In this document: positions 1 to 64,000 of the stretch, piece after piece | How positions within the stretch are numbered: the first letter of the stretch is position 1 | How the letters are laid out: each line of letters begins with the position of its first letter | Assembly (NCBI RefSeq): GCF_003148885.1 | Contig: NZ_QGHD01000001.1 | Location: 186,001-250,000, forward strand | Source: Hallerella porci | GTDB lineage: Bacteria > Fibrobacterota > Fibrobacteria > Fibrobacterales > Fibrobacteraceae | Direction: 5' to 3' | DNA length: 64,000 nucleotides | Position numbers and translations under genes: made by a program | Notes under the pieces: model-generated | Told to the model about the DNA's origin: nothing | The model's database searches: none | The model's input: the letters and a program-made list of their open reading frames with translations, nothing else

Positions 1-1288
1 CGAGAGTGTTTCCGCGGTCGCGAATTTCTTCAAAAATTTTCCAAAGTTTTTCGACATCGGTTTTAAAAAGTCCGCTGGCGGGTTCGTCGAGGCAAATGCA
101 CATGCCGTCTAAATGTCCCGTTGCTAAAGGCGAAAGCCGAAGTCTTCCGAGTTCTCCGCCCGAAAGGGAACTGCCGATGCGCCCGGCGCCCAAGTAGCCG
201 AGTCCGATTTTGTTCACCGCGTGAATGCGTGCGAAAAGCATTTCGGCGGTGCTTTTCAAATGTTCGGGAAGAATCCCGTTAAAAATTTCCGGCAAAATTT
301 TTTCTAATTCAGCAAAAGAAGAGCTTAAAATTTTTCGCCAAGAAATTCCTTGCACGCTCGATTCCAAGATGAAATTTTGCAGACGAAAACCGCCGCAGTC
401 CGGACAAATTTCTGCATCTTTGTCTTCGGTTTTGCTTTCGATTTCTCCGTTGCCGCCACAAGTTTTGCATTGAAAATGCAGAGAATGCGGAGACAAGTCC
501 GCAGGATTTAACGCTGCCGCTGTCGTATCGTGTTCGGCGCAAAATGGAATTGTGCTAAAAATTTTTCGTTCGCTACCCAAATCCAAGATGACTTTTGTAT
601 GCGAAAAACGGAGAGTCGCGTCGACGGCTTCGGCGATGCGTGTGCGGACGCCTTCGCGGATAATGACGCGGTCGAGGACGACGAAAATTTCTTGGGGAAC
701 GAGAAGCTTTTCTTCTGCGCGAAGCGCATCGAGAGAATAACTTTTTCCGTCGGCGATAACGCGGGAATATCCTTGCGAAAGAAGAGTTGCCGAAATGGCA
801 TCGAGCGATAAATTTTTGACTTCAACGGCAGCGAGAAATTGGAGACGACTGCCGAGGGGAAGTTCGCAAATTTTCACGATGATATTTTCACGCGTGTCAC
901 ACGTCATCGGTTTTCCGCAGATGGGACATGCAGGATTTGCAAGTGCAGCCCATAAAATGCGCAGCGGAAATTCGCATTCCGAAATCGAAAGCGGCGAAGA
1001 TTTTGCGGGAGCGTCTCCGCGGGAAGCTGAAATCGCAATGCTTGGGCGCAGACCGTCCGCGCTATCGAGCGGAATATTGGTGCGGCCTCCCAAAATTTTG
1101 AGTGCAAAAGGACTCAGCGTTTCCAAGTAACGGCGGCGACTTTCTCCGTGCAAAACATCCATAACGAGAGAAGATTTTCCGCAGCCCGAAGGCCCGCAGA
1201 CCACGGTAATTTTTCCGACGGGAAAGTCGGCGTTTAATTTTTTCAGATTGCGGAGATGCGCTCCGCGAAGAGAAATTTCGCTATCCAC
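1..1288 (-). CDS. UvrA-family excinuclease ATPase, N-terminal part (cut by window edge)
   Basis: The gene enters from the left edge, so only the first 429 codons are seen. They read as the N-terminal half of UvrA, the ATPase that scans DNA for lesions in nucleotide excision repair. Visible features are a Walker A GPSGCGKS at residues 32-39, the RRRYLETLSPFA stretch, Cys pairs CPICG, CKTCG and CPDCG, the ABC signature LSGGE near 375 and Walker B CICLDEP near 400. The GTG start at 1288 has GAGG six bases upstream and lies 8 bp after the preceding stop. It is divergent: the usual Q-loop segment AISIDQ reads AISASRG, and the conserved STVGT region after it is not recognisable. It could therefore be a UvrA paralogue rather than the housekeeping UvrA. 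The family is clear, the exact role is not. Confidence 0.85.
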   Translation of the reverse strand, partial: MDSEISLRGAHLRNLKKLNADFPVGKITVVCGPSGCGKSSLVMDVLHGESRRRYLETLSPFALKILGGRTNIPLDSADGLRPSIAISASRGDAPAKSSPLSISECEFPLRILWAALANPACPICGKPMTCDTRENIIVKICELPLGSRLQFLAAVEVKNLSLDAISATLLSQGYSRVIADGKSYSLDALRAEEKLLVPQEIFVVLDRVIIREGVRTRIAEAVDATLRFSHTKVILDLGSERKIFSTIPFCAEHDTTAAALNPADLSPHSLHFQCKTCGGNGEIESKTEDKDAEICPDCGGFRLQNFILESSVQGISWRKILSSSFAELEKILPEIFNGILPEHLKSTAEMLFARIHAVNKIGLGYLGAGRIGSSLSGGELGRLRLSPLATGHLDGMCICLDEPASGLFKTDVEKLWKIFEEIRDRGNTL

Positions 1289-1296
1289 GGGAAGCC

Positions 1297-1884
1297 TCAG
1301 CGTTCGCCCCAGTTGATGAAGAACGCACCAAAGGGCGTGTTGAAATCGCTATTTTCAAAGTCATCTTCGGAGATGCCGAGGAATACTCGGTAACCGCCAC
1401 CGATGCCGATTTCAATTGACGGATTGATTTGATAATTGAAATGGAGCGCCGCATCGGCGACAAAGTAACCGTCTTTTGCTTTGGAATGTTCTTCGCCTTT
1501 TGTGTTGATGCTTGTAAATCCTGCGCCTGCTGTCACGGGAATCGAAAGCGAAAAATTGCCGATTTGAAGCGGTTTATATTCGGCGAGAATTCCGAGAGAA
1601 TTATAATCGATGGAAATTTTTTTGCCGTGCTCTTTGGTGTTTACATCGTTTGCGACGGTTGCCGCATACATTCCCAAACGGAATTGCGGATGAATTTTAA
1701 CGCCGCCGTGAAAAGAAAAATAGAGAGAACCGTCTTCGAGAAGTAAAATATTATTCGCTTCAAAGCCGAGAAAAATTTTATTCTCGTCCGAAACAATTGC
1801 ATTTTCCGAATCGTTTAAACTCGAAATTTCTGCGAATGCGGGAGCGAAAAAAAGAAAAACGAAAAGGGTGAAAAATTTTTTCAC
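1297..1884 (-). CDS. Small secreted protein, probably an outer-membrane beta-barrel
   Basis: No family is recognised. The chosen GTG start overlaps the yihY stop as GTGA and has AAGG upstream. It gives a clean signal peptide, MKKFFTLFVFLFFAPAFA, with cleavage before Glu. An in-frame ATG at 1914 would add ten residues before the signal peptide and is less likely. The mature part of about 177 residues alternates hydrophobic and polar residues, with Gly-rich strands such as IEIGIGGGYRVFLG and a C-terminal FGAFFINWG stretch. This fits a small barrel of the OmpA/OmpW size class, but that is an inference from pattern. It sits between yihY and the uvrA-like gene in a likely operon. Confidence 0.7.
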   Translation of the reverse strand: MKKFFTLFVFLFFAPAFAEISSLNDSENAIVSDENKIFLGFEANNILLLEDGSLYFSFHGGVKIHPQFRLGMYAATVANDVNTKEHGKKISIDYNSLGILAEYKPLQIGNFSLSIPVTAGAGFTSINTKGEEHSKAKDGYFVADAALHFNYQINPSIEIGIGGGYRVFLGISEDDFENSDFNTPFGAFFINWGER

Positions 1885-2816
1885 AGCGAGCCTTCGGGTT
1901 GCACCCAATTCCATTTTTTAATTCCAGAACGCGGCCAAGAATAAATCGTCCAAACCAAACAATTTCCGTAGAGCATAATCGCCCAAAATCCAAAAGCAAA
2001 AAGCAGCACGAGCGGAATAAAAGCGAGTGAACCGTAGAAGAGCGACATGCGACTCACCAAACTTTTTTGCAGCATAATTAAAATGACGAGGTAACCGCAA
2101 GTGCAAACCCAAATGCCAAGGCTCACGACAAGAGAAGGCCAAAAAAGTCTTTTGTAGGAATAATGCCCTTTGCGGTAGGGCAAAAGAAAAATCGCAAAAA
2201 AGATGAGCGCAACAAAAATCACATTCATCGCGACTGTCCAAAATGTGCTCATGATTTGCGGAATCGTTTCGGCTGTCAAAAATTCCCAGTTATTCGCGAC
2301 TTCTAAAAGTCCGGTTTTCAAATGATTCACGAACATGGCAAAAAAAGCGAAACCGAGAGCGGCGACAAGAAGCAGCGGCGTATAAGCGACGAATTGTTTG
2401 AAGAATGGCCGCGAAGTTTGATTTTCCCAAACGACATTCATATTGACTTCTAAGTTGCCGATTGCGAAAATGTAAGTGATGAAAAGCGAAACAGAACCGA
2501 TGACGCCGAGAGTTCGGAGATGAATGTGCTCCGTATTTTCGAGGAGCGGCATAATATCGTCAAGCGGAAGACCGAGAGAGAAGAATTGGTCGAGAACAGG
2601 CAGATAAGTATTGAAGAAAGAACCGAGTCCGAGAGAAAGCGAAATTGCGGTGAGAAGAATTAAAAACGGAATGACCGCTAAAAACGATGTGTAAGTCATC
2701 GCTGCGGCTCGAATCGTTCCGTGATTAAACAGAAATGCTTTCGTGGAAACGATCATCACGCGAAGCGGAATCGGCCATTTGTGCGTTATTCTGTCGATGT
2801 TTTGTTCTAGTGTCAT
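1881..2816 (-). CDS. yihY: YihY/BrkB family inner-membrane protein
   Basis: This 311-residue protein has about six hydrophobic segments (roughly 44-66, 105-125, 145-165, 190-215, 225-250 and 255-280). The N-terminal AAAMTYTSFLAVIPFL stretch is characteristic of the YihY family, once misnamed ribonuclease BN, whose biochemical role is unsettled. Members sit in the cytoplasmic membrane. The ATG has AGGA about ten bases upstream, and a TATAAT hexamer lies on the same strand at 2849-2854. It is the first gene of a three-gene run with the small barrel-like protein and the uvrA-like gene. Confidence 0.88.
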   Translation of the reverse strand: MTLEQNIDRITHKWPIPLRVMIVSTKAFLFNHGTIRAAAMTYTSFLAVIPFLILLTAISLSLGLGSFFNTYLPVLDQFFSLGLPLDDIMPLLENTEHIHLRTLGVIGSVSLFITYIFAIGNLEVNMNVVWENQTSRPFFKQFVAYTPLLLVAALGFAFFAMFVNHLKTGLLEVANNWEFLTAETIPQIMSTFWTVAMNVIFVALIFFAIFLLPYRKGHYSYKRLFWPSLVVSLGIWVCTCGYLVILIMLQKSLVSRMSLFYGSLAFIPLVLLFAFGFWAIMLYGNCLVWTIYSWPRSGIKKWNWVQPEGSL

Positions 2817-2848
2817 TTCGCAAAATCCTAGAGGACTTTTAAAGTGAA

Positions 2849-2870
2849 ATTATAGCAAAATTGTTATACT
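2849..2870. promoter_or_regulatory. Divergent promoter elements for yihY and the lipoprotein at 2877
   Basis: TATAAT on the minus strand (2849-2854) faces yihY and leaves a leader of roughly 25-30 nt with an SD-like AGGA. TATACT on the plus strand (2865-2870) ends exactly 6 nt before the GTG at 2877, so that message would start at or next to its start codon. No convincing -35 hexamer is seen for either. Confidence 0.5.
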
Positions 2871-2876
2871 TGTCTT

Positions 2877-3767
2877 GTGAAATCTCTGGCTTTTTTCGTC
2901 TTCTTTCTCGGGCTATTCGTCTCGTGCGGTGGCGAATGGACTGCTGCAGATTCGACGGCGCTTTCTTGCCGCATTTCGGATGTGCCGTTTACATCGGCGG
3001 AGCAAATTTCCCTTTCTGCAGACGGCGAAGATCTTTACATTCTCGATCGATTTAATCACGTGTATGTTTACGGTCGCAATGATGCGCGGACTTGTGCATT
3101 TGAATTATTTCGGACACCGGAAAATTCCGATGGGCAAATTCCGGTGGGTCAAGCGGAAAAAATTGAAAGCGTTGGATCGTTCTTGTATTATTACGATGGC
3201 ATTTCTCTTTTGCGCTACGACGATGATGAATTTCTTTGCGACGTTTCGCTTCGGCAAATGGCGATTACATCGTCGGCAATTTATTACGCGCCTAATTCGG
3301 GATTAGAAAAATTGAAAATCAACGGAACGGGTTGCAAAAAAACGCAGACTTCGTTCGCTGCGACGCGGGTCATGGCGATGGATGCCAAAGCGGGAATGAT
3401 TGCGACGGTCGAAACTTCGGGCGCATTAACCGATCCACCGCAGCGGTTGAATATTTATAGTGAAAGCGGAAATCTTCAAGTGCGACGGGCTTTGGCCGCG
3501 GGCGATAAACGCAACACTTTGCATTTTTGTTCGGCGACGCGAATCCGTTTTGGTGCGGCATACTTGGCGCTTCTCGATGCAAAATGCGCTTACGTCGGCA
3601 TTTTTGATTTGAACGGAGAATTGATTCGTCGGGTGGATTTAACGGAAGAAGGAATCCGCGGGGCTTTGGACATTGACATCGCCCAAGATGAATTATTCAT
3701 TCTCACATCGAGTTCCATTCATCCGATTTATTATTTTGATTTTGCTAGTTTGGGCATGCTCGATTAA
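2877..3767 (+). CDS. Predicted lipoprotein, possibly beta-propeller-like
   Basis: No family is recognised. The GTG-initiated protein of 296 residues starts with a hydrophobic signal and a lipobox-like FVSC, Cys17 being the predicted lipidation site. The rest shows repeated blade-like strands such as LSADGEDLYILDRFNHVYVY, FLYYYDGISLLRY and DELFILTSSSIHPIYYFD, resembling the short repeats of beta-propellers. This suggests a periplasm-facing binding or scaffolding lipoprotein. The start is supported by TATACT six bases upstream and by the position of the signal peptide; there is no SD. It is divergent from yihY and followed by a lipid kinase. Confidence 0.65.
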   Translation: MKSLAFFVFFLGLFVSCGGEWTAADSTALSCRISDVPFTSAEQISLSADGEDLYILDRFNHVYVYGRNDARTCAFELFRTPENSDGQIPVGQAEKIESVGSFLYYYDGISLLRYDDDEFLCDVSLRQMAITSSAIYYAPNSGLEKLKINGTGCKKTQTSFAATRVMAMDAKAGMIATVETSGALTDPPQRLNIYSESGNLQVRRALAAGDKRNTLHFCSATRIRFGAAYLALLDAKCAYVGIFDLNGELIRRVDLTEEGIRGALDIDIAQDELFILTSSSIHPIYYFDFASLGMLD

Positions 3768-3822
3768 AAAGGGAAAGTTCAAATTTTGCTTATTAAAAAA
3801 TAAAAATGTAATTTAAAAGGGT

Positions 3823-4800
3823 ATGTTGAAGTTCAGCTTTTTAATCAATCCGATCAGCGGCGGTGGGCAAGGAAAGTCCATCTTAAAGTTTGTACCGGAA
3901 ATTATGCAATCCATGGGATTTGAAAATTCCGAATGGAAGGCTGAACTCACCGATGGAAAAAGGCTGCGCGAACAAATTCGCGAAGTCGCCGAAAAAACGG
4001 AAACTCTCATCGCTGTCGGCGGTGATGGCACGATGTCCACAATGCTTTCGGTAATGCTCGAATCGGGGCTCGCCGAAAAAGTTCGCTTAGGACTCATTCC
4101 GCTCGGCACAGGAAATGATTTAGCGCGCGTTTTAAATTTATACGATACCTTTGTGAATAAAGGATTGCTTTTCTTGGTGCGTCGTTTAGTGCAAGCGAAG
4201 CATCGTCCGTTTGACATTTGGAAAGTCAACGGAAAATTTGTGTTGGCAAATTATTTTTCGAGCGGAATTGACGCGCGGATTGCTCACGATTTTAATGCGG
4301 ATCGCGCATCGGGGAAAGTTTCAAGCACATCGGTAATCGCCAATAAATTGCATTATGTGCGCCGTTTCTTTGCCGATCGTCGTCATTGTTTGGGAAATGC
4401 GAAACTCAAATTTTTAACGCAAGATGGCATTTGGCAAGAAGAAGATGTTTCGGGATTTCGCACGGTCATCGTCGGCAATATTCCGAGCTTTGCGTCGGGC
4501 GCAAATCCGTTTGACGGCGGCGATATGGCGGACGGCCTTTTAGAAGTGGTGCCGGTTCCCAATATGAATTCTTTTTTCGGAGCGCTTGCGCTTGGAACGG
4601 TTCCGCTTTTAGGAAAAATTTATAAGCGTTGCTTTCTCAAAACGCATCATGCGAAAGAAATTATTTTGCAGACTTCCGAAGAAGAATTTCATCAGTTGGA
4701 TGGCGATGATTTGACGCGTCGCGTCGGCTCAGAAATTCATATTGAATTTGGTTCACGGGTGCAAATGCTCACTCTCGAACCGGGAATAAAAATCGGATGA
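3823..4800 (+). CDS. Diacylglycerol/sphingosine kinase-like lipid kinase (DAGK catalytic fold)
   Basis: The 325-residue protein has the hallmarks of the DgkB/YegS lipid kinase family: NPISGGGQGK at 9-18, the nucleotide-binding GGDGT at 66-70 and PLGTGND around 93-99. These cytosolic enzymes phosphorylate diacylglycerol or related lipids with ATP and recycle lipid precursors. The ATG has AAAAGGG close upstream. The gene overlaps lpxD by 4 bp (ATGA), so the two are probably translated together, placing the kinase in an envelope-lipid context. The substrate cannot be told from sequence. Confidence 0.88.
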   Translation: MLKFSFLINPISGGGQGKSILKFVPEIMQSMGFENSEWKAELTDGKRLREQIREVAEKTETLIAVGGDGTMSTMLSVMLESGLAEKVRLGLIPLGTGNDLARVLNLYDTFVNKGLLFLVRRLVQAKHRPFDIWKVNGKFVLANYFSSGIDARIAHDFNADRASGKVSSTSVIANKLHYVRRFFADRRHCLGNAKLKFLTQDGIWQEEDVSGFRTVIVGNIPSFASGANPFDGGDMADGLLEVVPVPNMNSFFGALALGTVPLLGKIYKRCFLKTHHAKEIILQTSEEEFHQLDGDDLTRRVGSEIHIEFGSRVQMLTLEPGIKIG

Positions 4801-5744
4801 AAAAAATAGATGCGGAATCGCTTGCGAAATTTTTAGCGGGCGAATTGCAATGGAAAACGGCGACGGAAAATTTTGAAATCACAGGTTTTGCGCCGCTGAA
4901 AGAGGCAAATCAAAATCAAATTTCTTTTTTTACGGGGAAAACGGTAACAGGTGAATTGCGGAGCGCGTCCGCGGGTTTACTTTTAGTCGCTTCGGATTTT
5001 GTGGGCGAGCCCGAAGTCGGTGCGCTTTTACGGGTGAAAAATCCGTATGCGGCGATGGTGCGGGCGGTGAAATTTTTATACGAAGAAAATTTTTCGGAAA
5101 CGAAAATTGCTGCGTCGGCAAAAATTCATCCGTCTGCAGTTGTAGAAGGAATCGTCGGTGAAAAGGCGGAAATCGGGCCGGGCTCCGTGGTGATGCGCGG
5201 GGCAGAAATTGGCGCGGGGACAATTTTGCAGGCGAATGTGACGATTTATCCGAATGTAAAAATCGGTGAAAATTGCATTTTCCAAGCGGGCGCAGTCGTG
5301 GGGTCGCGCGGCTTTGGATTTTATGTCGATGAAGATGGCGAACGCAAAATGGTTCCGCATGTGAGCGGAGTTCGCATCGGCAACCGTTCTGAATTTGGCG
5401 CAAATTCTGTCGTGGCTGCGGGATTTCTTGCGCCGACGAAAATTGGCGACGATTGTCATTTTGATTCGTTTGTGCAAATCGGGCATAATTGCGAAGTGGG
5501 AAATCGCGTTTATATGGCGTCGCAGTCGGGTCTCGGCGGGACAACCGTTGTCGAAGACGATTGTGAATTTGCAGGCGGCGCACAAATTGCGGGGCATTTA
5601 ACGATTGGTCGCGGGGCAGTCATCGCTGCGAAAGCGGGAGTCACAAAAAGCATCCCCGCGGGCGCAGTTTATGCGGGCTTTCCCGCAGAACCGATTGAAA
5701 AATGGCGCAAAGGAATCGTCTGCGTGCGAAAACTTTCGCGCTAA
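4797..5744 (+). CDS. lpxD: UDP-3-O-acylglucosamine N-acyltransferase LpxD
   Basis: LpxD adds the second hydroxyacyl chain to UDP-3-O-acylglucosamine in lipid A synthesis. The 315 residues comprise an N-terminal uridine-binding part (about 1-100) and a left-handed beta-helix of hexapeptide repeats (about 105-290). His230 in QIGHN and His267 in IAGHLTIG are 37 residues apart, the same spacing as His239 and His276 of the E. coli enzyme. The motif GSRGFGFYVDEDG is also typical. The protein is somewhat shorter than the usual 340. It overlaps the upstream lipid kinase by 4 bp and is followed by a strong hairpin. Confidence 0.9.
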   Translation: MKKIDAESLAKFLAGELQWKTATENFEITGFAPLKEANQNQISFFTGKTVTGELRSASAGLLLVASDFVGEPEVGALLRVKNPYAAMVRAVKFLYEENFSETKIAASAKIHPSAVVEGIVGEKAEIGPGSVVMRGAEIGAGTILQANVTIYPNVKIGENCIFQAGAVVGSRGFGFYVDEDGERKMVPHVSGVRIGNRSEFGANSVVAAGFLAPTKIGDDCHFDSFVQIGHNCEVGNRVYMASQSGLGGTTVVEDDCEFAGGAQIAGHLTIGRGAVIAAKAGVTKSIPAGAVYAGFPAEPIEKWRKGIVCVRKLSR

Positions 5745-5766
5745 AAATTTTGACAAGTTCAAATGA

Positions 5767-5791
5767 AAACGCACGGCGAAGCCGTGCGTTT
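5767..5791. terminator. Bidirectional hairpin between lpxD and the MBOAT gene
   Basis: A perfect 11-bp stem, AAACGCACGGC paired with GCCGTGCGTTT around a GAA loop, lies between two convergent genes. There is no long T run, but the A/T ends would serve both directions. Confidence 0.6.
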
Positions 5792-5797
5792 CAACGT

Positions 5798-7645
5798 TTA
5801 AAATTGGAAGTAGATGAACGGTGGCGAGTCTGCGCTTGAAAATTGATAAATCACAAGGCACGCAAATACGGCGAATAAAATCATCGCCCAAATGGGAAGG
5901 TGACAGAAAATGACGCGGTAAGAACGTTTAAAACGATCGGGCAACCAATGAATCGCCATGCCGAGCGCAAAGACGAGAATAATCGAAAGATGCGAATATG
6001 CCATCTGCGGAACGAGTGAAAAATTCCACGGAGAACCGATTTGATGAATCATATTACGGGCGGTTTCCCAAGCGACTTCGTTCGCTTCAGCGGGATCCAA
6101 ATTGGAACCTGCGCGGAAAAATAAACGCGTTGAAGTGATAAAGATGAATGTCAAAATCACATTCCACGCAAAACGTAAGCGGGGAAGTGGCGTCTTAGAA
6201 AAAAGTCCGTAAACGAGTTTTGCATAAATGCCAACGAAAATAATTCCGCTCCAAATGGCTGCGATTCCAAAAATCGGTTCGTAATGCAATTTGCAAAGAA
6301 TGGTGGCGACTGCTGTAATCACAAACATGAGAATTGCGCGTACTTCAATTTTTTGTTTACACCATTGCGTGTTGGCGATCATTCCGATTCCGTTTAATCC
6401 GCCCCAGATGATAAAATTCCAACTTGCGCCGTGCCAAAGTCCGCCCATGAGCTGCGTAATCATCGCATTGATATGCTTCGCAATTGTTTTGCGCGAATCC
6501 ACTCGGAAAAATGCCCAGAGCGCAAGGGCTGCGTAAAGAATGCCGAGCCCGAGTGCCACCCAAACGCTTCCCGAAAGAAGAATCGCAATCGCCGAAATGA
6601 CCGCAGTCCAAAAGAATGTGCCAAATCCTGCGCCGCGGTTTCCGCCGAGAGGAATGTAAATGTAATCGCGTAGCCAACGAGAAAGCGACATGTGCCAACG
6701 ATGCCAAAATTCCGAAGGCTTGTCGGCTTTATACGGACTGTTAAAATTCTGCGGCAAACGGAAGCCCATGAGCAGCGCAACTCCGGTCGCAATATCGGTA
6801 TAGCCCGAAAAGTCGGCGTAAACTTGTAACGAATACGCAAAGAGTGCGAGTAAATTTTCAAAGCCCGTGAAGAGTAGCGGAGTCTCGAAAACTTTATCGA
6901 CGAATTGCGTCGCCAAGAAATCGCTCATGATAATTTTTTTGGCGAGGCCGTTTAAAATCCAAAAGACTGCCATCCCAAAGGCGTGATGCGATAAGAAAAA
7001 TTTGCGGTGTAATTGCGGAATAAATTTATCGGCGCGGATAATCGGGCCGGCGACGAGTTGCGGGAAAAATGTCAAATAAAATCCGAAGTCAAAAATATTC
7101 TGAATCGGTTTTACCGTTTTCTTGAACACATCGACGCAATAGCTAATCGCTTGAAAGGTAAAAAATGAAATGCCGACAGGGAGAATGATTTGATCGACTA
7201 GAGAATTTGTATGGAAAATGCGATTGCCCGCCGCGGCAAAAAAGTTGTAGACTTTTAAATCGATGCCAAAAAGTTGGTGCACGACATCGACGAAAAAGTA
7301 CGCATATTTAAAATAGCCGAGAGTTAAAAGGTCGATGACGACGAGAGAAACGAGCAACGCAATTTTAAATCCGCGACGAGTTAATTTGTCTAAAATTTTC
7401 CCGCCGAAGAAATTGACGATGACGCAGAAAACGAGAAGCGTTAAATAACTTCCGCTCGTTTTATAATAAAAGAAAAGACTCGCAAAAAAGAGAAACGCAT
7501 TGCGCAGTAAAATTTTGCTGTGAAAAATCGTGAACAGCGCAAAGACGATGGCAAAAAATGCCCAGAAATAAAACTGCGTAAAAATCAGCGGCTTCGAAGG
7601 ATCGAATAAGAAAATGCTTTGAAGAAGGTCGGCGAGATGGTTCAT
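5798..7645 (-). CDS. MBOAT-family membrane-bound O-acyltransferase (AlgI-like)
   Basis: This 615-residue polytopic protein carries the MBOAT signatures SEFWHRWHMSLSRWLRDYIYIPLGGN and, after a membrane stretch, GLWHGASWNFIIWGGLNGIG with the conserved His. AlgI/PatB relatives move acyl groups across the inner membrane to acylate extracellular polysaccharides or peptidoglycan. It is longer than the usual ~470-500, with an extra hydrophobic C-terminal region. The start overlaps the stop of the preceding SGNH gene by 4 bp, so it is the last gene of hisS-SGNH-SGNH-MBOAT. The paired SGNH proteins would be the periplasmic partners; the acceptor is unknown. Confidence 0.9.
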   Translation of the reverse strand: MNHLADLLQSIFLFDPSKPLIFTQFYFWAFFAIVFALFTIFHSKILLRNAFLFFASLFFYYKTSGSYLTLLVFCVIVNFFGGKILDKLTRRGFKIALLVSLVVIDLLTLGYFKYAYFFVDVVHQLFGIDLKVYNFFAAAGNRIFHTNSLVDQIILPVGISFFTFQAISYCVDVFKKTVKPIQNIFDFGFYLTFFPQLVAGPIIRADKFIPQLHRKFFLSHHAFGMAVFWILNGLAKKIIMSDFLATQFVDKVFETPLLFTGFENLLALFAYSLQVYADFSGYTDIATGVALLMGFRLPQNFNSPYKADKPSEFWHRWHMSLSRWLRDYIYIPLGGNRGAGFGTFFWTAVISAIAILLSGSVWVALGLGILYAALALWAFFRVDSRKTIAKHINAMITQLMGGLWHGASWNFIIWGGLNGIGMIANTQWCKQKIEVRAILMFVITAVATILCKLHYEPIFGIAAIWSGIIFVGIYAKLVYGLFSKTPLPRLRFAWNVILTFIFITSTRLFFRAGSNLDPAEANEVAWETARNMIHQIGSPWNFSLVPQMAYSHLSIILVFALGMAIHWLPDRFKRSYRVIFCHLPIWAMILFAVFACLVIYQFSSADSPPFIYFQF

Positions 7646-9081
7646 TTTTTCACCTTCTTGTGCGCGGATTTTTTGGATTTGCTGTGCTTAATGCTTTTGG
7701 CGGGAGCATTCGCTGTGGGAAGTCTTCCGAGTGCGGGAAGATTCTGCGGAATGACCGAAATGCTCGGCGCTTCGGGGCGCATGACTTCTTTGAGCGCATC
7801 GTAAAAGAGATCGCCTAAAAGTTCATAGCCCGCATTTTTAAAATGCACATGATCTTTTTTGGCGTAATCGGCTTTCTGCCAAGTTTCAATAGATTTAAAT
7901 CCGCCCATGACTCCGTATAAATCCCAAAATCCGCCTTTGTGTTTTTTCGCTAAATCGTAACCCGCTTGGGCGACGAGAACGCTGTTTAAATTTGGCTGTT
8001 TCGTCGAAGTGAGATAGCAATCATTATTCGAAACGAAAATGAATGCGGCTTGCGGAGAAACGGATTGGATGCGGGCGATGAGTGTATCGTAGCGCGCTTT
8101 AAAAAGTTCGGAATTGAAAATTTCCACATTTGCATCGTTAATGCCAATCGCAAAAATCACTAAATCCGGTTTCGAAAATTCCAAATCGCGTTCTAAATTT
8201 TCGAGGGAAAGATACGCTTTCATATCGGCGCCATTGACTCCAATCGAATTGTAAATGAGCCCGGGAATTGTATCGTTGAGCAAAATTCCGGTGAGAGTAA
8301 ACGATGGCTGCGAATTGAAAAAATGGGAATTTGCAAAAAGCGAATCTTGTTCGGCGGGAGAAAGTTTGGAAAGCGTATCGCGGAGCCTTTTTTCTTTGTG
8401 TGCGTTCGGCCACGGGAAACTGAGAATCAAAGAATCTGCGCGGACGGGCAAATCAAAAGCAAAACTGTCCGAAAGAGAATCGCGTTCGCCGTGATAATAA
8501 ACGCCGCCGCGTTCGAGTTGTAAAATTGGTTCAATGGAATCGGGAGAAAATCCAAAAACGCGGACTTGGGTGAAATTCCAAAAATCTTCGTCGGGAATTC
8601 GACTATCGAGAACGATGCGCACTTCGGCATCGGGGTCAATGGTCGTCACTTCAAATCCCAAAACGCCGAGAGGCGGGCGCTTGCCTTTGAGAACGCTGCG
8701 CTTCCATTTGAAGTGGCCTTTTTTCCGCGATGCGTAACTCACGGGCGTATTGGTTTTTGCGGCAGCGTAAGGGAAGACAAATCCGCGGCCAGCTGCGGGA
8801 ATTTTTAATTCTTTTAAAAGACGAACTCGTGTGCGATTCGAAATAACATCGGCTTGTAAATGCGAACCGCCTAAATGTAAAATGTTGATGTTTCCTTTCC
8901 CGGTGAAAGTGAGCGAATCAAATTTGCGCAAAAATGGTGCGAACGCTGCATTTCCTGCGGGAAAGATGATGTGATTTTTCGCCGTATCAATTGGCAAGTT
9001 GATGGTTTTACTTCCCGCCAAAAGAGTCGTCGGGAAAAGGAAAATTGCAAAGAGAAAATGAAAGAAAATTTTTTTCGTCAT
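7642..9081 (-). CDS. Secreted SGNH/GDSL-type hydrolase or acetyltransferase, paralogue B
   Basis: A signal peptide (about 1-22, ending LLAG) leads a 479-residue protein. SGNH-type motifs are ILHLGGSHLQAD with the presumed nucleophile Ser73 in a GGS rather than GDS context, IFAIGINDAN (block III) and DHVHFKNAGYE with Asp410/His413. The C-terminal 30 residues are Lys-rich. Such proteins act as periplasmic esterases or O-acetyltransferases with MBOAT partners. It overlaps both neighbours by 4 bp and shares its layout with the upstream SGNH gene, suggesting an old duplication. The Asp-to-Gly change next to the nucleophile may alter or weaken catalysis. Confidence 0.8.
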   Translation of the reverse strand: MTKKIFFHFLFAIFLFPTTLLAGSKTINLPIDTAKNHIIFPAGNAAFAPFLRKFDSLTFTGKGNINILHLGGSHLQADVISNRTRVRLLKELKIPAAGRGFVFPYAAAKTNTPVSYASRKKGHFKWKRSVLKGKRPPLGVLGFEVTTIDPDAEVRIVLDSRIPDEDFWNFTQVRVFGFSPDSIEPILQLERGGVYYHGERDSLSDSFAFDLPVRADSLILSFPWPNAHKEKRLRDTLSKLSPAEQDSLFANSHFFNSQPSFTLTGILLNDTIPGLIYNSIGVNGADMKAYLSLENLERDLEFSKPDLVIFAIGINDANVEIFNSELFKARYDTLIARIQSVSPQAAFIFVSNNDCYLTSTKQPNLNSVLVAQAGYDLAKKHKGGFWDLYGVMGGFKSIETWQKADYAKKDHVHFKNAGYELLGDLFYDALKEVMRPEAPSISVIPQNLPALGRLPTANAPAKSIKHSKSKKSAHKKVKK

Positions 9082-10865
9082 GGAGTTTCCTCCGACGGGG
9101 AATTTTCGGGGCGAATTTCTGCGCTAGCGGAATCGACGCTTTCGTTGAATTCTTCTTTCAATTCATTCGTTGGCGCATTTTCTGCTGCGTTTACCGAATC
9201 GCTTATTTCACTCGGAATGGAATCTGCATTTTCAAAATCGCTTTTTTCGTCGGCGCTATCGAGTACGAAGTTATCGTCTTCGGGAATTTTTTCTATCGGC
9301 GTTAAAACGAGAGTATCGTTTTGGGCGATTAAAGTGTCGGCGGATTTTTCTTGATTTTGAAATGCGTGAATTTCGTTCCATTTTTCGGTATCGATGCCGT
9401 GACTTTTCCGGAAACGATAATGATCGTAGTGTAATTTAATCGCTTGATAAAGGAGTTCGCCCATGCGCGCTGCGCCGTTTCGCGTAAAGTGAATGTAGTC
9501 GGGACCGCCGAGATTTTCTTTTACCCAAGAAATCATCGCATTGTGTCCGCCCATGACGCGATACATATCCCAATAAGCGCAGCCGTTACGCAGTGCGATT
9601 TCGCGGATTTTTTCGATGGTCATTTCGAGGCTTGGGAAACTGTTCCAACGTCCGCCGATTTTTTTGGACATGTCTGCGGGGCCGATGAAAAGAATGTCTG
9701 CATCGGGAGCGGCTTCGCGGATCGCTAAAATTTGCTTTTCCAAAATGCGTTCGACCCAATCTAAATTGGATTTGTTTACACTCGGCATTAAATTTCCGCC
9801 GTATTCCATGATGATGAGTTTGGCGTTCATCGCGCGAAGACTGCTTGCGAGAAGCGCGTTATCCATTTTGGTGAAAATCGTTCCCGAGCTTCCGCGCATG
9901 GCGACATTATCGACGGCGACGCCGGCGTTTGCATCTAGTGCGATGGTGTAAAGTTCAGCATTTCCCGAAACGGTTAAGGTCACCGATTCGGTTTCGTACT
10001 GCAAATTCCACGTGTAAAGAGAAAGGCCAGGGAAAGTTTCGACTTCGGGAAGATTCGCTTGAAATTTTTTCTTTTTTTCAACGATTTTTGGTGGAAGAGA
10101 ATCGGCGAAAATCGTATCGGAAACCGTTGCGCTATAAATCAATTTTGTTTTGAGATTGGCTTTGTTAGCGAGCAATCGAATTTTTTGAAATTTTCCAGCG
10201 TGCGGATAACCTTTTAAATGCAAACTTTTTTTGAATGTGAAAGTTGCGCTTCCGCGGAGATCGGTAACTTGGGCGAGTGGCCCATATTTATTGTGGCGCG
10301 CGTGTTCGCTCGCGGGACCAAAAATGCGGTGGCGTTCTAAGTTGCCGATGCTGTGTCCGTTGAAAACAAAGGAAGGAATGTCGGCGAGAGGCGGCACCAT
10401 TCCCGGGCCTGTTCCTTTCCAAAGTGTTTGCAAAAATTCGCGGAGAGTGGAGGTGATGCGGTCGCCTTCGAGTTGCGAATCGCCGTAATGAACAATGTGA
10501 ACGACTTCGCCCGAATCGGACGCTTCTTCGATTTCTTGAAAAAAGCGGTCAAACCATGCGATGTTTTCGTCGGGAAAATCAAAACGCGTGGAACCGTTGC
10601 GGAAAAATTCTTCGTAAAAAGCCAAAGAATCCGCGTATTCGGCGAATTCTTTCGCTCGCGTTTCTTCGAGCATTTTTTGAATTTGTTCTTCGGGATTGAC
10701 GGTTACCGAATCGACTTGCGCATTTTCACGCAATTCTTCGGTAAGCGATGGAAACCGCAAAGTATAACTACCAAAGGAAATTCCTTCGGCGGGAAAAATG
10801 AACGAAAGAAGCCCGAGTAAGAAAAAGACCGCTAAAATCGCGAGAAGAGTGCGAAAGGGCGACAT
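9078..10865 (-). CDS. Membrane-anchored SGNH/GDSL-type hydrolase or acetyltransferase, paralogue A
   Basis: The 595-residue protein begins with one N-terminal membrane segment (about 5-25), probably a signal anchor. A Glu-rich spacer follows, then the SGNH-type domain from about 120. IVHYGDSQLEGD contains Ser130, LIIMEYGGN replaces the usual block-III sequence, and PDYIHFTRNGAARMGELLY supplies the Asp-x-x-His pair. The last 90 residues are acidic and Ser/Glu-rich. It starts 9 bp after hisS, overlaps the next SGNH gene by 4 bp and probably works with the downstream MBOAT protein on a surface polymer. Confidence 0.8.
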   Translation of the reverse strand: MSPFRTLLAILAVFFLLGLLSFIFPAEGISFGSYTLRFPSLTEELRENAQVDSVTVNPEEQIQKMLEETRAKEFAEYADSLAFYEEFFRNGSTRFDFPDENIAWFDRFFQEIEEASDSGEVVHIVHYGDSQLEGDRITSTLREFLQTLWKGTGPGMVPPLADIPSFVFNGHSIGNLERHRIFGPASEHARHNKYGPLAQVTDLRGSATFTFKKSLHLKGYPHAGKFQKIRLLANKANLKTKLIYSATVSDTIFADSLPPKIVEKKKKFQANLPEVETFPGLSLYTWNLQYETESVTLTVSGNAELYTIALDANAGVAVDNVAMRGSSGTIFTKMDNALLASSLRAMNAKLIIMEYGGNLMPSVNKSNLDWVERILEKQILAIREAAPDADILFIGPADMSKKIGGRWNSFPSLEMTIEKIREIALRNGCAYWDMYRVMGGHNAMISWVKENLGGPDYIHFTRNGAARMGELLYQAIKLHYDHYRFRKSHGIDTEKWNEIHAFQNQEKSADTLIAQNDTLVLTPIEKIPEDDNFVLDSADEKSDFENADSIPSEISDSVNAAENAPTNELKEEFNESVDSASAEIRPENSPSEETP

Positions 10866-10874
10866 GCGTCCGCC

Positions 10875-12164
10875 TTATTTCGCAAGTGCCGCGATTTCGT
10901 CGAGAGTTCCTGCGCCCGATGTTCCGGTGGCGAGAATTTTATATTCAAATCCGCCGGCAGGAGCTTTATCGCCATCGACATAGACGACGACTTTTGCGCC
11001 TTGCGCATTGGCTTGTTCCATTTGCTTGCCGAGTTTTACCGGAGAAAGCGGGTGGTTGACATCGAATCCGCGGTTGCGCAGTTCACTAGCGACGGCAAAA
11101 ATTTTATCCATATCGTTGGTGAAACTGGCGACGAAAAAGTCGAGAGATTGCTTGTTCGAAGGCAAGAGCCCGCGTTCTTCGAGAAGGTTTGCGAGGACAA
11201 CGTCGCCCATGCCGAATCCGACGCCGGGAACTTTTGGTCCGCCGAGTTTTTCGGTTAAGCTATCGTATCGGCCACCGCCTGCGATGGCGCGCATCGATTT
11301 GCCTTTGTCAAAAACTTCGAAGACGATGCCTGTATAATAAGCGAGCCCGCGGACGATCGAAAGGTCGAGTGCAACGGATTTTCCTGCGCCCGAAAATTCG
11401 AGGGTTTTGAATAATTGACGAATTTCGTCGAGGGCAGCTTTTGCATTTTCGCTTTGCAATTTTTCGGCGACCGCATCAATGCTTTTGCAGTCCATCAATT
11501 CATCGAGCTTTTTCGTTTGCTCTTCGGAAAGTCCTGCGTCGGCGAGTTCTGCGTAAAAGTCGCGCTTGTCAATTTTTAAGCGGCGGTCCAAAACCGGATA
11601 AACTTTGGAAACATCGGAAACGCCGATTTCTTCGAGGTAAGCGTTGAGCAATTTACGGCTCGAAACGCCGATGTAAAAATCATCCGCCTGAAGACCGAAA
11701 TCTTTGAGCATCGACGCAATCGCCGAGAGCAAATCCGCTTCGGCATAAATGCTTTCTGTTCCGATGATGTCTAAATTCAGCTGGAAAAATTCGCGAAGAC
11801 GACCTTTTTGCGCACGTTCATAGCGGAAAAGACGCGGCATACTGAACCACTTAAACGGCTTTCTTAACGAGTTGCCTTTTTGAATGACTAAGCGGGCGAG
11901 AGTCGGCGTCATTTCGGGGCGGAGCGCAATATGGCGATCGCCTTTATCCATAAAATCGTAGAGTTGGCTTACGATTTCTTCGCCGGATTTTCCGGTGTAA
12001 AGTTCCAAATGTTCGAACATCGGACCTTCGTATTCTTCGTAGCCAAAACGGAGCGCAGCTTTGCGCCAAGTGTCGAAAATATAATTTTGAATCCGCATGG
12101 ATTCGGGGTAAAAGTCGCGCGTTCCCTTGGGAAGCGGAGGAGTCTGCATCTTAACGTTTGTCAT
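10875..12164 (-). CDS. hisS: Histidyl-tRNA synthetase
   Basis: The 429-residue class II synthetase charges tRNA-His. It shows LPKGTRDFYP near the N-terminus, motif 2 FRYERAQKGRLREFFQLNLDIIG, the histidine-specific stretch RGLAYYTGIVFEVFDKG and AIAGGGRYDSL, with a C-terminal anticodon-binding domain from about 330. Length is normal. The ATG lies 9 nt after the -10-like AATGTA/TACATT element shared with divergent surE, and no SD is seen. It is the first gene of an operon running into two SGNH proteins and an MBOAT acyltransferase. Confidence 0.95.
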   Translation of the reverse strand: MTNVKMQTPPLPKGTRDFYPESMRIQNYIFDTWRKAALRFGYEEYEGPMFEHLELYTGKSGEEIVSQLYDFMDKGDRHIALRPEMTPTLARLVIQKGNSLRKPFKWFSMPRLFRYERAQKGRLREFFQLNLDIIGTESIYAEADLLSAIASMLKDFGLQADDFYIGVSSRKLLNAYLEEIGVSDVSKVYPVLDRRLKIDKRDFYAELADAGLSEEQTKKLDELMDCKSIDAVAEKLQSENAKAALDEIRQLFKTLEFSGAGKSVALDLSIVRGLAYYTGIVFEVFDKGKSMRAIAGGGRYDSLTEKLGGPKVPGVGFGMGDVVLANLLEERGLLPSNKQSLDFFVASFTNDMDKIFAVASELRNRGFDVNHPLSPVKLGKQMEQANAQGAKVVVYVDGDKAPAGGFEYKILATGTSGAGTLDEIAALAK

Positions 12165-12173
12165 ACAGACGCA

Positions 12174-12194
12174 AATGTAGAATTTTTCTACATT
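12174..12194. promoter_or_regulatory. Symmetric divergent promoter of hisS and surE
   Basis: AATGTAGAA, then TTT, then TTCTACATT form a perfect inverted repeat. Each arm carries a TACATT hexamer reading outward, and each hexamer ends exactly 9 nt from the start codon it faces (hisS ATG at 12164, surE ATG at 12204). With a usual 6-8 nt from -10 to transcription start, both messages would have leaders of only a few bases. Confidence 0.6.
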
Positions 12195-12203
12195 GTATGC
12201 GCA

Positions 12204-12989
12204 ATGTCGGGAAATACACAGCCGAAAATTTTACTGGTAAACGATGACGGGTTTCGTAGCCCGTATTTGGAACGTTTTGCGCTTTCGCTTACGGAAGTGG
12301 CGACGGTTTATGTCGTCGCACCCGAGACCGAGCAAAGCGGAGTTTCCCATGCATTTTGCGGATTTTTGGGACATTCTCTTCGGAAAATTGCAGGCAAAGA
12401 ACCGCTAGAATTTTATGCGCTTTCCGGTTCCCCTGCAGACTGCGCCAAATTCGCCATCAAAAAATTATTCCGCGACGAAAAAATTGACTGCGTTTTTTCG
12501 GGTCCGAATAAAGGCGAAAATGCCGGCGTTTCTTCTCTTTATTCGGGAACGGTCGCCGGTGCCCGCGAAGCGGCTCTTTGGGGGATTCCTGCGATTGCGG
12601 TTTCGTTTGCGCTCAATTCCGATTTTCAAATTTCAGAGAAAATGGAAAAAGAAGCGGCGCGATTTGCCAAAACGATTTTGCAGTCGAAATTGTATGAAAA
12701 AATTCCGGCGCATACATTTTGGAATGTGAATTATCCCGACGATAAAATTCCTTTTGCGGGTTACCGCGTGGCGCGCCAGAACGTTTCCATGTTTACCGAT
12801 TATTATGTGGAAAAAGAGGGCAAGTATTTTTTAGAGGGCTATAAAGTGCCCGAAACATTTGCTGAAAAATCCGACGATCTCGTCTTGAGCCAAGGCTACG
12901 CGTCCATTACACCGATGACGGTGGATCAAACTTTGGAAAGCGACCTGACCCCGCTGGATCGAGAAATTCAAAAAGTTTTTTTAAGATAA
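12204..12989 (+). CDS. surE: 5'/3'-nucleotidase SurE
   Basis: SurE is a metal-dependent survival phosphatase acting on nucleoside monophosphates. The 261-residue protein has the metal-binding NDDG at residues 13-16, followed later by SGPNKGENAGVSSLYSGTVAGAREA, which matches the family loop. Longer in-frame reading upstream would run into hisS; ATG 12204 is chosen because the protein then begins just before the conserved ILLVNDDG strand and matches family length. The leader appears minimal. gyrA follows after 15 bp. Confidence 0.92.
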   Translation: MSGNTQPKILLVNDDGFRSPYLERFALSLTEVATVYVVAPETEQSGVSHAFCGFLGHSLRKIAGKEPLEFYALSGSPADCAKFAIKKLFRDEKIDCVFSGPNKGENAGVSSLYSGTVAGAREAALWGIPAIAVSFALNSDFQISEKMEKEAARFAKTILQSKLYEKIPAHTFWNVNYPDDKIPFAGYRVARQNVSMFTDYYVEKEGKYFLEGYKVPETFAEKSDDLVLSQGYASITPMTVDQTLESDLTPLDREIQKVFLR

Positions 12990-13004
12990 AATCGAGGAAA
13001 ATCA

Positions 13005-15722
13005 ATGGCTGATGAAATCAATAAATTGACTCCGGGAACTCATTACGAATCCCTGATCGAAAAAGATATGCAGGATTGTTACCTGCGCTATTCGATGAGC
13101 GTGATCGTAGCTCGTGCTCTTCCGGATGTGCGTGATGGTCTTAAACCGGTGCACCGCCGCGTTTTGTTTGCAATGCACAAACTCGGATTAAACGCCGACA
13201 AGCCGACGATGAAGTCTGCGCGTATCGTCGGTGAAGTCATCGGTAAATATCACCCGCATGGCGATTCGGCAGTTTACGATACTCTTGTGCGTATGGCGCA
13301 AGATTTCTCGCTCCGTTATCCGCTTGTCCGCGGTCAAGGAAACTTCGGTTCTGTCGATGGCGATAGTCCTGCAGCAATGCGTTATACCGAAGCGAAAATG
13401 ACCCGCATCGGCGAAACGATGCTCGAAGATTTGGACAAAGAAACCGTCGATATGGGAAAGAACTACGACGAAACTTTGGACGAACCACTCGTTTTGCCGT
13501 CGGCACTTCCGAATTTGCTCGTCAACGGTTCTTCGGGGATTGCAGTCGGGATGGCGACGAATATTCCGCCGCACAATTTGCGCGAAGTCACGAAAGCGAT
13601 TCACGCATACTGCGAAAATAATGACATCACCGGCGAAGAACTTTTGAATTATGTTTCGGGGCCGGATTTTCCGACGGGTGGAATTATCTGCGGCAAGACC
13701 GGCATCCGCGATGCGTATTTGACTGGCCGTGGAAAAATTCGTGTGCGCGCTCGCGTGGAAATTGAAAAAGATGCGAAGGGCCGCGAACGCTTGATCATCA
13801 GCGAAATTCCGTACATGGTGAATAAAGCGCTCTTGGTGAAAAATATCGCTGATCTTGTCCGCGATAAAAAACTCGACGGCATTAGCGATATCCGCGATGA
13901 ATCGGACCGCGAAGGCATGCGCGTCGTCGTCGATATCAAACGCGATTTCCAAGGCGACATCGTTCTCAATAATCTTTATAAATACACGCAGCTCGAAGAT
14001 ACTTTCAGCATTTACAATTTGGCGCTCGTCAATCGGACGCAGCCGACTCTTCTCCCGTTAAAGGATATGATTCGCTGCTACGTCGATCACCGCTTGGAAG
14101 TGATTCTCCGCCGCACGCAATTCGATTTGAAAAAAGCGCAAGCGAGAATGCACATTTTGGAAGCGCTCCGCATCGCGTGCAGCAACGTGGATGAAGTCGT
14201 TTCGATTATTAAAAATTCGAGCAGCACCGAAGACGCTAAGACGAATTTGAGAAATCGTTTTTCGTTTGACGATATTCAAGCGCAGGCAATTGTGGATATG
14301 CAACTCAAGCGTATTACCGGCCTCGAAATTGAAAAACTCGAAAACGAATATCAAGCACTCATCATTACGGTTCGCGATTTGGAAGATATCATCGCTCGCA
14401 AAGAACGTCGCGTTCAAATTCTTCTCGAATCCCTCGATGCGATTACCGAAAAATTCGGCGATGAACGTCGCACTTCGATTGAAGCCGCTGTGCAAGATTA
14501 CGATTCCGAAGATTTGATTCCAGAAGAAGAACAAGTGATTACGCTTAGCCGCGAAGGTTATGTAAAACGTCTTCCGATTGGAACGTTTAAAGCGCAGAAC
14601 CGCGGCGGTAAAGGTATCATCGGTGCAGGCTTAAAAGATCAGGATAATATTCAATCCATCTTTACAGCGAGCACGCACAGTTACCTTCTCGTGTTTACGA
14701 ATAAAGGTCGCGCTTACTGGACAAAGGTTTATCATTTGCCCGAAGGCACGCGTAACGGCAAAGGTCGTCCGATTGTGAATTTCGTGCAGTTGACGACTGG
14801 CGAAAAAGTTTCGGCGATTGTTCCGGTGCGTAAATTCGGCGGATACAATTGCCTCATCTTTGTGACAAAGAATGGCGTCATCAACAAAATGGATTTGAAG
14901 GTCTTCTCAAATCCGCGTCGCATCGGGGTGAACGCAATTTCTCTCGATGAAGGCGATGAATTGGTCAAAGTCATTCTCGTGGGCGTCACTGCAGAAGAAA
15001 TGGAAGCTGCCGCTCGTGGCGAAGAAATCGAAGACGATTCGAATGTTCCTGAAACCGAAGAATCGGAAAATGAAAATGGCGAAGAACCCGCAGACAGTAC
15101 TAACTTGGCGAAGGATTTGCTCATGCTCGCGACAAAGAACGGGCAAGCGATTACCTTCCCGATTTCTAGTTGCCGCACGATGGGCCGTGGCACTCACGGT
15201 GTCCGCGGAATTCGCTTAGCCGAAGGTGACGAAGTCATCGCTCTGCTTTGGCTCAAGTCCGATCGCAAGGTGTTAACGATTAGCGAAAACGGTTACGGCA
15301 AACGCTCGGAACCGGCATCGTATCGCATTACGCGTCGCGGCGGTAAAGGTGTTCGCAATTTCAACATCACCGAAAAAACGGGAAATGTTGTCTTTGTCGA
15401 TAGCGTCGCCGACGATTACGATTTGATTATCACAAGCCGTGAAGGTCAAGTGATTCGTATTCCGGTCGAAAGCATCCGCAAAACAGGACGCGTTTCTCAA
15501 GGTGTGAAGGCGATTACCCTTTCGGAAAACGATAAGGTGCAAGACGCAACCGCATTACCGAGCAGCGAAGACATCGAGCAAGAAAGCGTCGAAGGTCAAG
15601 CGACAGCAGAAATTACCGACGGCGTGAATCCGAAAGAAGCAGAAGAAAATTCGGAATCAGCAGAAAATGCTGAAACTGCAGACTCTTCTGAAGCTTCGAA
15701 TGAAAAGCCCGAAGAAAATTAA
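13005..15722 (+). CDS. gyrA: DNA gyrase subunit A
   Basis: This 905-residue subunit breaks and rejoins DNA in the gyrase A2B2 complex. The catalytic tyrosine is Tyr127 in AAMRYTEA. The quinolone-determining stretch reads [11 protein letters not shown], with Ser88 and Asp92 at the positions of E. coli Ser83 and Asp87, the susceptible-type residues. The GyrA box reads QNRGGKG, a mild variant supporting a true gyrase rather than topoisomerase IV. The C-terminal wrapping domain has an acidic insertion near residues 660-700 and ends in a Glu/Ala-rich tail. GAGGAAAA precedes the ATG, and surE lies 15 bp upstream in the same unit. Confidence 0.95.
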
Positions 15723-15739
15723 TCGGAAATAAAACTGCA

Positions 15740-15769
15740 AATTGCCCGCCTCCGGCGGGCAATTTTTTT
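15740..15769 (+). terminator. Intrinsic terminator after gyrA
   Basis: AATTGCCCGCC and GGCGGGCAATT form an 11-bp stem around a TCC loop, followed by a run of seven T. Confidence 0.9.
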
Positions 15770-15833
15770 GTGCAAAATATCCGCTGCATTTTTTGAAGGA
15801 AAAATTTTTCTAAATTTGCGTTACCATTTTTTT

Positions 15834-15906
15834 GCCCTCATAGCTCAAATGGATAGAGCACGCCCCTCCTAAGGGTGAGATCTACGTTCGATTCGCAGTG
15901 GGGGTA
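15834..15906 (+). tRNA. tRNA-Arg (anticodon CCU)
   Basis: The 73-nt sequence folds as a cloverleaf: acceptor GCCCTCA with TGGGGGT (two G-U type pairs), D stem GCTC/GAGC, anticodon stem CGCCC/GGGTG with loop CTCCTAA giving anticodon CCT, T loop TTCGATT and discriminator A. The 3' CCA is not encoded. The T stem CTACG/CGCAG has one A-C mismatch. A -10-like TAAATT lies at 15811-15816. The next start codon is only 13 nt past the 3' end. Confidence 0.92.
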
Positions 15907-15919
15907 CTTTTTTAATTCT

Positions 15920-17407
15920 ATGAAACGCCACTACGTTTTTTTTACCGCGATATTTTTTTTGATGCTGCTTTTGCCGGTGTCGTGGGAATTGGTTCATTCT
16001 ATTCGAACGGGAGAACCTTTTGCGCCGCTCGATTTGGTAAAAGATTTTCTTTCTCCATTTTCGCGGGAAAAGAAATTGCAAAAACAATCCTCCGAAATTC
16101 AATCGGATTTGCAAGCGCTCGTTGCAGAAATTGAAACGGAAAATGGCGAACGCTCGGATTCTTTTACAGAAATGCTTTCGGATTTAGAAACGAAAGTCCA
16201 AGATTTTAAACGCACACTTCTCGAAGTGAATTCACTTCTCCCGCTTGATTCTACGGAAGAATCGGTGCAGAAAATTTCGGTGTTTGAACGATTACTTGGC
16301 GAGTGGGAATCCGAAGAAAGCGTCCGCGATTCGCTATTTAAAATGGCGCAGGATTTGCAGAAAAATTATGCGGGAATTTCTTGGAGTCGAATTTTTGATT
16401 CGTGGATTCATCACGGATTATTCAGCGGAAAATATTTGCGGGCTTATGAAAATCGCTTGGAAAAAGAAAATACTTTTGTAAAAAAAACGCGCCCGATTTA
16501 TCAGACATTTTCGTGGAAAGTTTTGCACGATCCCGGTGAAAAAGCGGTGCTCGCCGATTCGAATTTTTTATTCTATCGGCAAGATGTCGATTTCTTAGTG
16601 AAGCCTGCACCGTGGAAAATGGACAGCTTAGAAAATCCCATCGAAGCGGTTCTTGATTTTCGCAATGAACTGGCGAAGCGCGGCGTAGAACTGTTGGTCG
16701 TCGTCGTTCCCGGAAAGCCTTCGATTTATCCAGAAATTTTAAATCCAATTCTTTATGGACTTTCGGGTTTGAATATTTCTCTTGGAAGACGATTCGTCGA
16801 TACATTGCAAACACTTAATGTGAACGTGGTGAATTTGTATCCGGTTTTACAAGCGGCAAAGCAAAAAGATCGTGCGGGCGATTTTCTGTATTTAAATACG
16901 GATACGCATTGGACGCCTCGCGGTGCAAAAATTGCTGCGAAAGCGATTGCTGAAAAAGTTCGCAAAATGCCGATTGCAAATGAACTTCCGCATGAAAATT
17001 TCACCGATTCTCTCGTCTCTGCGGATCGAACCGGCGACGTGGCGACGATGGCGGATTTGGAATATGCGTTCCCCGTGCAAACGGTGGAAGCGTATCAAAT
17101 TAAAAATGCAAAAGGCCCGCGGCAAAATGATTTTCGCAAATCGAAAATTTTGATTTTAGGCGATAGTTATTCGCGCATTTATGAAACCGATGCGCCGATG
17201 TCTGCGGGATGGATTTCGCAATTTGCTAGTGAATTGCAAACTCCGGTTGCAGCGATTGTTTCGGACGGTGGCGCAAGTACACTTGTCCGCGAAAAACTTG
17301 CCCGCAAATCGGGTGTTCTCAAAGGGAAAAAATTAGTAGTTTGGGAATTCGTGGAACGCGATTTGCGTTTTGGGGCAGAAGGCTGGAAAAAAGTGAGGTT
17401 GGAATAA
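15920..17407 (+). CDS. AlgX/AlgJ-like SGNH protein, probable polysaccharide O-acetyltransferase
   Basis: The 495-residue protein starts with a signal anchor (about 5-24), then a region with coiled-coil character (about 45-120). The catalytic domain has DTHWTPRGA with Asp328 and His330 and ILILGDSYSRIY with Ser416. This order, His/Asp before the GDS serine, is that of the AlgX/AlgJ group, which moves acetyl groups to exopolysaccharide in the periplasm. ATG 15920 is chosen because an upstream in-frame start would lie inside the tRNA. It sits 13 nt after tRNA-Arg and overlaps hemL by 1 nt (TAATG). It may supply the O-acylation activity linked to the MBOAT operon at 5798-10865. Confidence 0.8.
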   Translation: MKRHYVFFTAIFFLMLLLPVSWELVHSIRTGEPFAPLDLVKDFLSPFSREKKLQKQSSEIQSDLQALVAEIETENGERSDSFTEMLSDLETKVQDFKRTLLEVNSLLPLDSTEESVQKISVFERLLGEWESEESVRDSLFKMAQDLQKNYAGISWSRIFDSWIHHGLFSGKYLRAYENRLEKENTFVKKTRPIYQTFSWKVLHDPGEKAVLADSNFLFYRQDVDFLVKPAPWKMDSLENPIEAVLDFRNELAKRGVELLVVVVPGKPSIYPEILNPILYGLSGLNISLGRRFVDTLQTLNVNVVNLYPVLQAAKQKDRAGDFLYLNTDTHWTPRGAKIAAKAIAEKVRKMPIANELPHENFTDSLVSADRTGDVATMADLEYAFPVQTVEAYQIKNAKGPRQNDFRKSKILILGDSYSRIYETDAPMSAGWISQFASELQTPVAAIVSDGGASTLVREKLARKSGVLKGKKLVVWEFVERDLRFGAEGWKKVRLE

Positions 17408-18684
17408 TGGAAGTTTCTTGGTGGACTCGTGCTTTGAAAGTTTTGCCAGGCGGCGTGGATTCGCCGGTGCGCGCATTTGGTGGCGTGGGCGGTGAACCGA
17501 TTTTTATTCGTCGGGCAAAAGGTCCGTATCTTTATGCGGACAGTGGAAAAGAATATGTGGATTATATCGGCTCTTGGGGTCCGATGATTTTAGGACATAA
17601 TCCGCCCGAAGTCATTGAAGCGTTGCAAGAACAACTTTCTCGCGGTTTGAGCTTTGGAATGGGAACAGACATCGAAGTCGAACTAGCGGAATTGATTCTT
17701 TCCAAAGTTCCGGGAATGGAAAAAATTCGTTTGGTCAATTCGGGAACGGAAGCGACGATGAGCGCTGTGCGCGTTGCGCGCGGGGCGACGGGACGAAATA
17801 AAATCATCAAATTCCGCGGATGCTATCACGGTCACGGCGATTCGTTTTTGATTCAAGCGGGCTCGGGCGCGTTAACGCATGGAGCTCCGAGTTCTTTGGG
17901 TGTAACGCCGGGAGTTGCCGAAGATACTCTCATCGCAGATTACAATCACTTGGAACAAGTTTCTGCTTTGTTTGCTGCGCACGCTTCGGAAATCGCAGCG
18001 GTAATCGTCGAACCGATTGCGGGCAATATGGGCTGCGTACCACCGCGCCCGGGATTTTTGGAAGGGCTGCGCAAATTGTGCACAGAGAATGGAACCGTTT
18101 TAATTTTTGATGAAGTGATGACGGGATTCCGCGTCTCGGACGGCGGAGCTGCAAAGCGTTTTGGCATTGCGCCTGATATGATTACATTTGGAAAAATCGT
18201 CGGCGGAGGAATGCCGCTTGCTGCTTATGCGGGCAAGGAATCGCTTATGCGCAATGTGAGCCCACTCGGAAAAGTTTATCAAGCGGGAACTCTTTCGGGA
18301 AATCCGATGGCAGTGACTGCGGGCCTTGCGCAACTGCGGACTCTTTATCAATTAAATCCGTGGCAAGCTCTCGAAGAAAAAGGAATGAAGTTAGAAGCGG
18401 GATTAAAACGGGCAGCGGCTTCGGTAGGTTGTGCTGTACAAATTAACCGCGTCGGTGCGATGTTCACGATTTTCTTCTCGGATTTTCCGGTGAACGATAC
18501 GGAATCGGCAATGGCTTCGAATACAAAATGCTTTGCAAAATTTTTCCACGCGATGCTCGATCAAGGAATTCTTTTCCCGCCGTCGCAATTTGAAACGACA
18601 TTTTTTGGCACACAACATTCCGAAGAAATTCTCACGAAAACGGTTGCGGCAGCGCAAATCGCTTTTGAAAAGGCACGCGCATGA
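17407..18684 (+). CDS. hemL: Glutamate-1-semialdehyde 2,1-aminomutase
   Basis: HemL converts glutamate-1-semialdehyde to 5-aminolevulinate in the C5 pathway of tetrapyrrole synthesis. The 425-residue class III aminotransferase has LPGGVDSPVRAF, GSWGPMILGH, the PLP-contact stretch LIFDEVMTGFRV and Lys263 in TFGKIVGGGMP, close to Lys265 of E. coli. The start overlaps the previous stop (TAATG) and the end overlaps pmbA (ATGA), so three genes are translationally linked. It shows that heme-type cofactors can be made, relevant to the c-type cytochrome at 53212. Confidence 0.93.
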   Translation: MEVSWWTRALKVLPGGVDSPVRAFGGVGGEPIFIRRAKGPYLYADSGKEYVDYIGSWGPMILGHNPPEVIEALQEQLSRGLSFGMGTDIEVELAELILSKVPGMEKIRLVNSGTEATMSAVRVARGATGRNKIIKFRGCYHGHGDSFLIQAGSGALTHGAPSSLGVTPGVAEDTLIADYNHLEQVSALFAAHASEIAAVIVEPIAGNMGCVPPRPGFLEGLRKLCTENGTVLIFDEVMTGFRVSDGGAAKRFGIAPDMITFGKIVGGGMPLAAYAGKESLMRNVSPLGKVYQAGTLSGNPMAVTAGLAQLRTLYQLNPWQALEEKGMKLEAGLKRAAASVGCAVQINRVGAMFTIFFSDFPVNDTESAMASNTKCFAKFFHAMLDQGILFPPSQFETTFFGTQHSEEILTKTVAAAQIAFEKARA

Positions 18685-20009
18685 ATATTTCCGAAGCAGT
18701 AGAATTTCTTTCGCAAGAAGCAAAAAAATCGGCGACATCTTTTGACATTATCGGAACGCATTCAAAGTCCGAAGGCGTTTCTGTTTTTCAAGGAAAAGTT
18801 CAAAATACCGAAATCTCGGAATCGGTCGGCGTTGGCATTCGCGCGTTTCAAGGAAATCATCCGGGTTATGCTTACACGGAGCGCTTAACCGAAAAAGCGT
18901 TAAAGCAAACTTTGAAAGATGCGCTTTCGCATACGGCATTTACCAAAGAATTAAAACTGGAATTGCCGCATCCCGAAAATCATCCGTTAAGAAAAATTGA
19001 TTACAATCCCGATTTAAAAAATGTCACGCTTTCGCAGATGGCAGAAATTTCCATCGACATTGAAAAACGCTGCTTTGAAAAATCATCGGATGTAAAAAAT
19101 GTGCCGTATCTCGGCTGCCAAAAATCCGAAGGACTGATTGTTTTTGCGAATTCAAACGGCGTTCGTTTTGAACGCAAAGATAACGGCATTAGCGCAGGCG
19201 TCGGAGTCGTCGCCGAACGGAATGGCTCCAAAAAAATCGGCGGATACGATCAACTCGAAATGAAATTCGAAGATCTTTCCGCAGAAAAAATTGCGACGAA
19301 ATCTGTCGAGTATGCGCGCGAACTTTTGGAACCATCAAAAATTGAATCCGGAAAAATGCCCGTGATTCTTTCGGAACGCGTCGCGGGCCAAGTCTTTGGT
19401 ATGTATGCGTCATCCTTTGTCGCAGAACAAGTGCAAAAAGGACAATCGCGGATGCAAGGAAAACTCGGCAAAAAAGTGGCGGGAGCTGGGCTCACGTTGC
19501 TTTCGGATCCGACTCGCGAAGATTTGCCGGGAGTGAAAACTTACGATTCCGAAGGCACTTACGCCGATGTGGTGAATGTCATTCAAGATGGCGTTCTCTC
19601 GGATTTCTTGTACAATTTGGAAACGGCTGCAGTCGAAGGACGTAAAAGCAACGGCTGCGCTTTGCGTTCTTACGAAGGAAAAGTCGGTGCAGGATTTTCA
19701 AATCTCGTCATTCTTCCGGGCGAAAAATCTACTGCAGAACTTTTAAAAATGTTCCCGCGGTGTTTGCTCGTAGTAAAGCTCGAAGGCAATTCGGGCTGCA
19801 GTGCGGTAAGCGGTGAAATGAGCATCGGCGTGCAAGGCCTTTACGCGGAAAACGGACAAATCGTGCATCCCGTTGAAGGCGCAACTCTCAGCACAAACTT
19901 TATCGATTTACTCGAAAGTCTCGTCGCCATCGGAAGCGAATATCCCGATGATTATACGAGTTTAATGGTGCCGGCGCTCGCTTTCCCCGAAATTGCGGTT
20001 TCTAATTAA
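18681..20009 (+). CDS. pmbA: TldD/PmbA-family protein (PmbA/TldE type)
   Basis: This 442-residue protein belongs to the TldD/PmbA family, whose E. coli members form a heterodimeric metalloprotease that trims small peptides and antitoxins. It lacks an obvious HExxxH motif, as expected for the PmbA/TldE half; the C-terminal GEMSIGVQGLYAENGQIVHPVEGATLS stretch matches PmbA proteins. The TldD partner is not in this window. It overlaps hemL by 4 bp. Confidence 0.85.
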   Translation: MNISEAVEFLSQEAKKSATSFDIIGTHSKSEGVSVFQGKVQNTEISESVGVGIRAFQGNHPGYAYTERLTEKALKQTLKDALSHTAFTKELKLELPHPENHPLRKIDYNPDLKNVTLSQMAEISIDIEKRCFEKSSDVKNVPYLGCQKSEGLIVFANSNGVRFERKDNGISAGVGVVAERNGSKKIGGYDQLEMKFEDLSAEKIATKSVEYARELLEPSKIESGKMPVILSERVAGQVFGMYASSFVAEQVQKGQSRMQGKLGKKVAGAGLTLLSDPTREDLPGVKTYDSEGTYADVVNVIQDGVLSDFLYNLETAAVEGRKSNGCALRSYEGKVGAGFSNLVILPGEKSTAELLKMFPRCLLVVKLEGNSGCSAVSGEMSIGVQGLYAENGQIVHPVEGATLSTNFIDLLESLVAIGSEYPDDYTSLMVPALAFPEIAVSN

Positions 20010-20056
20010 ATGCATTTTTGACGTTCGGCGTGCAACCGAAAGGCGTGGAAATGCAT
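20010..20056 (+). other. Possible structured RNA leader before the efflux genes
   Basis: ATGCATTT (20010-20017) can pair with AAATGCAT (20049-20056), and inside that TTCGG can pair with CCGAA around a seven-base loop. The element sits between the pmbA stop and the SD of the adaptor gene. I do not recognise it as a known riboswitch, and there is no T run. Confidence 0.3.
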
Positions 20057-20084
20057 CTAAATAATGAATTGAAAAGGTTGAATA

Positions 20085-21176
20085 ATGAAAAATTTTTCTG
20101 CGGTTTTCGCTCTTCTTATCGGATGTATTTTCCTTTCTTCGTGTTCCTTGGAGGCGGCTCCCGCGGGAAATGCCAAAGGAAAACGCGGACTGGGCGCAGT
20201 TCCCAAAACTCTTCGTATTTCCGCTTATATTGCGAAGGCGGATTCAACTTCGGGTTTGTATTCCGCAGACGGACAACTGATTGCGAGCGACCAAGTAAAT
20301 GTCGCTGCAGAAATGTCTGGAAAATTGGTAAAGTTGTACGCAAAAGATGGAATGAAAGTTTCAGCGGGAACTCTTCTTGCCAAAATTGAAGACGCCGAAC
20401 TCAAAGCGAATTTGAAAAATGCTCAAGCGAATTTAGAACTCGCCAAAAAGAAAGCGGCGCGTTTGAAAACTCTTTATGAAAAAGATGGTGCAACTGCCGA
20501 AGAATTAGAATCCGTAGAAAGTGCCGTCGTCACCGCCGAAGCGAGTGTGGATTTAATTCAAGCGCAGCTGAAAAAGACCGAAATTCGTTCGCCGTTTGCG
20601 GGAATTTTAGGAACGGTTGATTTGTCCGAAGGCGCATGGCTTACCGCCGGCAGTAAAATCGCAACTCTTACGAACACGCAAGAACTCAAAGTGGAATTTG
20701 AATTGCCGCAGCGTTATTCGCAGAAATTAAAAATCGGCGATAAAGTGGAATTGCTCGATGCGGAACGCAATTTGAAAATCGCGGGCACGGTGCGTTTTAT
20801 GGATGCGACATTATCGTCAACAAGTCGCACGCGCAAAGTCCGCGCAGTCGTTAAAAATGCGGGCGGAAAATATCTCGCGGGAACATATGTCCGCGTGGAA
20901 TTGCATTTTGCAGGCGGAGAATTTTCGGGCATTCCCATTCCCGCTGAAGCGCTCACCCTTGACGCCAACGGCGCATACGTCTTTTTGATGCAAGCGGGAA
21001 AAGCGAAAAAAGTTTATGTGAAAACGGGACTTAGAACTCCGATTACGGTCGATGTCATGCAAGGAATTGCCGAAGGCGATACTGTCGTCGTTTCGGGCTT
21101 GATGAGCGTCCGCGAAGGTTCTTCTCTTGAAATTAAAGATATTGCAAACAGCATGAATTACGGGGTGCACGAATGA
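20085..21176 (+). CDS. RND efflux periplasmic adaptor (membrane fusion protein), lipoprotein
   Basis: The 363-residue protein has a lipoprotein signal with LSSC and Cys20, a biotinyl-lipoyl-like half (SDQVNVAAEMSGKLVKLYAKDGMKVSAG), an alpha-hairpin region of heptad repeats near 100-165, and beta-barrel and membrane-proximal domains to the end. It would link an inner-membrane RND pump to an outer-membrane channel. AAAGG precedes the ATG. It overlaps the RND-TolC fusion gene by 4 bp, so all three parts of a tripartite pump are made from two genes. Confidence 0.92.
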   Translation: MKNFSAVFALLIGCIFLSSCSLEAAPAGNAKGKRGLGAVPKTLRISAYIAKADSTSGLYSADGQLIASDQVNVAAEMSGKLVKLYAKDGMKVSAGTLLAKIEDAELKANLKNAQANLELAKKKAARLKTLYEKDGATAEELESVESAVVTAEASVDLIQAQLKKTEIRSPFAGILGTVDLSEGAWLTAGSKIATLTNTQELKVEFELPQRYSQKLKIGDKVELLDAERNLKIAGTVRFMDATLSSTSRTRKVRAVVKNAGGKYLAGTYVRVELHFAGGEFSGIPIPAEALTLDANGAYVFLMQAGKAKKVYVKTGLRTPITVDVMQGIAEGDTVVVSGLMSVREGSSLEIKDIANSMNYGVHE

Positions 21177-24100
21177 GTTTTGCAACTCTTTCCATTCGGC
21201 GTCCCGTTCTCATGACAGTGCTCGCGTTGGGCATTGTTTTAATCGGGGCATTTGGCGCGATGAATTTAGGCGTTCGCGAATATCCGAATGTCGATTCGCC
21301 GATTATCACTGTGCGCACATCTTATACGGGCGCAAACGCAGCGGTTGTCGAATCCGAAGTCACAGAAATTATCGAAGCTTCGGTGAACAGTGCTGCGGGC
21401 ATTAAATCGTTAACTTCGACAAGTTCGGATGGACGTTCTGTCATCCGCGCGGAATTTGAAGTGGGCACCGATTTGGAAGCCGCAGCAAACGATATCCGCG
21501 ACCGCGTTTCACGCGTACAAAGAAAACTTCCCGATGAAGCGGATGCGCCGGTAGTTTATAAATCCGATTCGGATTCGGATCCGATTTTAATTGCGAGTTT
21601 ACTTTCGGATACCCGCGATGCGATGGAACTTTCGGAGCTCGCTTCGAATGTGGTGAAAGAAAGACTTCAAACCATTCCGGGCGTTTCCGAAGTGAATTTG
21701 TGGGGAGAAAAAACGCCGGTGGTGCGTCTTTGGCTAGATCCGCTGCGGATGAAAGCGCTTGGCGTTTCGCCTTCGGACATTTCAAAAGCACTTTCCAAAG
21801 AAAACGAAGAATTGCCCGCCGGAAAAATTGAAGGGCAAACGATGGATCTTTCCATCCGGACTTTGGGCCGCTTAGAAAAGCCTGCAGACTTTCATGCGAT
21901 TCCGGTGAAAACGGCAGCGGACGGAACGATTATTCGCCTTTCCGATGTAGCGACAATTCATTATGAACCGAAAGATACGCGCACCGGTTTTAAACGCAAT
22001 GGAAAAAATGTGATTGCTGTTGCGCTCATCGCTCAGCCGGGTTCGAATCACGTCGCCATCGCAGACGAATTTTATAAACGCGTCGATGCGCTTCGTCGCG
22101 ATTTGCCTTCGGATGTAAAAATCATCAACGGCATGGATTCTTCGGTGAGCATTCGCTCTTCTATTCGCGAAGTCATCGAAACGATTTTCGTTTCTTTCTT
22201 GCTCGTTATTGCGGTGATTTTCATTTTCCTCCGCGAAGTTCGTACCACATTTATTCCGATGATTGTAATTCCTGTTTCGATTATCGGAAGTTTCTTCGTG
22301 CTTTATATTTTCGGATTTTCCATCAACGTTCTCACTCTCCTGGCGATGGTTTTAGCAATCGGTTTAGTCGTCGATGATGCGATTGTTATCGTGGAAAATA
22401 TTTACCAAAAAATTGAGAAGAAAATGTCGCCGAAAGAGGCTGCGGTCGCGGGCATTCACGAAATTTTCTTTGCGGTCATCGCGACTTCGGTAGTGTTAAT
22501 GGCGGTTTTTGTTCCGATGCTTGCGCTCGGCGGAACGACTGGACTTCTCTTCCGCGAATTTGTCGCAGTGATGATTGGAACGGTTGTGATTTCGACTTTC
22601 TGCGCTTTAACGCTTACGCCGATGCTTTGCTCTAAAATTTTACGGGCACAGAAAAAAGGAATTTTATACGAAAAAACAGAACCGATTTTTGAATGGTTGA
22701 ATTCCGTTTACAACACTCTTCTCAACGGATTTTTGCGGGTGCGCGGACTTATCTTCGTCATCATCGCCGCATTGCTTTTTATCGCATATTTTTGTTTGAC
22801 AAATCTTTCGAGTGAAATGGCTCCGCAAGAAGACAGCAATATGTTTATGGTGAACATTTCTGCGCCCGAAGGAACAGGACTTGGGCAAACGAAAAAAATG
22901 ACGGAAGCGTTCGTCGAAGAAATGACCGCGTTAATGGATTCTTCGGAATACGAAGAAATTCAAGCGGGCGCACGATCGGGCGGAAGTTCAATGATTCGCG
23001 TCACTCTCATTAGCGATAAAACGAAACGGCGTTCGCAAAGTGAAATTGCGCGGGCTGTGCAAATTTTGGGCGCAAGTTATCCGGATTTACGTGTTATGGT
23101 TTTTGAACCGCAAGCGATTAGCACAAGTCGCGGCGGGCTTCCTGTGCAATTCGTTTTGCAAGCGGGCGAAATTGAAACTCTCCGCGAATTGCTTCCGAAG
23201 TTTACCGCCGAAGCCGAAAAGAGCGATGTCTTCAGCGTGGTTAACGCGGACTTAAAATTTACGAAGCCAGAACTTCACGTTCAAATTAACCGCGATAAAG
23301 CGCACGATCAAGGCGTTTCCATCGACGATATTGCAAGCACTGTTGCGTTAACTCTCGGCGATCAAACTTATGGAGAATTTTATAAAGACGGTCGTCAGTA
23401 TGATGTCATCGGAGCCGTGCCTTATGAATATCGCGCATCGCCTTCGAATTTAGATGAACTCAGCGTGCGCAATGCTTCGGGCGAAATGCTTTCGGTTTCC
23501 AATTTCATCACCTATTCCGAACAGTCCGCGTCGCCGTCACTTCCGCGTTACAATCGCTTTAGCGCTGCAACAATTTCTGCGGGACTTATGCCGGGAAAAA
23601 CGGTCGGCGATGGCGTTAACGAAATGCGTCGCATCGCACGCAAAGTCATCCCGGATTCGTTAAATATTCAAACAGAACTTTCGGGAACTTCCAAAGAATA
23701 CGAAGACAGTTCTTCGGGATTGTATATGGTTTTCTTGCTCGCACTCGCTTGCATTTTCCTCGTTCTCGCGGGACAATTTGAAAGTTATCGTTCTCCGTTT
23801 GTCACCTTTTTCACGGTGCCGCTCGCATTAGCCGGCGCAATTATTTCTCTCTATTTCTTTGGGCAAACGTTGAATATTTTTAGTGAAATCGCTTTGATTT
23901 TACTTCTTGGACTTGTGACGAAAAATGGCATTTTAATCGTCGAATTTGCAAACCAAATTATGGAACGCACCGGCTGCTCGCGCTTAGCGGCGGCAAAAAA
24001 ATCAGCGCGTCTTCGCTTCCGTCCAATTCTCATGACGAGTCTTTCGACCGTTCTCGGCGCAGTACCTTTGATTTTAACGGGAACACCGAGTCGCATCGCG

Positions 24101-25558
24101 ATGGGAATTACCATTGTCTGCGGACTTTCTTTCGCCACATTTCTCACCCTTTTCGTCGTGCCCGCTGCGTATTCGTTCTTTGCGGGAAAACCGAAAAAAG
24201 AATTAGAAAAGAAAGAATTCAAATCGGGAATGCTTTTGCCCGCGATGAAAATTCTTCCGCTCATTTTTGTGATGATGCATTTTGTGTCACCGAATGCCGC
24301 TGCAGAACTTTCGCCCGAAGAAGCGGTGCGGACTGCGCTTGAAAAAAATCGGACAGCGCTCATCTACGAAGAAAATGTGAAAAGCGCAAACGCCGGACTT
24401 AAAAATTCTCGCAAAGGTTTGCTTCCGACCGTCGATCTTTCTCTTTCGCGCTATTACAATTACGGCGACACTTATTCGAAAAATCAAGCCGGCGTGAAAA
24501 CGGATATCGATAACGATTTAAGTCATAGCGACGCGTTTCAAATTGCGGTCAATTATACGGTCTTCGATGGCTTCGCGGATATTTCGAAATACAATTTGGG
24601 AAAAGCGCAAGTCGAAGTGGCGAAAGCGGAATTGCAGCGGGAACGCGAAAATTTAATTGCGAATGTTTTAATCGCTTATTTTACCGCGGTGAACGCGCAC
24701 TCTTCTCTCGTCCTTTCCGATTCCAATTTATCGGTTTCGCGCGCCCGAAAAAAATTGGCGCAGGATAAATTCGAAGCGGGAGCGATGACTCGTTTAGATG
24801 TTCTTTCGGCGCAAATGGATTTTGCAAGTGATAGCGCGGCGAATCTTTCGAAGGCGTCGACTCTTGCGTCGGCAATTCGTAACTTAGACGAACTTCTCGG
24901 CGGTGGCGTAATCGCAAGCGCAGACGATCTTCCCGATTCCATTTCGGTAGAGCGCAATCCCGATTGGAAAACTCCCGAAGGACTTGCTCGGGCAAAAGAA
25001 CGCGCCGTTTCACAAAATGCCGAATTGCTCTCGGCGATTGCGTCTAAAAAATATGCGGAGACAAATCGCAGCGGTGCGTCATCTTCTCTTTATCCCAAAC
25101 TCAATTTGCACGGATCGTGGAATGCGACAGCGAGCGAAGCAGATAAAGGAAATCCCGCCGAAGCGAACAGTCAATATTTCCGCGTAGGTGCTGCGCTTTC
25201 GTGGAATCTCTTCAACGGTTTTGCAGATAATGCGACGATGGAATCGGCAAAAATTGAAGAACGTTCTGCGGAACTCAAAGTGGAAAATGTGCGTTTGAAT
25301 ATCGAAACGAATGTGGCAAACGCAGTCGAAACTCATCTCCGCGCATTAGAAGCGTTAGAAGTTGCCGAAGGCAATGATAAACTCGCTTCCGAAATGCTCG
25401 CTTTGGGCGAAGAACGTTTTAAAGTCGGAAGAATTTCTGCCTTCGAATTTCGCGAAACGCAAAGTCAATGGCGCTCGGTCCGCGAAGCGCTTCTCGCGGC
25501 GCGCTTTGCAGCATGCAAAGCCGAAATTCAAGTGAAACAGTTAATCGGTTCGCGCTAA
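21173..25558 (+). CDS. RND efflux permease fused to a TolC-type outer-membrane channel
   Basis: The 1461-residue ORF joins two proteins normally made apart. Residues 1 to about 1010 are an HAE1-type RND permease: N-terminal helix IRRPVLMTVLALG, proton-relay Asp401-Asp402 in GLVVDDAIVIVEN and Lys917 in LVTKNGILIVEF. Residues about 1045-1461 are a TolC-family protein (ELSPEEAVRTALEKN, two FDGFAD/FNGFAD-type repeats, long helices). Between them at 1020-1044 is a stretch that looks like a signal peptide ending NAAA before Glu, starting from in-frame Met codons at 24230 and 24245. No stop or frame change separates the halves. Cleavage at this internal signal, or internal initiation, would yield separate subunits. 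Drug-type export is likely; the substrate is unknown. Confidence 0.92.
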   Translation: MSFATLSIRRPVLMTVLALGIVLIGAFGAMNLGVREYPNVDSPIITVRTSYTGANAAVVESEVTEIIEASVNSAAGIKSLTSTSSDGRSVIRAEFEVGTDLEAAANDIRDRVSRVQRKLPDEADAPVVYKSDSDSDPILIASLLSDTRDAMELSELASNVVKERLQTIPGVSEVNLWGEKTPVVRLWLDPLRMKALGVSPSDISKALSKENEELPAGKIEGQTMDLSIRTLGRLEKPADFHAIPVKTAADGTIIRLSDVATIHYEPKDTRTGFKRNGKNVIAVALIAQPGSNHVAIADEFYKRVDALRRDLPSDVKIINGMDSSVSIRSSIREVIETIFVSFLLVIAVIFIFLREVRTTFIPMIVIPVSIIGSFFVLYIFGFSINVLTLLAMVLAIGLVVDDAIVIVENIYQKIEKKMSPKEAAVAGIHEIFFAVIATSVVLMAVFVPMLALGGTTGLLFREFVAVMIGTVVISTFCALTLTPMLCSKILRAQKKGILYEKTEPIFEWLNSVYNTLLNGFLRVRGLIFVIIAALLFIAYFCLTNLSSEMAPQEDSNMFMVNISAPEGTGLGQTKKMTEAFVEEMTALMDSSEYEEIQAGARSGGSSMIRVTLISDKTKRRSQSEIARAVQILGASYPDLRVMVFEPQAISTSRGGLPVQFVLQAGEIETLRELLPKFTAEAEKSDVFSVVNADLKFTKPELHVQINRDKAHDQGVSIDDIASTVALTLGDQTYGEFYKDGRQYDVIGAVPYEYRASPSNLDELSVRNASGEMLSVSNFITYSEQSASPSLPRYNRFSAATISAGLMPGKTVGDGVNEMRRIARKVIPDSLNIQTELSGTSKEYEDSSSGLYMVFLLALACIFLVLAGQFESYRSPFVTFFTVPLALAGAIISLYFFGQTLNIFSEIALILLLGLVTKNGILIVEFANQIMERTGCSRLAAAKKSARLRFRPILMTSLSTVLGAVPLILTGTPSRIAMGITIVCGLSFATFLTLFVVPAAYSFFAGKPKKELEKKEFKSGMLLPAMKILPLIFVMMHFVSPNAAAELSPEEAVRTALEKNRTALIYEENVKSANAGLKNSRKGLLPTVDLSLSRYYNYGDTYSKNQAGVKTDIDNDLSHSDAFQIAVNYTVFDGFADISKYNLGKAQVEVAKAELQRERENLIANVLIAYFTAVNAHSSLVLSDSNLSVSRARKKLAQDKFEAGAMTRLDVLSAQMDFASDSAANLSKASTLASAIRNLDELLGGGVIASADDLPDSISVERNPDWKTPEGLARAKERAVSQNAELLSAIASKKYAETNRSGASSSLYPKLNLHGSWNATASEADKGNPAEANSQYFRVGAALSWNLFNGFADNATMESAKIEERSAELKVENVRLNIETNVANAVETHLRALEALEVAEGNDKLASEMLALGEERFKVGRISAFEFRETQSQWRSVREALLAARFAACKAEIQVKQLIGSR

Positions 25559-25619
25559 AAATAAACACTATTTTACATTCATTTGTGCGCAAAAAAGTTT
25601 AAATCTAAGGGGTATGGAT

Positions 25620-26636
25620 ATGAAGAAAATTATTTTGCTTTTGACTTGTTTGTGCACCTTTATTTTTGCTGCAGAAACTCTTCCTGTTTACCAAAAAGAA
25701 AATCCGGAATCTCGCATTCTCGGCTATTTAACGGCGACGGATAAAGTCGAAGAATTACCGATTCCGCCGATGCGCAAAAAAGTGGTGAAGTATATTAAGC
25801 AGAAAAAATCCAAGAAAAAAAAGAAAGTGGTGAAATACGAAAATGTGCCGCGCACCGAACCGCCCGAATATATTCCGGTGAAAACGCGATTTGCAAAACA
25901 AGGTTATGTGCGCCGCGCAGACCTCGCGCGTTTCAAAGAACGTTCTTCCGATTTAAGCGGAATTTATTCGTCGTCGACGGGTTCTGTGATTCTTTCGAAA
26001 TCGCCGAATTCTCCGGGGCGTTTCAATATTCAAATTCAAAATGGCGATGGCGCATCGCGCGCCGAAATGGCGATGGGAAATGTGCAAGCCCGCGAAGAAT
26101 TTGGGCACACGCGATTTGATTATCAAGAAGACGGCTGTAAAATTGCGATTGATTTGTTTGAACGCAAAGTCCGCGTCGCAGAAAATGGCTGCGAAGAATA
26201 TGATTCGCCGCATTTCAAATTAGCGGGCACTTACGATGTTTACAAAGAATATCGTCACCGCGCCGAAGTTTTCCGCGATTCCGAAGTTTCCGAGAAATTT
26301 AAAAAGTTCGTTTGGTGTCCCGAAGGACCGAGTTCTTGCGAAAAAATCCGCGACGAAGATGATTGCGATGTGGAAATTATTTGGAGCAAAAATTCGCAAG
26401 GGATGATCGAACGCCACTGCGGCGATCAAGTGCACAAATACCGTCCGATGGAACGGATGATTCCGCATAAGCGCGATTTCTTCAACGGCGAAAAACCGAC
26501 GATGCTCAAAACCAAGCGCACCGATATGGCAAATGAATGGATGATTTGGTATTATTATCCGCAAGCGAATCGCTTTAAAATGGTTCGTCAAGGAACGCGG
26601 AGCGATGTCGCTTACATGGAAGTTTACGAGAATTAA
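25620..26636 (+). CDS. Secreted protein of unknown function
   Basis: No family is recognised. ATG 25620 is chosen over the ATG at 25614 because AAGGGG then lies seven bases upstream. The 338-residue product starts with a signal peptide (about 1-18, ending FIFA). A Lys-rich stretch near 60-75 (KQKKSKKKKK) follows, then a domain with paired Cys residues (NGCEEY, WCPEGPSSCEK, DDCD, RHCGD) that may form disulfides. The early part (TLPVYQKENPESRILGYL) resembles the start of SH3-like domains, a weak hint. A terminator separates it from convergent typA. Confidence 0.6.
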   Translation: MKKIILLLTCLCTFIFAAETLPVYQKENPESRILGYLTATDKVEELPIPPMRKKVVKYIKQKKSKKKKKVVKYENVPRTEPPEYIPVKTRFAKQGYVRRADLARFKERSSDLSGIYSSSTGSVILSKSPNSPGRFNIQIQNGDGASRAEMAMGNVQAREEFGHTRFDYQEDGCKIAIDLFERKVRVAENGCEEYDSPHFKLAGTYDVYKEYRHRAEVFRDSEVSEKFKKFVWCPEGPSSCEKIRDEDDCDVEIIWSKNSQGMIERHCGDQVHKYRPMERMIPHKRDFFNGEKPTMLKTKRTDMANEWMIWYYYPQANRFKMVRQGTRSDVAYMEVYEN

Positions 26637-26655
26637 AAAAATTTCAGAGCACAAA

Positions 26656-26684
26656 AAAACTTCCCGCCAAAGGCGGGAAGTTTT
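26656..26684. terminator. Bidirectional terminator between the secreted protein gene and typA
   Basis: AAAACTTCCCGCC pairs perfectly with GGCGGGAAGTTTT around an AAA loop. It has A-rich and T-rich ends and serves two convergent genes. Confidence 0.88.
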
Positions 26685-26701
26685 CTGTTTTAATGTTCTT
26701 C

Positions 26702-28561
26702 TTAATCGTCGTCGTCGTCTTCGACGGCAGCCTTGGATTCTTGCTTGCGCAGATGCGGATCCAAAGTAATCTTGCGAAGACGTAAGCACTGCGGAGTGAC
26801 TTCGACGCATTCGTCATCGTTGATGAATGTGACGCATTCTTCCAAAGTCATGCGACGATACGGCGTAAGCTGAATGTTATCGTCCGAAGCTTTCGAACGC
26901 ATATTGGTCAAGTGCTTGCCCTTGGTCGCGTTCACAATGATATCGGTTGTGCGGTTGTGTTCACCGATAATCATGCCCGGATAAACTTCGGTTGCAGGCG
27001 GGATGAAGAGAGAACCGCGATCTTCCAATTTCGAAAGTGCATAGCTCGCAGCTTGTCCCGGTTCCTTTGCAATCAACACGCCGTTGACGCGCGCCGGAAT
27101 ATCGCCCTTATACGGTTCGAAGTCTAAGAAGAGAGACTGCGAAACAGCATAACCCTTCGTGAGAGAAAGGAGCTTCGAACGGATGCCGAGAAGGCCGCGG
27201 CTCGGAATCTTATATTCCAAAGAAACGCGGTTATTATCGTCGGTCACCATATCGACCATTTCGCCTTTGCGGTGTCCGAGTTCTTCGATCACCGGACCGC
27301 TATATTCCGAAGGAACTTCAACCTTGAATTGTTCCATCGGTTCCAAAATTTTTCCGTTTTCATCTTTTTGGAAAATCACTTGCGGAGAACCGATCGTGAA
27401 TTCATAAAGTTCGCGGCGCATGCTTTCGATGAGAATCGTCAAATGCAAAATACCGCGACCGGAAACTTTAAATGTCGAAGCGCCTTCTGCCTTTTCGACG
27501 AGAAGAGCCGGGTCGGCCATGTGTGCGCGTTCCAAACGTTCGGCGAGGTTATTGCCGGTGAGGAACTTTCCTCCGCCTTTGCCCGCGAGCGGGGAAGTGT
27601 TCACGGTAAAGAGCATCGAGATGGTCGGCGGGTCGATGTGAATGCGCGGCAAGTGCACCGGATTATCGACAGCAGAAAGAGTATCGCCGATATCGAACAT
27701 TTCAAGGCCTGCGATTTGAATAATTTCGCCCGGACCTGCTTCGTCGATAGGAACGGATTGAATTCCGTCGTAATGCAAAATTTTCTGAATACGAATGTTC
27801 TTGACTTTCGGTGTTGCGGTATCGTCGTCCGTGAGGAAGCTTTGCGCAACGGTCATGCCCGTCTTAAAAGTTCCTTGTTGAACGCGGCCAACCGCCATAC
27901 GTCCGAGGAAGCTCGAATATTCGAGAGTGCTGATTTGAAGAAGCGGAGCAGCTTTCGGATCGCCCTTCGGAGCCGGAATTTTATCGATGACGAGATCCAT
28001 CAAAATGCGGAGATCGCCATCCGGATCATCGACTTCTTTGCGGCAAATGCCTTTACGACCGCTTGCGTAAACGCAAGAGAAATCCAACTGTTCTTCGGTC
28101 GCATTGAGTTCGCAGAAAAGATCAAAGACTTTGTCCAAAGCGTTGTGCGGATTGCAACCGTCGCGGTCAATCTTATTGATGACGACGATCGGAGTTAATC
28201 CGAGAGCGAGAGCTTTTTGCGTCACAAAACGAGTCTGCGCCATCGGACCTTCAAAAGCATCGACGATTAAGAGCACACCGTCAACGGTTCCGAGAACGCG
28301 TTCCACCTGACCGCCAAAGTCGGCGTGCCCCGGTGTATCGACGATGTTGATGTGGTACCCTTTATAGTTTACGCTTGCGTTTTTGGAAAGAATGGTAATG
28401 CCGCGTTCCCGTTCGATAGCGCCGGAGTCCATCACGCGTTCGTTCACTTCTTCGCCTTCGTGGAACGTGCCGCATTGCTTAAGAATCTGGTCCACGAGTG
28501 TGGTTTTACCGTGGTCAACGTGTGCGATAATCGCAATGTTTCTGATTTTATTTTGATCCAT
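26702..28561 (-). CDS. typA: Ribosome-associated GTPase TypA/BipA
   Basis: The 619-residue translational GTPase has the G1 motif HVDHGKTT near 16-23, the G2 region ERERGITI, G3 [15 protein letters not shown] and G4 NKIDR, followed by EF-G-like domains and the BipA-specific C-terminal domain. It acts on the ribosome in 50S assembly and stress adaptation. The last residues are an acidic run of Asp. The ATG has AGGAC upstream. Length is normal. Confidence 0.95.
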
Positions 28562-28628
28562 TTTGGATGTCCTATTTTGGGTACTTCAGGTACTCGTCAA
28601 TTTGGCGCAAAATTTAGAAAAAATTTTC

Positions 28629-28634
28629 TACTTT
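28629..28634 (+). promoter_or_regulatory. -10-like hexamer TACTTT before ruvX
   Basis: TACTTT within a TTTTCTACTTTT stretch ends exactly 6 nt before the GTG at 28641. This places transcription start at or beside the start codon, as at several other genes here. Confidence 0.45.
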
Positions 28635-28640
28635 TAGAGA

Positions 28641-29054
28641 GTGAATTATCTGGGAATTGATTACGGTGAACATCGCGTCGGCATCGCTTTCGCCGATTCG
28701 GAATTGCGTTGGGCTTTTGCCCGTGAAACGATAGACCAAAAAAAGACGGATTTGATGACGCGGCTTGAAGAACTTGTCCGCGAAAATAAAATTGACATTT
28801 TTGTCGTAGGAATGCCGTATCGCCCCGATGGCCGTCAAGATGGGAAAAATCTCGTCGTCGAACAATTCGTAAAACAGCTCGCAGAACGCTTCCCGAACAT
28901 TCCGATTAAAACCGAAGACGAAGCATATACATCGGTTGCGGCCCTTCAAGAAACGAGTTATTTAAAAAAGAAAAAAAAGAAACAAGATAAAGGCTTAATC
29001 GATCGCCTTGCGGCACAGCACATTTTACAATCGTATTTAGAAAACGAAAAATAA
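28641..29054 (+). CDS. ruvX: YqgF/RuvX-family RNase H-fold nuclease (pre-16S rRNA processing)
   Basis: The 137-residue protein matches YqgF: YLGIDYGEHRVGIAFAD at the N-terminus with the catalytic Asp, FVVGMPYRPDG in the middle and DKGLIDRLAAQHILQSYL at the end. The family is implicated in 16S rRNA 5' maturation and carries the older name Holliday junction resolvase-like. A short Lys run (KKKKKKQDK) interrupts the conserved region near residue 112. The GTG start at 28641 is supported by the fixed distance from TACTTT; no SD is present. Confidence 0.9.
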   Translation: MNYLGIDYGEHRVGIAFADSELRWAFARETIDQKKTDLMTRLEELVRENKIDIFVVGMPYRPDGRQDGKNLVVEQFVKQLAERFPNIPIKTEDEAYTSVAALQETSYLKKKKKKQDKGLIDRLAAQHILQSYLENEK

Positions 29055-29059
29055 GCAGC

Positions 29060-29083
29060 GCAGGAATTTCCTGCATTTTTTTT
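29060..29083 (+). terminator. Terminator after ruvX
   Basis: GCAGG and CCTGC form a short stem around AATTT, followed by eight T. Confidence 0.7.
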
Positions 29084-29193
29084 GAATTTTCAAATTGACA
29101 ATTTTGTGAAATTACGCAAACAAAAATGTCGGATTTTAATTTTCCGCTTTTAAAATTGCCGTTTTTTCGCTAATTTTCGCCAATTTTCTTTTT

Positions 29194-29210
29194 TGGCACG
29201 GCTTTTGCAT
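29194..29210 (+). promoter_or_regulatory. Sigma54 (-24/-12) promoter of the P-II/amtB operon
   Basis: TGGCAC, five bases, then TTGCAT matches the RpoN consensus, with GG at 29195-29196 and GC at 29207-29208 separated by the required 10 bases. Transcription would start near 29220, about 50 nt before the P-II start. No clear NtrC-type palindrome is seen upstream, so the activator is unknown. Confidence 0.85.
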
Positions 29211-29268
29211 ATCTCCGAAGCGAAAAGGTCAGCTCCTTTGATCTTTTACAAACACTGGAGAATACACA

Positions 29269-29610
29269 ATGAAAGTCGTCACCGCTTACATTCAACCCGA
29301 AAGACTCGGCGCTGTCAAAGAAGCTCTTTACGAAGCTGAAATTTACAAGATGAGCGTCACCAATGTTTTGGGTTGTGGACAGCAAAAAGGTTACACCGCG
29401 ACCTACCGCGGAACCGAAACAGAAGTTCAACTGCTCAAAAAGATTCGCATTCAAATCGCATTAAATGATGAATTTGTGCAACCTTGCATCGATGCGATTA
29501 TTAAAGGCGCCCGCACGGGAAATATTGGCGACGGAAAAATCTTCGTCGAAAACTTGGAACAATGCATTCGCATTCGTACGGGTGAAACCGGCGAAGCTGC
29601 TATCGGATAA
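29269..29610 (+). CDS. P-II family nitrogen regulatory protein
   Basis: The 113-residue protein has P-II features: an N-terminal beta-alpha-beta fold, T-loop [18 protein letters not shown], and the nucleotide-binding B-loop [12 protein letters not shown] with C-loop RIRTGE. P-II proteins report 2-oxoglutarate and adenylate state, and when next to amtB they gate the transporter. Tyr46 is present, but the uridylylation site Tyr51 is Thr51, so classical GlnD control is not expected. GGAG precedes the ATG. It is transcribed from the sigma54-type promoter at 29194 and lies 11 bp before amtB. Confidence 0.93.
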
Positions 29611-29621
29611 GGAGATAAATC

Positions 29622-30944
29622 ATGGATTCTTTAACCACAATTACCGAAGCGGTAACCGGAGCCTGCGGAAACGGCGGACCTTTGATGGGCGATTGCTCGA
29701 TTATTACGGGCGCTCCGGATTATTCGCTCTTTATCAGCGAAAACATTTGGATTATGATTAGCGCAATGCTCGTGTTCATCATGGGACTCGGATTTGCTTG
29801 CGTAGAATCGGGACTTTGCCGTGCGAAAAGCAGCGCGAACATTTGCTTTAAGAATATCGCTGTGCCGGCGATTGGCATTTCGGTTTACGCTCTCGTCGGT
29901 TTTGGTCTTATGTATCCGGGTGAATTTAACGGCATCCTCGGATTTGCGGGCTTTGGCATCGGCGATTGGTTAAATCCGAAGAGTTTTACAAGCGGTTATA
30001 ACGGCCACTTTACTCTCTTCTCGGATTGGCTTTTCCAAGCGATGTTTGCGGCAACGGCTGCGACGATTGTTTCGGGCGCTGTTGCAGAACGCATTAAGCT
30101 CAGCTCTTTCCTCGTTTTCACTTTGCTCTATGTCGCTTTCGTCTATCCGATTGTCGGTAGCTGGGTTTGGGGCGGTGGCTGGCTTTCGAAGCTCGGCTTC
30201 CACGACCTCGCCGGTTCGGAACTCGTTCACTCTGTCGGCGGTTGGGCAGCTCTTGCGGGCGTTATCATCTTGGGACCGCGTCTCGGCAAGTATTCGAAGG
30301 GCAAGTCTCACGCAATTCCTGCGCACAATATTCCGCTCGCAACCATCGGCACATTCATCTTGTGGTTTGGTTGGTGGGGATTCAACGGCGGTTCTGCTCT
30401 TTCCGGAAATCCGTTTGACACTTCTCTCATCTTGGTAACGACAAATCTCGCCGCAGTTGCAGGCATTATCACAGCGACAGCGACTTCTTGGATTCTTTCG
30501 AAGAAGCCGGATGCGACGATGGCTTTGAACGGTTGCTTGGCAGGTCTTGTGGCGATTACCGCGGGCGCAGATACAGTTACTCCGATGAGTTCTTGGATTA
30601 TCGGTGCCGTGGCAGGTGTCCTCGTCGTGCTCGCCGTCTTCTTCTTTGACAGAATGCGTTTGGACGACCCTGTGGGTGCGCTTTCGGTTCACTTGGTGAA
30701 CGGCGTCTGGGGAACGATTGCAGTCGGCGTCTTCGATTACACGGGTCGCTTCAGCGTTCTCACTCAGCTCTTGGGCGTTGTCGCTTATGCGATTCCTTGC
30801 TTCCTCTGCGCAAGCATTATCTTCCTTGCGATTAAGAAGACAATCGGTCTGCGTGTGAGCGAAAAGGAAGAACTCCGCGGTCTTGATCTTTCGGAACACG
30901 GTCAAGAATCCTACGGTGGATTCCAAATTTTCAGCAACACTTAA
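29622..30944 (+). CDS. amtB: Ammonium transporter AmtB
   Basis: The 440-residue Amt/MEP/Rh-family channel has about eleven membrane helices, the signature DLAGSELVHSVGGWAALAG with the first pore His and SVHLVNGVWGTIAVG with the second. It imports ammonium across the inner membrane. AAGGAGAT precedes the ATG. Co-transcription with P-II from a sigma54-type promoter points to nitrogen-limited expression. Codons favour AAG for Lys, as in other highly expressed genes here. Confidence 0.96.
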   Translation: MDSLTTITEAVTGACGNGGPLMGDCSIITGAPDYSLFISENIWIMISAMLVFIMGLGFACVESGLCRAKSSANICFKNIAVPAIGISVYALVGFGLMYPGEFNGILGFAGFGIGDWLNPKSFTSGYNGHFTLFSDWLFQAMFAATAATIVSGAVAERIKLSSFLVFTLLYVAFVYPIVGSWVWGGGWLSKLGFHDLAGSELVHSVGGWAALAGVIILGPRLGKYSKGKSHAIPAHNIPLATIGTFILWFGWWGFNGGSALSGNPFDTSLILVTTNLAAVAGIITATATSWILSKKPDATMALNGCLAGLVAITAGADTVTPMSSWIIGAVAGVLVVLAVFFFDRMRLDDPVGALSVHLVNGVWGTIAVGVFDYTGRFSVLTQLLGVVAYAIPCFLCASIIFLAIKKTIGLRVSEKEELRGLDLSEHGQESYGGFQIFSNT

Positions 30945-30956
30945 AAAGCATTCCAG

Positions 30957-30996
30957 CGAAAAAAAGGAGCCCGCATGCGTGTGGGCTTCTTTTTTT
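30957..30996 (+). terminator. Terminator after amtB
   Basis: AGCCCGCA pairs with TGTGGGCT (one G-U type pair) around a short loop, preceded by an A run and followed by a long T run. Confidence 0.85.
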
Positions 30997-31089
30997 TAAT
31001 GAAGAATTAGGAGTTGGGAAAGTCAAAATCCCTAGCCATTTCTGTTTTTTTCTTGCATTTCGTCGCGAAGAATAACCTAGGAGTGTAAT

Positions 31090-31707
31090 ATGAAATTTCA
31101 CTTGGAAACAAAATGCGCAGCGGTGGCGTTGGGAGCCGCTTTAGTATTCGGGCTTTCTGCCTGCGGGAATCCAAACACGATGACAGACAAACGCGACAGC
31201 AAAGTTTACAAGACGGTGAAAATCGGTACCCAAATTTGGATGGCAGAAAATTTGAATTACGCAGGGGATGGCTTCTGTTATGAAGATAATCCTGATAACT
31301 GCAAAAAATGGGGACGGCTTTATACTTGGGATGAGGCACAAAATGCTTGCCCCGAGGGATGGCACTTACCGTCCAAAGCCGAATGGAAAACTTTAATGGA
31401 TGCTGTGGGTGGAGAAGATAAAGCAGGCATTGCCCTCAAGGCGAAAAATGGTTGGAAAGAATACGAAGGAAAGAGTGGTAATGGAACGGACGCCTTTGGC
31501 TTTTCGGCGCTCCCCGCAGGCATCGGCTTCCTCAATGAACGCTACATCGACGCAGACGAGTACGCTATCTTTTGGTCCAGTACCGAGGTCGATAGCGACG
31601 ATATTGTCTACTACATAGACTTGTCCTACTACGTCGAGTCCGCGCGCCAGTACCTCGACATTAAGTACCACGCGTTTTCCGTCCGTTGCCTAGAAAACTC
31701 CAACTAG
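31090..31707 (+). CDS. FISUMP-domain lipoprotein (Fibrobacter succinogenes major paralogous domain)
   Basis: The 205-residue protein has a lipoprotein signal with LSAC and Cys25, then the domain abundant in Fibrobacter: YKTVKIGTQIWMAENLNY, a Cys-containing loop (FCYEDNPDNCKKWG), LYTWDEAQNACPEGWHLPSKAEW, then FSALPAG, FWSSTE and a C-terminal FSVRCLEN. Function is unknown; the fold is thought related to C-type-lectin-like or formylglycine-enzyme-like surface proteins. The third quarter is rich in Asp and Tyr. It stands alone between amtB and a large repeat locus. Confidence 0.92.
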   Translation: MKFHLETKCAAVALGAALVFGLSACGNPNTMTDKRDSKVYKTVKIGTQIWMAENLNYAGDGFCYEDNPDNCKKWGRLYTWDEAQNACPEGWHLPSKAEWKTLMDAVGGEDKAGIALKAKNGWKEYEGKSGNGTDAFGFSALPAGIGFLNERYIDADEYAIFWSSTEVDSDDIVYYIDLSYYVESARQYLDIKYHAFSVRCLENSN

Positions 31708-31728
31708 GGGCGCACAATGCAAGATCTT

Positions 31729-31779
31729 AGAACTTAGATTTTAGAGCTTAGAGTTTCTAAGTTCTAAAATCTAAGTTCT
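31729..31779. repeat. Long near-perfect inverted repeat followed by a C9 tract
   Basis: Two 24-bp arms (31729-31752 and 31756-31779) are complementary with one mismatch around a GTT loop. Each arm is itself built from CTTAGA/TTAGAA-like hexamers. A run of nine C follows at 31781-31789, then the first 42-bp repeat. It could terminate the lipoprotein gene or be part of the repeat element. Confidence 0.75.
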
Positions 31780-31791
31780 TCCCCCCCCCTG

Positions 31792-32041
31792 CGGGAAATT
31801 AGTTCGCCGGATTTTTGGAAATGACATTTCCCGGGGGAAATTAGTTCGCCGGATTTTTGGAAATGACATTTCCCGGGGGAAATTAGTTCGCCGGATTTTT
31901 GGAAATGAGATATCCCAGGGGAAATTTGTCCGCTGAATTTCTGGAAATGACACTTCCCAGGGTAAATATGTTCGCCGGATTTTTGGAAATGACATTTCCT
32001 AGGGGAAATATGTTCACCGGATTTCTGGAAATGAAATTTAT
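31792..32041. repeat. 42-bp tandem repeat array 1
   Basis: Six GGAAATGA anchors occur at 31817, 31859, 31901, 31943, 31985 and 32027, exactly 42 bp apart. A typical unit runs GGAAATGACATTTCC, GGGGGAAATTAGTTCG, CCGGATTTTT. Each unit can form alternative small hairpins (GGAAAT with ATTTCC; ATTTCCC with GGGAAAT). Because 42 is a multiple of three, open frames run through it in both directions, but there is no SD, start context or codon pattern of a real gene. Confidence 0.92.
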
Positions 32042-32257
32042 CTAGCGTTTTTTTTCGCAATGAGAACAGCTAGATCCTTCACTACACTGCGTTTCGTTCA
32101 GGATGACACGCGGGGCATTGCGAAAGGATGACAACCGCCGTGTCATTCTGAGAGGAGTGCGGAGCACGGAACGATATATGAAACTTGGAACTTTAGTTCC
32201 TTAGTTGAATTAAGCCCTTTGGGGTAGAATCTAGCTGTAATTTTCAGCGTTAAAAAA
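32042..32257. repeat. Flank copy F1 between arrays 1 and 2
   Basis: This segment is repeated after array 2 (F2, 32653-32860) with small differences. Shared landmarks are TCTAGCGTTTTTTTT, CAATGAGAACAGCTAGATCC, CAGGATGACACG, GATATATGAAACTTGG, GGAACTTTAGTTCC and GGGTAGAATCTAGC. It contains inverted sequences of the GGATGACA / TGTCATTC type. No coding region is evident. Confidence 0.85.
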
Positions 32258-32652
32258 TTAAAAATGACGTTTCCTAGGGGAAATTTGCCCGCTAGATTTT
32301 TGGAAATGACATTTCCCGGGGGAAATAAGTCCGCCGGATTTTTGGAAATGACATATCCCAGAGGAAATTTGTCCGCTGAATTTCTGGAGATGAGATTTCC
32401 CGGTGGAAATATGTTCGCCGGCTTTCTGGAAATGACATATCCCAGAGGAAATTTGTCCGCTGAATTTCTGGAGATGAGATTTCCCGGTGGAAATATGTTC
32501 GCCGAATTTCTGGAAATGAGATTTCCCAGGGGAAATATGTTCGCCGGCTTTCTGGAAATGACATTTCCCGGAGGAAATTTGTACACCGGATTTCTAGAAA
32601 TGAAATTTCCCGGAGGAAATTTGTTCACCGGATTTCTGGAAATGAGATTTAT
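32258..32652. repeat. 42-bp tandem repeat array 2
   Basis: Ten anchors occur every 42 bp from 32260 to 32638. Units resemble array 1, with variants such as AAATTTGTCCGCTGAATTTC and AAATATGTTCGCCGGCTTTC. Two consecutive two-unit blocks (starting about 32344 and 32428) are nearly identical, showing recent expansion in steps larger than one unit. The first unit is the most diverged (GACGTTTCCTAGG). Confidence 0.92.
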
Positions 32653-32860
32653 CTAGCGTTTTTTTTTTCGCAATGAGAACAGCTAGATCCTTCACTGCGT
32701 TCAGGATGACACGCAGGGCATTGCGAAGGGATGACAAACTCTAAGTCATTCTGAGTGAAGCCGTAGGCGGAGCGATATATGAAACTTGGAACTTTAGTTC
32801 CTTAGTTGAATTAAGTCCTTTGGGGTAGAATCTAGCAGTAATCTTCAGCGTCAAGATAAT
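32653..32860. repeat. Flank copy F2 after array 2
   Basis: Second copy of F1, with the same order of landmarks but a shorter CTTCACTGCGTTCAGG and a changed middle (TCATTCTGAGTGAAGCCG). Together with array 2 it forms a second [array + flank] module. From 32861 to 32994 there is only AT-rich sequence with a small hairpin (AAAATTTC/GAAATTTT) and the MATE promoter region. Confidence 0.85.
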
Positions 32861-32994
32861 GCCCCAAATTTTCAAATGGTGAAATTCTTAATTCAAAATT
32901 TCGAATGAAATTTTCAAAATTGTCCGCTTTAAAACTTCGCGCATAAATCCGTTCCCCCATCCTCATTTTTCTATTTTTGTTTCCGAGGTAACTC

Positions 32995-34422
32995 ATGTTG
33001 GAAGGAATTTATTCGAGAATTTTTCCGGCTCGAATTTTTCAGCGTGGAAAATTAAAAAAGAACGGCGACATGAAGGATGTGCTGATTATTGCACTGCCGA
33101 TGCTCCTTTCTATGTCTTTTGACACGCTGATGACCTTTGTCGATAGGCTTTTCCTTTCAAAGCTTGGACCTGCCGAAATGAATGCGGCTCTCGGTGGCGG
33201 GGGAGTCACGATTGTGCTTTTCTCGCTTTTTACGGGGGCGATTAGTTATACGACGGCGATGGTTTCGCAGCGTCTCGGGGCGAAAAAATATACCGAATGT
33301 GCGCGCATTTTTGTGCAGGCGATTTACTTTTCCCTTTTTTGCGTGCCGTTTTTGCTTCTCACGATTCCGTTCGGGCATTGGATTTTTTCGATGCAGCATT
33401 TGGATGTCGAGCAACTTTCGGCGCAGACGACTTACTTTGATATTTTGATGTTTGGCGGGGTGATTAGTCTGGTTCGCAATGTAGCGCCTTGCTTTTTCAG
33501 CGGAATTGGTGAAACGAAAATTGTGATGAAAGCGGCGTTCGCCGGGATGCTCGTCAATGTCATCTGCAATTATTTTTTGATTTTTGGATTTGGACCGATT
33601 CCGAAATGCGGTGTCGCGGGAGCCGCTTACGGAACTCTCATCGGGAATGCCGTTTCGACGATAATTCTCTTCGCCACTTATTTTGGGAAACGTTACCGCA
33701 ATCGTTTTGGGACGACTCTTTCTTTTGCGCTCAACGGAAAATTGTTAAAAGAATTGCTCCAACGCGGGCTTCCGTCTGGCGTTGAAATGTTCCTCAATAT
33801 GGCGGCGTTCCAACTTTTGATTTTAATGTTTCACGGACTCGGCTCGGTTTCGGCGACGGCTGCGTCCATTATGTTTAACTGGGACATGGTCGCTTACGTT
33901 CCGCTCATCGGTTTAGAAGTGGCGACGACAAGTTTGGTCGGGCGTTATGTGGGCGCAAAAGCGGGGGCGGCAGCGAATCGGGTGACTTATTCGGGATTAA
34001 AAATTGGATGGATGTATTCGGCGTTAATCGGACTTTTGTTTTTATTTTTGCCCGGAGTTCTTGCGGACATTTTCCGCCCCGAAGCCGCTGATGCGACGGC
34101 TGCTTCGCTTTCGATTTTTGATGCGGCGCGTCCTCATGCGATTTTTATGATTCGGCTTGCGATTCTTTACATTATGGTCGAAGTTTTTTTGGTGGTTTAT
34201 GCGGGCGCTCTCCGCGGGGCGGGCGATACGCTTTGGGTCATGTTTGCGAGCGCACTCATGAATTGGGCTGCGGCGATTGCGCTTTATGTGACCGCTTACG
34301 TATTTCAATTTTCGCCCCGTTATGCGTGGGCAGCAATCGTTTGCGTCTATTGCACTGCTCCCATTTTATTCCGATTCCGTTGGAAAAGCGGAAAATGGCG
34401 TAGCAAGGTAATGCTCAAATAA
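32995..34422 (+). CDS. MATE-family multidrug/sodium antiporter
   Basis: The 475-residue protein has about twelve membrane helices in two similar halves. MATE-like stretches include LIIALPMLLSMSFDTLMTFVDRLFLSKLG near 35, MVSQRLGAKKY near 90, GVAGAAYGTLIGN near 205 and SLVGRYVGAKAG near 310. MATE proteins export drugs or metabolites using H+ or Na+ gradients. GAGG lies about eight bases before the ATG; the first 20 residues (IYSRIFPARIFQRGK) are unusual for the family, so an internal start at Met26 is possible. It stands alone after the repeat locus. Confidence 0.88.
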   Translation: MLEGIYSRIFPARIFQRGKLKKNGDMKDVLIIALPMLLSMSFDTLMTFVDRLFLSKLGPAEMNAALGGGGVTIVLFSLFTGAISYTTAMVSQRLGAKKYTECARIFVQAIYFSLFCVPFLLLTIPFGHWIFSMQHLDVEQLSAQTTYFDILMFGGVISLVRNVAPCFFSGIGETKIVMKAAFAGMLVNVICNYFLIFGFGPIPKCGVAGAAYGTLIGNAVSTIILFATYFGKRYRNRFGTTLSFALNGKLLKELLQRGLPSGVEMFLNMAAFQLLILMFHGLGSVSATAASIMFNWDMVAYVPLIGLEVATTSLVGRYVGAKAGAAANRVTYSGLKIGWMYSALIGLLFLFLPGVLADIFRPEAADATAASLSIFDAARPHAIFMIRLAILYIMVEVFLVVYAGALRGAGDTLWVMFASALMNWAAAIALYVTAYVFQFSPRYAWAAIVCVYCTAPILFRFRWKSGKWRSKVMLK

Positions 34423-34573
34423 ATTTCAATTTTCGTTTGAAATGAATTCAAATCATCGTGAAAATTGAAATGAACAGTAAAAATTCTTAGAAAAAACAAA
34501 AATTTTGAAAAATTTCAAAGTTTTATTTGAAAATGGTTAAATGTTTTCGCAAAAAATGGAAATTTCAATTTTC
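34423..34573. repeat. AT-rich intergenic inverted and direct repeat
   Basis: ATTTCAATTTTC (34423-34434) is perfectly inverted as GAAAATTGAAAT (34460-34471) and recurs directly at 34562-34573. The pair could fold into a terminator-like stem after the MATE gene. The rest of 34423-34645 is AT-rich, and I see no gene in it. Confidence 0.6.
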
Positions 34574-34645
34574 GCTAGTCCATTTTTGCTCAAGATTGCA
34601 AAAGCAAAGATTGAAATTTTTACGCGAAAGGTCTAAACGAAAAAT

Positions 34646-35674
34646 TTATGCGAAAGGCAATTCGCTTTGCATCCCATTGGGCATCGGAATATGCAGCGCT
34701 TGGTAAGCGGTCGGGGTTAAAACGCGCCCGCGCGGAGTCCGCGAAAGAAGTCCTTGCTGGATGAGGAAAGGTTCGTAAACTTCTTCAAGGGTATCGGGTT
34801 CTTCGCCAAGGGATGCACCAATTGTTCCGAGTCCGACTGGACCGCCCGAAAAATTCGTTGCAATCGTCGAAAGAATTTTTCGATCCATCGGATCTAAGCC
34901 GCGATTATCAATCCCGAGCATTTTCAGCGTGCGTTCGGCGACTTCTAAATCGATAATTCCTTCGCCGCGCACTTCGGCGACATCGCGGGCACGGCGAAGC
35001 ACTCGGTTTGCAATACGCGGCGTGCCTCGGCATTTTGAACTCAAAATTTTCGCCGCTTCATCGGTGATTTTAACATTCAAAATTTTGGCGCTGCGTTTTA
35101 AAATCTGCTCCAAATCTTTGGCGGGGTAAAGATCCAAACGGTAATGTAAACCAAAGCGATCGCGGAGTGGTCCGGTCAAAAGCCCTGTCCGCGTCGTAGC
35201 GCCGATTAACGTAAAATGCTTGAGCGGTAAATTGACGCTGCGGGCAGCGGGCCCGGAATCGAGCATAATATCCAAGCGAAAATCTTCCATCGCGGGATAA
35301 AGATATTCTTCGATGACGCGGCCTAAGCGGTGAATTTCATCGATAAAAAGCACATCGTTTTCGCCAAGACTTGTGAGAAGTCCTGCAAGATCGCTCGCTT
35401 TTTCTAAAACGGGACCGCTGGTAATGTGAATGCCGACTCCCATTTCTTTGGCGATAATTCCCGAAAGAGTCGTTTTGCCGAGTCCGGGAGGACCTGCGAA
35501 AAGGCAATGATCCAACGCTTCACCGCGACGTTTGGCGGCTTCAATCGCAATTTGCAAACTTTCTTTGATGTGATCTTCGCCGGTAAAATCGGCGAGGGTT
35601 TCGGGGCGGAGGCTTCTCTCCAAATCCGCTTCTTCGCCATTTGCTTGTTCGGGAGAAATAATGCGTTCGGACAT
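34646..35674 (-). CDS. ruvB: Holliday junction branch migration helicase RuvB
   Basis: The 342-residue AAA+ ATPase has LRPETLADFTGEDHIKESL, Walker A GPPGLGKTT near 62-70, Walker B LFIDEIHRLGR near 110, the sensor stretch GATTRTGLL near 160 and the C-terminal winged helix (LSRTPRGRVLT). It forms hexameric motors on DNA with RuvA to drive branch migration. It lies 9 bp after ruvA in the same transcript. RuvC is not in the window. Confidence 0.96.
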   Translation of the reverse strand: MSERIISPEQANGEEADLERSLRPETLADFTGEDHIKESLQIAIEAAKRRGEALDHCLFAGPPGLGKTTLSGIIAKEMGVGIHITSGPVLEKASDLAGLLTSLGENDVLFIDEIHRLGRVIEEYLYPAMEDFRLDIMLDSGPAARSVNLPLKHFTLIGATTRTGLLTGPLRDRFGLHYRLDLYPAKDLEQILKRSAKILNVKITDEAAKILSSKCRGTPRIANRVLRRARDVAEVRGEGIIDLEVAERTLKMLGIDNRGLDPMDRKILSTIATNFSGGPVGLGTIGASLGEEPDTLEEVYEPFLIQQGLLSRTPRGRVLTPTAYQALHIPMPNGMQSELPFA

Positions 35675-35683
35675 AGGGAATCG

Positions 35684-36274
35684 TTAAACGTGTTTGAGGG
35701 CTTCGGGAATGATTTGCGTGACCGAAGCGTTAACGCCGAGAATTTCGACCGCTTTTTCGACCGCTTTTTGGGCAGCGGGGTCTTTGACGCCGAGAGTATG
35801 CAGCGCCAAGACCGCTTCGCTTTGATTCGGAGAAAGTAATGCCGTTTGTTCACCCCCAGAGACGGACGAGAGGGCAATCGCTTTGTCTTTGAGAGCGAGA
35901 ATGAACTGTTCGGCAGTCTTTTTTCCGACGCCTTTAATTTTTCCGAGGGCAGTTTTGTCTTCGCGGGCGATAATCGCTAAAAAATCTCCCGGAGAAATGC
36001 CAGAAAGAATCCGCTGAGCGGTTTTGGGCCCGACGCCATTTACCGAAATCATATTTAAGAAAACTTCTTTTTCTTGAGAATCGGCAAATCCGAAGAGTTC
36101 CATCGCATCTTCGCGGACGACTAAATGCGTTAACATCGTGAGTTCTGAACCTTCTTGCGGCAAGCGTTCGCCTGTGCGCGAAGAAATTTGAACGCCGTAA
36201 CCGACTCCGCCGCATTCAATCACTGCAAAAGTCGGGTGTCGCTCAATCAAAATTCCGTGTAAACTTTCAATCAT
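35684..36274 (-). CDS. ruvA: Holliday junction branch migration protein RuvA
   Basis: The 196-residue protein starts MIESLHGILIERHPTFAVIECGGVGYGV, typical of RuvA domain I. Helix-hairpin-helix motifs follow (NGVGPKTAQRILSG and KGVGKKTAEQFILALKDK), then a C-terminal domain III that binds RuvB. It recognises four-way junctions. The ATG lies 6 nt after a TATATT hexamer, with no SD, and ruvB follows. Confidence 0.95.
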   Translation of the reverse strand: MIESLHGILIERHPTFAVIECGGVGYGVQISSRTGERLPQEGSELTMLTHLVVREDAMELFGFADSQEKEVFLNMISVNGVGPKTAQRILSGISPGDFLAIIAREDKTALGKIKGVGKKTAEQFILALKDKAIALSSVSGGEQTALLSPNQSEAVLALHTLGVKDPAAQKAVEKAVEILGVNASVTQIIPEALKHV

Positions 36275-36280
36275 GGTCTA

Positions 36281-36286
36281 AATATA
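36281..36286 (-). promoter_or_regulatory. -10-like TATATT of ruvAB
   Basis: TATATT on the minus strand ends exactly 6 nt before the ruvA ATG (spacer TAGACC), predicting a leaderless or nearly leaderless ruvAB message. Confidence 0.5.
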
Positions 36287-36471
36287 CTAAAAATTTTGAA
36301 AAGTAGTTACATTTTGTGCAGTAATTTTTCTTTTTCTTCATTTTCTTGGACAAATCATTTTCGTTCTCAATGACGAAATGCTGTGACTTGCCATAAACAA
36401 ATTTGAAAATCCAACATTCTTTGTTTTGGCGGCTTTTAAGAATTTAGTTTTAAATCAAAAATGAGGTTTTT

Positions 36472-37641
36472 ATGAATTTGAAAAAAATTTCTTTGGCTTT
36501 GGCTGCGTCGGCACTTTTCTTTACTGCGTGCAGTGATAGTTCTAGCAGTTCTGCTCCCGAAGAAGATTCGTCTTCGTCCGCAGCAGATATTTCTTCGTCT
36601 TCGCAAAAAGCAGAAGATGCAGATGCGATTCAAAAAATCATGAGCGAAATGCCGAATATGGATTTGGGCGAACGCTTCGGCGGAAAGCTCTGGCTTACGG
36701 CGGGCGCGAACGGGCTTTATTCTTTGTGGGTAATCGATTCCTCGAATCCGGAAACTTCGTATGGCACGGTCGCAAAAACCGCAGATATTTCGAGCGGAAA
36801 ATTGACCTTTACGAAGGACGACGGCGTGGTTTACGCAGCGGGCGAAGCGCAGGGCGATGAATTCCTCGCCGAATTGGAAAAGGGAATTTCTTTGGAATTT
36901 GCGGTGAAGGATTCTTCTCTCACGGTTTCCATCAACGGAAAAGAGGCGAAGGAAGTCGGCAAAGCAACGCGTAAAGTGACTAAAGATTATCTTTCGCGCT
37001 CCGATTCTCTCGTCGGAAAGAAAGCGGAATGGAGCACAGGCGATGCGTCGTCGATTTATCGCTTCTTTAAAAACGGTGAATATGTCCGCATTTCGGTCGC
37101 AGAAAATGGCGACAAGAAAGAAGACTTGTTTGAAGCGGGTTATTACGATGTGCATCGTCAGCATTTGCTTTTGCTCCCGGCGTATCACGTGGGCAAGGTG
37201 ACGACTCTCGGCAATTACACGGTGAAAGTCGATGATGACGATTTGATTTTCGAAGGCGCAACCGATAAGAAAACTTATCACACAACTGCGATGAAAGTGG
37301 AATATCCGAAAGTTTCCGATTTGACGGATCACGGTTGGGAATCCGAAAGTAATGACACTCTCAAGTGGACTCTCGATTTTAAATATGACGAATATCGCGT
37401 CGTCGGAAAAACCGGTTTGAGCGATAACACGATGAAAGTGCGTCGTCTCGGCAAGTGGGCAGTCTTCGGCGATTATCTTGTGTTAACGGTCGATACTTGC
37501 CAAGCGGCAAAATCCATTGAATGCAAAACGGAACGCGGTGCCATTCAGAATTTAACGGCGGACAGTTTCAAGTTTGATAATTTCGATTCGAAGAGTGAAT
37601 ATGCGACGCCGAAAAAATGGAGCGTCGTCAAAATGGAATAA
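36472..37641 (+). CDS. Lipoprotein with Ser-rich linker, unknown function
   Basis: No family is recognised. The 389-residue protein has a lipoprotein signal ending FFTAC (Cys20) and a spacer very rich in Ser, Asp and Glu to about residue 50, a style common in Fibrobacter surface lipoproteins. The rest looks like two beta-rich repeats of a similar module: about 60-165 (GGKLWLTAGANGLYSLWVI) and 185-389, where GKKAEWSTGDASSIYRFFKNGEYV and DDTLKWTLDF-type strands recur. The ATG has GAGG upstream. The stop abuts the hrpB stop on the other strand. Confidence 0.7.
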   Translation: MNLKKISLALAASALFFTACSDSSSSSAPEEDSSSSAADISSSSQKAEDADAIQKIMSEMPNMDLGERFGGKLWLTAGANGLYSLWVIDSSNPETSYGTVAKTADISSGKLTFTKDDGVVYAAGEAQGDEFLAELEKGISLEFAVKDSSLTVSINGKEAKEVGKATRKVTKDYLSRSDSLVGKKAEWSTGDASSIYRFFKNGEYVRISVAENGDKKEDLFEAGYYDVHRQHLLLLPAYHVGKVTTLGNYTVKVDDDDLIFEGATDKKTYHTTAMKVEYPKVSDLTDHGWESESNDTLKWTLDFKYDEYRVVGKTGLSDNTMKVRRLGKWAVFGDYLVLTVDTCQAAKSIECKTERGAIQNLTADSFKFDNFDSKSEYATPKKWSVVKME

Positions 37642-40089
37642 TTAAAGAACGCTTTCGGGCCAAGGATGCTTCGGGTAACGACCCCGAAGCTCTTTTCGTA
37701 TTTGGGGATAAGTATTTTTCCAAAATCCTGTTAAATCCCACGTTTTCTGCGCCGTGCGAAAATTCGGCGCTAAAATATCGTAGCGGACTTTCACTTTTCC
37801 TTGCGTGATAAAATGTTCACCGCGGAATGTCATCAGGTCTTCGATGCGTGCAGAAAGTTCGACGGGAGAATTTTCCACATAATGATAATGCGCCCGCTTG
37901 CCGTTTGGAAGAACGAGAAAATCCGGAAACATTTTTGCGAGCCAACTGAGCATATTTTCGCCGAAGTATTCTTGCATTTTTTTGCGGAAGCGTTCGGGCG
38001 AAAGATCGCGCATTAAAAAAACGCCGTCAAAAAAATCTGCGGTGACGAGTTCCACATCTTCGTCATTCCACAAAGGAAGTCCAAAATCGGGAAAATTTTC
38101 GGCGGCGAGTTTCATCTTGCAAAGAAGAATTTGATTCGCTTCGTCCATCCACAAATGCGAAAAATTTTCGCGGCGGTGACGCTCCATCCAAGTGTCTGCG
38201 GTGAGCGCTAAAAGTTTTTGCAAAGTTTCGGCGTTCGCTTCTTGCGGGAGAATTTCTTCGCGGGAAATTTCCACATCGCCGTGACTTCGAATCAAAAGTC
38301 CAATGTAGCGTTCTTGCCCCGAGCGCCAAAGCAGTTCATAGCGAACGGTTGCGTTTTCGTGCTGCAAAAATTTTTCGGGAACAGGCAGATAAAGGCCCGC
38401 GCGCATTTCGGATTTTTGCTGCGAATTCGTGCGCAGTAAATGAAAGACGAGAATCGCTTTGGCATCGTTTACGCTCGCAGGCGAAATGGGAAAAGTATCC
38501 GTCGGCGTTTTGTAAGAGTTGCTGTTTGCAATCGCTATGCTTTCGGGAAATGCGTTCAAGAAAATGGCGATTGCATCGTCGGAATTATCCGCAGAAAATT
38601 TTTTGCGGTCATTTTCTTTGGCATAATCGAGAAGGCGTTTGTGGGCAAGTCGAATTTCTCGTGAAAGGCGATTTCCTTTTTCGGTTAAATCGCGGGCAAG
38701 TTCGAGCGCATTGAGCGGCGTCCGCTCTTTGCTTTGCATTTCATCGGCATCGAGAATGCTGAATAGCGCAATGGAAAGCGCAGAAATTTTTTCGGCTTCG
38801 GCGTAAGCTTTGGCGAGCGATAAATCGTTCAACGGAATTTGCAAAACTTTTTCGCCGAGAATGGTGATGCATTTTTCGTCGGTTAAAAATTGATTTTTGA
38901 CGAGTTCCGCAAAAGCTTTTTCAAAATTTTTTGCGTCGGGCTTTGTCGGCAAAAGAATGGCATCGAACGGAACTTGCGCACGCTTAGCGAGGGCTGCAAT
39001 TTTTAAGATGAGCGGACGCAAATCGCTTTTCAAAATTTCGGGAATAATGCCTTTCGGGAAAAGCGATTCTTCGCGAGAATTCCACAGACGAATGCAAACG
39101 CCTTTCTGCGTTCTTCCCGCGCGCCCCGTGCGCTGCACCGCATTTTGCAGAGAAATTCGGCTGAGTTTTAAAATGTTCCGTTTTTGTTCGGCGTTAAATT
39201 CGGTCGTGCGTTCTAAACCGGAATCGATGACGCCGGTAACGTTCGGAATTGTCAAACTCGTTTCTGCGATATTTGTCGAAAGGACAATCCGCGGTTCTTT
39301 TGTATGCAAAAAAATTTCGCGTTCAATCGATTTTTCTTGGCCGCCGAATAAATCCAAAATTTTCACTTTTCCGTAACCGAATGCTTCGTCTAAGTGGCGG
39401 TGCACCGTAGAAATTTCGCCTTTGCCCGGAAGAAAAACGAGGGAAGTTTCCCAAATTCGATTGCGCTCTAAAGTGCGAAGCGCTTTCTCCACATTTTTTG
39501 CGAGAGGCGTTCCGACGGGAGAATCTTGATTGAGAATTTGCACCGGAAAACCGGGCTTTCCGACTTTTAAACACGGAACTTGTAAAATATTTTCGAGTTC
39601 TTCGCGGTTGAGTTCTGCCGAGAGAATCGCAATGCGCGGCGCTTGCGGAGATGTTTTTTGTAACGCTAAAAAATAGGCGAGAAGCAAATCCATTTCGGCG
39701 CGGCGTTCGTGAAATTCATCGAAAACAATCCAGTCGAAATTTTCGGCTTTGTGCAAAATGGATTCTAAAAAATTGCCGTAAGTGGTGAAGAGAATTTTTG
39801 TCGAAGGCGAAGAATTGCTTTCGAATCGAATGCGGTAACCGACGCAGGAATTTTCGGGCAAAAGACTTCCGAGAAATCCGGCGAGACTTGTCACCGCTAA
39901 ACGTCTCGGTTCGAGAACTGCGACTTTGGCAAGTTCTTCTTTTTCGGAAGCGAGAATCCACGGAACCAAAGTGGATTTTCCGGAGCCGGTCGGCGCCGTT
40001 AAAAGAAGATTTTTTTGTTTACGAATTTCTTGACGAATAACGCTCGCGCTTTCATAAAGCGGGAGCGTTTGAAATGCGGAATCGTCCAT
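37642..40089 (-). CDS. hrpB: ATP-dependent helicase HrpB (DEAH-type)
   Basis: The 815-residue helicase has motif I TAPTGSGKST near 34-43, motif II DEFH in VFDEFHERR, motif III ILSAE, motif V LSTNIAETSLTIPNV and motif VI QRTGRAGR. An HrpB-specific C-terminal domain with a PVELSARIEDLM stretch follows. Motif II is DEFH instead of DEAH, as often in HrpB. Its bacterial role is poorly defined, probably RNA metabolism. It begins the minus-strand block that ends against the convergent lipoprotein gene. Confidence 0.92.
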   Translation of the reverse strand: MDDSAFQTLPLYESASVIRQEIRKQKNLLLTAPTGSGKSTLVPWILASEKEELAKVAVLEPRRLAVTSLAGFLGSLLPENSCVGYRIRFESNSSPSTKILFTTYGNFLESILHKAENFDWIVFDEFHERRAEMDLLLAYFLALQKTSPQAPRIAILSAELNREELENILQVPCLKVGKPGFPVQILNQDSPVGTPLAKNVEKALRTLERNRIWETSLVFLPGKGEISTVHRHLDEAFGYGKVKILDLFGGQEKSIEREIFLHTKEPRIVLSTNIAETSLTIPNVTGVIDSGLERTTEFNAEQKRNILKLSRISLQNAVQRTGRAGRTQKGVCIRLWNSREESLFPKGIIPEILKSDLRPLILKIAALAKRAQVPFDAILLPTKPDAKNFEKAFAELVKNQFLTDEKCITILGEKVLQIPLNDLSLAKAYAEAEKISALSIALFSILDADEMQSKERTPLNALELARDLTEKGNRLSREIRLAHKRLLDYAKENDRKKFSADNSDDAIAIFLNAFPESIAIANSNSYKTPTDTFPISPASVNDAKAILVFHLLRTNSQQKSEMRAGLYLPVPEKFLQHENATVRYELLWRSGQERYIGLLIRSHGDVEISREEILPQEANAETLQKLLALTADTWMERHRRENFSHLWMDEANQILLCKMKLAAENFPDFGLPLWNDEDVELVTADFFDGVFLMRDLSPERFRKKMQEYFGENMLSWLAKMFPDFLVLPNGKRAHYHYVENSPVELSARIEDLMTFRGEHFITQGKVKVRYDILAPNFRTAQKTWDLTGFWKNTYPQIRKELRGRYPKHPWPESVL

Positions 40090-40095
40090 CGAATT

Positions 40096-40566
40096 TTAAG
40101 CTTTCGGATAGCGCAAATGTTCGGCGGTCGCCTTGTCGGCATACGGCCAATGGCTATTCTTCATTTGACGATCGAAAAGCAAATTTTGCAAGCGGCGTTG
40201 TAAACCGGCTTCGGTTTTGCAGAAGAAATAAACAACTTTATTTTCTTTGGCGATGTAGAATGAAGCGGCTTTGTACTTGGTCTTGTAAACGGTGCGGAAA
40301 GTCATAATGTCTTCGCGCTTCGGAATAACGCGACCATTTTTGATTTCGCAAATCACGTCGGCGTCTTTGAGCATCGCTTGCCCTTTCTGACGGACAAATT
40401 CCAAATTCGGCGCGGTATTCTTTTTAATCGTTTCCAAGTCAAATGCACCACCGCCTTCTTTGATGACGCGGCGCACCGCGCGCACAGCGGCGATAATGAT
40501 AACGACGATGACTAAAATGAGAATAAGCCACCAATAATTCGCAAAGAAATCTGCAATTTGAGACAT
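40096..40566 (-). CDS. Small single-pass membrane protein, unknown
   Basis: No family is recognised. The 156-residue protein has one strong N-terminal membrane helix (about 11-32, WWLILILVIVVIIIAAV) followed by a basic stretch and a soluble domain of about 115 residues (ADVICEIKNGRVIPKREDIM, FYIAKENKVVYFFCKTEAGLQRRLQNLLFD). GAGG precedes the ATG. It lies 6 bp before hrpB on the same strand and is probably co-transcribed, which gives no clear hint of function. Confidence 0.65.
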   Translation of the reverse strand: MSQIADFFANYWWLILILVIVVIIIAAVRAVRRVIKEGGGAFDLETIKKNTAPNLEFVRQKGQAMLKDADVICEIKNGRVIPKREDIMTFRTVYKTKYKAASFYIAKENKVVYFFCKTEAGLQRRLQNLLFDRQMKNSHWPYADKATAEHLRYPKA

Positions 40567-40636
40567 AAAACCTCGTGAAAAATTTTACAGCCAATTTAAA
40601 AAGTTTTTCGCTTTTTGTTTTGTGAGGGAAAAGCGT

Positions 40637-41740
40637 TTACGATTCCATAGCCGAATCGACAGCGACTTTCATTTTTTCGGCCATCGCATCCCAGCTCATG
40701 CCGAGCGCACGCTTTTTCGCATTCGCTTCTAAGGTGTGCAGGCGTTCAGGAGCGTGTAAAATCGCAGCGGCTTTTTCGCAAAATCCTTCGGGATTATCAT
40801 TTTCATAAAGGATTCCTGTTTCACCGTCGATGACAGAATCTTTTAAACCGGCGACATTATTGGACATCGAAATCGTTCCGCATAAATTGGCTTCGATGTT
40901 GTTAATGCCCCAACCTTCTTTGAACGAAGGATTGATAAAAAGAGAAGAACGGCTGAGTAAATTGCGCTTTTCGTCTTCGGAAACGCGCCCGAGAAATTGC
41001 ACGGAATCGGTAACGCCGAGATCTTTCGTGAGTTTTTCAAGCTCGGGACGATAATCGCCGCTGCCCGCAATTTGAAGTTGAATTCCGGGGATGAGTTCTT
41101 TTAAACGCGGCATCGCTTGAATCACAAATTGCGCGTTTTTGTATTTCATCAAACGGCCGATGAAAGAGATGACTGGCGGATTTGCTTTCGCTTCTGTCGG
41201 GTGAAAATATTCCGTATCAATTCCCGGTTCAACGAGGAACATTTTCTTGTAACGAATTCCCATGTCGTCGATTTCTTCTTTCGTGCTTTCGGAAATAGCG
41301 AGGAAATTTTCGTTCTTGTAAAAGAGCGCAACAGCGCGTTCCATCAAATAAACATAAAGCGCAAGCGGAAAAAATGTCTCGCGGAAAATGGATTTGCGGA
41401 AGAAATGCATCACCATGTGTAAGCGTTTTGCTTTTGTGCCGAGCGGCGTAAAGAAAGGAATTTTATTCAAATCTTCGACGATTAAATCGTATTCTTTTTC
41501 GTGTTTTTTTGCGTAAAAGAATGCGGAATAATTGAAAAGAAATTTGCTCCCGATGCGGACCGTGCGCATGCCATCGATGACTTCTTCATCGGGCAAACCT
41601 TTTACGCGGTGGGCGAGGACGGTGACCTCGTAGCCGTTCGCGTTTAGGCGTTTGAAAATTTCGTGGAAATAAAGTTCTGCGCCACCGGCTTCGGGATTTT
41701 TAATATCGCGCCAGTTGATAAGTAAAATTTTTTTCGTCAC
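40637..41740 (-). CDS. Family 4-type glycosyltransferase (GT-B fold)
   Basis: The 367-residue protein starts ILLINWRDIKNPEAGGAELYFHEIFKRL, typical of GT4 enzymes. The C-terminal nucleotide-sugar half has FIGRLMKYKNAQFVIQAMPRL, LGRVSEDEKRNLLSRSSLFINPSFKEGWGINNIEA with the E-x7-E region, and GIL-NDNPEG. Activated-sugar transfer to a glycan or lipid is expected; donor and acceptor cannot be told. The GTG start has AAGG upstream. It lies 12 bp after the nrnA-type gene in the same direction. Confidence 0.88.
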   Translation of the reverse strand: MTKKILLINWRDIKNPEAGGAELYFHEIFKRLNANGYEVTVLAHRVKGLPDEEVIDGMRTVRIGSKFLFNYSAFFYAKKHEKEYDLIVEDLNKIPFFTPLGTKAKRLHMVMHFFRKSIFRETFFPLALYVYLMERAVALFYKNENFLAISESTKEEIDDMGIRYKKMFLVEPGIDTEYFHPTEAKANPPVISFIGRLMKYKNAQFVIQAMPRLKELIPGIQLQIAGSGDYRPELEKLTKDLGVTDSVQFLGRVSEDEKRNLLSRSSLFINPSFKEGWGINNIEANLCGTISMSNNVAGLKDSVIDGETGILYENDNPEGFCEKAAAILHAPERLHTLEANAKKRALGMSWDAMAEKMKVAVDSAMES

Positions 41741-41752
41741 AATAAACCTTCT

Positions 41753-42715
41753 TTAAATCGCATTGAAATGAGAAAGTTGTGCTTGAATTAGACTGAGAAT
41801 TTTGGGAATCACCGATTCCGGAGATTCGTTCACGCTTGCCCCCGCTGCGCGCGTGTGACCGCCGCCGCCAAAATTTCCTGCGATTTGATTGACATCGATA
41901 ATGTAATTGGAGCGGAAACTCAATTTATACGAATTGCCGACCGGATAAAGGAAAATCGCAACTTCGGTTCCGCTGACTTCGCGGAGTGTATCGATAATTG
42001 AACTCAAATCGAGCGGAGAAACTTCAAAGCGTTTCAACTCTTCGGGAGAAATGCTTCCCCAGACGACTTTTCCGTCTAAAGCGAGTTTGCAATTTTCTAA
42101 GACGAATCCGGTGACGCGCGTGGCTTTGTAGCTTCGCGTGTAATAAGTTTCGTTGATAATGCGCGCGAAATCGGCGCCTTTGTCAATTAAATCGCCGACG
42201 GCAATCATGGTGCGTTTTCCCGTGCAGCTGAATTTAAATGCGCCGGTATCGTGGACGATTCCTAAGTAAATGGCGTTGGCGGTGTTTTGGCTTATGCGTT
42301 CCGAGTCCAGTTGAAAATACAAGACTTCGCTCGCGGAACTCGCTTGCGGTTCGACGATATTCAGCGTGCAAAGATTTTGAGGATTGCTAATGTGATGATC
42401 GATGTTGCAGGTAAATTTCGCTTTTTGAAAAGCCGCTTCGCCGCCCGCGCCACAGCGTTCAAACGAAGGTGTATCGAGAAGAAAGCAAAGATCCGCTTCG
42501 CGTCCATCATATTCCGGAAGAATTTTTTCGGCTCCCGACAAAATGCGATAACTCGGCGGAAAATTTTCCGCAAAAATTTGTACCGTTTTTTCGGGATAAT
42601 TATCGCAAATGTAATTGTAAAGCCCAAGGCAAGAACCGATGCAATCGCCGTCAGGGCGAACGTGGCCAAAAATAGCGATGGACTGAGCTTTTTCCAGCAA
42701 TTCGTCTAATTTCAT
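41753..42715 (-). CDS. nrnA: DHH/DHHA1 phosphoesterase, NrnA-type (nanoRNase / pAp phosphatase)
   Basis: The 320-residue protein has the DHH-family metal motifs FGHVRPDGDCIGS near 17-29, LLDTPS near 80, the central NIDHHISN near 107-114 and the C-terminal DHHA1 motif GGGHTRAAGAS. Relatives degrade short oligoribonucleotides or pAp/c-di-AMP-derived products in the cytosol. ATG 42715 is chosen because TATAAT ends 6 nt upstream and the conserved N-terminus begins there. Reading further upstream would enter the 42-bp repeats, which merely stay open. Confidence 0.9.
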   Translation of the reverse strand: MKLDELLEKAQSIAIFGHVRPDGDCIGSCLGLYNYICDNYPEKTVQIFAENFPPSYRILSGAEKILPEYDGREADLCFLLDTPSFERCGAGGEAAFQKAKFTCNIDHHISNPQNLCTLNIVEPQASSASEVLYFQLDSERISQNTANAIYLGIVHDTGAFKFSCTGKRTMIAVGDLIDKGADFARIINETYYTRSYKATRVTGFVLENCKLALDGKVVWGSISPEELKRFEVSPLDLSSIIDTLREVSGTEVAIFLYPVGNSYKLSFRSNYIIDVNQIAGNFGGGGHTRAAGASVNESPESVIPKILSLIQAQLSHFNAI

Positions 42716-42721
42716 AGCGTT

Positions 42722-42727
42722 ATTATA
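42722..42727 (-). promoter_or_regulatory. -10 TATAAT of the nrnA-glycosyltransferase operon
   Basis: A perfect TATAAT on the minus strand ends 6 nt before the nrnA ATG (spacer AACGCT). No SD is present, so a leaderless message is likely. Confidence 0.55.
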
Positions 42728-42797
42728 GAAAGAATTTAGAGAAAAGGAAAGCTTTAAGAAAAAATTAGGAGGGAGGAAGGAGGAATTGAAAATAATG

Positions 42798-42814
42798 GCG
42801 CGGCGTAGCCGCGC
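42798..42814. repeat. GC-rich hairpin upstream of nrnA
   Basis: GCGCGGC, GTA, GCCGCGC is a perfect 7-bp stem in otherwise AT-rich DNA, 80 bp upstream of nrnA and next to repeat array 3. Its role is unclear; the A/T flanks do not end in a long T run. Confidence 0.5.
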
Positions 42815-42881
42815 AGGGGAAACGCGAAGTTTTAGAGCGGAAAATTTTTGATGTACTCGTGCGAAGCGCCTCATTTTTGCA

Positions 42882-43170
42882 AAATTTGTCCGTCGGGATT
42901 CCGGAGATACCATTTTGCACGCAAAATTTGTCCGTCGGGATTCCGGAGATAACATTTTACACGCAAAATTTGTCCGTCGGGACTCCGGAGATACCATTTT
43001 GCACGCAAAATTTGTCCGTCGGGACTCCGGAGATAACATTTTACACGCAAAATTTGTTCATCGGAAGTCCGGAGATAACATTTTACATGAAAAATTATTC
43101 CATCGGAACTCCGGAGATAACATTTTACATGAAAAATTATTCCATCGGAACTCCGGAGATGAAATTTTGC
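42882..43170. repeat. 42-bp tandem repeat array 3 (second subfamily)
   Basis: Seven GGAGAT anchors occur at 42903, 42945, 42987, 43029, 43071, 43113 and 43155, exactly 42 bp apart. Typical unit parts are CAAAATTTGTCCGTCGG, GATTCCGGAGATA and ACATTTTACACG. Early units are most alike; the last two carry GAAAAATTATTCCATCGG. Aligned on the GGA anchor, a representative unit agrees with array 2 units at about 29 of 42 positions. Open frames cross it in both directions, but no start context is present. Confidence 0.9.
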
Positions 43171-43180
43171 AAATTTCCGA

Positions 43181-43246
43181 CCACTAACCCCTGCCCACTA
43201 ACCCCTGCCCACTAACCACTAACCCCTGATCACCGACCACTAATTC
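43181..43246. repeat. Short CCACTAACC-type degenerate repeat
   Basis: CCACTAACCCCTG occurs directly after array 3 and recurs with slips (CCCACTAACCCCTG, CCACTAACCCCTG, CCACTAATTCC). It is a low-complexity tract of unknown role between the array and the ilvC promoter. Confidence 0.75.
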
Positions 43247-43281
43247 CTCCTTTTTAACCGCTTTCGCATTCTAAATTTTTC

Positions 43282-43316
43282 TACATTATTGTGCGAACGT
43301 AGTAACACACTAGAGG
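43282..43316 (+). promoter_or_regulatory. ilvC promoter and leader
   Basis: TACATT within TTTTTCTACATT lies at 43282-43287. It is followed by a leader of about 30 nt with AGAGG at 43312-43316, seven bases before the ATG. The same -10 type is used here with a normal leader. No leader peptide or attenuator is evident. Confidence 0.5.
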
Positions 43317-43323
43317 TAAAAAA

Positions 43324-44808
43324 ATGAACTACTTCAATACACTCCCTCTCCGCAAGAAGATCGAAGAACTTGGTCATTGCCGTTTTATGGAAGCTTCTGA
43401 ATTCTCTCGTGGAACCGAAGCTCTTAAGGGCAAGAAAATTGTGATTATCGGTTGCGGTGCTCAGGGCCTTCATCAGGGTCTTGACCTTCGCGATAGCGGT
43501 TTGGATGTATCTTACGCACTCCGCGATTCTGCAATTCAAGAAAAGCGCGCATCTTTCAAGAATGCGACGGAAAATGGTTTTAAGGTAGGTACTTACAAGG
43601 AACTCATTCCGAGTGCAGACCTCGTTTGCAACCTCACACCGGATAAGCAGCATCACAATGTGATTCCGCAGATTATGCCGCTTATGAAGAAGGGTGCAGT
43701 TCTTTCTTACAGCCACGGCTTCAACATCATCGAAGAAGGTCAACAGATTCGCGATGATATCACCGTGATTATGTGTGCTCCGAAGGGTCCGGGTTCCGAA
43801 GTGCGTGCAGAATATGTTCGCGGATTCGGCATGCCGTGCCTCATCGCTGTCCAAGCGGACCACGATCCAGAAGGCAAGGGTTGGGATTATGCAAAGGCTT
43901 ACGCTGCTGGTCTTCATGCAGACCGCGCCGGCGTTCTCGAAAGCTCTTTCATCGCCGAAGTCAAGTCCGACTTGATGGGCGAACAGACCATTCTCTGCGG
44001 TATGCTCCAGACCGGAACTCTCCTCGGCTTCGATAAGATGGTTTCCGAAGGCATTGAACCGGGTTATGCAGCAAAGCTCCTCCAATACGGTTGGGAAACT
44101 GTTTCCGAAGCTTTGAAGCACGGTGGCATCACGAATATGATGGATCGTCTTTCGAATCCGGCAAAGATTCGCGCTTACGAACTTTCCTTGGAATTGAAGA
44201 AGATTATGACCGACCTTTATCGCCGTCACCAAGACGACATTATCTCGGGCGAATTCTCTTCGACGATGATGAAAGACTGGGAAGCAGGCGACAAGGATTT
44301 GCTCACTTGGCGTGAAGAAACGGGTAAGACCGCTTTCGAAAAGACCGCTGCTTCGGACGCAAAGATTACCGAACAAGAATACTTTGACCGCGGCGTTCTC
44401 ATGGTCGCTATGATCAAGGCTGGTTCGGAACTTGCATTCGAAACGATGACCGCTTCGGGCATGAAGCCGATGAGCGCTTACTATGAAACCCTTCACGAAA
44501 TTCCGCTGATTGCAAACCTCATCGCGCGCAAGAAGCTCTATGAAATGAACCGCGTCATTAGCGATACCGCTGAATACGGCTGCTACCTCTTCGCAAACCG
44601 CTGCATTCCTCTCCTCCAAGACTTCATGAAGAAGATTACGAAGGAAGACCTCGGCGAAGTTTACGGTGCAGGCAAGGGCAACGGTGTCGATAACGTGAAA
44701 CTCATCGCAGTGAACAAGGGCATTCGTCAGCATCCGACCGAAATCATCGGTGCATGGCTCCGCGAACACATGACTGGCATGGCAGAAATTGCCGTGGCAA
44801 CCAAGTAA
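43324..44808 (+). CDS. ilvC: Ketol-acid reductoisomerase, class II (long form)
   Basis: IlvC catalyses the second common step of valine, leucine and isoleucine synthesis with NADPH and Mg2+. The 494-residue protein has the Rossmann motif [19 protein letters not shown] near 40-58, catalytic-region [13 protein letters not shown] near 152 and the duplicated C-terminal knotted domain of the long, E. coli-like class. Lys codons are mostly AAG, unlike neighbouring hisC, indicating high expression. The promoter at 43282 serves it, and it is monocistronic by its own terminator. Confidence 0.96.
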
Positions 44809-44830
44809 TTTTCCTTTCGGATTTTTACGA

Positions 44831-44860
44831 AAAAGCCTCGGGTAAAACCGAGGCTTTTTT
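44831..44860 (+). terminator. Terminator after ilvC
   Basis: AAAAGCCTCGG pairs with CCGAGGCTTTT around a GTAAAA loop, followed by more T. Confidence 0.9.
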
Positions 44861-44923
44861 GTGCGAAGAAAAGGAAACGAAAAACTTAAAAAAGAACACA
44901 AAGCCAATAAAACGGCAATTTTT

Positions 44924-44929
44924 TACATT
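44924..44929 (+). promoter_or_regulatory. -10-like TACATT of hisC-hisN
   Basis: TACATT inside TTTTTTACATTT ends exactly 6 nt before the hisC ATG; there is no SD. Confidence 0.5.
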
Positions 44930-44935
44930 TAGCGT

Positions 44936-46039
44936 ATGATTGAAACACGTCCAGAATTAAAAAATATCTCCGATTACGTTCCCGGAAAATCCATTGAAGA
45001 AATCTGCGAACAATACGGATTAAAAAGTGCAGTGAAACTTGCGTCCAACGAAAATCCGCTCGGACCGTCACCGAAAGCGCAAAAGGCATTTTGCGAAATG
45101 GCTTCGCAGTTGCATCTTTATCCGCGCGGAAATGCGCCGCATTTAATTTCGGCGATTGCAAAAAAATTCGGCGTGAACACAAATCAAATCGTCCTCGGCA
45201 ATGGCTCCGACGAAATCATCGATATGGTGGGGAAAGCTTTCTTGCAGCCAGGCGATGAATGCATCGGCATCCGAACGACTTTCTCTGTTTACAGCGCAAC
45301 CGCAGATTTATACGGGGCAAAATTTATTTCGGTCGCCGCGGGCGAAGAACGTCCTGCGTTAGATCTTTATCTTCAAGCGTTAACGCCGAAGACGCGCGCC
45401 ATTTTCATTTGCAATCCGAATAATCCCACCGGATTTTATTACAGCGAAAAAGAACTTCTCGACTTTCTTCAAAAAGTGCCGCAGAATGTTCTCGTTTTCT
45501 TGGACGAAGCGTATTCGGAATTTGCGACGGCGCCAGATTATCCGAAGCTCATTTCGAAACTCGCAGAATTTCCGAATTTGCTTTTGAATCGCACATTCAG
45601 TAAAATTTACGGACTCGCGGGACTGCGCATCGGTTATGCGTTTTCTAGTCCCGAAATCATCGCGGCGATTTGGAAAGTGAAACCGCCTTTCGATGTGAAT
45701 TTACCTGCGCAAGCGGCGGCAACGGCTGCGCTTTCCGATGAAAATCACATTCAACAATCGATTGCTTTGACGGTTTCTGGTGCGCAATTTTTGACGGAAA
45801 ATTTTGCCAAGCTCGGCTTTTCCGTTCTCCCGACGCAGGCGAATTTCATCTGCGTGCATATCGGCGAAAATTGCAAACAGTTGACGGAATTTTTGGAACG
45901 AAACGGCATGATCGTGCGCTACTTAAAAAGTTTCGGCCTCCCCGAATCTATCCGCGTAACGATTGGAAAGCCCGAAGAAAATCAACTGCTGATCGATCTC
46001 GTTCAAAAGTGGAAAGAAGAATGTCAACTTGCGAAGTAA
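44936..46039 (+). CDS. hisC: Histidinol-phosphate aminotransferase
   Basis: The 367-residue class I/II aminotransferase has KLASNENPLGPSPKAQ near 34-49, NPNNPTGFYYS near 160, LDEAYSEF near 185 and the PLP-lysine stretch RTFSKIYGLAGLRIGYAF near 218-235. It makes histidinol phosphate from imidazole acetol phosphate. The next gene, a phosphatase, overlaps its 3' end by 19 bp, supporting a dedicated his pair. The start is fixed by the TACATT six bases upstream and by family length. Confidence 0.93.
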   Translation: MIETRPELKNISDYVPGKSIEEICEQYGLKSAVKLASNENPLGPSPKAQKAFCEMASQLHLYPRGNAPHLISAIAKKFGVNTNQIVLGNGSDEIIDMVGKAFLQPGDECIGIRTTFSVYSATADLYGAKFISVAAGEERPALDLYLQALTPKTRAIFICNPNNPTGFYYSEKELLDFLQKVPQNVLVFLDEAYSEFATAPDYPKLISKLAEFPNLLLNRTFSKIYGLAGLRIGYAFSSPEIIAAIWKVKPPFDVNLPAQAAATAALSDENHIQQSIALTVSGAQFLTENFAKLGFSVLPTQANFICVHIGENCKQLTEFLERNGMIVRYLKSFGLPESIRVTIGKPEENQLLIDLVQKWKEECQLAK

Positions 46040-46818
46040 AAGAATTAGAACAAATCGCGATGCGCGCTGCATCGGCTGCGGAAAAAGTGATTCTTTCGCA
46101 TTTTGATTCCGATTTAGCGGTGGAATGGAAACCGGACAATACGCCGGTAACAATCGTAGATAAAGGTGCCGAAGAAGCTTTGCGAAAAGTCTTTGCCCAA
46201 GAAACGCCGCACTTCGGCGTCATCGGCGAAGAATTTGGCATTGAAAATCCCGAAGCCGAATATAAATGGGTTTTCGATCCGATTGATGGCACAAAATCTT
46301 TTATCCGCGGCGTTCCTCTTTTTGGAACTCTTATCGGGCTTTATCATCGGGGCGAACCGCTCGTCGGCATTATCAATCTTCCGGCGCAACGAAAAATGTT
46401 GCATGCGGCAAAAGGCTGTGGCGCTTTTGTCGGAGAACGTCGCGTTTATACGTCAAAAGTCGAACACCTGAGCGATGCGCTTGTGCTTTCGGGAACGGTC
46501 AATACTTTTGACGAAATGCATCTCGGCAAAGAATTTGAAGCGTATCGCAAATCCGCAAAACTTTACCGCGGTTGGGGCGATTGCTACGGTTACTTCTTAG
46601 TCGCCACGGGTCGCGCCGAAGCAATGGTTGATCCCGTCGTTTCGCTGTGGGACATCGCTGCGTTTCCTGCAATTTTTGCTGAAGCTGGTGGAAGTTTCTC
46701 GCTTTTGGATGGAACGACTGCGCTCTTCGATGCAAACGGAAAACCGACGCGTCCCATTCACGAAGGTTATAACGCCAAAGCGACAAACGGAAAAATCGAA
46801 TCCGTTTTCGCTCGCTAA
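46021..46818 (+). CDS. hisN: Inositol-monophosphatase-family phosphatase, probably histidinol-phosphatase
   Basis: The 265-residue protein has the IMPase metal motifs: GEEFG near 67, DPIDGTKSFIRG near 83-94 and WDIAAFPAIFAEAGG near 204. FIG/IMP-family members include the HisN-type histidinol-phosphatases, and the 19-bp overlap with hisC makes that substrate the best guess; inositol phosphate or pAp are alternatives. The start at 46021 follows GGAAAGAAGA and puts the conserved N-terminal helix in place. It ends 5 bp from convergent comEC, with no clear terminator between. Confidence 0.85.
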   Translation: MSTCEVKELEQIAMRAASAAEKVILSHFDSDLAVEWKPDNTPVTIVDKGAEEALRKVFAQETPHFGVIGEEFGIENPEAEYKWVFDPIDGTKSFIRGVPLFGTLIGLYHRGEPLVGIINLPAQRKMLHAAKGCGAFVGERRVYTSKVEHLSDALVLSGTVNTFDEMHLGKEFEAYRKSAKLYRGWGDCYGYFLVATGRAEAMVDPVVSLWDIAAFPAIFAEAGGSFSLLDGTTALFDANGKPTRPIHEGYNAKATNGKIESVFAR

Positions 46819-46823
46819 AATTT

Positions 46824-49181
46824 TCATTCCGAAAAATCCGAATTCGCGGTGCTGTAAATTTGATGCCCGCTTTCATTAAAATGCACAAAAACAGTGCCGA
46901 CTTTGGATGTATTGAGCAGCGGAATTTTCAAACTGTCCAAACGTTCGACGACGACTTTGTGCGGATGACGAAAACGGTTGTGTTTTCCATTGGATGCAAT
47001 CGCTATTTCGGGTTGAACCGCTTCTAAAAATTCCCGCGAACTCGAAGTCTTTGAACCGTGATGCCCGAGTTTTAATATGTCGGTTTTAAGCGCAATATCG
47101 GTTTGCAAAATTTCCGCTTCGCCTTCTTTGGTGAGGTCGCCCGTTAAAAGCATCGAACCGCCGACGCCTTCGATGCGAAGGGTAATGCTTTCGGAATTGG
47201 TTTCTCCGCATTGCGTAGGGTCGGGATGCAAAACGCGCATTTCCCACGGAATTTTTTCTTCTGGATTGGCATAAAATTCTTCGCGGAAAATCATCCCGCG
47301 CCGCAAATCTTGAATGGCGACATTGCGAATAGTCGCTGTCGAAAGGACGCGCATCCATTCTGGCTTTTCGGTAAAGCGGGCGCATTCTTGAATCCAAAGA
47401 TTTTCTACGGGAAATTCGCGGAGCAAAACTTCGGCGCCACTAAAATGATCCAAATCGGGATGCGTAATAATAATGCCTTTGAGTTTCCAAATTCCTTCGT
47501 TTTGCAAATACGGAATAATTTTATCGTTTGCGACATTGCGTTTGCCCGAATTGACGCCGGCATCGACCAAATAGGCATTTCCTTTTGGGCTTTTGACTAA
47601 AATGCAATCGCCTTGTCCGATATCCAAAACGGTCACTTCCCAAGACGGAGAAATTTTGGGCGAAAGTGCGGTGTAAAGGAAATAGCCTCCAAAAAGGCAA
47701 AGCGAAATGAGAACGATTCTTCGGACCCAAAAATTTTCGCGGAATTTACCGAGCGAAAGCACCACAAGCCCAATTAAAAGAAGAATCCAAATGGGGAAAG
47801 GCCCCGCCGTGACCGACGCTAATGTAACCGCAGAAATTTTCCCGACGAGAAATGCCGAAAGCCGAAAGAGAAATCCCGCGGCAGCGCAAAACGCTTCGGC
47901 GCAAACAGGAATCGGAAGTAGTAACGCAAAAACTCCCGCTTGCATGCCGAGACTTACGAGCGGTACCACGAAAATATTTCCGACGATTGAAATCGGTGAA
48001 AGCGAATGAAACGACCAAATGAGAAATGGCGCAGTCGAAGCGGTCGCAACCAAAGTAATCCAAACGGCTGCGAAAACATAATTTTCTAAAAAATTCCAAA
48101 TTTTATTTTTCCGCAAAAATTCATTTTTTGTCGTCAACGGATTTCGTTTTCCGTAAGCGATAATCCCTGCGGTGGCGGACGCCGAAAGTTGGAATCCGAC
48201 ATTCCAAATGACATCGGGATGAACGGCGGTTAAAATCAAAAGCGCAACGCCTAAAGAATTGAGCGAGTCCGCTTTGCGTTCGAAAAGAAGTCCGCATTGC
48301 ACGACCGAAAACATAAAGACCGCACGAAGAACAGCGGGCGAGCCGCCGGCTGCGGGCGCGTAAATGAGCATCAAAAAAATGGCGCAAAGACTTGCTGCTC
48401 GGTGCGGCATCCGCGTCGCTTTTAAAAGCAATAAAATCATTCCCGAAAGTAAAACCACATGGAATCCGCTGATGGCGAGAACGTGGACAATTCCTGCGCG
48501 GCGAAATCCGCTTTGGAGCGCATCGGGAATATTCGAACGGTCGCCGGCCAAAAGCCCGATTAAAAGTCCCGATTCTGCGGGCGAAAGATACTTACCAAAG
48601 TAATTTTTTAAATGCCTGCGGAATGCTGAAAATGCTTTTTCCAAGACGAAGCGATGCGAAATCACTTGAAAGGATTCCAATTTTCCAAAGCCCGCAAGTC
48701 CTTGACTTTTTAACCATTTGGGCGAATCAAATCCCCCGGGAAGTGTCGGCGGCTCAATCGGAAACCATTTCGCAGTAAATTGAATCGAATCTCCGGGCAT
48801 AGGAAAGGGCGCTTGCTTTTTGGATAAGCGGAATTTTCCGTTTTCGCTTTCTACGATTACGGCGACGCCTTCGGGGCGATCGATGACCGATTCGACGAAA
48901 CCAGAACCTTCCTGCGGAAGATTTTTGGGAAAAGCGGGCTCGTTTGCGCTAAAAAATGACGAAATCCACAGTCGAATCACAAAAAAGAGCAGCACCGCAA
49001 GCGAAATTCGCCGCGAAAAAGCGGGGAACGCCCACAGCGCAAGCACAAGAATTGGCATAAACGCGATGCCGTAGAGCGGAAATTCTGCGGAAGTGAGAAG
49101 CAATGTCGCCGCAAAAAAGGCTGCGAGAGCGGGTCTTTCTGAGAGCGGGCTTAAAAATTTTCGAAATTCATCGAATCGCAT
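46824..49181 (-). CDS. comEC: ComEC/Rec2-family DNA uptake channel
   Basis: The 785-residue protein has an N-terminal membrane pair, an OB-like soluble region near 60-190 (GFVESVIDRPEGVAVIVES), and a ComEC core with multiple helices near 205-500 (GLLIGLLAGDRSNIPDALQSGFRRAGIVHVLAISGFHVVLLSG). The C-terminal metallo-beta-lactamase-like domain from about 515 has THPDLDHFSG and LGHHGSKTSS. It forms the inner-membrane channel for single-stranded DNA in natural transformation. All three domains are present, so it appears intact. AGGAGA precedes the ATG. Confidence 0.93.
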   Translation of the reverse strand: MRFDEFRKFLSPLSERPALAAFFAATLLLTSAEFPLYGIAFMPILVLALWAFPAFSRRISLAVLLFFVIRLWISSFFSANEPAFPKNLPQEGSGFVESVIDRPEGVAVIVESENGKFRLSKKQAPFPMPGDSIQFTAKWFPIEPPTLPGGFDSPKWLKSQGLAGFGKLESFQVISHRFVLEKAFSAFRRHLKNYFGKYLSPAESGLLIGLLAGDRSNIPDALQSGFRRAGIVHVLAISGFHVVLLSGMILLLLKATRMPHRAASLCAIFLMLIYAPAAGGSPAVLRAVFMFSVVQCGLLFERKADSLNSLGVALLILTAVHPDVIWNVGFQLSASATAGIIAYGKRNPLTTKNEFLRKNKIWNFLENYVFAAVWITLVATASTAPFLIWSFHSLSPISIVGNIFVVPLVSLGMQAGVFALLLPIPVCAEAFCAAAGFLFRLSAFLVGKISAVTLASVTAGPFPIWILLLIGLVVLSLGKFRENFWVRRIVLISLCLFGGYFLYTALSPKISPSWEVTVLDIGQGDCILVKSPKGNAYLVDAGVNSGKRNVANDKIIPYLQNEGIWKLKGIIITHPDLDHFSGAEVLLREFPVENLWIQECARFTEKPEWMRVLSTATIRNVAIQDLRRGMIFREEFYANPEEKIPWEMRVLHPDPTQCGETNSESITLRIEGVGGSMLLTGDLTKEGEAEILQTDIALKTDILKLGHHGSKTSSSREFLEAVQPEIAIASNGKHNRFRHPHKVVVERLDSLKIPLLNTSKVGTVFVHFNESGHQIYSTANSDFSE

Positions 49182-49246
49182 AATTTTCTCCTAAAAAAAG
49201 ATTAAATTGCAAAGACAAAGTGTCCTCTTATTCTTTAAACGCTCGA

Positions 49247-50536
49247 ATGTCGGAAAAAAGGAAAAAAAGCTCATTTTTCACACTTTTTTGGCTCGTTTGG
49301 CTCATTTTGCCCTTCGGCGTCGTCGGCTGTGAAAATTTTGGTTCTTCGACAGATTCGCCCTCCAAATTGCCTCCATTTGATGTGCGATTTCAACTTTCGG
49401 CGAATGATTTGGCAAATAATGATTCTGCCAAAGCGCATCTCGTTTCGGGAACTCTTTTGCGGGTTTATCCGAATGCATTTTATCGGCTTTCGTTTGATAT
49501 CGATTCTTTGCAAAAAGCGCCGCAACTTAATTTATTCCGCGTCGTCGATAGTCACGTTCGCAATTTAACGCGAAGCATTACGCCAAAAGAAGAAAATGGC
49601 CGCTGGATTTACGAATTCGTCTGCGAAGAAAATGAACCGATGTATTGGGTGACAACTCTCGAAAGAAATGGCGATTATTTTCGCGGACAAGTCCAAAATG
49701 TCCTTTTCGAAGGCGCGGGCAATTACAGCAATCATTTTAGCGTGAATTTAATTGTCGCGGGCGAGTACGGCGGCACCGCAGATTCGGTATCTGCAGATTC
49801 TTTGGCAAAGCTTTTACAGCGAGAATTTCGCAAGAATTTTTCGCCCGGGCAAATTTTCATCGATACCGTTTATTTGCATCGCGCATCCGAACGCATCGAT
49901 TTAGCGACTGCGTATCCGGACAATGAACCGTGGCTTGCCGGGAAGTCGAGTGAAGATTTTTTCGTAACCGAACTCGGCGGTTGGCCAAATTCTTCCGCGG
50001 AACCAGAAATTTATAATGCCTTAGACATTGTGCTAGTGCATCGCATTGAGAAAACCGCAGTCCTCGGCTATTCCATGCTTTTCAGCGGAAATTTCGGCGG
50101 CGGCTCGGGAAGTACAGTCGTCGTAGGAACGCATTACCGCGTGGATTCGCGGACTGAAAAAATGCAGACTTCCGAAGATATCGTCAACACAGCGATTCAC
50201 GAAAGCGCGCACTTTTTGGGACTTCGCCATACGACGGCGACGACATCGGATATTATTTCCGAAGAAGATATGTCGAATTGCGAGGACGGAATTGACGACA
50301 CGCCTTTCTGCGGAAATATTCTCAACATGAAACGCGCCGCTCAAGATTCGTTAGAAACGACGACGGATTATGAAATTTCAACTTGGGCAAGGCCGCGCCT
50401 TTTCTTCAAAGAAGTCGCCCATTGCCCCGACGAAAATAATCCGATGTTTCCCGCAGAAACTCTCGAAACGATTTCTTCATTTACTCCGGGACAGCTCGCT
50501 TACATTGCCCGCATGCTTTCCCTTTATCCGCATTAA
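49247..50536 (+). CDS. Lipoprotein with metzincin-type zinc-protease motif
   Basis: The product has a lipoprotein signal (FWLVWLILPFGVVGC, Cys27-28 region), a beta-rich N-terminal domain to about 190 and a C-terminal domain with HESAHFLGLRH near residue 330. That fits HExxHxxGxxH, the metzincin zinc-binding signature; Met in NNPMFPAE could serve as the Met-turn. Hence a surface-anchored metallopeptidase is likely. An upstream GTG at 49220 adds nine residues before the signal and is less likely. It diverges from comEC. The nearest named family is not identified. Confidence 0.78.
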   Translation: MSEKRKKSSFFTLFWLVWLILPFGVVGCENFGSSTDSPSKLPPFDVRFQLSANDLANNDSAKAHLVSGTLLRVYPNAFYRLSFDIDSLQKAPQLNLFRVVDSHVRNLTRSITPKEENGRWIYEFVCEENEPMYWVTTLERNGDYFRGQVQNVLFEGAGNYSNHFSVNLIVAGEYGGTADSVSADSLAKLLQREFRKNFSPGQIFIDTVYLHRASERIDLATAYPDNEPWLAGKSSEDFFVTELGGWPNSSAEPEIYNALDIVLVHRIEKTAVLGYSMLFSGNFGGGSGSTVVVGTHYRVDSRTEKMQTSEDIVNTAIHESAHFLGLRHTTATTSDIISEEDMSNCEDGIDDTPFCGNILNMKRAAQDSLETTTDYEISTWARPRLFFKEVAHCPDENNPMFPAETLETISSFTPGQLAYIARMLSLYPH

Positions 50537-50553
50537 AATGGTGGCATTTCTTT

Positions 50554-51096
50554 ATGGCACTTCCGCATCAATTTTCTGAAAACGCAGCTTTAATCGCATT
50601 TGTCCTTTTGCCGAGTCCCGAATGGCCCGCAGAAATTTTGAGCAAACTCACTTCCGTTTTTGGAAACATTCGCCACTTAGGAAAGCTTTTCCCGTTTGAT
50701 AAAACCGACTATTACACTCCCGAAATGGGAAGCGGACTTTTCCGCGGCGTTCTTTCGTTCGAAAATACGGTTGAACCGCAAAATATCGGCGTCGAAAAAG
50801 AAAAATCCAACGCGCTCGAATTAAAATTAGCGGCTTCTCTCGAACATCGAAAAATCAACATCGACATTGGCTACATGGATTTGGACAAAGTCGTTTTGCC
50901 TTCGTATAAACGCGGCCCCTTCAAACTTTATGCGGGGAACGGTCTTTGGCTCGATATGATTTTGCATTATGCGAAAGGAAAATTTCTCCCGACTGCGTGG
51001 GCGTTTGACGATTTCAAACGGAATCCGTATGAACACGATTTGCTTTTAATCCGCGAAAAATTCAAGAAAAGTGCAAACAAAAAAGCAGGCGTTTAA
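50554..51096 (+). CDS. DUF4416 family protein
   Basis: The 180-residue protein matches the DUF4416 pattern: an N-terminal VLLPSPEWPAEIL, then FDKTDYYTPEMGSGLFRGVLSFENTVEPQNIGVEK, NALELKLA, RKINIDIGYMDLDKVVLPS and a final AWAFDDFKRNPYE. Function is unknown; the family is cytosolic and common in anaerobes. It follows the metzincin-like lipoprotein after 17 bp, probably in the same transcript. A hairpin overlaps its stop codon. Confidence 0.82.
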   Translation: MALPHQFSENAALIAFVLLPSPEWPAEILSKLTSVFGNIRHLGKLFPFDKTDYYTPEMGSGLFRGVLSFENTVEPQNIGVEKEKSNALELKLAASLEHRKINIDIGYMDLDKVVLPSYKRGPFKLYAGNGLWLDMILHYAKGKFLPTAWAFDDFKRNPYEHDLLLIREKFKKSANKKAGV

Positions 51097-51107
51097 CCTG
51101 CTTCTTT
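51083..51107 (+). terminator. Terminator overlapping the DUF4416 stop
   Basis: AAGCAGG (51083-51089) pairs with CCTGCTT (51097-51103), followed by CTTTT; preceding A-rich sequence makes it usable from the opposite strand too. Confidence 0.7.
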
Positions 51108-51122
51108 TCGTAAAGAATTCAA

Positions 51123-51629
51123 TTACTTCACCAAAATTTTTTCGATTTCCACAATGTAAAATGTGTGGTAATCTTCGGCGGCGTAATCCTTTGTTAAAAT
51201 AGATTTGTCGAGGAAACTTTCTTTGTCGTATGGCTGCGCAAAAAGTTTGCGGCAAACGAGAACCATCCGCGCTTCATCAAAATAGGGAACTTGATTTTCG
51301 TGCGCAACGGTAAAATGACATTCAGCGATTTTGTCTACGTCCTTCCCCGAATTGCGCCCGCAGAAAGCGAGTTCTTTGCGGTAGCTTTCGTCAAAGAAGC
51401 AAAGCGAAAGATGCTCTTCGGCATCGACGAGAGTTTTTGTAAAACGTTGCGGACGGATGGCGATATAGGCGACGGGCTTGTGCCACATAATGCCGAGACC
51501 GCCCCAAGATGCGGTCATCATATTGACTTTTCCAGCGTGTTCCGCAGTGATTAAAGTCCATTCTTTATCAAACAGATGAAACGGATTATCGCGGAGTTCT
51601 TCGGGAGAAATTTCGTGAAATATAGCCAT
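51123..51629 (-). CDS. Flavin reductase-like FMN-binding protein
   Basis: The 168-residue protein fits the flavin reductase-like split-barrel family: WTLITAEHAGKVNMMTASWGGLGIMWHKPVAYIAIRPQRFTKTLVDA, then LSLCFFDESYRKELAFCGRNSGKDVDK. These small cytosolic proteins bind FMN and reduce flavins with NAD(P)H or act as electron carriers. The conserved Thr-Ala-Ser and Arg-Pro positions for FMN contact are present. It stands alone between convergent DUF4416 and mntP. Confidence 0.87.
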   Translation of the reverse strand: MAIFHEISPEELRDNPFHLFDKEWTLITAEHAGKVNMMTASWGGLGIMWHKPVAYIAIRPQRFTKTLVDAEEHLSLCFFDESYRKELAFCGRNSGKDVDKIAECHFTVAHENQVPYFDEARMVLVCRKLFAQPYDKESFLDKSILTKDYAAEDYHTFYIVEIEKILVK

Positions 51630-51726
51630 AAGAATTTTTTGTTAAAGTGAATGTTTACGGCGAATTACCGCATTCTTAAAACTAAAAAATAAAATGGAAA
51701 TGGAAAAAATTCTGCGGGCGAAAAGA

Positions 51727-52284
51727 TTATAAATGTTCCGCTAAAATTTTGCAGCCGATTGTGAGGAGCACAATTCCGCCGGCGATTTCCGCCCATTTTG
51801 CCGATAAATTTTTCCCGACTTTTTTTCCAAAATTGACGCCGATTTCCGAAGCGAGAAAAGCGACGATTCCGATGACGGCTGACGTCCACGCAATTTCGTG
51901 TCCGATGAGTCCAAAAGAAAGTCCGACGGCGAGGGCGTCTAAACTCGTTGCAACCGCTAACGCCGTTACCGTTTTCAAATTCAATTTTTTTGTAAAAGTC
52001 TGCTCTTCGCCTCCGCGGGCAGCTTCCCAAATCATCCGCACACCGAGAAAACACAAAAGCCCAAAAGCAATCCAATGGTCGATGGCGCCGATAAGTTCCG
52101 CTAAAAATTTCCCGCAAAAAGCTCCAGCTAAGGTCATTCCCGCTTGGAAAATTCCAAAAAAGAGTCCGATTTTGAAAATTTCAGCTTGAGAAGTTTCTTT
52201 GCGGCAAAGTCCGATGGAAAGAGAAACCGCTAAACAGTCAATTGCGAGGGCGCAGGCGATCAAAAAAACGCTGATCAAATCCAT
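51727..52284 (-). CDS. mntP: Manganese efflux pump MntP
   Basis: The 185-residue six-helix protein has the two family DxxA repeats ALAIDCLAVSLSIGL near 12-26 and ATSLDALAVGLSFGLIGH near 110-127, whose Asp residues are needed for Mn2+ export. There is no room for a long yybP-ykoY riboswitch: only 67 bp separate it from the divergent SDR gene. Confidence 0.93.
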   Translation of the reverse strand: MDLISVFLIACALAIDCLAVSLSIGLCRKETSQAEIFKIGLFFGIFQAGMTLAGAFCGKFLAELIGAIDHWIAFGLLCFLGVRMIWEAARGGEEQTFTKKLNLKTVTALAVATSLDALAVGLSFGLIGHEIAWTSAVIGIVAFLASEIGVNFGKKVGKNLSAKWAEIAGGIVLLTIGCKILAEHL

Positions 52285-52351
52285 CGGTTTGCGTTATCCT
52301 ATAAAAAAAGTTAATTTGAAAGTGTCACAATAATAGAAATGTTGAGTGCCT

Positions 52352-53146
52352 ATGAAACGTTATCAGTCTCTTTTGATTACAGGTGCAAGTTCCGGCATCG
52401 GCAAAGCAATAGCCTACGCTCTAGCTCCCCAAGCAGAACAAGTCGTTCTCGTCGCCCGTAGAACCGACAAGTTAGAAGCGCTTGCGTCCGATCTTTCTGT
52501 GCGTTTTGGCGTTCAAGCTTATGCGTTAAGCGCCGACCTTTCTGAAAGCGGGGACGCCGAAAAAGTTTTCGAAAAGACGATTGAACTCACCGGACGCCCG
52601 CCTGATATTTTGGTCAACGATGCCGGTGCGGGCTTCTGCGGAAATGCAGCGGAAATTTCTGCGGCTGCCGAATGCAAAATGGTAACTCTCAACATCGAAA
52701 GTTTAATGGTGCTTTCCAAGCTTGCGCTCAAAACGATGAATGCGCGTCGCAAAGGCGTCATCTTAAATGTCGCAAGTCTCGGCGGATTTCAACCGGGACC
52801 GTATATGGCGGCATATTTTGCGAGTAAAGCGTTTGTCCTTTCTTATAGTCAAGCGCTCGCCGAAGAAGCGAAGCCTTACCATGTCCGCGTTCTCACACTC
52901 TGTCCGGGTTCTGTCGATACAGCGTTCCATTTTCTCGCGGGATCAAAACGCGGATTTTTGCGCAAGTTCTGGAGTTCTTCCCCCGAGCAAGTCGCTTGGG
53001 AATCGGTTCGTGCGATTCTTCTCGGATTTCCGGATGTCATTATTCCGGGATTTGCGAACAAAGCGATTGTCTTTGCCGAACGCATTTTGCCACGCCGACT
53101 TGTCATCGCATTAACGGGAAAACTTTTAAAACCGCGCGACGAATAA
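52352..53146 (+). CDS. Short-chain dehydrogenase/reductase
   Basis: The 264-residue classical SDR has the cofactor motif TGASSGIGKAIAY near 10-22, NDAGAG in place of NNAG, the catalytic Ser in LNVASLGGF and YFASK with the Tyr-x3-Lys pair. ARRTD after the second strand, with Arg residues, suggests NADPH. The substrate is unknown. ATG 52352 gives the usual short lead to the Rossmann fold; an in-frame GTG at 52346 is the alternative. Confidence 0.9.
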   Translation: MKRYQSLLITGASSGIGKAIAYALAPQAEQVVLVARRTDKLEALASDLSVRFGVQAYALSADLSESGDAEKVFEKTIELTGRPPDILVNDAGAGFCGNAAEISAAAECKMVTLNIESLMVLSKLALKTMNARRKGVILNVASLGGFQPGPYMAAYFASKAFVLSYSQALAEEAKPYHVRVLTLCPGSVDTAFHFLAGSKRGFLRKFWSSSPEQVAWESVRAILLGFPDVIIPGFANKAIVFAERILPRRLVIALTGKLLKPRDE

Positions 53147-53211
53147 ATTCGCAGACTATATAAATGATCACGAATTATTTTGGAAACTATCAAAATTTTG
53201 TATGAAAAAAA

Positions 53212-53589
53212 ATGCAGAATAAAAAATGGAAAATCGGAATCGTTCTTTTCTTCGCGTTTGTTTCAATGCTTTTTGCCGCGGATTTGATTTCACTTCCGAA
53301 GCTAACTCCTGAAAATCGCGCAAAGGCTGCCGAGATTTACGACGAAGAATGTTATGCGTGTCATCGGTGGACAAGAAACTTCGCAGGCCCCGAAATGAAA
53401 GGGAATATCGCCCGTTACTTTGGAAAACCCGATTCTCTCATCGCCTATTTAAAAGACCCGCAGCCCATCCATCCGGACAAATATCGTCCCATGGAAATTC
53501 GAAAACTTTCCGATGCCGAAGCCGCTTTAATGGTCGCGTGGCTCTTTTCTTTACTTCAAGATTCGACGGCGATAGACCGCCCAAAATAA
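53212..53589 (+). CDS. Small secreted c-type cytochrome
   Basis: The 125-residue protein has a signal peptide (about 1-23, ending LFAAD), one heme-binding CYACH at residues 47-51 and a likely axial Met94 in YRPMEI. This is the class I monoheme pattern, a periplasmic electron carrier. No cytochrome maturation genes or oxidase lie nearby. It sits between an SDR and the V-ATPase operon with no visible SD. Whether heme is truly attached depends on ccm genes elsewhere. Confidence 0.85.
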   Translation: MQNKKWKIGIVLFFAFVSMLFAADLISLPKLTPENRAKAAEIYDEECYACHRWTRNFAGPEMKGNIARYFGKPDSLIAYLKDPQPIHPDKYRPMEIRKLSDAEAALMVAWLFSLLQDSTAIDRPK

Positions 53590-53686
53590 CCCGCAAAATA
53601 TCCCAAAAGGATGCATTTCGTCTAAATTCATCGCAATTTTGTCGAAATTTTACGATTTTTTGCGGGCGCATTTGCGTTTTTTCTTG

Positions 53687-53692
53687 TATATT
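53687..53692 (+). promoter_or_regulatory. -10 TATATT of the V-ATPase operon
   Basis: TTGTATATTAAAAAACG contains a TATATT hexamer 42 nt before the first ATG. A leader with SD CGGAGA follows, so this strongly expressed operon uses a normal leader. Confidence 0.45.
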
Positions 53693-53734
53693 AAAAAACG
53701 ACGCAAACAAAGCGCTATTGAAATCGGAGATTTT

Positions 53735-54340
53735 ATGGCAGAAGATTTACAAAACCTGATTGATCGCATTCAAAACGAAGCTGTTGCAAAGGCAGACGCT
53801 CAGTCCGCAGAAATTATTGCAAAGGCTCAAGCAAAGGCCGCAAGCATTGTCAAAGATGCCGAAGCACAAGCGAAGGCAAATTTGGAAAAAGCCGACAAGG
53901 ATGCCGAAGTTTATGCAGAACGCAGCAAAAAAGCTTTGGAGCAAGCTGCTCGCGATGTTCTCATTTCGGTGGGCCGCAGCTTAGAATCGATGGTAAACGG
54001 AATCCTTTCCCTTCAGGTCGAAAAGAATCTTTCCGACGCAACCGTGAAAGAAATGCTTCTCGCTCTCGCAAAGAATTATGCTTCTTCCGAAACCGAAGTC
54101 GTCTTCTCGGATGCAGATAAAGCAAAACTCACTTCTTTTGCTACAGGTGAATTTGCAAAGGCTCTCGGGGCAGGCGTTCAGGTTTCCAGCGATTCCGGAG
54201 TCAAGTTTGGTTTCCGTCTGAAATTGGACGGTGGCAAAGTTTCTCACGAATTTACTTCCCAGTCGATCGCTGCAGCTCTCTCGGCACTCGTTCGCCCAGA
54301 AATCGCAAAGGTCGTTTCTGACGTGGCACAGGGAAAATAA
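53735..54340 (+). CDS. atpE: V-type ATPase subunit E
   Basis: The 201-residue protein begins with a long Ala/Lys/Glu-rich helix (about 1-85, with KAQAKAASIVKDAEAQAK-like repeats), then a mixed globular part, the layout of the V/A-ATPase peripheral stalk subunit E. ATG 53735 is chosen because CGGAGA lies upstream and reading further 5' adds a basic non-family stretch. It is the first gene of an eight-gene operon: E, DUF2764, A, B, D, I, K, K. Confidence 0.85.
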   Translation: MAEDLQNLIDRIQNEAVAKADAQSAEIIAKAQAKAASIVKDAEAQAKANLEKADKDAEVYAERSKKALEQAARDVLISVGRSLESMVNGILSLQVEKNLSDATVKEMLLALAKNYASSETEVVFSDADKAKLTSFATGEFAKALGAGVQVSSDSGVKFGFRLKLDGGKVSHEFTSQSIAAALSALVRPEIAKVVSDVAQGK

Positions 54341-54343
54341 TCC

Positions 54344-54889
54344 ATGAGCAATGCCGTTTACATTACCGCGTCGCTTCCGTTTTTGAAGTTCGGAGATACT
54401 CCTCCGTTCTCGATTGCGGATCTTCGCAATCGTTGCTCGGCGGTCATGACCGAAGAAGAACTCGCTACGTTCGACGCCCTGGTGAACGGGGAAGAATGCG
54501 ACGATCCTTTTGTTTCGGCTTATATGGCTCATGAGATTCAACTGAAAAATGTGGTGGGGCACGCACGTGCTGCAGCTTGGGGACCCGAAGTGCGTTTTAC
54601 AGAACGCCAATTCCCCGGCTACGATGTCACATTTGCCAAGATGGTTTCGGATGCATTTGCAAAACCGAATCCGTTAGACCGTGAACAGGATTTGGACCGC
54701 GCTCGTTTTTGGCTGGTCGATGAACTTGCCCGCGGAGAAGATTCGATGGCTGCGGTCTACGCATTTGCCATCAAACTGAAAATCTGTGAACGGTGGTCTC
54801 GGATTTCCGCAGAAGCGGGGAATGCTGCCGTCCTAAAAGTGATTAATGATAACGATCCTGCGTATAAGCAGGAAAGACCGGAGGTCTAA
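54344..54889 (+). CDS. V-ATPase operon DUF2764 protein (probable subunit C equivalent)
   Basis: The 181-residue protein starts SNAVYITASLPFLKFGDTPPFSI, typical of DUF2764, found in the same place in other bacterial V-ATPase operons. It is largely helical. Position between E and A, together with the absence of an atpC gene, suggests it substitutes for subunit C, which couples the central rotor to the membrane ring. That role is inferred, not shown. It starts 3 bp after the E stop. Confidence 0.8.
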   Translation: MSNAVYITASLPFLKFGDTPPFSIADLRNRCSAVMTEEELATFDALVNGEECDDPFVSAYMAHEIQLKNVVGHARAAAWGPEVRFTERQFPGYDVTFAKMVSDAFAKPNPLDREQDLDRARFWLVDELARGEDSMAAVYAFAIKLKICERWSRISAEAGNAAVLKVINDNDPAYKQERPEV

Positions 54890-54895
54890 CTTTCA

Positions 54896-56629
54896 ATGGC
54901 TACAATCGGTAAAATTGTCGGTGTGAACGGAAACCTTATCCGTGTCGCATTCGAAGGTGCAGTCGCACAAAACGAAGTGGGTTTTGCGAAACTTTCTTCG
55001 GGCGTGGAATTAAAAAGCGAAGTGATTCGTATTCGTGGCGATTACGCAGAACTTCAGGTTTTTGAAGATACGACAGGCCTCAAAGCGGGCGACGAAGTGA
55101 GCTTTACAGGCGAATTGCTCTCTGTAGAACTCGGTCCGGGTCTTTTGACTCAAGTGTTTGATGGTTTGCAGAATCCGCTGCCAAAACTCGCAGAAGAATG
55201 CGGATTTTTCTTGCAACGCGGTAAATATCTGCCAGCGCTTCCGCGCGATCTCAAGTGGGCTTTTACTCCGGTGGCAAAGCCGGGCGATAAAGTTACCGGC
55301 GGCGATACTCTCGGTACAGTTCCCGAAGGCATTTTCAAGCACCGCATTATGGTGCCGTTCAAGTTCCGCGATGTTTTGACTGTCGAAAGTGTTGTTCCGG
55401 CTGGCGAGCATGTCGTGGAAGATGTTATCGCTGTTTTGAAAGACGAAAATGGCAAAAATATCGAAGTCAAGATGTATCAGACTTGGCCGGTCAAGATTCC
55501 GATTAAGAATTACGAAGAACGTTTGCGTCCATCGAAGCCGCTCACGATGCAGCAGAGAATTATCGATACATTCTTCCCGGTGATGCAAGGCGGTACATTC
55601 TGCACGCCGGGTCCTTTCGGCGCTGGCAAAACCGTTCTGCAACAGTTGATGAGCCGTTACGCAGACGTGGACATTGTGATTTTGACTGCTTGCGGTGAAC
55701 GTGCTGGTGAAGTGGTGGAAACCCTCCGCGAATTCCCAGAACTCATTGACCCGAGAACGGGCAAGAGTTTGATGGAACGTACCTTGATCATTTGTAATAC
55801 TTCTTCGATGCCGGTGGCGGCTCGTGAAGCTTCGGTTTATACCGGCGTGACCTTGGCAGAATATTATCGTCAAATGGGTTTGAACGTCTTGCTCCTTGCA
55901 GACTCGACTTCGCGTTGGGCACAGGCTCTCCGTGAAATGAGCGGTCGTTTGGAAGAAATTCCGGGCGAAGAAGCTTTCCCGGCTTACTTGGAATCGGTGA
56001 TCGCTTCGTTCTACGAACGCGGTGGCGTTGTCCGTTTGAAAGATGGTTCTACAGGTTCTGTGACGATCGGCGGTTCTGTTTCACCGGCTGGCGGTAACTT
56101 CGAAGAACCGGTGACGCAGGCTACCTTGAAGGTGGTGGGCGCATTCCTCGGCCTTTCGCGTGAACGTTCTGACCAACGTCGTTTCCCGGCAATTCACCCG
56201 CTCGATTCTTGGTCGAAGTACGAAGGCATTATCGATTCGAAGAAAGTGGAAGAAGCTCGCCACATCCTCGCTAGCGGTAACGATGTGAACCAGATGATGA
56301 AGGTCGTGGGCGAAGAAGGCACTTCTATCGAAGACTTTATTCTTTACCTCAAGTCCGAATATCTGGATGCGGTTTATTTGCAGCAAGATGCTTATCACGA
56401 AATCGATGCCGCTTGCTCGGCAGATCGTCAGAAGTATGTCTTTGAACGCGTTTACAACATTCTCAAAACGCCGATGTCTTTTGCCGATAAGGATTCCGCT
56501 CGTGGCTTCTTCTTGAAGCTTACGCAGATGACTAAGGACTGGAACCGAGTCGCGTTTGGCTCCGACGAATTCAAGTCTCTCGAAAATCAGATTTCAAGCT
56601 CCGTTGCGGAGGTCACGAAGAATGTATAA
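54896..56629 (+). CDS. atpA: V-type ATPase catalytic subunit A
   Basis: The 577-residue catalytic subunit has an N-terminal beta-barrel, the long non-homologous insertion typical of V/A-type A subunits (about 115-185), Walker [13 protein letters not shown] near 238, [18 protein letters not shown] with the catalytic Glu, and [18 protein letters not shown] with Walker B. It hydrolyses or makes ATP at three sites in the A3B3 head. Codon use is AAG-rich for Lys. Its last 8 bp overlap atpB. Confidence 0.96.
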
Positions 56630-57920
56630 GGTTTATCATCGTATTGAACGTATTGCGGGTAGCGTTATCACCGTTAAGGCCGATGGCGTTGCAAACCAAG
56701 AATTGGCTCAGGTGACGAGTGCTCAGGGAACTTCTCTTGCACGCGTGATCCGCATTGACAAAGACATGGTGGACTTGCAGGTGTTCGCAGGTGCTCGCGG
56801 TATTTCAACGGATTCGCAGGTTCGTTTCCTCGGAAAGCCGATGGAAATTCCGTTTAGCGACGCTCTTCTCGGACGCGTTTTCACCGGTGCAGGCGTTCCT
56901 CGTGATAAAGGTCCCGCCATCGAAGAAAACCCAGTTCCTATCGGCGGTCCTTCGGTGAACCCCGCAAAGCGTATCATTCCGAAGACGATGGTGCGTACGG
57001 GTATTCCGATGATCGACGTGTTCAATACCCTCGTCGTTTCGCAAAAGCTCCCGATTTTCTCTGTCGCAGGCGAACCGTATAACCAACTTTTGGCGCGTAT
57101 CGCATTGCAAGCAGAAGTGGATGTGATCGTCCTCGGCGGTATGGGCTTGAAGCACGATGACTATCTGTATTTGAAAGATTACTTGGAACAAAACGGTGCA
57201 CTTTCTCGTACGGTGATGTTTGTGCACACGGCGAGCGACCCGATTGTGGAATGCTTGCTTGTTCCGGATGCATCTCTTGCTGTTGCTGAACAATTTGCAA
57301 CTCGCGGAAAGAATGTGCTCGTCCTCCTCACGGATATGACGAACTTTGCGGATGCGATGAAGGAAATCGCGATTACGCAGGAACAGATTCCGTCGAACCG
57401 CGGTTATCCTGGCGACCTTTACTCTCAGCTTGCTAGCCGTTACGAAAAGGCGGTGGACTTCGAAGGTTCGGGCTCCATCACGATTTTGGCGGTGACGACG
57501 ATGCCGGGTGACGATGTGACTCACCCTGTTCCGGATAACACCGGTTACATTACCGAAGGTCAGTTCTACCTCAAGCGCGGTCGCATTGAACCGTTCGGTT
57601 CGCTCTCTCGTTTGAAGCAGCAAGTGAACGGAAAGACCCGCAGCGACCATCGTACGATTATGAATACGATGATTCAGCTTTACGCGAGCTACAAAGAAAC
57701 TCTTGAAAAGCAGTCGATGGGCTTCCGCATGAGTAACTGGGACAATAAGCTTTTGAAGTATGGCGAACGTTTCGAAAAGGAAATGATGGATCTTTCCGTG
57801 AACATTCCGCTGGAAAAGGCTTTGGACCTCGGCTGGGAAATTCTTGCCGACTGCTTTACCCCCGAAGAAACCGGTATTCCGTCCAAGATGATCAACCAGT
57901 ATTGGCCCAAGAAGGGGTAA
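56622..57920 (+). CDS. atpB: V-type ATPase subunit B
   Basis: The 432-residue non-catalytic subunit lacks a canonical P-loop ([12 protein letters not shown] at that place), as expected. [14 protein letters not shown] and [22 protein letters not shown] match B subunits. ATG 56622 is chosen because GGAGGT lies eight bases upstream; it overlaps the atpA end, coupling their translation. Confidence 0.95.
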
Positions 57921-57921
57921 T

Positions 57922-58542
57922 ATGGCGAAGGTCAAGTTAACAAAAAACGCACTGAAGGTCGAACGCGATGCGCTTAAGCGCTATCAGCGCTATCTGCCGA
58001 CGTTGCTTTTGAAAAAGCAACAGTTGCAGTTAGAAATGCGCACGCTCCAGGCCAAGGTGATGACAAAGCGCGAAGAAGAAGACTCGCTTCGGAAATCGAT
58101 TGCGGGTTGGATCGGGCTTTATGCGGAACCGATTGAATGGGATAAGTACATTTCTGTGAAAGAAGTGCGCGAAGACGAAGGCAACATTGCCGGTGTGGAA
58201 ATCCCTATTTTCAACGGTGTCGATTTTAAGGTTTCGATTCCGGACTTCTTTACGACGCCTGCGTGGCTCGACGAAGGTATTCGTTCGTTGCAGGGACTCA
58301 TTTCTCTGCGGTTGGAACGTCGCGTTCTCGAAAAGCAATACGAATTGCTTTCGGCAGAACTCCGTTCGACGAGTCAGCGAGTGAATCTGTTTGAAAAGGT
58401 GAAAATTCCAGAAGCGAAGGAAAATATTCGCACGATCAATATCTTCCTTTCGGATCAGCAAATTTCTGGTGTCGCCCGTTCCAAGCTGGCAAAGGGAAAG
58501 GCTAACGCCCGCACTCTCGCCCAGGAAGGAGCTGCAGCATGA
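57922..58542 (+). CDS. atpD: V-type ATPase subunit D (central stalk)
   Basis: The 206-residue helical protein (KVKLTKNALKVERDALKRYQRYLPTLLLKKQQLQLEM) is the central rotor shaft, with long N- and C-terminal helices forming a coiled coil. A middle insertion (about 60-120) is of usual size. It lies 1 bp after the atpB stop and overlaps subunit I by 4 bp. No atpF gene follows, although F normally binds D. Confidence 0.92.
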   Translation: MAKVKLTKNALKVERDALKRYQRYLPTLLLKKQQLQLEMRTLQAKVMTKREEEDSLRKSIAGWIGLYAEPIEWDKYISVKEVREDEGNIAGVEIPIFNGVDFKVSIPDFFTTPAWLDEGIRSLQGLISLRLERRVLEKQYELLSAELRSTSQRVNLFEKVKIPEAKENIRTINIFLSDQQISGVARSKLAKGKANARTLAQEGAAA

Positions 58543-60455
58543 TTACTCCGATGAAAAAGGTGACGATTCTCTGCTTGGATTCTGATAAGCAAGCGTCTTT
58601 GGAAAAACTCCGCGAAATGGGAATTCTCCATGTGACGCCGCTAAAAAATCCGACAGGAAATGCATTAAACGCCGCAAAAAATGATTTGCAGCGTGTGCAA
58701 AAAGCTTTGGATTCCATTCCTGATGCGAAGAAATCCGTAGCCACTTCCGAAGTCTCGGGAGAAAGCGTGATCGCCGAAGTGCAAAAACTTTTGGAATCGC
58801 GTAAAGATGCTGAAGATCGCCACGCCGAAGCCGATTCTGCGCTTTCGCGTTATGGAATTTTTGGCAATCTCGATCCCGAAACGGTAAAAGCATTAGAAGA
58901 ACGCGGCATTTTTGTGCGGCTTTATGTGGCGCCTCATGGGCAGCAACTCGAAGCCGAAGGCAATGCCGTCATCGAAGCTTTTGCGGATAATTCCGAAGGT
59001 TCTTGCTATGCGGTTTTGAATTTCGGTTCGGAACCGGCGAAGATCACTTCTCCCGCAACTCCTCTTGCGCTTCCAACGCATTCTTTGGCATTTTACCGCC
59101 AAGAAAAAGAAGATGCCACTGCAAAACTTTCGCAGGTAGAAAGCCGCTTCAAAGAACTTTCTTCGGCAAAGAGTAAAGTGGCAAAGTGCTTGGACGATGC
59201 TTCGGATGCTTATAAATTCGAAGAAACATCGGCTGGGATGCTTTCGTCGAAAATTCTTTCGGCGATTCAGGGCTTTTGCCCCACTCCGCGAGTTGCAGAA
59301 CTTTCGGCTGCCGCAAAATCTCTCGGCTGGGGGCTTCGCGTCGAAGAACCGTCGGACGAAGATAATGTGCCGACTCTTCTTTCGTACAACAAGCTTTCGC
59401 GTCCGATGCAGTTCCTTTATGATATTATCGGCATTGCTCCGGGATATCATGAAGTGGATGTTTCGAGCGTTTTCCTCTGCTTCTTCAGCATTTTCTTTGC
59501 GATGATCGTCGGTGATTCGGCGTATGGAATTCTCTTCCTCGCTATCGCTCTCTTTGTCCGCAGCAAAAAGCCGAAGGCAAATCCCGCAGGATTTCATTTC
59601 ATTTATTTGATGAGTGGAATGACAATTTTCTGGGGGCTAATCAATGCAAGCTTCCTCGGGCTTTCGCCCGAAATGGCGCCATGGACCGCTTACTTGGATT
59701 TGACGAATTTCAACTGGCTTCCGGAACCGATTCGGAATGCGATGCTTTGGATTCGTACTTCTGCGCCAGCAGATCCGGCCAAGTTTGCAGCTTATCATGA
59801 TTGGCTCAAGACTCTTACCTTCTTCCCCGAAGCATTTACGCCGATGGAAGCGGGCGAGTCTCAGATGCAGCATATTCAGTTCTTCTGCTTCTGCATTGCG
59901 GTTGTGCATCTTTCGATTGCGCATATTTGGAATATCGCCGTTCGCATTAAACGGAAAGATTCCACCTTTATGGCGCAGGTCGGCTGGCTGCTTTGCTGCT
60001 GGTGCATGTTCTGTCTTGCGAACAACATGGTTCTCGGAATGACGATGCCGGGATTCATGATGCCTATGTTTATCACTGCTGTCGTTCTGCTCGTGCTCTT
60101 CTCGGTTCCGCCGAAAAGACTCAAACAGGATTGGATTTCAATTCCGATGCTCGCGTTGAACATTGTGAACAGCTTTACTGACGTCATTAGCTACATCCGT
60201 CTTTTTGCGGTGGGCATGAGTGGCGCAGCAATTGCAGAAGCATTTAATGGAATGCTTTCTCCGCTGTTCGGTTCAGCGATTGGCATTGCAGGAGCAGCTC
60301 TGATTCTCCTTTTTGTCCACGGTTTGAATATCGCCCTCGCAGTGATGGGGGTTGCCGTTCACGCTGTGCGTCTTAATACTCTCGAATTTTCAAACGGCTT
60401 GGATTTGCAATGGAGCGGTTATGCTTTCGCTCCCTTCTCCAAGAGTAAAAATTAA
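58539..60455 (+). CDS. atpI: V-type ATPase membrane subunit I (a subunit)
   Basis: The 638-residue protein has a soluble N-terminal half (about 1-320) for the peripheral stalk and a C-terminal membrane half with about eight helices. The conserved Arg needed for ion passage lies in DVISYIRLFAVGMSGAAIAEAFN near 550. The N-terminal MKKVTILCLDSDKQASLEKLREMGILHV is typical of bacterial I subunits. The start overlaps atpD by 4 bp. Confidence 0.93.
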   Translation: MITPMKKVTILCLDSDKQASLEKLREMGILHVTPLKNPTGNALNAAKNDLQRVQKALDSIPDAKKSVATSEVSGESVIAEVQKLLESRKDAEDRHAEADSALSRYGIFGNLDPETVKALEERGIFVRLYVAPHGQQLEAEGNAVIEAFADNSEGSCYAVLNFGSEPAKITSPATPLALPTHSLAFYRQEKEDATAKLSQVESRFKELSSAKSKVAKCLDDASDAYKFEETSAGMLSSKILSAIQGFCPTPRVAELSAAAKSLGWGLRVEEPSDEDNVPTLLSYNKLSRPMQFLYDIIGIAPGYHEVDVSSVFLCFFSIFFAMIVGDSAYGILFLAIALFVRSKKPKANPAGFHFIYLMSGMTIFWGLINASFLGLSPEMAPWTAYLDLTNFNWLPEPIRNAMLWIRTSAPADPAKFAAYHDWLKTLTFFPEAFTPMEAGESQMQHIQFFCFCIAVVHLSIAHIWNIAVRIKRKDSTFMAQVGWLLCCWCMFCLANNMVLGMTMPGFMMPMFITAVVLLVLFSVPPKRLKQDWISIPMLALNIVNSFTDVISYIRLFAVGMSGAAIAEAFNGMLSPLFGSAIGIAGAALILLFVHGLNIALAVMGVAVHAVRLNTLEFSNGLDLQWSGYAFAPFSKSKN

Positions 60456-60498
60456 CCAAGGGATCAATTCCCGTTACCAATAAAAAGAGGATAACAAA

Positions 60499-60954
60499 AT
60501 GGATCAACAAACGATGGTGACTCTCGCTAAGATGGGTGCAGCAGCAGCTCTCGGCATCGGGGCTATGGGTTCTGCCCTTGGTTGCGGTACGGCTGGCATG
60601 GCGGCAATTTCCGTCTGGAAAAAAGCTTACGCACAGGGTAAAGGCGCTCTCTTTACACTGCTCGTGTTCGTCGGTGCTCCGATTTCGCAGACGATTTATG
60701 GTATGCTTTTGATGAACTTCATCTTGAGCGCTGCAGAAGCAAGCGGATTTACCAACTGGGGCGGATGCCTTGGTGCAGGTATCTTCGGCGGTCTCGGTAT
60801 GATGGCTTCGGCTTGGTACCAAGGTAAGTCTTCGGCGGTCGCTTGCGATGCTCTCGGTGAAACGGGCAAGGGCATGGTCAACTACTTGATGGTTCTCGGT
60901 ATTGTCGAAACCGTCGCTCTGTTCGTGCTCGTGTTCTCGATGTTTGTTCTTTAA
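60499..60954 (+). CDS. atpK: V-type ATPase proteolipid subunit K, copy 1
   Basis: The 151-residue, four-helix proteolipid consists of two hairpins. Only the second has the ion-binding Glu, in GIVETVALFVLVF near residue 137; the first has Gln in APISQTIYGM. Compared with E. hirae NtpK, the Na+-ligand positions Thr64/Gln65 read Ser/Gln here and Gln110 is kept in SAWYQGKSSA. That is compatible with Na+ coupling, but not proof. AGAGG precedes the ATG. Copy 2 lies 19 bp downstream. Confidence 0.93.
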   Translation: MDQQTMVTLAKMGAAAALGIGAMGSALGCGTAGMAAISVWKKAYAQGKGALFTLLVFVGAPISQTIYGMLLMNFILSAAEASGFTNWGGCLGAGIFGGLGMMASAWYQGKSSAVACDALGETGKGMVNYLMVLGIVETVALFVLVFSMFVL

Positions 60955-60973
60955 TCCATAAGGAGAAAAACCT

Positions 60974-61447
60974 ATGGATACACAAATGGCACTTACTTTG
61001 ACGAAACTCGGTGCAGTGGCGACTTTAGGTCTCGCTGCAGTGGGTTCGGCTTTGGGCTGCGGCACCGCTGGCATGGCGGCGATCGGCGCCTGGAAAAAGG
61101 CCTATCTCAAAGGGAAAAACGCACTTTTCACATTGCTCATCTTTGTTGGCGCTCCGATTGCGCAGACAATTTATGGGATGCTCTTGATGCTCTTCATTTT
61201 GGGTAAAATCAACCCAGAAGGCGGAGCGGATCCCACTGGAGCGATGTGGGCTGCTTACTTAGGCGTCGGTATTTTCGGCGGAATCGGTATGCTGGCTTCG
61301 GCTTGGTATGTCGGTAAATCGGCTGCAAATGCTTGCAACGCTCTCGGTGAAACGGGCAAAGGTCTTGTGAACTACTTGATGGTGCTTGGCGTGGGCGAAA
61401 CCGTAGCCTTGTTCGTCATGGTGTTCTCAATGCTTTTGGTTTCGTAA
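60974..61447 (+). CDS. atpK: V-type ATPase proteolipid subunit K, copy 2
   Basis: This 157-residue paralogue of the preceding gene has the same four-helix layout, with Gln in APIAQTIYGM and Glu in GVGETVALFVMVF. The loop between hairpins is longer (KINPEGGADPTGAMW). At the place of E. hirae Gln110 it has Val (SAWYVGKSAA), where copy 1 has Gln, so its ion site should bind differently. AAGGAG precedes the ATG. The operon ends here with a strong terminator. Confidence 0.93.
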   Translation: MDTQMALTLTKLGAVATLGLAAVGSALGCGTAGMAAIGAWKKAYLKGKNALFTLLIFVGAPIAQTIYGMLLMLFILGKINPEGGADPTGAMWAAYLGVGIFGGIGMLASAWYVGKSAANACNALGETGKGLVNYLMVLGVGETVALFVMVFSMLLVS

Positions 61448-61463
61448 GAAATAAAATTGAGAA

Positions 61464-61498
61464 AAAAGAACTCCCTAGATTTTCTAGGGAGTTCTTTT
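61464..61498 (+). terminator. Terminator of the V-ATPase operon
   Basis: A perfect stem (AAAAGAACTCCCTAGA with its complement) surrounds a TTT loop and ends in a T run. Confidence 0.93.
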
Positions 61499-61512
61499 AT
61501 GTTTTGAGAAAG

Positions 61513-61541
61513 AAACCCCGCGCAAAGTCTGCTCGGGGTTT
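61513..61541 (-). terminator. Terminator-like hairpin for the convergent lipoprotein gene
   Basis: AAACCCCG (61513-61520) pairs with CGGGGTTT (61534-61541) around a 13-base loop. Reading on the minus strand it follows the lipoprotein stop at 61580, though the T run is short. Confidence 0.55.
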
Positions 61542-61579
61542 TATGTGGGGAGAGAATTTTTATCAATTCAATTTTGAGT

Positions 61580-62827
61580 TTATTCTTGTGAACTTTTTTG
61601 AAGGGCGTAGAAAAGTTTAATCCAGTTGTTGGATTCGCGGCCTGTTAAAAAGTAAAGTTCATCGACGCCGCCCGTGAATCCACCGTAGCCAATTCCAGGA
61701 TTGATTGCAGAAGATAAACCTTGCCCGATATTAAATTGCGTTTCGCCGATTAAATTTCCATCGATAAAAGTGGTGACGGTATCTTGGTGAATTTTGAATG
61801 TGTATTGATGCCATTTGCCGTCAAGAACTCCGTTTGCGCGTCCAAAGACTGCGTTATAAACGCCGCCTTTTGTATCGATGCGTAAATTGACTGCGCCCGA
61901 ATTTCCGCGCTTTTGAAGTTTGAATCCGGTGGAGTCATTTTTCGCTGCAATAATTTGGGCGTAGTCTTTTAAGTCTAATGAATCGGCATTAAACCAAATC
62001 GAAATGCCGCCGTAATTGTCATCGCTGAAAATTTTCACATTGTCGATGTAATACCAGTTATCGGTGGAATCGCTCCAGCGTGCGTGCCCCAAAATGCTTG
62101 AATTGTCGTTTTTCAATTCATCGAAAAATTCAGCGTGATTGGCAAATTTCAAATTCAAAGAATCGCTTTCTTGACACTGATTGACAAGGTCAAATTGAAT
62201 TTGATTTTTCGTTTTGAAAATGACTTGGGGCATGATTCCGCGATATAAATTCGAATCTGTTTTGGTTAAACGAATTAAATTTCCATCGACATCTAAAATG
62301 CAAGGATTTTTCATTTGCGAAAGTTGGAGCGCAAAAGGCATATTTTCGTAAAGCTCATTTGCATTTTCTAAATCCTTGAAATCACTAGGGAGAGCAAGCG
62401 TTACAGCGCCTTTAAATTCTGCATCCAGCGAAGAATCGAAATTGAGAGAATCTTCTACAACATTCCACGAAACAAAAACGCTTTTAGAATTTCCGTTTGC
62501 GGAATTGATTTTTACCGAATCAAATTTTCCTACAGGAAAACTGTCTAAAACCATGATGCCAGAATTGCATTCTAAAGAATCGGCGATGCGAGTGTAATTG
62601 ATTTTTGAAACGAAAATGGTATCGCCTAAAGTATCTGCGTGCGTTTGATTTAAAACTAAAGTGTCGCCGGCATTGATACCTAAATTTTTTGAGGAAACAA
62701 GAATGCGTGCGGTTTTATTGCCTGTGTTTGTTTCGATTAAAATGCCTGCAGAATCCGTTGAGTTTGTGGAACAACTTTCCAAAAATAAAATAGCAGCACT
62801 GGCAAAAATGAATTTTGTGAATTGCAT
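61580..62827 (-). CDS. Lipoprotein with LamG/concanavalin-like C-terminal domain
   Basis: The 415-residue protein has a lipoprotein signal ending LFLESC (Cys19). The middle is beta-rich (NLGINAGDTLVLNQTHADTLGD). The C-terminal domain from about 235 looks like a LamG/concanavalin-type jelly roll, with GISIWFNADSLDL, GKWHQYTFKIHQDTVTTFIDGNLIGE and GGVDELYFLTGR. Such domains bind glycans or proteins at the surface. ATG 62827 follows AGGAG at five bases; a GTG six bases earlier would sit on the SD itself. The TIGR02147 gene ends 8 bp upstream, so the two form an operon. Confidence 0.8.
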   Translation of the reverse strand: MQFTKFIFASAAILFLESCSTNSTDSAGILIETNTGNKTARILVSSKNLGINAGDTLVLNQTHADTLGDTIFVSKINYTRIADSLECNSGIMVLDSFPVGKFDSVKINSANGNSKSVFVSWNVVEDSLNFDSSLDAEFKGAVTLALPSDFKDLENANELYENMPFALQLSQMKNPCILDVDGNLIRLTKTDSNLYRGIMPQVIFKTKNQIQFDLVNQCQESDSLNLKFANHAEFFDELKNDNSSILGHARWSDSTDNWYYIDNVKIFSDDNYGGISIWFNADSLDLKDYAQIIAAKNDSTGFKLQKRGNSGAVNLRIDTKGGVYNAVFGRANGVLDGKWHQYTFKIHQDTVTTFIDGNLIGETQFNIGQGLSSAINPGIGYGGFTGGVDELYFLTGRESNNWIKLFYALQKSSQE

Positions 62828-62835
62828 AAACACTC

Positions 62836-63678
62836 CTATTTTTTACTCGAATTTTCAATTGTCAAGTTGCTGAAAAAATGCAGGTTAATGTGTTCAACGA
62901 CTTCGGGCTTTTCTAAATCAGAACTCACAATTTTTCGAACAGCATCTTTAAATTTTTCGACAGCGTTTTCAATTTTCTTTTGGGCATTTTTTGAAACGGC
63001 AAAAGTAAAAGTTGTCATGTCGCGCGAATTATCTTTGGATTCAAGAGCTTGCTTTGAAAGTTCTAAGCATTGCTTTTGATATTGCAAAACCATCTGACTT
63101 TTACATTGTTGCACTGTTGCTAAGCTTTCTTTTGTGGGTTTCCAAAAGCCTTTTTCATTTTTGCAAATTAGATTCATTTTTTGCATCAACGCCAAGCTTT
63201 CTTGCAAATTTTTTTCGGAAACGGGCGGAAATATTTTTTGTGAAATCTCTGTTAAATCTTCATTGACATTTAAAACTTCTAAAATCGCATAAAGCGTGCT
63301 ATTGTACCAATTAGAAAAAAATGCGTAACTATCGGGGTTTAAAATCGCTTGCGAGTTTTTGTTGAGTTTCATCATGGTTTCGAAAGCTTTATCTTTGACT
63401 TCGGCGGATTTTCCTTGGTCAAAAAGAATCATCGCTTCGAAATATTTCGCTTCGGTTCCTTTTAATCCAATGACATTTTCAAAGCGTTCTATCATCGTGT
63501 CGGTGACGCGTTTGCCTTGCACTACATCGTTAAAATAACTACGAGTATTCGGAAGTCCTAAAAGATTGCAAAATTCGGTACGCGAAAAATGAGGCTCTTT
63601 TAATTGCCTTTGCGCTTGGTAATGCGCTAAAAATTTTCGGAATTTCGTAAATTCAAAAATATTTGCAAATTCATTCAT
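62836..63678 (-). CDS. TIGR02147-family protein, probable transcriptional regulator
   Basis: The 280-residue protein fits the TIGR02147 family, large in Fibrobacter and present in some other phyla. The N-terminal part (about 25-80, FSRTEFCNLLGLPNTRSYFNDVVQGKRVT then ENVIGLKGTEAKYFEAMILF) looks like a Xre-type helix-turn-helix with the family YF motif. The C-terminal part has the EKFKDAVRKI region. DNA binding is inferred. ATG 63678 is chosen because TATATT lies seven bases upstream; a TTG start at 63696 would overlap that element. It shares an operon with the LamG-like lipoprotein and faces the TAGTAC sites. Confidence 0.82.
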   Translation of the reverse strand: MNEFANIFEFTKFRKFLAHYQAQRQLKEPHFSRTEFCNLLGLPNTRSYFNDVVQGKRVTDTMIERFENVIGLKGTEAKYFEAMILFDQGKSAEVKDKAFETMMKLNKNSQAILNPDSYAFFSNWYNSTLYAILEVLNVNEDLTEISQKIFPPVSEKNLQESLALMQKMNLICKNEKGFWKPTKESLATVQQCKSQMVLQYQKQCLELSKQALESKDNSRDMTTFTFAVSKNAQKKIENAVEKFKDAVRKIVSSDLEKPEVVEHINLHFFSNLTIENSSKK

Positions 63679-63685
63679 GCTATTA

Positions 63686-63691
63686 AATATA
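63686..63691 (-). promoter_or_regulatory. -10-like TATATT of the TIGR02147 operon
   Basis: TATATT on the minus strand ends 7 nt before the ATG at 63678 (spacer TAATAGC), predicting a nearly leaderless message. It lies 22 bp from the first TAGTAC site. Confidence 0.5.
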
Positions 63692-63712
63692 GTCAAATTG
63701 AATTAAAAAACA

Positions 63713-63838
63713 TAGTACAATTTATAGTAGAATATAGAATTTTATAAAAAAGGAAGTTTTTTCTGGAATTTTACAAAATTATAGTACACATTGTAGTAAA
63801 ATGAATTATATTTAGGATTGTAGTACAATGTATAGTAC
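63713..63838. promoter_or_regulatory. Three paired TAGTAC sites (putative operator array)
   Basis: TAGTAC or close variants occur as three pairs, each with starts exactly 12 bp apart: 63713/63725, 63782/63794 and 63821/63833. Half-sites read TAGTAC, TAGTAG, TAGTAC, TAGTAA, TAGTAC, TAGTAC. They fill the region between the divergent TIGR02147 gene and the secreted-protein gene at 63867. TAGTACAA and GTACAT contexts also make partial palindromes. A repressor or activator array is likely; the neighbouring TIGR02147 protein is the obvious candidate ligand. Confidence 0.6.
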
Positions 63839-63866
63839 ATTGAAAACTGCCCAAAAGGAGTGTGTT

Positions 63867-64000
63867 ATGAAAAACTGGAAAGAATTAGGCGTTTTAGAAT
63901 TCTTGTGCAAAGCGCTTTTCTTTGGCATTGCATTCGTTTTTATCGCAAGCGCTTTTGTGAATGCACAAACGATTCAAAACGATGTGTTTTGGAAAACGGT
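63867..64000 (+). CDS. Secreted protein, N-terminal fragment (cut by window edge)
   Basis: AAAAGGAG lies seven bases before the ATG. The visible 44 codons encode a signal peptide with a hydrophobic core (LFFGIAFVFIASAFVNAQ), followed by TIQNDVFWKT. Function cannot be assigned from this. The mature start reminds me of some secreted carbohydrate-active enzymes, a weak guess. Its expression is probably controlled from the TAGTAC sites just upstream. Confidence 0.7.
   Translation, partial: MKNWKELGVLEFLCKALFFGIAFVFIASAFVNAQTIQNDVFWKT

Follow-up and report, generated by a model that had tools for sequence, protein, structure and literature searches.

Dispersed 42-bp intergenic minisatellite arrays in Hallerella porci and the palindromic core shared by several of their unit families

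The window analysed here, a 64,000-nucleotide stretch of the genome of Hallerella porci (contig NZ_QGHD01000001.1, positions 186,001 to 250,000), contains a compound locus of 42-bp tandem repeats that is fairly likely to comprise two copies of a non-coding minisatellite element which is specific to this lineage, lies dispersed between genes, and has spread and diversified there. Related arrays are dispersed over the genome, and array loci have been gained in the lineage of H. porci, as the corresponding sites of related species show. Within the databases and genomes searched, the repeat is new in its sequence and in its family structure, a claim that is largely supported, and is similar in kind to the BrickBuilt element of Porphyromonas gingivalis.

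The locus lies between a gene with a Fib_succ_major domain (31090-31707) and a gene for a MatE transporter (32995-34422). It begins with an unstranded head module (31722-31779), detected as an inverted repeat, in which the near-perfect hairpin AGAACTTAGATTTTAGAGCTTAGA / TCTAAGTTCTAAAATCTAAGTTCT, with 24-nt arms that are 96% complementary, precedes a run of C; similar sequence also heads the array loci on contigs C13 and C19. Array 1 (31793-32039, forward strand) is composed of 5.9 copies of the 42-bp unit of family A and was delimited by TRF with 88% matches, 0% indels and a score of 361. It is followed by flank F1 (32040-32261, unstranded), which belongs to a dispersed compound repeat whose inverted halves, AGGATGACAC / GTGTCATTCTGAG, are REP-like; pieces of this repeat are present at many other loci of the genome. 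Array 2 (32262-32650, forward strand), with 9.3 copies of the 42-bp family A unit (TRF: 82% matches, 0% indels, score 463), leads in turn into flank F2 (32651-32860, unstranded), a second copy of the compound repeat, and the locus ends with an unstranded tail module (32861-32930) that was read directly from the sequences as a remnant of the 41-bp family D unit (CCCCAAATTTTCAAAYGG...). The flanks have 94% identity across an 87-bp core and 85% across about 204 bp; 13-nt arms (ACAGCTAGATCCT / AGAATCTAGCTGT) lie within them, and the ends of the element differ from locus to locus. The sequence-only reading of this DNA had described two 42-bp arrays free of slippage, each followed by a copy of the same flank of about 210 bp, and this description holds: both arrays are far above chance, and the flanks are related. 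That reading made no mention of a third, diverged array with a related unit, array 3 (42879-43168, forward strand, TRF), in which 6.9 copies of the 42-bp family C unit stand upstream of ilvC. Beside array 3, at 43181-43243, are simple tandem repeats of CCACTAACCCCTGC (14 bp) plus a 21-bp variant, which resemble the text-like repeats that end the array locus on contig C19.

Searches of the 2.85-Mb draft genome (78 contigs) with queries from the unit families found at least 47 array loci, a count for which units of families other than A also served as queries and matches within 1.2 kb of each other were merged. The copy numbers of these arrays are minimal estimates because three of them touch contig ends (those on C8 and C26, and very nearly that on C15). 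With array 2 as the query, further arrays were found on about ten other contigs, of which the 15-copy array on C13 was the best match; its identity to array 2 (87%) equals that of array 1 (87%). The copy at C4:5906-6106, which precedes a different array with a period of 41 bp, resembles flank F2 more (95%) than F1 does (85%), and partial copies of F2 elsewhere begin and stop at the same few positions. Because F2 and array 2 have relatives on other contigs that are as close as or closer than their neighbours, the duplication in place of a whole module of array and flank, by which the sequence-only reading explained the locus, is unsupported, and it was rejected on the strength of the C4 flank and the C13 array. 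The compound locus is therefore more readily understood as dispersed modules that have come together.

The same modules recur at loci that have different arrays, so that the loci are mosaics of leader, array and tail. A leader of about 200 bp, which ends in a diverged 42-bp unit, is near-identical before the family A arrays on C7, C8 and C6 and before the family B array on C3; the family D-like tail comes after the arrays on C7, C13, C15, C39, C26 and C50, as it does after F2 in the window; and chimeric joins pass from family E to family A on C15 and from family B to family A on C3. About 27 arrays were mapped against genes predicted simply from codon usage, and by raw proportions all but one are between genes or mostly outside them. 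The exception, a different 42-bp repeat at L069:1208-1401 within an open reading frame of 430 amino acids, is probably coding, and its sequence is unrelated to the intergenic units. Tandem, convergent and divergent gene pairs all host arrays, with no favoured orientation among the arrays sampled. At the outer edges of many array loci (L051, L057, L056, L062 and L060) a short motif like CCTAATTCCTCATTT adjoins the neighbouring gene, as if it marked the boundary of the element.

None of the unit families had a match in the relatives searched (five congeners and other sampled Fibrobacterota); unit A had no match in GTDB r220 with its own species left out. A pattern for two palindromic cores in tandem (described below) occurs 69 times in the H. 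porci genome and 0 times in 167 other Fibrobacterota, the reversed pattern that served as a control giving zero. No comparable set of arrays was found in about 600 kb from congeners (mostly from one species, the nearest congener, G005, being thinly sampled for arrays of its own), in 345 kb from other Fibrobacteraceae or in 355 kb from other members of the phylum; these stretches contain four non-coding arrays, one of which is similar in period (L136, 43 bp, 2.2 copies). One empty site is the RodA-ComF junction, which spans 871 bp in H. porci, including a 15-copy family A array, and is empty in all five congeners (about 100 bp in four of them and about 185 bp in G005). Likewise, the MetH-TGT interval of about 370 bp that contains a family H array in H. 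porci measures less than 40 bp in G005. At neither of these empty sites was a duplicated target seen. The MatE and ilvC genes have no array beside them in the congeners, but these are weaker cases because the upstream gene differs there. Near the MatE gene of congener G001, the same gene that adjoins the 42-bp arrays of the window, there is a 23-bp tandem array of TCGCAATGACAAAGGAGTGGCCA with 5.5 copies (L190:2688-2813).

The units fall into about nine families, labelled A to I, with periods of 41 to 45 bp that are mostly 42 or 43 bp; the period is 41 bp in families B and D and 43 bp in family H. Unselected stretches of the H. porci genome, about 800 kb in total, were surveyed by TRF (score of at least 90, unit of at least 15 bp), and every non-coding array detected there has a period of 41 to 45 bp or a multiple of it; about 600 kb from congeners contains no such array. 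The units were rotated by a common CATTT anchor, and the best offset was sought on both strands and in every rotation. Families A, B, C, E and G then line up in a single phase, at which family C matches family A, although the common phase is partly by construction because of that anchor. The alignment of A with B is strong (z 7.3) and those of A with C, C with E, E with G and C with G are moderate (z 2.9 to 4.0), while A and E are joined only through C and through the chimeric junction on C15. Families E and H have one block in common (z 5.7); the placement of D, F, H and I relative to the other families is insecure. Since five families are related and in phase, common descent explains most of the shared period. 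A period set instead by the mechanism of copying, for instance when a rolling circle or template switching amplifies an intermediate with a fixed length of about 42 nt from unrelated seeds, would suit families D, F and I, which are similar in period with no secure sequence relation to A, but the relatedness and common phase of the other five make it improbable. The sequence-only reading had equated the period with four helical turns, by which each unit would present the same face of the DNA; this holds only approximately, and the periods of 41, 43 and 44-45 bp in sister families show that exact helical phasing is not required.

Two further explanations of the arrays concern what they might encode or express. 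Translation into repetitive peptides with a period of 14 residues would fit a 42-bp unit, which is a multiple of three, and some frames of array 2 do stay open. However, all six frames of the family A arrays on C7 and C39 contain stops (the only outcome used from stop counts that were phased by a rough anchor), the periods of families B and D (41 bp) and H (43 bp) are not divisible by three, diversity is even over the codon positions, and there is no Pfam match, so that coding was rejected as next to impossible and the earlier judgement that no credible gene is present here is borne out. That reading had also suggested a transcribed, structured RNA, and an element of transcription or attenuation may be considered with it. 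The RNA of array 2 does fold better than ordinary dinucleotide shuffles (z = -2.9), but shuffles of the unit, in which the repetition is kept, reduce this to z = -1.6 and -0.1 on the two strands; within families there are no compensatory changes, dyad pairing being at chance level (P 0.38 to 1.0); no credible Rfam family was matched; promoter-like and terminator-like sites are no commoner than in shuffled sequences; and the arrays occur in divergent, convergent and tandem gene pairs alike. A structured RNA was rejected on the folding and covariation results, and the wider RNA or attenuation explanation is a poor prospect.

Most likely, the repeat is non-coding DNA that spreads. Array length would change through slippage or unequal recombination, and recombination between dispersed copies, or an enzyme that mobilises them in trans, may create new loci. 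The effect of the arrays on neighbouring genes is probably little beyond spacing, and they would be near-neutral. Against this reading, terminal inverted repeats with a target-site duplication were not established, and no cognate transposase was found in the genome. No flank copy was found beside the single Y1_Tnp gene, which is RAYT-like (C33:2487-2816, in L198), and mobilisation by a RAYT was rejected on this lack of linkage. Also rejected were a plasmid or phage origin, there being no match in plasmid and phage searches, and a CRISPR array, since the units stand head-to-tail without spacers.

Intergenic minisatellites with units of tens of base pairs are familiar as the VNTR/MIRU loci of bacteria and the long tandem repeats of cyanobacteria, from which the H. 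porci arrays differ in that one genome contains many related but distinct families with a common period and a palindromic core. The closest precedent is BrickBuilt, a minisatellite-containing MITE of P. gingivalis with a single family of 23-bp units at about 19 loci, which is restricted to its species, always intergenic and variable in copy number, has a leader and tail that are sometimes partial or missing, and carries terminal inverted repeats common to other MITEs (PMC4596501). Both are imperfect tandem repeats dispersed between the genes of one species only, and both have a leader and tail around the arrays (the leader here being that on C7, C8, C6 and C3). The H. porci units differ in their sequence, their length (41 to 45 bp) and their number of families (about nine), whereas terminal inverted repeats are a feature of BrickBuilt and were not established here, and the F linkers of H. 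porci join different arrays into mosaics. The sequence-only suggestion of a new class of element is largely upheld as to sequence, for which no database match was found within the searches, but not as to architecture, for which BrickBuilt is a precedent (PMC4596501). The flanks resemble GTAG- and CGTC-tagged REPs (PMC3733652) in their imperfect inverted halves (AGGATGACA.../...TGTCATTCTGAG) and in their dispersal between genes, but the arrays consist of long minisatellites in head-to-tail order, and a linked RAYT transposase was not found. The H. porci genome documents a burst in the number of intergenic minisatellite loci within one species, for which sister species provide a record of empty sites, and it warns that such arrays are not single-locus curiosities. 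That several families retain both a common period and a symmetric core makes the origin of bacterial minisatellite periods testable, the candidates being common descent, a copying mechanism and phasing by a protein.

Five families (A, B, C, E and G) have in common the palindromic core ATTTNNCNNGNNAAAT, a 16-bp dyad, and the columns conserved among their consensus sequences are mostly symmetric (ATTT-NN-C-NN-G-NN-AAAT). In a GTDB scan, two cores 40 to 43 bp apart were found on 70 contigs outside H. porci, 43 of which have tandem arrays, among them contigs of Chitinophagales, Parabacteroides, Tannerella, Planctomycetaceae, Treponema and a Lloydbacteria genome; the core is tandemly arrayed, at a period of about 20-21 bp or about 40-43 bp, in Bacteroidota, Planctomycetes, Treponema and others. 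When the spacing was left free between 20 and 50 bp in 12 genomes, all of the matches listed were at 21 or 40-43 bp, although 11 of these genomes had been preselected for the 40-43 bp spacing and only the figure for H. porci (69, the same as with fixed spacing) is free of that choice. Bases that the pattern leaves free are complementary in 54 of 86 cases in array loci versus 15 of 54 in non-array matches (Fisher P = 6e-5, an optimistic value because the pattern was built from the H. porci genome and several loci per genome were counted). This is evidence that palindromy itself matters in such arrays, whether the cause is selection, the binding of a protein or amplification driven by the palindrome. 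Against a near-neutral reading, the conserved core and the cores at spacings of about 21 or 42 bp in other phyla suggest a constraint for which a purely neutral repeat would have no use.

Such a constraint might come from a dimeric DNA-binding protein (nucleoid-associated, segregation or regulatory) for which the arrays serve as binding platforms, each unit presenting the 16-bp dyad about every four helical turns. The dominance of the symmetric set ATTT..C..G..AAAT across five families, the core arrays of other phyla, spaced at about 20-21 bp or 40-43 bp, and the complementarity of the free positions in arrays all speak for a platform, but covariation is absent within families, single-family consensus tests for C, D, E, F, G and I find no significant dyads, the periods of 41, 43 and 44-45 bp break strict helical phasing, and the arrays have no conserved position relative to genes; a binding platform is plausible but on balance unlikely. 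Two other proposals were rejected, namely a pair of significant dyads half a unit apart in every family, which failed for the same six families, and tandem occurrence of the motif AAATTYGTCC in contigs of viruses, where its spacings are spread over the allowed range and look like chance. It is likewise a tentative and rather doubtful extension that arrays of palindromes of about 16 bp (ATTTNNCNNGNNAAAT and its relatives), spaced by two or four helical turns (about 21 or 42 bp), form an undescribed class of intergenic chromosome element with a patchy distribution across phyla (Fibrobacterota, Bacteroidota, Planctomycetes, Spirochaetota and others), in which a dimeric protein would maintain the spacing and which would have burst to about 50 loci in H. 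porci. Beyond the core, the Treponema arrays L294 and L297 align to family E with best scores of 8 and 7, and homology is only suggestive, since 5 of 3000 shuffles reach 7 and many comparisons were made. The recurrence of the same palindrome spacing in unrelated phyla is a concrete lead that can be searched for. In the Planctomycetaceae genome Ct408_bin98, long arrays (L271, L283, L281 and L307) repeat 21-bp perfect palindromes (ATTTGCCATGGCAAAT) every 21 bp and are spread over several contigs. The uncultured Parabacteroides T19 has several different families of 42-bp palindrome-bearing units in one genome (L255, L268 and L295), a situation like that of H. porci.
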